DNA of 21,555 nucleotides from a virus. Both the position numbers and the translations under genes were made by a program. Positions 1 to 21,555 of this stretch are shown in pieces. The stretch lies in IMG/VR virus record IMGVR_UViG_3300005581_000164, positions 1 to 21,555 of that record; one strand, 5' to 3'. Within the stretch, counting starts at the first letter, position 1; each line of letters opens with the position of its first letter. Below the pieces are notes generated by a model. The model saw only the letters and a list, made by a program, of their open reading frames with translations, did not search any database and was not told the DNA's origin.

Positions 1-114
1 TGCGACGCCAACCGCGAATACCGCGTGCCGGTGTCGCCAACGAAAGCCGCGCAGGCTGTGCGGGTGCTGCTGTGCCAGCAGTGGCGGGAGTGGCCGAAGG
101 AGCAAGCGCAATGA
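1..114 (+). CDS. 3' end of an unrecognised gene (partial)
   Basis: The frame starting at base 1 is open for 37 codons and stops at a TGA (112-114). That stop overlaps the ATG of the next gene in an ATGA arrangement, which is typical of a real upstream gene in a phage operon. The visible C-terminal peptide is mixed and basic (contains VPVSPTKAAQAV and ends PKEQAQ). I recognise no family. The 5' end lies outside the window. An alternative is that this is only an incidental open frame, but the clean stop/start overlap argues for a gene. Confidence 0.45.
   Translation, partial: CDANREYRVPVSPTKAAQAVRVLLCQQWREWPKEQAQ
97..102 (+). promoter_or_regulatory. Shine-Dalgarno AAGGAG deciding the start at 111
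   Basis: AAGGAG lies 8 bases before the ATG at 111. This near-consensus site favours the ATG at 111 over the in-frame GTG at 72, which would extend the protein by 13 residues and overlap the upstream gene deeply. Confidence 0.7.
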
Positions 115-656
115 GCAAACGCCACAAGACACAAGCCGCGCCGTCGTCGTCGGATTTCGGTTCGGTCATTGTTAACCCAGAAACGGGCGAGTTTCGTTAC
201 GCGGTCCCGGTCGAGATCACGGAAGTGGCCGCAGGACCGAACACACGCGCAACCGTGCGACGTGCGCGCCGGGCCGATCCTTTGAACCGCGTGGAGGACT
301 GCACCGACGAAATGCGGACGGCTGCGGCGATCTACCGGCAGGCTGTGGAGCATTGCCAAAGCGGGCGCGGGATGGGGCCGATGCCGTGGGCTGTGGATCG
401 GGTGCAGGAGGCGCGGCGGGGCGATGGATTGGGCGTGTCTTTACTGCCGCAGGAGCGGGCGATAAGCGCGGCGGAGTGGCATCGTAGGGGCGTGCAGGCG
501 ATGGGCCCGGCAGCCGCGCAAGGCGTCGTGCATTGGGTAGTCATCGCGGGTCTGCCGTTGACGGAATACGATACCGTCCGGCGTTGGCAGCGGCACACGT
601 CGCGCGGGCAGTTGTTGGCGGCACTTGAGCGATTGGTGGGGGAGTATGGGCTGTGA
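111..656 (+). CDS. Hypothetical 181-aa protein upstream of the late block; possible regulator
   Basis: The protein begins MSKRHKTQ. It has a basic, probably disordered N-terminus (about residues 1-60, including a RRARRAD stretch), then a helical, Arg-rich C-terminal half containing VIAGLPLTEYD and ending LVGEYGL. I do not recognise it securely. The layout (basic N-terminus, then a short helical domain ending in an LxALxxLxxxYG-type helix) recalls small regulators in alphaproteobacterial phages, such as DUF6456-like proteins, but this is a resemblance only. It overlaps the preceding gene by ATGA and is followed by a terminator (722-750). Length and position, just ahead of a terminator and the structural genes, are those of a lambda Q-like late regulator. 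That role is inferred from context, not from a motif. Confidence 0.75.
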   Translation: MSKRHKTQAAPSSSDFGSVIVNPETGEFRYAVPVEITEVAAGPNTRATVRRARRADPLNRVEDCTDEMRTAAAIYRQAVEHCQSGRGMGPMPWAVDRVQEARRGDGLGVSLLPQERAISAAEWHRRGVQAMGPAAAQGVVHWVVIAGLPLTEYDTVRRWQRHTSRGQLLAALERLVGEYGL

Positions 657-721
657 TGGGTATAGACACGCAGTCCCGAACCTGCTAGCGACTAGGCACG
701 CTGCACAATTTGACTACACCG
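657..721 (+). other. Spacer between the 181-aa gene and the terminator; no convincing promoter
   Basis: This 65-base stretch has a TATAGA (661-666) that could be a -10 box, but nothing like a -35 lies 16-18 bases upstream. It also has a TTGACT (710-715), but no -10 follows at the right distance because the terminator stem occupies that place. I see no RNA gene. Confidence 0.4.
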
Positions 722-750
722 CCCGCCCGGCACAAGCCCGGCGGGTTTTT
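722..750 (+). terminator. Rho-independent terminator ahead of the structural genes
   Basis: CCCGCC (722-727) pairs with GGCGGG (740-745). An inner GGC/GCC pair (729-731 with 736-738) closes an ACAA loop, with a single C-C mismatch between the two stems. A run of five T (746-750) follows directly. This is a textbook GC-rich hairpin plus U-tract on the + strand. It lies 65 bases after the stop of the 181-aa gene and 22 bases before the first virion-like gene. It therefore separates the upstream operon from the late block, unless it is read through. Confidence 0.8.
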
Positions 751-771
751 GCGTTTGCAAGGAACCCGCCC

Positions 772-1119
772 ATGCCAGGCAATCCCATCGGCCAGTTCGG
801 CGCCGCCACCATCGTGACGGACGGCGCTACCCAGGTGTTCGACTGTTCCAGCGGTGGCGTGTTCCAGTGGACCCTCGGCGCATCGCGCACCATGAGCGCG
901 CCGATCAACCAAGTTCCGGAGCAGCAGCTTCAGATTCGCGTGATCCAGGACGGCACCGGCTCGCGTCTGGTGACGTGGCCTGGCAGCTTCGTGTGGTCGG
1001 GCGGCACCGCGCCCACGCTTACGACCACGGCATCGCGTATGGATATCGTTTACGGCGATTGGGACACCGTGAATAGCAAATGGCGTATGCGCGCCTCTGT
1101 GCTGAACTACGTGGTGTAA
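772..1119 (+). CDS. Small beta-rich virion-type protein (tail-fibre-like domain), 115 aa
   Basis: I chose the ATG at 772 because AAGGAA (759-764) sits 7 bases upstream. Upstream in-frame codons would run back through the terminator. The 115-aa product is almost entirely predicted beta-strand. It carries the pattern QDGTGSRLVTWPG, then TAPTLTTTASRMDIV and a final Trp-rich strand. Such QDGtGsr.vtWp / PtLtttas patterns recur as a domain in many phage tail fibres and small virion proteins, so a structural role (decoration or fibre-associated) is likely. It is unusual for such a protein to stand just before the terminase genes. The exact function is unknown. Confidence 0.75.
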   Translation: MPGNPIGQFGAATIVTDGATQVFDCSSGGVFQWTLGASRTMSAPINQVPEQQLQIRVIQDGTGSRLVTWPGSFVWSGGTAPTLTTTASRMDIVYGDWDTVNSKWRMRASVLNYVV

Positions 1120-1124
1120 CGGCC

Positions 1125-1553
1125 ATGTCCAGCGATCTTTGGCCGACTGGCGTTGAGATGATGGACTCGGCCGATGTGCTGGCCGCGTGCAACTACAAGC
1201 AGACCGCATACGCCGCTGGCGTGACGGCTGGCACCATTCCGCAGGGCACGATCACGGGCGGGGCGCAGGTTGTGCTTGTGTCGGCTGCCACCACGCCTGG
1301 CACGCAGACCACGCGCACGGCCGTCCAGATGTATGCGGATGACCCGCTGGCATATCCGGGCAGGGTGTATTGGCTGCGCATCGCGCAGTCCGGCGCCGGC
1401 ACCCTGACGCTTGCGGGCGGAACGGGCGTGACGATCTCCGGCACCGCGACGGTTGCGACAACCACGTTCCGCGACTTCATGGTGGTCTATGGCGGGACGG
1501 CTGACGTTCCGACCGTGACGATCACGAACGTTGGGTTGGGCACTTACACCTAA
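1125..1553 (+). CDS. Small beta-rich virion-type protein, 142 aa
   Basis: The start is the ATG at 1125 (MSSDLWPTGVEMMDS), 5 bases after the previous stop. There is no clear Shine-Dalgarno, so translation is probably coupled. The C-terminal two thirds is Gly/Thr/Val-rich, with strands such as LRIAQSGAGTLTLAGG, GVTISGTATVATTTFRDF and a VTITNVGLGTY ending. This alternating pattern is shared by many phage decoration and fibre domains. Together with the gene at 772 it forms a pair of small beta proteins just before the terminase. Possible roles are capsid decoration or head fibre. No enzymatic motif is visible. Confidence 0.7.
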   Translation: MSSDLWPTGVEMMDSADVLAACNYKQTAYAAGVTAGTIPQGTITGGAQVVLVSAATTPGTQTTRTAVQMYADDPLAYPGRVYWLRIAQSGAGTLTLAGGTGVTISGTATVATTTFRDFMVVYGGTADVPTVTITNVGLGTYT

Positions 1554-1555
1554 CC

Positions 1556-1972
1556 GTGGCCTGGCCCAAGGAAGGCCCAAACTACCGCCCCGCGCAGGGC
1601 TACGTGGAGAAGCCGGCCAGCGGCATCCCGGCCTCTGGCATCCCGGCGGGCGGTCCCGGCCTGTGGGGCGAGGCTGGGGGCGTTAGGCCCGCGTTCTCGG
1701 CGGAGAACCAACCGGCACCGGAGGCTAAGTCCGTGGGGCACGAGTTGCGCCAGCAGTTCCGCCGGAAGCTGGCTGAGAAGCTGGACGCGGTGGAAGCCGT
1801 TTACGACGCCGCGCTTGTGGACCCCGACAACCGCGTGCGCCTCGTGGCTGCCAAGCAGATCAGCGTCGAACTGTGGGGCCAGCCGAACCAGTCGCTAAGC
1901 GGGCCGCCGGATACCGATGGCAAGCCAACAAGTTTGATGGTGGCATTTGTCAAGCCAAGCGCCGCAGATTGA
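1556..1972 (+). CDS. Putative terminase small subunit
   Basis: This is a 138-aa product from a GTG start two bases after the previous stop, with no good Shine-Dalgarno. The N-terminus is Pro/Gly-rich with a tandem ASGIP repeat (residues 21-30) and is probably disordered. The C-terminal half (about 60-120) is a helical segment, HELRQQFRRKL followed by EAVYDAALVDPDNRVRLVAA. This resembles the helical region of small terminase-like proteins that sit directly before TerL in proteobacterial phages. Its job would be recognition of the packaging site and activation of the large subunit. The call rests mainly on position and general form. No clear helix-turn-helix can be read by eye. Its end overlaps the start of TerL by 26 bases. 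Confidence 0.6.
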   Translation: MAWPKEGPNYRPAQGYVEKPASGIPASGIPAGGPGLWGEAGGVRPAFSAENQPAPEAKSVGHELRQQFRRKLAEKLDAVEAVYDAALVDPDNRVRLVAAKQISVELWGQPNQSLSGPPDTDGKPTSLMVAFVKPSAAD

Positions 1973-3224
1973 GTTCCCGGAGAAGCTGGAATGCCTTTTC
2001 CAGCCGGGGCGCTACAAGGTTCTCTATGGCGGGCGCGGCGGCGCAAAATCATGGGGCGTGGCCCGCGCGCTACTGGTGCAAGGGGCGGCGGAACCTCTCC
2101 GTGTTCTCTGTGCCCGTGAGATTCAGAAATCCATCACGGACAGTGTTCACCGCTTGCTGGCCGATCAGGTTGCGGCGCTGGGGCTGTCCGGCTTCTACGA
2201 AATCCAGCAGACGACGATAAAGGGCGAGAACGGCACGCAATTCATCTTTGCGGGCCTTCGTCACAACATCAACAATATCAAATCACTAGAAGGCGCGGAT
2301 AGGGTTTGGGTTGAAGAAGCGCAGACGGTTTCTAAGGCGTCGTGGGAAAAACTGATCCCGACCGTGCGCAAGCCCAGCTCTCAAATCATCGTGACGTTCA
2401 ACCCTGAACTTGACACAGACGAAACCTACGTGCGGTTCGTGAAGAACGCTCCGCCAAGCGCCGATGTGGTCAAGATCGACTGGCGCGATAACCCGTGGTT
2501 CCCGGAGGAATTGCGCGCCGAGATGGCGCACCTCAAGGCCACGGACCCCGACGCTTACCTGACGATCTACGAAGGCCATTGTCGCCAGGTTCTTGACGGC
2601 GCGATCTACGCCAAGGAAATCCGGGCGGCGACCGAAGAAAACCGCATCTGCCGCGTTCCATACGATCAGACAAAGCCCGTGCATACGTTTTGGGATTTGG
2701 GCCGGGCGGACAAGACTAGCATCTGGTTTGCCCAGATCGTAGGTTTTGAGTTCCGCGTGATCGACTTCTACGAGAACAGCGGCGAGGCGCTAGGCCATTA
2801 CCTCAAGACGCTACAGGGGCGGCCCTACGTCTATGGCGATGATTGGCTGCCGCACGACGCGAACAACGAGTTGCTGGCCTCAGAGCGCACGATAGCCCAG
2901 CAGATGCGGGCCGCCGGGCGAACGGTCAGGATCACGCCGAAGTCAAAGGTTGTGGACGGCATCAACGCGGCGCGGTCCCTATTCCCCAACGTGTGGTTCG
3001 ACGCTGACAAATGCACGGACGGGCTGAACCACCTGCGCCGCTACCGATATGACGTGGATCCGGATACGGGCCAGTTCTCCAAAGACCCTTTGCACGATGA
3101 CGCAAGCCATGCGGCCGATGCCTTCCGGTATCTGGCCGTGGCGCTGCGAGAGAAGAAGGCGGCACCAGCGATGAAACCGACCTTCCGCCCGCGCGTGTCG
3201 GGGAATAACGCATGGCTGGCCTAA
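1947..3224 (+). CDS. Terminase large subunit (TerL), PBSX/Terminase_3-type
   Basis: This is a 425-aa DNA-packaging motor with an ATPase N-terminal half and a nuclease C-terminal half. Walker A is GGRGGAKS (28-35). Walker B is RVWVEEA (119-125) with the catalytic acidic pair. The coupling motif is TFNP (150-153). RNase H-like nuclease acids are D250 in FWDLG, D304 in LPHDA and D391 in HAADAFRY. The order and spacing are complete for the family. The start must be the TTG at 1947: an in-frame TGA lies at 1935-1937, and the conserved family N-terminus (QIEFPEKLECLF) begins within a few residues. The gene starts inside the terminal codons of the small subunit, so translation is probably coupled. 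It overlaps the portal gene by 13 bases. It cuts concatemers and pumps DNA into the prohead through the portal. Confidence 0.95.
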   Translation: MSSQAPQIEFPEKLECLFQPGRYKVLYGGRGGAKSWGVARALLVQGAAEPLRVLCAREIQKSITDSVHRLLADQVAALGLSGFYEIQQTTIKGENGTQFIFAGLRHNINNIKSLEGADRVWVEEAQTVSKASWEKLIPTVRKPSSQIIVTFNPELDTDETYVRFVKNAPPSADVVKIDWRDNPWFPEELRAEMAHLKATDPDAYLTIYEGHCRQVLDGAIYAKEIRAATEENRICRVPYDQTKPVHTFWDLGRADKTSIWFAQIVGFEFRVIDFYENSGEALGHYLKTLQGRPYVYGDDWLPHDANNELLASERTIAQQMRAAGRTVRITPKSKVVDGINAARSLFPNVWFDADKCTDGLNHLRRYRYDVDPDTGQFSKDPLHDDASHAADAFRYLAVALREKKAAPAMKPTFRPRVSGNNAWLA

Positions 3225-5335
3225 AAGACGACAAGCTTCTTGAGGAAATCCGGGCCAACTTCAAGGCCTGCGAAGATTGGGAAGCCACGGCCCGGCAGAA
3301 CTACATCGATGACCTGAAATTTGGCAACGGCGACGCGCGCAATCTGTGGCAGTGGCCCGATGACGTGCAGAAGTCCCGCACGCTGCCGGGATCGCAAAAG
3401 CCTATGCTGACCGTCAACAAGACGCGCCAGCATTGCCTCCAAATTATCAACGACGCGCGCCAGAACAAGGTGGGCATCCAAATCCGCCCGGTTGGCGGCG
3501 AGGCGACGGAGAAGGCGGCGGAGCTGTATGAAGCCCTTGTGCGGGGCATCGAATACCGATCCAACGCTACGCTGGCCTATGAAGCCGCCATGTATACGGC
3601 GGTTTTCGGCGGCATCGGTTACACGCGGGTGCATGTCGATTACGCCGATGAAGACAGCTTCGACCAAGAGATTTTCATCAAGCGCGTAGCCGACCCGCAG
3701 ACGATCTACCTTGACCCCGACATTCAGGAATACGACGGGTCTGACGCGCGCTTTGGGTTCGTGTTTGAAGATCTGCCGCGCAAGGAAGCTGAAGCCAAAT
3801 ACCGGCGATACAAGGAAGCGTTTGCCGAGGAATCGCTAGGCGGGTCGGATGCGTGGTGCGGCGACGAAAAGGTTCGCATCTGCGAGTATTTCTATCGTTC
3901 TGAGACGGCAGACACGCTGATTGCGCTGCCAGACGGCAACACGCTGCGCAAGTCGGAATTGCCGCCGGGTGCCTATAATGCGTTGAAAACTGAGGCCGAA
4001 GCCGCCGGCATCGAGTTGCGCGAGCGCCCCATCGTCAACCAAGCGGTGGAGTGGTGTAAAGTCATCGGCAACACGATTGTTGACCGGCGGCCGTGGCTGG
4101 GCAAATACATCCCGATCGCCCGGCTCGTTGGCGAAGAGACGGTCATCCAAGGCCAGATGGACCGCAAGGGCCATGTGCGCGCGCTTCTCGATCCGCAGAA
4201 GATGTATAATTACAACTCCTCCGGGTCGGTTGAGTTTGTGGCGCTTCAGACCAAAAGCCCGTGGCTGGCATCGGCGCGCGCTGTGGAAGGCAACCTGGAA
4301 CAGTGGACAGAGGCGAACGTTAAGAACGCCAGCGTCCTGATTTGGCAGGACGTTGACGAGGCAGGCAACCCCATTGCGCCGCCGCAGCGGATTGCGCCGC
4401 CCCCCGCCGCGTCTGGCCACATCGAGGGCATGCAGGTAGCGCAGCAAGAGATGATGCTGGTGTCTGGCCAGTATCAGGCGATCATGGGCGCGCCGAGCAA
4501 TGAAACTAGCGGCCGGGCCATCAACGCGCGCCAGCGGCAGGGCGACAACGCGACGTATCACTTTATCGACCATCAGGCCGTGATGATTCGGTTCTTGGGT
4601 CGGATCGTGCTTGACCTGGTGCCAAAGGTTTACGACACGCCCCGCGTGTTGCAGGCAATGGGCCGCGATGACAAGCGGTTTAAGGTGCAAGTTGACCCGA
4701 ACGCGCCGCAGCCGGCGGTTATGCACGCGGATCCGGCGGAACAGGATTTTGACGCCGAGACGGTGGCGGCGGTTCTAAATCCGTCTGTCGGCAAATATGA
4801 CGTCATCAGCGACGTTGGCCCGTCCTACGCCACGCAACGGCAGGAATCGTTCAACGCCTTCAGTGAGATTCTCCGCCAGCAGCAAGGCGCATGGCAGGTG
4901 GTTGGCGACCTTTGGGCGGAAAGCGCGGACTTCCCCGGCAGCGAGAAACTTGCCGAGCGGTTGCGCAAAATGCTGCCGCCTGCGGTCAAGGGCGGCCCGT
5001 CTCCGGCGGAACAGCAGATGCAGCAGCAGCTTCAGGCCATCTCGCAGACGGCCAACCAAGCCGTTGAGCAGTTGCAAGCGCAGAACGCGGAACTTGAAGC
5101 GAAGCTGGCCGATCAGGCGGCGGATATCCAGCGCAAGGACTACGAAGCGGAGACGAACCGGCTTCGCGCCATCGGCGGAATTGATCCTGACGCGATGAAG
5201 CCGGTTATTCGTGAAATGGTGTCGCAGATGCTCGGCGAGGCGATTATGCCGCTCATGGCGCAGCACGCAGCAGCGGACCGGGCGATGTTGCCGCAGCCTG
5301 CGCCGATGATGCCCGAGGGGATGCCGAATGGCTAG
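3212..5335 (+). CDS. Portal protein, P22 gp1-type
   Basis: This 707-aa product is close to the length of P22 gp1 (about 725 aa). It begins MAGLKDDKLLEEIRANF, has the family-like N-terminal region RQNYIDDLKFGNGDARNLW and LTVNKTRQHCLQIINDARQN, and the DPQTIYLDPD segment. Near the C-terminus (about residues 595-652) is a Gln-rich amphipathic stretch (EQQMQQQLQ, then QNAELEAKLADQ) that should form a helical coiled coil, the position of the C-terminal barrel in P22. Twelve copies would form the DNA channel at one capsid vertex. They bind the terminase during packaging and the gp4-like protein afterwards. GGGGA (3200-3204) precedes the ATG by 7 bases. The gene overlaps TerL upstream and the glycine-rich gene downstream. 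Confidence 0.93.
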   Translation: MAGLKDDKLLEEIRANFKACEDWEATARQNYIDDLKFGNGDARNLWQWPDDVQKSRTLPGSQKPMLTVNKTRQHCLQIINDARQNKVGIQIRPVGGEATEKAAELYEALVRGIEYRSNATLAYEAAMYTAVFGGIGYTRVHVDYADEDSFDQEIFIKRVADPQTIYLDPDIQEYDGSDARFGFVFEDLPRKEAEAKYRRYKEAFAEESLGGSDAWCGDEKVRICEYFYRSETADTLIALPDGNTLRKSELPPGAYNALKTEAEAAGIELRERPIVNQAVEWCKVIGNTIVDRRPWLGKYIPIARLVGEETVIQGQMDRKGHVRALLDPQKMYNYNSSGSVEFVALQTKSPWLASARAVEGNLEQWTEANVKNASVLIWQDVDEAGNPIAPPQRIAPPPAASGHIEGMQVAQQEMMLVSGQYQAIMGAPSNETSGRAINARQRQGDNATYHFIDHQAVMIRFLGRIVLDLVPKVYDTPRVLQAMGRDDKRFKVQVDPNAPQPAVMHADPAEQDFDAETVAAVLNPSVGKYDVISDVGPSYATQRQESFNAFSEILRQQQGAWQVVGDLWAESADFPGSEKLAERLRKMLPPAVKGGPSPAEQQMQQQLQAISQTANQAVEQLQAQNAELEAKLADQAADIQRKDYEAETNRLRAIGGIDPDAMKPVIREMVSQMLGEAIMPLMAQHAAADRAMLPQPAPMMPEGMPNG

Positions 5336-6023
5336 CGCACCAACCGGCTTCTACGACTACCGGACCCGTGCCGGCCGCCAATACCCGGTATGGATGAACA
5401 GCGGCACCGCGCCAACGCGGGCGCCTCGCACTCAGGCCGCGCCGGAATACGAGAACTTGCCGGCGGTTGTTACGCCGCAGCCTGCCACGCCAAACGTGTT
5501 GGCGCCGCAACCTATGGGTATGGCGCAGGGCTTTGCGCAGCCCGAGGGCGGCGGCGGTGGGTATGGGGCGCCCGCGCAGGGAAACACGACGTTTGGCGAC
5601 TTCATGAACGCGCTGGGCTTTAGCGGGTTTGGCGGGCCGCAGAACGGAACCGCCCCGCTTGGCGCTGTGGACACCGCGACTATGGAGAACCCCGGCGACC
5701 TCTCCGGCGCGGGCGGCCAAGGGGCTGGCGCGCAGGATGGCGGTATGGGCGGCGGCATGGGCGACATGGGCGCCGGGATGGGGGGTGACGCAGGCGGCGG
5801 CGTTGGCGGCATGGATGGCGCAGGCGGCGGCATGTATCGCGGCGGCATCGTCACGGCCAACCGGCTGCAAGGGCCAGACCCACATGGGCCAGATGACGGC
5901 TACGTGGCGATGGACAAGGGCGAGGGCGTCCTGACCGCCAAGGCCATTAAGCATTACGGGCCGGGGATTGTGGACCGGCTCAACAAGTTGGCGGTGCCGA
6001 AGGGGGCATTCCGTAAATCATGA
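5328..6023 (+). CDS. Glycine-rich phage protein with an LTPGEfV-like C-terminal motif
   Basis: This is a 231-aa product with GAGGGG (5315-5320) placed 7 bases before the ATG, overlapping the portal by 8 bases. The N-terminal half is Pro/Ala-rich. Residues about 125-170 are very Gly/Met-rich and low-complexity (for example GGMGGGMGDMGAGMGG). The last 63 residues hold a motif, DDGYVAMDKGEGVLTAKAI followed by YGPGIVDRLN. It matches the recurring phage pattern in which a Gly-rich linker leads to VpaxLtpGEfVlxxxAvxxyG...lxxLN. That motif is found in many tailed-phage structural proteins, often near tape-measure or ejection proteins, and its biochemical role is not known to me. Placement between portal and scaffold suggests a prohead component. 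No function can be assigned. Confidence 0.85.
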   Translation: MASAPTGFYDYRTRAGRQYPVWMNSGTAPTRAPRTQAAPEYENLPAVVTPQPATPNVLAPQPMGMAQGFAQPEGGGGGYGAPAQGNTTFGDFMNALGFSGFGGPQNGTAPLGAVDTATMENPGDLSGAGGQGAGAQDGGMGGGMGDMGAGMGGDAGGGVGGMDGAGGGMYRGGIVTANRLQGPDPHGPDDGYVAMDKGEGVLTAKAIKHYGPGIVDRLNKLAVPKGAFRKS

Positions 6024-6211
6024 CAGACGAAATTCTTGGATGGAAGCCGCCTGTCATTTATGACATGGGCGCCGATCAAACCCGAATTGCAACACAAGAA
6101 GACATTGATCGTCTTGTTAAGCAAGTTGCAGTGCTGGGCCAGTTTTTCCGCGATATGCAGACGCAATCGCGGCTTGTCCGCACAAGCTTAGGTGTGCCGG
6201 ACAACGCCTGA
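6020..6211 (+). CDS. Hypothetical 63-aa protein between portal block and scaffold
   Basis: The start overlaps the preceding stop as ATGA (6020-6023). The product begins MTDEILGWKPPVIYDMG and has one likely amphipathic helix (DIDRLVKQVAVLGQFFRDM). No known family is recognised. Codon use is somewhat richer in A/T than its neighbours. Small proteins of this kind between portal and scaffold are common in P22-like phages, but their role is not established. Coupled translation and the lack of a gap support it as a real gene. Confidence 0.65.
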   Translation: MTDEILGWKPPVIYDMGADQTRIATQEDIDRLVKQVAVLGQFFRDMQTQSRLVRTSLGVPDNA

Positions 6212-6225
6212 CGTGCCTAACCCCA

Positions 6226-6264
6226 CCGGAGGGTATCCGGGCGACTAGCCGCGCTGTGAAGCGC
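6226..6264 (+). promoter_or_regulatory. Two tandem perfect hairpins in the leader of the scaffold gene
   Basis: In the 63-base gap before the scaffold gene, CCGGA (6226-6230) pairs with TCCGG (6236-6240), and part of the stem and loop contains an SD-like GGAGGG. GCGCT (6251-6255) pairs with AGCGC (6260-6264) around a GTGA loop, which is a GNRA-type tetraloop. The second hairpin ends 10 bases before the ATG at 6275. No T-run follows, so these are not terminators. A role in translation or mRNA processing is inferred. Confidence 0.45.
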
Positions 6265-6274
6265 CGCAACCATC

Positions 6275-7042
6275 ATGGACCCCATGAGCGAAACACTGGA
6301 AAGCGCCACGCAGGGCGCGCCGGATACCGGCGAATCTGTGCCTCAGCCCGCCAACGATACGGCTCCAGACACCGGGCAGGAGCAACAGGCAGACACCGCA
6401 GAACAGGCCGAGACGCCAGAGGAACCGAAGCGCAAGCCGTGGTTTCAGCAGCGCATCGACGAACTGACGCGGGAGAAGCATGAAGCACGGCGACAAGCGG
6501 AACAGCTTGCCAGCTACCTGCGCACCATTCAGCAGGGCCAGCAGTATCCGCAGCAGCAGGACGCACCGCAGGTTCCGGCCGGCTACGTGCCAGCGTCGGA
6601 AGTGCAGCGCATCGCGGCGCAGCAAGTAGAGGCAGACCGCTTTAACGCGGCTTGCAATGAGATCGCGGACCACGGCGAAAGCCGGTTCTCCGATTTTCAA
6701 GAGGCTGTGTCTAACTTCCAGATGTTGGGCGGCCCTTCGCCCGCGCTTCTGGAAGCCGTGACTGCGCTAGGCAAAGAGGACGGCGCCCGAGTTTATTACG
6801 AACTTGGGAAGAACCCGGACGAAGCCTCGCGCCTTGCTCGTTTGTCGCCTGCCCGGATGGCCGTGGAAGTCGCGCGGATGGCTGCAAAGCCTGCGACGGC
6901 TCTCAAGGCAATTAGCCGTGTCGCCCCGCCGATCAGCCCCATCAGCGCCGCGCGCGCCGAAGTGGGGGGCGAACCTGACGCCAGCAAGAACCCCGAAGCC
7001 TGGACGAAATGGTTCAACGATCAGCGGCGAACCCGGCGCTGA
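6275..7042 (+). CDS. Scaffolding protein (P22 gp8-like position and form)
   Basis: This is a 255-aa acidic, Gln-rich protein between portal and coat, the standard scaffold slot (P22 gp8 is 303 aa). Residues 1-50 are Thr/Glu/Gln-rich and disordered. A charged helical segment follows (QQRIDELTREKHEARRQAEQL) with a Gln-rich linker (QQGQQYPQQQ). Then comes a helical middle, and the C-terminus is short and basic (WTKWFNDQRRTRR), like the basic coat-binding helices at scaffold C-termini. Internal scaffold would direct coat assembly into a prohead and then exit. The start is ambiguous between ATG 6275 and ATG 6284 (MSETLES), and neither has a clear Shine-Dalgarno. The leader contains two hairpins (6226-6264). 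The family is inferred from context and composition rather than a catalytic signature. Confidence 0.8.
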   Translation: MDPMSETLESATQGAPDTGESVPQPANDTAPDTGQEQQADTAEQAETPEEPKRKPWFQQRIDELTREKHEARRQAEQLASYLRTIQQGQQYPQQQDAPQVPAGYVPASEVQRIAAQQVEADRFNAACNEIADHGESRFSDFQEAVSNFQMLGGPSPALLEAVTALGKEDGARVYYELGKNPDEASRLARLSPARMAVEVARMAAKPATALKAISRVAPPISPISAARAEVGGEPDASKNPEAWTKWFNDQRRTRR

Positions 7043-7141
7043 GGCGCGCGCCCGCGTAGCCGTATCCCCTTCAAAGGCGGCCCTAGGCAAGCCGCCCCCG
7101 CCCCGTCGTGACGACGGCGCATTCACGAAAGTGAGCCTCCT
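7043..7141 (+). promoter_or_regulatory. Structured leader of the coat gene
   Basis: The 99-base gap holds a perfect 10-base palindrome GGCGCGCGCC (7043-7052), a stem-loop GGCGGC/GCCGCC (7076-7081 with 7091-7096) and a stem-loop CCGTCG-TGA-CGACGG (7103-7117). None is followed by a T-run. AAAGTGAG (7128-7135) is a plausible Shine-Dalgarno 6 bases before the coat ATG and is left unpaired by these stems. I see no promoter boxes. A role in mRNA stability, processing or differential coat translation is inferred. Confidence 0.45.
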
Positions 7142-8326
7142 ATGGCCAATACTTTGCTTAACGTCGACAAGATCACCAACGCGGCGTTGGCGATCCTGCA
7201 CCAGAAGTTGAACTTCGTCGGTTCGATCAATCGCACCTATGACAGTTCTTTCGCTGTCGAGGGCGCCAAGATCGGTAGCACCCTGCGGATCCGGTTGCCC
7301 AACAAGTTCACCACCACGACCGGCCAGGCGCTCAACCTTCAGGACGTGCAGGAAACGAACACGACCCTGACCGTTGCCACCCAGCGCGGCGTGCATACCG
7401 TGTTCAACTCGCAGCAGCTGGCGCTGAACATCTTCGACTTCTCGCAGCAGGTGCTTGAACCCGCGATGGCGCAGCTTGCGGCGTCCATCGAAGCGGATTC
7501 GCTGTCGATGCTCACCAGCGTGTACAACACCGTCAACGGCTCCGGCAGCGCGCAGACGCTGCGCAACGTGCTGGGTGGCCGCAAGATTCTGCGTGACAAC
7601 CTGGCGCCGGCTGCCGAAACCTACATGGCCCGCATCGACACTCAGTCGAACGTGGACCTAGTGGACTCGCTCAAGGGGCTGTTCCAGTCCTCGCAGCAGA
7701 TCAAGCGCCAGTATGAGGAGGGCGTGATGGGGATGACCGGCGGCTTTGAGTTCGCCGAGAATACCCTGTTGCCGTCCTTCACCTTCGGCGCGCGCAATGC
7801 CGCGTACCTGACGAACGCGGCTGTGGCGCAGACTGGTTCTAGCCTGATTGTGGATACTGGCGCGAACGCAGCGGCGGCGGGTGATGTGTTCACCATCGGC
7901 GGCGTGTTCCGCGTGCATCCGGAAACGAAGGTGTCCACCGGCATCCTTCAGCAGTTCGTCGTGACTGCGGCGTATGCGGGCGGCGCCGGCACTATCTCGA
8001 TTGCGCCGGCGATCACGGCCACTGGCCCCTACCAGAACGTGAGCAACGGCGCTGCGGACAATCAGGCGATTACGTTCGTCGGCACTGCGTCTGCCACCAC
8101 GCAGCAGAGCGTGGTCTACCACAAGGACGCCTTCGCCTTCGCGACTGCCGACCTGCCGCTTCCCGATGGCGTTCACTTCGCTGGCCGGAAGGTGCAGGAG
8201 GGTATCTCGATGCGTGTCGTCCGCGCCTACGACATCAACAACGATCAGTTCCCGTGTCGTATCGAGGTGCTTTACGGCTATCGGGCCATCCGGCCTGAGA
8301 TCGCCTGCCGCATCCTGTCGAACTGA
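7142..8326 (+). CDS. Major capsid (coat) protein, P22 coat family
   Basis: This 394-aa product (P22 gp5 is 430 aa) follows the scaffold directly. It begins MANTLLNVDKITNAALAIL, has an N-arm and a segment IGSTLRIRLPNKFTTTTGQ typical of P22-type coat proteins. A variable middle domain (about 230-320, Gly/Ala/Thr-rich beta) follows, and a conserved C-terminal region contains VYHKDAFAFATADLPLPDG, SMRVVRAYDINNDQFPCR and VLYGYRAIRPE. The YHKDAFAFA...DLP and LYG...RPE patterns are hallmarks of this HK97-fold coat family. Several hundred copies would form the icosahedral shell. The gene has its own leader with hairpins (7043-7141), consistent with it being the most abundantly made protein of the cluster. 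Confidence 0.94.
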   Translation: MANTLLNVDKITNAALAILHQKLNFVGSINRTYDSSFAVEGAKIGSTLRIRLPNKFTTTTGQALNLQDVQETNTTLTVATQRGVHTVFNSQQLALNIFDFSQQVLEPAMAQLAASIEADSLSMLTSVYNTVNGSGSAQTLRNVLGGRKILRDNLAPAAETYMARIDTQSNVDLVDSLKGLFQSSQQIKRQYEEGVMGMTGGFEFAENTLLPSFTFGARNAAYLTNAAVAQTGSSLIVDTGANAAAAGDVFTIGGVFRVHPETKVSTGILQQFVVTAAYAGGAGTISIAPAITATGPYQNVSNGAADNQAITFVGTASATTQQSVVYHKDAFAFATADLPLPDGVHFAGRKVQEGISMRVVRAYDINNDQFPCRIEVLYGYRAIRPEIACRILSN

Positions 8327-8335
8327 CCCGACGCC

Positions 8336-9049
8336 ATGACCCCGGTTCGCCTTATCACGCTGATTCTGCGCGATGCCGGGGTTAACGGCGTTGGCCAGAC
8401 ACCGCGCGCCGAAGACCTGAACGACGTTCTCGACACGTTGAACATGATGCTGGACGAATGGGCCACAAAGCGGTGGCTTGTCTATCATCTCGTTGACGTG
8501 TCGGTTCCGGTCACAGGCGCGCAATTCTACACTGTCGGGCCGGGTGGAGATATCGACACCACGCGGCCCGATCAGGTGCAAGCCGCGTTCTTCCGTTCGA
8601 CCATTTCGACGCCCAACGTTGACTATGTGTTGGGCGATATCGGATCGCGCGAGGACTACAACCGTATTGCCCTGAAGTCTCAGGGCGCTTGGCCGTCGTG
8701 GTATTGGTATGATGCCGCGTATCCGCTGGGCAATTTCTACCCGTGGCCGTTGCCGCAGTCGGGTATTGGCGAACTGCATCTGACCCTCAAGCAGCCTTTC
8801 GCACACTTCCCCGACCTCACGACCGACATTGCCTTTCCGCCTGCCTACATCAACGCCATGCGCTGGAACGGCGCGGTGCGGGTGCGGCCGATGTATGGCC
8901 TAGGCGAAAGCGCCGCCATCGCCCGGCTTGCTGCGGCGTCGCTGGGCGCGGTGCGAGGGCCGAACATTCAGGTTCCCATGGCGCGGATGCCGATGGGCAT
9001 CCCGACGCCGGGGCGTAGATACAATGTGTATAGCGACAATTTTCGTTGA
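8336..9049 (+). CDS. Head-completion / tail accessory factor, P22 gp4-like
   Basis: This is a 237-aa product starting 9 bases after the coat stop. It has no Shine-Dalgarno, so reinitiation is likely. The N-terminus PVRLITLILRDAGVNGVGQ and LNDVLDTLNMMLDEWATKR matches the helical start of gp4-type connectors. The middle has VSVPVTGAQFYTVGPGGDI, and the later part has YPLGNFYPWPLP followed by FPPAYINAMRWN. In P22, gp4 binds the portal after packaging and forms the first ring of the tail. At 237 aa this one is longer than P22 gp4 (166 aa). The position between coat and gp10 agrees, apart from the endonuclease gene inserted after it. Confidence 0.88.
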   Translation: MTPVRLITLILRDAGVNGVGQTPRAEDLNDVLDTLNMMLDEWATKRWLVYHLVDVSVPVTGAQFYTVGPGGDIDTTRPDQVQAAFFRSTISTPNVDYVLGDIGSREDYNRIALKSQGAWPSWYWYDAAYPLGNFYPWPLPQSGIGELHLTLKQPFAHFPDLTTDIAFPPAYINAMRWNGAVRVRPMYGLGESAAIARLAAASLGAVRGPNIQVPMARMPMGIPTPGRRYNVYSDNFR

Positions 9050-9080
9050 TGAAAGAATAGGTTGATGATACAACTTATTC

Positions 9081-9599
9081 ATGAAACCAAAGAACGACCT
9101 TACGGGACAGCGTTTTGGCTTTTGGACCGCGCAAGCGGTTGGAGAGCGCAGAATGTTCAAGAATTGCCGGCAAACAAGATGGAATTGCCGGTGCGACTGC
9201 GGCACCGTGCGAGATGTGGCGTATTCGTCGCTTGTGAATGGGAAGTCGGTTTCGTGTGGCTGTACCAAATCAACACGGATCAGCCAACTTCGCACAAAAC
9301 ATGGAATGGCACGCACCCCACAATATGTGGTTTGGCATGGTATGCGGCAAAGATGCAGCAACCCGAAACACAAAGGGTATTATCTTTACGGTGGGCGCGG
9401 CATCGTCGTTTGCGACAGATGGCAAGATTTCTCTGCGTTCTGGCAGGATATGGGGCCATCGTTTGTGCCTGGCTTGACGTTGGACCGCATCGACGGGAAC
9501 GGCAATTACGAACCGGGGAATTGTCGATGGGCAACCTACAGCGAGCAGGCGTTCAACCGTCGCCCGCGTGGGCGTTTGCCTAAATGCGCGTCGCCCTAA
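9081..9599 (+). CDS. HNH-type homing endonuclease (free-standing)
   Basis: This is a 172-aa product. A Cys-rich N-terminal region has NCRCDCGT (35-42) and SCGC (58-61), which could bind zinc. The C-terminal part has the conserved series [13 protein letters not shown] (102-114), [20 protein letters not shown] (132-151) and EQAFNRR (155-161). This LDRIDxNGNY...NCRWAT pattern defines a large group of phage HNH/AP2-associated endonucleases that behave as selfish homing elements. The gene is wedged between the gp4-like and gp10-like genes. It lacks a good Shine-Dalgarno and overlaps the first 16 bases of the gp10-like gene. Its codon use is less GC-rich than its neighbours, which fits recent acquisition. 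It probably cleaves alleles lacking it at this site. It is not needed for the virion. Confidence 0.88.
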
Positions 9600-11113
9600 A
9601 AACCGGCGCCTACGTCGCTCGCAGCGTCATCGCGTCGTGCCAGCGCAGCGTCAACCTCTACGCCGAGAATAACCCCGAAGACGCGCCTATGCCGTTCACC
9701 TACTACCCCACGCCAGGCTTGCGGGCGCTGTCGTCGCCTCCCACGGCGGGGCAGGGCAGGGGGCTCTACAGGGCCAGCAACGGCGCGCTGTATGCCGTGG
9801 TAGGCCGCACGCTCTACACCGTCAGCAGCGCGTGGGAATGGACCTCTGTGGGCACCATGAGCGGTGACTTCACGGTGCCGGTGGGTATGGCCGATAACCA
9901 GACGACGCTCTTTGTTGTTGGCGGCGCTGGCAGCGGCTACACAGTGGAACTGGCAACGAACGCATTTGCGGCGGTGGCCAATCCGGCGTTCTACGGCTCG
10001 CCCCGCGTGGATTTTGTGGACACCTATTTCGTGTTCTCCAAGCCCAACACCGGACAGTTCTACATTTCTGACAGCAACGCGACGACGTTCGATCCTCTGT
10101 GGTTCGCGACCAAGATCGGCGCATCGGATTTGCTAGCGGTTGCTGCCGTGGTGCATCGGGAAATTTGGCTGCTAGGCGAGCGGACTTCGGAAGTCTGGAT
10201 TAACAGCGGCGCGGCCAACTTCCCGTATGAGATCATGAACGGCGTGTTTATCCAGCACGGGTGCGCGGCGAAATACAGCGTGGCGCAGATGGGCGATGCG
10301 CTCTTTTGGGTGTCTGAGGATCAGCAGGGCGGGCGCGTCATCGTGACCGGCCAAGGCTACCAGTCCAAAAGGGTATCAACTCACGCCATCGAAACGGCGC
10401 TGGCGGGATACTCAACCGTTGCGGATGCGATTGGCTTTACCTACCAGCAAGAAGGCCACCAGTTCTATCAGGTGACGTTTCCCACGGCCGACAAAACGTG
10501 GTGTCTCGATATCGTTTCTGGCCAGTGGCACGAACGCATGTGGCTGGACGGAGACGGGCGCGAGCATCGGCACCGGGCGATTGCACATGCGTATGCCTAC
10601 AACGAAACCGTGGTGCAGGATTGGGAAACCGGTCAACTGTATGCGTATGACCTGAACCTCTACACCGACAACGGATCGCCGATCCTGCGGCGCCGGGGCT
10701 TCCCGCACATGGGCCATGAAGGCGGCCGCGTGTTCTACAAACAGTTCTTGGTTGATATGGAAGTGGGCCGCGACGTGGGTTCAACCGTTGCGGTGCCAAG
10801 CGGCACGGCGATTGGCCCCGATGTGGTGGCCGATACGGCGCTGGGGCCTGACGTAATCCCGGTGTTCCTCGGCGCGGATGACGGGTTGTCCTACGTGGCG
10901 CCGTCGAAGCTGTATCTGCGGTATTCCGACACGCGCGGGCAAACGTGGTCCAACCCGATTGAAGACGACTTCGGCGCAACCGGCGAGTTCTACAAGTCCA
11001 TCCACTATCAGCGGCTTGGGATGGCGCGGGACCGGGTGTTTGAGGTGTTTTGGTCGGCCCCGGTTCGCACGGCGTTGAACGGGGCTTTTGTAATGGCGGA
11101 GGCGGAGCAGTGA
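9584..11113 (+). CDS. Packaged-DNA stabilisation / tail hub protein, P22 gp10-like
   Basis: This is a 509-aa product (P22 gp10 is 472 aa). It begins with the family start [20 protein letters not shown], then [15 protein letters not shown] and YYPTPGLR. Most of the chain is beta-strand, with [15 protein letters not shown] near the middle. The C-terminal signature is [15 protein letters not shown], then [17 protein letters not shown] and PVRTALNGA (ends about residue 501). In P22, gp10 hexamers plug the portal-gp4 channel, prevent DNA loss and hold the spikes. Residues 407-425 contain a doubled motif (AIGPDVV / ALGPDVI) that looks like a small lineage-specific insertion. No Shine-Dalgarno precedes the ATG, and the start lies inside the end of the HNH gene. 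The complete N-terminus shows that the inserted gene did not damage this one. Confidence 0.9.
11098..11102 (+). promoter_or_regulatory. Shine-Dalgarno GGAGG deciding a GTG start at 11110
   Basis: GGAGG lies 7 bases before the GTG at 11110, inside the last codons of the gp10-like gene. It supports the GTG, which overlaps the gp10 stop (GTGA), over the upstream in-frame ATG at 11050. Confidence 0.65.
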
Positions 11114-11451
11114 GCGGCATTGCGCAAGGCGTCCCGCAACGCATGACCGCGTTCGTGGACCCGCGAAGCGGCGTGATGACGCCAGCGTGGTATCGGTTTT
11201 TCTACTCGATTTGGGAACGCACCGGCGGCGCCCCGGCTACGTCGACCATCGAAGACGTCATCGAAACGTTGAAAATGTCTGACGTGACGCCAGCCGCGAA
11301 CCCGGAACCCGCCGCGTGGCTGGGCGCGGTGCTGGGTGACGTGGTTACACCAACGCAGACCGAAAGCGCCGTGTGGCAGGCAGTATCAGCCGGCGATATC
11401 CCGCGCGTGCCTGAGAATGACCCGATGATGATTTCTTTGATGGTGGCCTAG
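11110..11451 (+). CDS. Small phage protein, 113 aa, unknown virion role
   Basis: The start is the GTG at 11110, overlapping the previous stop as GTGA, with GGAGG 7 bases upstream. The N-terminal part has QRMTAFVDPRSGVMTPAWYR followed by FFYSIWERTGG. This is a pattern (MTpaWyrfF..lweRTGG) common in small proteins of tail regions in proteobacterial phages. The rest is acidic and probably flexible. It sits where P22 encodes its tail needle (gp26), but it shows no long coiled coil, so it is not an evident needle. It is probably a minor virion or assembly protein. Confidence 0.7.
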   Translation: MSGIAQGVPQRMTAFVDPRSGVMTPAWYRFFYSIWERTGGAPATSTIEDVIETLKMSDVTPAANPEPAAWLGAVLGDVVTPTQTESAVWQAVSAGDIPRVPENDPMMISLMVA

Positions 11452-11454
11452 CAC

Positions 11455-11790
11455 ATGGCAACAATCGCTCCCGCGAACCTTGGCGCCGGCACGTTGACCG
11501 CTTCGGCGGTTGCCTACGTGACCGCCGCGGCAAACACGACCGTGATTATCAAAGCCGCCACGTTCACGAATACGGACGTGGCGGCTCGCACGATCACGGT
11601 GCATCGCGTGCCAAGTGGTGGCAGCGCCACCACGGGCAACCGGATTATCAGCGCATACAGTTTGTCCGCCGGCCAGGCCTACGTTGCGCCGGAATGTGCA
11701 AACCTTGTGCTGGCACCGGGCGAGACTTTGCAGGCGTTGGCGTCAACGGCTGCGGTGGTCAACATCGCGGCTTCCGGGTTTACCTCGTGA
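11455..11790 (+). CDS. Small beta-rich virion-like protein, 111 aa
   Basis: The ATG is 3 bases after the previous TAG, and a weak GGTGG (11442-11446) is upstream. The product is Ala/Thr/Val-rich, with strands such as TVIIKAATFTNTDVAARTIT and VHRVPSGG, then ISAYSLSAGQAYV and LAPGETLQALAS. This is the form of a single beta-sandwich domain, as in small phage decoration or fibre-associated proteins. No catalytic motif is seen. It overlaps the next gene by GTGA. A related style is seen at 20576-20920, though the two need not be homologous. Confidence 0.7.
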   Translation: MATIAPANLGAGTLTASAVAYVTAAANTTVIIKAATFTNTDVAARTITVHRVPSGGSATTGNRIISAYSLSAGQAYVAPECANLVLAPGETLQALASTAAVVNIAASGFTS

Positions 11791-12230
11791 CGACGGTTGA
11801 ACCCATCACGCCCGGCCTGTTGTCTGCGTTCCTCGCTGCCATGGGCGAGGCGGAGCGCGCGGACCTTGAGCGCGTCGGCGGCCGGCAGGTGCTTGATCAT
11901 GCCATCTCGCAATCGGTCCACACGTTCGCGGGCGTGGTTGATGGCGTGCCGGCCTTCGTGGGTGGCGTGATCCCCGATGACGATCATGTGGTAGGCAAGG
12001 TTTGGATGCTGGCCACGCCGCAGGTTGCACGGGCAAAGAAGTTTTATTTGCAGGAAACCCGGCGCCAGGTCGGTTTGATGCTGCAAATGTTTGTCTGCCT
12101 CAAGACGATGGTCGCGGTGGAATACGGCAAGTCGCTGCGGTGGCTGCGGTGGCTGGGCTTTGCGCTAGGCGAGCCGGTGGAGCGCGCGGGGCGAACCCTG
12201 ATTCCGGTGGAGCGGTGGAATGAAGTTTAG
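11787..12230 (+). CDS. T7 gp13-like (DUF2833, GNAT-like) virion-associated protein
   Basis: This is a 147-aa product from a GTG at 11787 overlapping the previous stop (GTGA). The in-frame ATG at 11694 would run through most of the preceding gene. Motifs in order: AEREDL-like helix EAERADLERVGG, a central strand VVDGVPAFVGGVI, then GKVWMLATPQV, and near the end SLRWLRWLGFALGEPV. The pattern W.L.T.........F, with a conserved N or K before S.RWLRWLGF, is that of the T7 gp13 / DUF2833 group. Its fold resembles GNAT acetyltransferases, and T7 gp13 is needed for assembly of the internal core. No acetyl-CoA loop is obvious, so enzymatic activity is doubtful. A role in making ejection proteins infective is inferred. 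Confidence 0.65.
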   Translation: MTTVEPITPGLLSAFLAAMGEAERADLERVGGRQVLDHAISQSVHTFAGVVDGVPAFVGGVIPDDDHVVGKVWMLATPQVARAKKFYLQETRRQVGLMLQMFVCLKTMVAVEYGKSLRWLRWLGFALGEPVERAGRTLIPVERWNEV

Positions 12231-12933
12231 CGCCGGTCCTGCCAGTTTCTACGAGACGGCGGTATTTGACCCCATCTCCGCGCTTGTCAGCGGCGGCGTG
12301 TCGCTTGTTGGTGGGCTGGTGTCCTCCGGCGCAGCGCGCGATGCTGCCGACACGCAAGCCGCTGCGGCGCGAAATGCTGCCGAATTGCAGATGCAGCAGT
12401 TCGGCCAGACCCGCGAAGACCTGGCGCCATACCGCGCGTATGGGACCAAAGGCGGCGATGAGATCATCAACCGCCTGAAGGAACTGACGGCACCGTTCAC
12501 TCCGAACCAGGCCACGCTAGAGGCAACGCCCGGCTACCAGTTCACGCGCGACCAGGGGTTGAAGTCCGTCCAGAACGCAGCGGCGGCGAAGGGGCTTGGC
12601 ATCAGCGGGGCGGCGCTCAAGGGCGCGGCCAATTTCGCGACGGGGTTGGCGGATAGCACCTACAAAACGCTATTTGACATTGACCAACTGAACAAGACGA
12701 ACGCCTACAACAAGCTGCTTGAGTTGACGAAGGTTGGCGCCAATGCTGCTGCGACGACTGGCCAGTTGGGTGTGAACGCTGCCAGCAATGCCGGCAACAA
12801 CCTGACTTCCGGCGCGAATGCTTCGGCTGCGGGCACGATTGGCAGCACGAATGCGATTGTGGGCGGCATCAACAACGCAGCGAACCTGTATCAGACGTAT
12901 TCGATGCTCAATAAGCTGGGGGCGTGGCGGTAA
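12220..12933 (+). CDS. Putative DNA-ejection / internal virion protein, 237 aa
   Basis: The ATG at 12220 has GGTGGAG (12206-12212) 7 bases upstream and overlaps the preceding gene by 11 bases. The N-terminus has a hydrophobic Gly-rich stretch (ALVSGGVSLVGGLVSSGAA), then an Ala/Gln helical region and APYRAYGTKGGDEI. The conserved patch PGYQFTRDQGLKSVQNAAAA with KGLGISGAALK is common to a family of phage proteins near ejection genes, often labelled DNA transfer proteins. The C-terminal part is Asn/Ala/Gly-rich. By position (after gp10, before the transglycosylase) it would match P22 gp7 or gp14, which leave the virion with the DNA. The function is inferred. Confidence 0.75.
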   Translation: MKFSAGPASFYETAVFDPISALVSGGVSLVGGLVSSGAARDAADTQAAAARNAAELQMQQFGQTREDLAPYRAYGTKGGDEIINRLKELTAPFTPNQATLEATPGYQFTRDQGLKSVQNAAAAKGLGISGAALKGAANFATGLADSTYKTLFDIDQLNKTNAYNKLLELTKVGANAAATTGQLGVNAASNAGNNLTSGANASAAGTIGSTNAIVGGINNAANLYQTYSMLNKLGAWR

Positions 12934-14324
12934 TGGCACTTGACCCCAGCATCGCCCTGCAAGCCGGCACTGGCGTTGCCGCGCCTCCCAATCCGTTGCA
13001 GCAGGTTGGTCAGGTGGCGGGTATCGCCAATGCCTTTGCGCAAAACAAGCTGCTAGGCCAGTCGCTAGAAACGCAGCAGCAGGCGCTTGCGGCAACCCGC
13101 ATGCGTGCCCTTGGCGCCATCGCCATCCCGGCACTCAAGGAATACGACCCGCAGAACCCGGCGAGTGCATCGCGCGTCGTGGAAGCGCTGTACGTCGGCA
13201 TTGGCTCTGCGGTGGCCAACGGCACGCTTGATAAAGGCACGGCTGATCAGCTTTACCAAGGCATCGCGGCGACGAAAACCCCACAGGATTTGATGGGCCG
13301 CGTGCAGCAGTTCGCGTTGATGGGGATTGACCCCAACACGGCGCTGTCCCGCATCTACGGCCAGCCGGGCAGCGTGTCGGACAACCAGACGGTGCAGCCT
13401 GGGATTGTTCGTGATCCTATGATGGGCGGCGGTTTTTACCCCAGCGGGGCAGGGGTGCCGCAATTCCCCAGCCGCCCGGAACTGAACCAGCGCGTCATCG
13501 TGGGATACGACGCCAAAGGCAATCCGATTTACGGACCTGTCGCAAGCGTCACGCCTCCAGCCCTCGGGGGGCCTGCCTCTGTTGCTGTGCCGCCCCCCGG
13601 CGCACCTTCGCCCATAGGTGACGGACGTTTGCCACCCGCGTTGCGTAACCCCGCCAACGCGCCACCTGCACCGCCCAAGACGGGCCTTGTGATCGCGCCC
13701 GGCCCTGCGCAGTCTGCGGCGCAGACGGCAACGGGTTCGCAGGGTGCCGCAAGTTTTGGCCGGATCGCAGAACAGGGCGTAGCGGCACGGTCGCAAGACG
13801 CAATCTTGGGCAACATGGAAACCGAAATTGCGCAGTTTGCCACGGGCACCGGGCAAGACCGCATCAAGAACTTCCAGAAGGCGACGCTGCGGTTTGCTCC
13901 GGGTCTGGCGCGGGCGTTCGGCATTGATGAAAAGTCGGTGGCGGCGAACGAGTCTTTTGACAAGTTGGCGGCACAGATTGCCGACGCACAGGGCGCCGGA
14001 TCGGATGCGCGGCTTGCTGTGACCCAATCCGCTAACCCCGGAAGCACCCTCACGCCAGAGGGCGCGCGCTTGATCCTCAGCCAGCTTCGCGGCAACGCCG
14101 ATTACAACAAGGCGCGCGCCACGTTGGCGGCCAACTGGCCAGACAAGGCGGACCAAGCCGGTTTTGAGCAGCAGGCCAAGAACCTTGACCCGCGCGTTTT
14201 CCAGATACTGCGGATGACTGGGGAACAGCAACGGACGTTCTTGAAGAACCTGAACGAAGCCGACAACGCAGCCGTCAAAAAGGCTTGGACTTGGGCTAAG
14301 GAAAATGGCCTTGTCGGTCGATAG
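12933..14324 (+). CDS. Putative ejection / internal virion protein, 463 aa
   Basis: I chose the ATG at 12933 (MALDPSIALQAG), which shares its A with the previous TAA. A GTG at 12924 is possible but adds only three residues. The N-terminal third is helical (NPLQQVGQVAGIANAFAQNK). The middle (about 160-260) is Pro/Ala-rich and probably disordered. The C-terminal third has a helical domain with SFDKLAAQIADAQGAGSDAR, then LAVTQSANPGSTLTPEGARL and LDPRVFQ. That last block recurs in large internal proteins of podoviruses. Its place between the 237-aa protein and the transglycosylase protein supports a role in DNA delivery. There is no enzymatic motif. It overlaps the next gene by 20 bases. Confidence 0.75.
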   Translation: MALDPSIALQAGTGVAAPPNPLQQVGQVAGIANAFAQNKLLGQSLETQQQALAATRMRALGAIAIPALKEYDPQNPASASRVVEALYVGIGSAVANGTLDKGTADQLYQGIAATKTPQDLMGRVQQFALMGIDPNTALSRIYGQPGSVSDNQTVQPGIVRDPMMGGGFYPSGAGVPQFPSRPELNQRVIVGYDAKGNPIYGPVASVTPPALGGPASVAVPPPGAPSPIGDGRLPPALRNPANAPPAPPKTGLVIAPGPAQSAAQTATGSQGAASFGRIAEQGVAARSQDAILGNMETEIAQFATGTGQDRIKNFQKATLRFAPGLARAFGIDEKSVAANESFDKLAAQIADAQGAGSDARLAVTQSANPGSTLTPEGARLILSQLRGNADYNKARATLAANWPDKADQAGFEQQAKNLDPRVFQILRMTGEQQRTFLKNLNEADNAAVKKAWTWAKENGLVGR

Positions 14325-16707
14325 CCACGGGCCAATTTTTGAAGCGGCAGCCCGCGAATGGAACGTTGACCCGCGCCTGTTGCGCGCGGTGGCCACGCAG
14401 GAAAGCGGCGGCAACCCGAACGCTCGCAGCCGGGCCGGCGCCGTTGGCGTCATGCAGCTTATGCCGGGCACCGCGAAAGACCTCGGCGTAACCGACCTGA
14501 CGAACGCCGAACAGTCCATCTACGGCGGCGCCAAATACCTGTCGCAGATGCTGGATCGTTACAAGCACCCCGAAATTGCACTAGCGGCTTACAACGCAGG
14601 GCCGGGGCGGGTTGACGCTTTCCTGAAGGGCGGCGCGCTACCTGACGAAACGCTTAAATACGTGCCTGCCGTCAAAGCGCATTTCGAGAGGTTAGGCCCT
14701 GTGGCAGATCGTCGCGCTTCCGGTGTCATGTCAGATGATGACTTTCTGAAAGCCATCGGCGGCGGCGCCAAGCCTGCCACGACTGCGCCCGGTGCGACCA
14801 TCAGCGATGATGATTTTTTGAAAGCCATCGCGCCTACCACGGAAGCCAAGCCCGCGCCTACGGACAAGCGCCAGCAGGGCGACCCCGACAACCCCGTTAT
14901 GCCGCAGCGGTTCCAGAAGCGCGCGGACCTTGGCCCGCGTTCCGTGCCTGCGGTGGAGACGGGCACGACCGTTGGCGATATCGCAGCCAGCGCGGGCAAC
15001 ATCGGTTCCGCCGCAGCGCAGGGCTTCCGCGAAGGCTCGCAGCCCATGCCGCCGCTTGTCACCCCGGTTATGGAGGGGTTGGGCGTCTATCCCCCGGCAG
15101 CCGGCGGCGGAACCCTGCTACAGCGCGCGAACAAGCTGGTTATGGACCCGCTGGCGGCTGGTGGCGAATTGGCGTTGCGTGTGCTGGGCGGCGCATTCCG
15201 TGCCGCGCAGGCTGGCGTTGCTCAGGCGGGGGCGGAAGTGGATCAGCCGCAGCTTGGGCGCGATCTTGCCGCCATGCCAGAAGCGTTTATCGGCGCGCTC
15301 CCCGGCGGAGCGCCACGGCAGCCCAACCGCCTTGCGCCTGCCGCGCCTGAATACGTGCCCCTGCCCGCAAAGCCGCGGATCTACATGCGTGCGGATTCGG
15401 CGCCTGCCAACCCCGCGCCGGAGTTTATGCCGCCGGGTGTGCAGCGGCCTCCGGTGGCGCTTGGCAGCCCTGTTGCGGCTCCTGAGTTCATTCCGCCCGG
15501 CGCGACCATGGCCCCGGCTGCCGATGATGCGGCGATGGGTGGGCGGCGTTCGGCTGGCGCTGCGGCTTCAACGGATGCGGAAGCCCAAATGTCGCGCAAG
15601 GAAATGGTAACGCAGCGCGCAACATCGGAACGCACGCTGCTGGAAGAATCGCAGCCCAGGGGCGCGGACGCGAACGAATACGTGCCGGGCAGCATCCCGA
15701 CTGAGGCGCAGATTGCGCAAACCACGGAAGCCGCGCGTTCCGAAAAGAGCATGGCGACGCAATCCCCCGCCGCCAAGCAGGCGTTTGATGATTTGCGAGC
15801 TCGCAACGACCAAGCGCGCGCTGATTTCTACGATGACGCCCAAGGCACCCCCACGCTTCGGCTTCGGCTTGAGCTGGCGCGGGATCAGCAATACAAGGCG
15901 GAAGTTGCAAAGGCAATGCGCAACAAGGGCGCGGCTGACCCAAATCCTACAGTTACCCTAGCGCAAACCATTCTTGATGGCCCAGCCGGGCGGGAGGAAG
16001 CGGTAGAAAAGACGCTTAAAAATGTAATTGCTCGCATGACGGACAAAGACGGCAATCTTTACACAGACCCGGAAATGTTGGCCGGCGTCCGCAACCACAT
16101 CCGCAATTTGCTGGAAGGCAAAACGGATGACAGTTCCCAAGCCAAATTGGCGCGCAAGCAGCTTATGCAAGTTCGCGATGAACTTGATAAAGCAATTGAA
16201 CTCGGGGCACCTGGATTTCGTCAAGCCGTCACAAATTATGCTAAAGCATCCGGGCCAATTGACGAGATGCAGTTGCTTCAAGATTGGTCGGCTAAAATCC
16301 GCGCCAACAATGGCAACGGCCCAATTACATTTCAAGGCGTGCAACGCATGCTGAAAGATATTGTGTCGTCTCGCGAAAGCACTTTGCCCGATCTAGCGCA
16401 CGGCATCACTGAAGAAACCATGTCCAAATTGTGGGCGCTGCGGAACGATCTTAGGCGCGAACATGCTTCAAACACGATGGCGCGGGCGGCAGGGTCCGAC
16501 ACCGGGCAAAACTTCTTCGATGCCGCCAAGGGGCTCGGTGCTCGTGCTGCCGGAGAAGGCGCGGCGGCAGCCGTAGGTATTCCGCCGGGCGTTGCGTCAA
16601 TGATTTGGGGGACGCTTACAGGCCCGATGCGGGAAGGCGCGCTAGTCCGAAACGCAAACCGCGCCACCAGCGTTGAGCCGAACCGCCTCCGCCCTCCGCC
16701 GCAATAA
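14305..16707 (+). CDS. Large virion protein with N-terminal SLT lytic transglycosylase domain
   Basis: This is an 800-aa product. Residues 7-110 form a soluble lytic transglycosylase domain: catalytic Glu in ESGG (E33), GVMQLMPGTA (48-57) and AYNAGPG (95-101), all conserved. After it come two copies of SDDDFLKAI (143-151 and 167-175), then a long Pro/Ala-rich region with repeated PEFxPPG, and a helical C-terminal half. It likely leaves the virion at infection and cuts peptidoglycan locally so that DNA can pass, while the long C-terminal part helps build the conduit. The ATG at 14305 is only about two bases from AAGGA (14298-14302). A TTG at 14311 has better spacing and could be the true start. 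Bases about 15900-16400 are clearly less GC-rich. Confidence 0.9.
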   Translation: MALSVDSHGPIFEAAAREWNVDPRLLRAVATQESGGNPNARSRAGAVGVMQLMPGTAKDLGVTDLTNAEQSIYGGAKYLSQMLDRYKHPEIALAAYNAGPGRVDAFLKGGALPDETLKYVPAVKAHFERLGPVADRRASGVMSDDDFLKAIGGGAKPATTAPGATISDDDFLKAIAPTTEAKPAPTDKRQQGDPDNPVMPQRFQKRADLGPRSVPAVETGTTVGDIAASAGNIGSAAAQGFREGSQPMPPLVTPVMEGLGVYPPAAGGGTLLQRANKLVMDPLAAGGELALRVLGGAFRAAQAGVAQAGAEVDQPQLGRDLAAMPEAFIGALPGGAPRQPNRLAPAAPEYVPLPAKPRIYMRADSAPANPAPEFMPPGVQRPPVALGSPVAAPEFIPPGATMAPAADDAAMGGRRSAGAAASTDAEAQMSRKEMVTQRATSERTLLEESQPRGADANEYVPGSIPTEAQIAQTTEAARSEKSMATQSPAAKQAFDDLRARNDQARADFYDDAQGTPTLRLRLELARDQQYKAEVAKAMRNKGAADPNPTVTLAQTILDGPAGREEAVEKTLKNVIARMTDKDGNLYTDPEMLAGVRNHIRNLLEGKTDDSSQAKLARKQLMQVRDELDKAIELGAPGFRQAVTNYAKASGPIDEMQLLQDWSAKIRANNGNGPITFQGVQRMLKDIVSSRESTLPDLAHGITEETMSKLWALRNDLRREHASNTMARAAGSDTGQNFFDAAKGLGARAAGEGAAAAVGIPPGVASMIWGTLTGPMREGALVRNANRATSVEPNRLRPPPQ
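14731..14829 (+). repeat. Two coding copies of the SDDDFLKAI motif
   Basis: Within the 800-aa transglycosylase protein, the nine-residue motif SDDDFLKAI occurs at residues 143-151 and 167-175, separated by a Gly/Ala/Thr-rich linker. Codon choice differs between copies (for example ctgaaa versus ttgaaa), so this is not a fresh DNA duplication. It could be a docking peptide for a partner virion protein. Confidence 0.7.
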
Positions 16708-16773
16708 CCACCCCGGCACGCTGGCCAGCACCCACGCCAGCCCGGCGATAACCAGATACCGGAGCCTCCCCGC
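16708..16773 (+). other. Gap before the fibre gene with one hairpin
   Basis: The 66-base gap contains GCTGGC (16720-16725) pairing with GCCAGC (16736-16741) around a 10-base loop, with no T-run, and then GGAG (16761-16764) nine bases before the fibre ATG. I see no promoter and no separate gene. Confidence 0.35.
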
Positions 16774-18258
16774 ATGGCCCTACCCCTACCAAACGGCGAA
16801 ACCCAATTCATCGACGCCAGCGGCAATCCGTTGGCTGGGGGTTACGCTTACCACTACATCCCCGGCACCAGCACGCCGAAGAACACCTATCAGGACCAAG
16901 CCGGCACGATTGTGAACAGCAATCCGATCGTGCTGGACGCGGCCGGGCGCGCGGTCATCTACGGCGATGGGCTGTATCGGCAGGTGGTGACGGACTCGCT
17001 TGGCAATCAGGCGTGGGACAAAGAGACTGGTGTAGCCACCCTTTCAGTTCTCGGCGCGGTGGCCAAGAGCGGCGACACCATGACCGGGCGCCTGACGGTG
17101 CCGGCGTTCACGTCCACGTCATCGGTTGCGGCTGAAACGATCCTACCGATCGGCAACCCGTCGCTGCTGTCGTTCAACTCCATCAGCGGCACAACGACCA
17201 GCAGCACGGAAGACGAGTTTTCGCTTGCGGTCAACTTCGTGTCGAACACGGGCGCGGCGGCAACGGTGCCAACGGCCAAAAACAAGGTGGCGCTCTACGC
17301 GGCCATTCAGGCGGATTCCGGCAGCGGCAACGTTTGGGCATTCAACCCCTTGTTGCTGCTCAATTCCGGCGCTTGCACCATCGGCGGGGCGCAGATTGCC
17401 GAGTTTGATCTAGCCAACAACTCCGGCACCCACTTTGGCGATGCAGGCGGCTTCCCGGCGCAGCCTGCGGTGTTCGGGATGCAGATCAGTGGCATCAGCA
17501 CCAACCGCGCAACGGCTGCCGTAGCGGTGCTGGGGAACCTGAGCGACCTCGTATCCCCGATGTGGAATCAGGGGCTTATCTTCGCCGCGCAGTCCGTGCG
17601 CCTGACCACGATTGCCGACTACACCAACAGCACCACTTCAATTGACCTGCAAGGCGTCCACACGGGCTACGGTGTGGATTTCTACAGCGGTTCGTTCGCC
17701 TCTGGCGCAATTCGTCTAGGCACCCAAGCCCGGATTGTGGCGCGCAACGCGGCAGACAGCGCAAATTTTGACGTGCTAAAGACGTCGTCGTCTGACAGCC
17801 TCGTGATTGGCGCTACCGCATCGCCCTACGTCATCGCCACTGCATCGGTTGGCTTCGTGCCGGTGACCGACAACACCATGAGCCTTGGCGTCTCCGGATC
17901 TCGCTGGACGGCGGTTTGGGCGGTCAACGGCACCATCCAGACCTCGGACCCCAGCCTGAAAACGGATATCCGGCGGCTTACCGGCGTGCCGGTCGGGGAC
18001 ATTATCGACGCGGTAAAGCCGATCACATTCCGATGGGTTGACGGTGGAGGCGGCAAGCCGGGCAAGCGGGAACATTGGGGCTTTGACGCTTCCGAAGTGG
18101 CCACGATTGCCGACAAGGCAAAGCGCGACTTCGGCGGCTTCGTGCGCGCGGATGACGACACGCTTGCCATTCGGCCGGACCAGATGATCCCGATCCTGTG
18201 GGAAGAAATGCGACGGTTGCGCAAGCGCGTTGCTCAGTTGGAAGGGCGCAAGTCGTGA
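16774..18258 (+). CDS. Tail fibre/spike with C-terminal S74 self-cleaving chaperone
   Basis: This is a 494-aa product with GGAG 9 bases upstream. Residues 1-86 match the common virion-attachment start of phage spikes and fibres: [39 protein letters not shown] and [23 protein letters not shown] motif follows. The middle is a Ser/Thr/Ala-rich beta region, the receptor-facing shaft. The C-terminus carries an intramolecular chaperone of the Peptidase_S74 type: the SDPSLK signature with Ser391 and Lys396, [19 protein letters not shown] and a final coiled coil ([15 protein letters not shown]). These domains trimerise the fibre and then cut themselves off just before the serine, so the mature fibre would be about 390 residues. 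No depolymerase active site can be read by eye. It overlaps the next gene by GTGA. Confidence 0.88.
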
Positions 18259-20414
18259 CCGCGATCCAGTATATCTCGCAGCTTCCGTCTGCGGCGGCGT
18301 GGGGCGGCACCGATCTATTCCCCGTCACGCAAAGCAGCACCGGACCGTTGACCGGCACCACGCGCAAGCTGACGGTTGCGCAGCTTTTCACGTCTTCTGC
18401 GTTGACCGGGACGACTACGGTAGGGAGCAACCTGGCTAACTACATCACGGTCACAGGCGCGGCGGCGGCGAGTAGCCCGGTTATTGCGGCGGCGGGGTCT
18501 GACACGAACATCAGCATCGTGCTTGACCCCAAGGGCAGCGGCGTTGTGTCGATTCTGGATAAACTGACGGTCGGGCGTGTGAGTAACGCAGGCGGCGCCA
18601 TATTTTACGGTCCATTTGGGGCTGCAACGGATGGCAGCAATTCCGCTTTGTCGGTTCAGCAATCTGCTAATGCGTCTGGCGCTCAGAAGGTAGCGGTTGT
18701 TCAAGTTGGTGCTGTAATCACAGGAACATCAACCGCTAGTGCAAGCGCATCTCCTATCAACTTCAGCGTGACTGATAATTCTAGTGCGTTTGGCACTGGT
18801 GTTATGTTCAGCAACCCTTACGGCGGAACGGGTTGGTCTGGCGGCAAGAACGGCCAATGGACAAACGTATTCAGCACGGCTGATAGCATCAACGGGGGCA
18901 ATGCTCAGTTCTTGGTTGGTGCTGCCCCTTGGTGGCGTGCAATGCACTGGCAGGGTGGATATCCTGGCCTAGAAGAAACGGAGATTTATGGCGAAAATCC
19001 GCTTGCATGGCTTGGTAAGAGCGGGACCATTGGCGCGCGTCGTATTAAAGGCATACAATCATTTGAGGCTAATTGGGGAAGTGTGTTCAATACACAGTAT
19101 CAATCTGGCGGCCGATTTATTCAGTGGGCACAGTTAAAGGATGCGTCGTTTACTGGCAGCATTGTAGGGGCCACGCTTACTGTCACCGCAGTTTTATCGG
19201 GCACAATCTCTGTTGGGCAGGTCATTGCTTCGGCTGATGTAGGTATTGCCGACAACACACGCATTACGGCTTTTGGCACCGGCACCGGAGGAACAGGAAC
19301 ATACACGGTTAGCATCGCTCAGACCGTATCATCTGGGGCTATTTTATCTGGCGCGCCGAGTGAAGGTGTCGGGCTTTGGCAGGATACCGGTATCAACTTT
19401 GGTCGCTTCAATTACGGCAATCAGGGCATGCTTACCGTTATCGGCCTCGGTGACTGGTCAGCGCTTTGGCCTGTTCGTGCTAATGTTGGCACAATCATGG
19501 AGACTGTGCCTAACCAGAGCTTTATCACCAATCAGCCCGCATATGCGGCCGCCATCGGGTTTAATCTGCCCGACATGACCTTCGATCACGCTTTTGCATG
19601 GTCGCCTGGGTTTTTCGTCGGCGGCACTGGCAACGTAGGCGGCCGGGCTGTGAGCGGGAATACTCTGCAAACCGTTTCGAGCATCGCGGCAAAGACTGCG
19701 GTTGTCGGCAGCGTGACGGTGGTGCGCGGCGGGTTGTTTGCCAGTATTCCCACGTTGACGTTTGCCGCATCGCCGGGCGGCGGCACGACCGCTACGGGCT
19801 CTGTCAACCAGATGGCGGCTGATTGGCCTCTGTCGATGGCGGGGGCATCCGGTGCGCGCGGGACCGGCTATACGGTTGGTGACGTGCTGACCGATAACGC
19901 GGCGACAGGAACGGCCTCCACGCGGTTTCAGTACACGGTGCGGGCGGTGGATAGCGTCGGCGCCATTATCGACATGGAGCCGACGCTGCCGGGCGTCTAC
20001 ACGGTGCTGCCGACCGTTCCGATTACGCTTACCGGCGGAAGCGGGACAGGCGCGCAAGTGGCTGCCTATTGGACCATTCTAACCGTGACTGTTGCGGGCG
20101 GCGGCACGCTTTATTCAGAGCATGTCCCGCCTGTTATCACGGTATCGGGTGCGGGCGGCGTGAAATTCCGCCCGCCGATCCTGGTGCCTCAGATGACGGC
20201 GACGCAGGCCCCGCTTTTGCTCAATGCCGGATCGTCTACGCAAGTGGATAGCCTGACCGTCTCTGCATCCGGCCCGACAATGACGACCGGCGCGGGTGTG
20301 CCCGCAGCCACTACGCCAAGAGGCTCAATCTACCTCCGCACGGGCGGCGGCGTCGGATCAACCCTCTACGTGTCCCAAGGCGGCGGCACGTGGAATGCAG
20401 TTGCAGGTGTTTAA
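18255..20414 (+). CDS. Mosaic tail fibre protein, 719 aa
   Basis: The start is the GTG at 18255, overlapping the previous stop (GTGA), with AAGGG (18242-18246) 8 bases upstream. The N-terminus ([13 protein letters not shown], then LFPVTQSS and [10 protein letters not shown]) is a recurrent fibre start. Residues about 65-100 hold [20 protein letters not shown]. Residues about 298-366 are a recognisable mobile beta domain ([32 protein letters not shown]) seen in many fibres. The last 70 residues ([20 protein letters not shown] followed by WNAVAGV) are another common fibre end. Bases about 18600-19610 are much less GC-rich than both flanks, which marks a swapped central module. It probably binds the host or forms side fibres. 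No S74 domain is present here. Confidence 0.83.
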
Positions 20415-20576
20415 ATGAATCCTTCCCCTTCTCTCCCCATCGACGTTTGGAACGTTCTTTACGCGGCGATGATGGAACGGCCCGTGCCCTACCACGCCCG
20501 CGAAGAGGCGTTGAACGCATTCCGCACCGCCATGCAAGCGGCGCAGCAGCCCGCACCGGCAAAGGAGCCTGAATAA
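20415..20576 (+). CDS. Small 53-aa protein between fibre genes
   Basis: The ATG at 20415 follows the fibre stop directly, with GCAGGTG a few bases upstream. The frame runs 53 codons and stops at TAA (20574-20576), whose last base begins the next ATG. The peptide begins MNPSPSLPIDVWNVLYAAMM, has a helical middle (AREEALNAFRTAMQAAQQ) and ends AKEPE. It is soluble and helical, with no signal or membrane segment. The packing (no gap on either side) supports it as a real gene. The function is unknown. A fibre-assembly helper is possible from position only. Confidence 0.65.
   Translation: MNPSPSLPIDVWNVLYAAMMERPVPYHAREEALNAFRTAMQAAQQPAPAKEPE
20561..20567 (+). promoter_or_regulatory. Shine-Dalgarno AAAGGAG for the gene at 20576
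   Basis: AAAGGAG lies 8 bases before the ATG at 20576, inside the last codons of the 53-aa gene. It is among the strongest ribosome sites in the window and fixes that start. Confidence 0.75.
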
Positions 20577-20920
20577 TGGCGGCCATTTCAACCGCGCTCC
20601 CGGCGTTCTTCCCGGAGCAGAACAGCACGCTTGCTTGCACCACAACCAGCGGCAGCACCAACGTCGTGTTGGGCACGGTGGGTGATACCCTGCTTTTGCG
20701 CAATGAAGGGCCTAGCACGGCGTTCCTTGCGTTTGGCAATTCCGGCGTGACGGCCACGGCTGGCGGTGTCGTCAACGCTTCAAGCGACGGCTCATTTCCG
20801 CTTTTGGCGGGCGAGATCAGCACCGTTCGCGTTGACAACGCCGGCAGCGGGTTGAACGTCGCGGGCATCACGGCGGCGGGAACGGCAACCGTTCGCATCT
20901 CGCGCGGGAGTGGCGTCTAA
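20576..20920 (+). CDS. Small beta-rich virion/fibre-associated protein, 114 aa
   Basis: The start is at ATG 20576 with AAAGGAG upstream, overlapping the previous stop (TAATG). The product is Thr/Ser/Gly/Val-rich with strands such as TTTSGSTNVVLGTVGDTLLL, LRNEGPSTAFLAFGNSGVT and AGEISTVRVDNAG, ending GTATVRISRGSGV. This matches a family style of small single-domain phage structural proteins encoded near tail fibres (rvxNxGxxxafvxfG ... GtAtlxixxGxGv). No enzymatic residues are evident. It could cap or decorate the fibre or capsid. Its stop overlaps the start of the glycine-rich gene (TAATG). Confidence 0.72.
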   Translation: MAAISTALPAFFPEQNSTLACTTTSGSTNVVLGTVGDTLLLRNEGPSTAFLAFGNSGVTATAGGVVNASSDGSFPLLAGEISTVRVDNAGSGLNVAGITAAGTATVRISRGSGV

Positions 20921-21555
20921 TGGCATTGCGAGCAATCGCACCGGGCGCGCGCCTGGTTTCGACGTTTAGCGGCAGCGGCACGTATGCCAAATCTAGCGGC
21001 GCTCGTTATGTGGGCGTTCTGGTGGTCGGCGGCGGCGGCGGCGGTGGCTTCGGTGGCACGTATGCTGCGGCGGGTGGTGGTTCGGGCGGCGGCGGTGGTG
21101 GTGGCGCTGGGTGGTTTTTTGGCACGTTCGACGCATCCGATATTAGCGCGGTTGAAACCATTACAGTTGGCGCTTCCGGCGTTGGTGGCGTTTCGGGTGT
21201 TACGCCCTCGGATGGCACTATTGCTGGCCAGGGCGGAAAAGGCGGCATTAGCTCCTTTGGCACAAAAGCGTATGGCGGTGGCGGTGGTGGCGGCGCTCCT
21301 GGCGTTTCTGTAACTGCCAGTGGTGGCGGTGGTGGTTCATGCCCAGCAAATGGGCGCGGCGGGTCTGGGACCAACGTAGGCGCTGGAGCTGGATTGATTT
21401 TTGGACCTAATGGCGGTTTTGGTGCGGCTAGTGCCGGCACAAACATTTCCGGAATTTCTACGGGTGGCGGTGGCACGAGCGCCATCGGCGTTGCTTTTGG
21501 TTCCGGAAGTAATTTTATCGGCCCAAATGGCGGCGCGGGTGGTGGCGGGTTTAAT
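20920..21555 (+). CDS. Poly-glycine-rich fibre/adhesin protein (3' end outside window)
   Basis: The ATG at 20920 shares its A with the previous TAA. The frame stays open for 212 codons to the window edge, so the gene is partial. The product begins MALRAIAPGARLVSTFSGSG, then a beta-strand YVGVLVVGGGGGGG, and continues with many Gly runs separated by short strands (ETITVGASGVGG, GISSFGTKAYGGGG, GLIFGPNGGFG). The layout (strand into Gly-rich hairpin, xITVGxxGxGG, SSFG) is that of glycine-rich phage fibre-tip domains. Poly-glycine helices packed in a bundle are known from the gp38 adhesin of T-even-like phage S16. That comparison is by composition only. It is a likely receptor-contact protein at the end of the fibre cassette. 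Confidence 0.8.
   Translation, partial: MALRAIAPGARLVSTFSGSGTYAKSSGARYVGVLVVGGGGGGGFGGTYAAAGGGSGGGGGGGAGWFFGTFDASDISAVETITVGASGVGGVSGVTPSDGTIAGQGGKGGISSFGTKAYGGGGGGGAPGVSVTASGGGGGSCPANGRGGSGTNVGAGAGLIFGPNGGFGAASAGTNISGISTGGGGTSAIGVAFGSGSNFIGPNGGAGGGGFN

Follow-up and report, generated by a model that had tools for sequence, protein, structure and literature searches.

A covarying leader pseudoknot upstream of scaffold genes in P22-like phages, a putative element of translational control

The scaffold protein of phage P22, the product of gene 8, controls its own synthesis post-transcriptionally. To our knowledge, autoregulation of P22-type scaffolds has been recognized for decades without a defined RNA site. 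Leader pseudoknots act in other systems: in E. coli rpsO, S15 binds one that overlaps the ribosome-binding site. A 2010 review presents the rpsO structure as a pseudoknot within a translational operator (PMC3014915). In phages T4, T2 and RB69, the leader pseudoknot of gene 32 is described as the autogenous operator of gp32, a DNA-binding protein (PMC535899, PMC3014915). The pseudoknot region lies 67 nt upstream, with an unstructured stretch containing UUAAA repeats after it (PMC3014915, PMC535899). The same review considered gene 32 to be possibly the only viral leader pseudoknot in translational autocontrol (PMC3014915). Here we compare with these systems the scaffold leader of a virus record of 21,555 bases, the whole of which is referred to as the window.

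The scaffold leader and its predicted pseudoknot

The head gene cluster of the window is of the P22 type and comprises terminase, portal (P22_portal), orf231, orf63, scaffold (phrog_8865) and coat (P22_CoatProtein) genes. The scaffold gene matched the phrog_8865 head scaffolding protein with an E value of 5.6e-26. The TGA stop codon of orf63 occupies 6209-6211; with the scaffold ORF beginning at ATG 6275, a gap of 63 nt (6212-6274) is left. Relatives share a start at ATG 6284 (MSE), which is unchanged in all 10 aligned scaffolds; relatives L012 and L030 have no counterpart to the MDP start at 6275. The two start codons at 6275-6286 lie 9 nt apart (ATGGACCCCATGAGC), and relatives keep the second invariant but not the first. 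An upstream ATG in L012 begins a frame of three codons, and the stop of this frame overlaps the conserved start. Among 249 sequences searched, orf63 (6020-6211) was matched only in the window's own record and one contig (L001, L021, L200). Given these few matches, and since the orf231 homologue of near relatives ends directly before the gap, orf63 looks like a recent insertion beside the element. The features of the leader are as follows.

6220..6223, + strand: pseudoknot stem 1, 5' strand (ACCC), pairing with 6231-6234; owing to a CCCC run, the register can shift by one base
6224..6225, + strand: pseudoknot loop 1 (CA); counts of these flanking bases in relatives are given below
6226..6230, + strand: pseudoknot stem 2, 5' strand (CCGGA), the first arm of hairpin 1
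6231..6234, + strand: pseudoknot stem 1, 3' strand (GGGT), inside the hairpin-1 loop; its pairing was tested without selecting for it
6235..6235, + strand: pseudoknot loop 3 (A); 1-4 nt were allowed in scans
6236..6240, + strand: pseudoknot stem 2, 3' strand (TCCGG), with GC immediately 3' of it
6248..6267, + strand: hairpin 2, GC-C-GCGCT-GTGA-AGCGC-C-GC, with a GNRA tetraloop and 5 bp, a mismatch and 2 bp; clade-specific
6284..7042, + strand: scaffold gene, counted from the conserved MSE start, with the ORF beginning at 6275; M4-S5-E6 is invariant in 10/10

A preliminary description of the gap had reported two perfect hairpins, one with a GNRA loop, reaching to 10 nt before ATG 6275, and all of this was confirmed. 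Hairpin 1 comprises CCGGA (6226-6230), the loop GGGTA and TCCGG (6236-6240); hairpin 2 comprises GCGCT (6251-6255), GTGA and AGCGC (6260-6264). Both stems are perfect over 5 bp. In a single sequence such a pair is weak evidence, the chance being about 1%: two non-overlapping 5-bp hairpins occurred in 46 of 5000 sequences obtained by dinucleotide shuffling of the gap, and 61 of 6142 windows of 63 nt from the same phage also contained them. A 111-nt segment folded with a z of -1.40, and 19 of 200 shuffles folded as well; its minimum free energy (MFE) structure retained hairpin 2 and not hairpin 1. ViennaRNA does not score pseudoknots, so the folding energies concern nested structures only. The nested MFE of the gap alone was -21.2 kcal/mol. 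Evaluated on 6212-6300, hairpins 1 and 2 as drawn gave -16.8 versus an MFE of -29.2 kcal/mol. According to these models, hairpin 1 is not thermodynamically favoured and nested folding in the window is predicted to prefer other pairings.

The bases around hairpin 1 can be read differently. ACCC (6220-6223), CA, CCGGA, GGGT (6231-6234), A and TCCGG describe a compact H-type pseudoknot, of which hairpin 1 forms the second stem. In its general architecture, a stem 1 of 3-6 bp, a loop 1 of 1-3 nt and a stem 2 of 5-7 bp are combined such that the 3' strand of stem 1 directly follows the 5' strand of stem 2, with a loop 3 of 1-4 nt.

Occurrence and covariation of the pseudoknot

IMG/VR scans with scaffold, coat and portal queries yielded at least 242 loci, often several on one contig. 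At least 577 coat relatives were confirmed in IMG/VR, the best 80 of which were taken into the sample. The leader set was reduced from 211 loci to 169 distinct and then 151 non-redundant leaders. Scaffold starts in these sets were mechanical ORF starts, some of which were wrong (e.g. L087, L204, L075, L077 and L088), and the pseudoknot counts are thereby lowered. A blastn search of 5900-7500 against annotated phages gave no match, and a 101-nt query matched 13 records, all at E 0.9 or worse. A scan of genome contigs found two distant loci.

The pseudoknot topology was present in 65 of the 151 non-redundant leaders, as compared to 9.2 ± 2.3 in dinucleotide shuffles (20 rounds, highest 14), such that about nine of the 65 matches are expected by chance. 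The remaining 86 of 151 leaders lacked this loose pattern. Most matches (47/65) end 15-29 nt 5' of the mechanical scaffold start. Outside leaders, the pattern occurred in 378 of 4528 plus-strand windows (8.3%) and in 9.4% of 4528 minus-strand windows. A strict form, in which A precedes stem 2, stem 2 begins with C and G follows it, was found in 39 of 151 leaders (3.04 per kb). In the other 1.31 Mb there were 50 plus-strand sites (0.038 per kb) and 21 minus-strand sites (0.016 per kb); the density in leaders was thus ∼80-fold greater than elsewhere on the same strand. One of the 50, in L087, is a true leader with a miscalled start.

Stem 1 was also evaluated in hairpins chosen on stem 2 and its flanks only. 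Its pairing was present in 34 of 51 cases, versus 10.2 ± 2.5 with the loops permuted among leaders, the highest of 2000 permutations being 21. Next to any hairpin, the corresponding figures were 45 of 118 versus 12.5 ± 3.0 (highest 24). Hairpin 1 of the preliminary description exists and is conserved; its loop can pair upstream, and the second stem of a pseudoknot is a better reading of it than an independent hairpin.

The sequence of both stems varies. Compensatory types of stem 1 in relatives include CCC/GGG, CCG/CGG, GCC/GGC, ACCT/AGGT, CGC/GCG and AATC/GATT. Complete examples are CCG-ta-CCCGTC-CGG-ctc-GACGGG, CGC-ta-CCGATG-GCG-act-CATCGG, AATC-ta-CCGCTG-GATT-t-CAGCGG, ACCT-ta-CCAGTT-AGGT-a-AACTGG and CGC-tc-GCACTG-GCG-tt-CAGTGC. 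Little sequence is fixed beyond a tendency to YACC...GGGC. In 74 matches among the 169 leaders, the two bases 5' of stem 2 were TA (28), AA (12), CA (11), GA (7) or other (16), and the two bases 3' of it were GC in 36 and GT in 10.

For pair counts, ungapped classes of equal length were aligned, namely A5 (9 sequences) and A4 (11 sequences). A MAFFT alignment of near-clade leaders misaligned several of its 18 rows at the pseudoknot and was kept out of the counts. In A5, all 81 of 81 cells were paired and the covariation score was 0.722 versus 0.208 when shuffled; the percentage paired in A4 and A5 is circular since the sequences were chosen by pairing. The score of A4 was 0.589 versus 0.152, and its number of pairs changed on both sides was reached in 33 of 500 shuffles.

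When a covariance model built on stem 2 alone was applied to 83 of the 249 sequences (714 kb), 22 matches up to E 5 were obtained, of which 20 lay on the plus strand and two on the minus strand. All 20 plus-strand matches lay 13-45 nt 5' of an ORF of at least 130 aa, and 17 of them within 13-28 nt; among the 20, L123 is a seed and L087, L090 and L093 resemble seeds. Model R2 found no match at E ≤ 0.001 in two bacterial genomes, an uninformative result given how little information the model contains. Rfam release 15 gave no match at gathering score in the window or in six relatives; at E up to 10, 6150-6350 had two matches only, both far below gathering score. No description of a scaffold-leader pseudoknot was found in the literature searched; a 2017 catalogue of 224 RNA motifs, outside that search, may hold one.

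We also inspected the 90 nt before the scaffold start in 20 named phage records; in this test, three start positions were off by one or two bases. A tight pattern was present in 14 of 20, versus 1.5 ± 1.2 when shuffled (highest 5, 30 rounds), and the strict form in 12 of 20 versus 0.0. The 14 are Pseudomonas phage PAE2, Vibrio phages FGH, VvAW1, 41E34.2, 1.211.A, 1.184.A and 1.183.O, Shewanella phage X14, Thalassomonas phage BA3 and five Manatee Spring genomes. FGH, 41E34.2, 1.211.A, 1.184.A, 1.183.O and X14 are nearly identical there and so are not independent. The pseudoknot was absent from the other six of the 20 (P22, DSL-LC05, PBR31, EBPR podovirus 1, phiAX1 and P26218), and a further record without an annotated scaffold start (L265) had no match in its first 1500 bases. 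In Vibrio phages 41E34.2 (L260), 1.211.A (L262) and 1.184.A (L263), the ATG of the annotated scaffold CDS overlaps the pseudoknot, 5' of a likely ATGAGT start. The motif can help to place scaffold starts, three of five records being annotated from an ATG that overlaps it.

Overall, these comparisons indicate that many P22-like phages have a predicted leader pseudoknot before the scaffold gene, in which structure is conserved to a greater degree than sequence.

Hairpin 2, spacing and the coat leader

The near-clade comparison covered 24 leaders including that of the window, corresponding to 17 distinct sequences; L001 (identical to the window across its 8,765 bases) and L011 (without leader) were excluded. 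The stem of hairpin 1, i.e., stem 2, occurs as CCGGA/TCCGG, CCGGC/GCCGG, CCCGG/CCGGG, CTAGG/CCTAG, CCGTG/CACGG and CTCGG/CCGAG. It is a perfect 5 bp in 14 of the 17, contains a C.A mismatch within 6 bp in L012 and L014, and has 4 bp in L069. Stem 2 of L012 and L017 was read from the sequence, the script having returned the stem-1 hairpin; L017 was also found by the pseudoknot scan, where it is listed as L019. Stem 1 has at least 3 bp in 15 of 17 leaders and is lost in L020 and L036. In several near relatives (L002:120-205; also L004-L009), the pseudoknot is preceded by an additional stretch in which CGCGTT...AACGCG forms a further inverted repeat around GTGAGAGAC.

Of the 17 distinct leaders, 15 have hairpin 2, the exceptions being L014 and L017. 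Its loop is GNRA in 14 (GTGA, GCGA or GAGA) and UUCG in one (L030). In eight distinct sequences, 98.2% of cells were paired, four of seven pairs showed two-sided change, and the covariation score was 0.597 versus 0.252 shuffled; the number of further pair types was not raised, being reached by 458 of 500 shuffles. To judge from these alignments, the window's clade has in hairpin 2 a GNRA hairpin that covaries and is located between the pseudoknot and the start. The structured scaffold leader of the preliminary description was thus borne out, and the covariation analysis proposed there found both hairpin pairings to covary in related phages.

In 30 strict leaders without an intervening hairpin, the distance from the pseudoknot end to the start had a median of 22 nt (quartiles 17.75-24.25). 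In the window, this distance to ATG 6275 is 34 nt raw and 20 nt with the 14 nt of hairpin 2 folded away; to ATG 6284, it is 43 nt raw and 29 effective. Measured from the MSE start, near-clade leaders with hairpin 2 span 30-44 nt raw and 18-30 effective, including L012 (39 raw, 25 effective), and those without it span 21 (L014) and 26 nt (L017); L012 and L017 were read from the sequence. Thirteen strict leaders have some intervening hairpin. The five near-clade ones correct to 14-25 nt. The other eight, whose hairpins are mostly non-GNRA, come to 5-39 nt after correction, although several of them had a normal raw spacing to begin with, so that correction by a hairpin is not a general rule; these eight hairpins may be chance occurrences. 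The spacing evidence is drawn from few lineages. Within the window's clade, it suggests that hairpin 2 would fold the extra bases away and keep the pseudoknot at a working distance from the start, near 20-30 nt.

A role of the pseudoknot as a substitute for translational coupling to the upstream gene was rejected: the length of the gap is unrelated to its presence (median 62 nt with it, n = 41, versus 58 nt without, n = 102). This comparison used open frames of at least 90 aa, so that genes the size of orf63 were overlooked.

Two further hairpins precede the coat gene.

7076..7096, + strand: coat-leader hairpin GGCGGC-CCTAGGCAA-GCCGCC, with a 9-nt loop (CTTAGGCAA type) near-invariant in the clade; ∼45 nt before the coat ATG
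7103..7117, + strand: coat-leader hairpin CCGTC-GTGAC-GACGG, from the sequence, with variants in relatives by eye

The consensus of the 9-nt loop is (C/A)(C/T)T(A/G)GGCAA, and the stems around it are very different and covary. With a stem of at least 4 bp, the hairpin was found in 15 of 172 distinct coat-upstream regions, all from the near clade. A scan of both strands of the whole sequence collection for perfect 5-bp stems found 11 distinct sequences, all before near-clade coat genes. Since the loop was part of the search pattern, its constancy is to be read only as that seen in 16 near-clade leaders; in L016 the loop is present and the stem mismatched. The hairpin at 7076-7096 is a candidate protein-binding site. 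The segment 7103-7134 also contains a small hairpin, TCAC-GAAA-GTGA, 5' of the coat gene. By eye, CGTC/GACG-like hairpins with GTGA or GCGA loops recur 5' of the coat or scaffold genes of relatives.

Possible function and comparison with known systems

Because many distantly related phages keep the knotted shape while its letters change, the pseudoknot is a probable control element for the amount of scaffold protein. We consider it fairly probable that it acts in cis on the mRNA to control translation of the scaffold gene. Its predicted place is the upstream border of the 30S footprint, from which it would influence initiation at the scaffold start. In view of the spacing pattern, the weak Shine-Dalgarno (SD) sequence of the window, described below, and the lack of relation to the upstream gap, we propose that translation is controlled at the scaffold start; the likeliest means would be a protein that docks on the pseudoknot. 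With less confidence, this protein may be a repressor, the best candidate being the scaffold (or coat) protein, in which case free scaffold would lower its own synthesis. In its fullest form, the proposal is that the pseudoknots are a new, widespread phage family of autogenous translational operators of P22-like scaffold genes and that, in the window's clade, together with the spacer GNRA hairpin and the coat-leader hairpin, they let the assembly proteins set the scaffold:coat ratio via RNA. We advance this version tentatively, as a possibility that may well prove wrong.

A constitutive element without ligand, which would insulate the ribosome-binding site, serve as a 30S standby or entrapment structure or protect a processed 5' end, with the scaffold level fixed, seems somewhat unlikely. 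A structural role predicts what is observed, in that the structure is kept with little fixed sequence across very divergent scaffolds and several host genera, close to the edge of the 30S footprint. However, the preference for certain flanking letters, together with the fixed spacing, suggests that some factor recognizes the element, and a simple stabilizer would presumably need no pseudoknot.

The preliminary description had instead envisaged two independent hairpins that hide the SD sequence and repress translation until melted, which we regard as improbable. Both hairpins exist and are conserved, and in the window GGAGGG is indeed buried in hairpin 1. However, this SD-like sequence ends 41 nt before ATG 6275 and is not kept in relatives, which have GGCGGG, GGCAGG, AGGCGG or GTGACG. 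Moreover, the hairpin-1 loop is complementary to upstream bases far more often than are permuted loops. The absence of a free SD holds for the window, whose starts have little or none (-0.2 kcal/mol at 6275, -3.0 at 6284), but several pseudoknot-bearing relatives have, by eye, an SD-like sequence between the pseudoknot and the ATG. Nor is the weak SD unique to the scaffold start, as ORF 8336 also lacks one.

An element acting in DNA or transcription, such as a palindromic protein site, terminator or pause, is very improbable. Stem 2 does form an inverted repeat, a pseudoknot of this kind can also pair in its reverse complement, and 27 of 151 leaders match on the minus strand, but a palindrome leaves the match of the loop to the upstream triplet unexplained. 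A scan of 4500-9000 for terminators gave one site, at 8606, and none at the gap, where a GC-rich hairpin followed by a T-run was not found. Least probable of all is a programmed frameshift stimulator for the upstream gene: the pseudoknot starts inside the upstream frame (open frames of at least 90 aa) at nine of 41 loci, but at or after the upstream stop at 32 of 41 and 8 nt past the orf63 stop in the window, where slippery sequences were sought by eye.

With respect to P22 gene 8, the preliminary description's link to scaffold autoregulation stands as an analogy only. Gene position and capsid family are alike. However, the portal-scaffold gap of P22 is 13 nt and neither leader element is present: the P22 scaffold leader has no such pseudoknot, and no hairpin of at least 5 bp with a loop of 3-8 nt in its last 90 nt. 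The rpsO operator differs in that the scaffold-leader pseudoknot lies upstream of the ribosome-binding site.

T4-type phages offer the nearest known system, the leader pseudoknot of gene 32. That element is likewise a compact pseudoknot in a phage mRNA leader, 5' of the ribosome-binding site and common to sequence-diverged phages (PMC535899, PMC3014915). The scaffold leaders share with it a predicted H-type pseudoknot with both stems covarying and a position upstream of the initiation region. They differ in that the downstream gene encodes a capsid scaffold and lies mostly 15-30 nt away. In the window, moreover, UUAAA repeats are lacking; by reading, 6241-6283 contains no UUAAA/UAAA-rich spreading region. 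Because this zone is absent from the window and self-binding is only putative here, we liken the scaffold pseudoknot to the gene 32 element rather than calling it a member. The element is small enough to be readily testable as RNA, and phages of Vibrio, Shewanella, Thalassomonas and Pseudomonas carry it. Should it prove to be an operator, translational autocontrol by a phage leader pseudoknot would have a second case beside that of gene 32.
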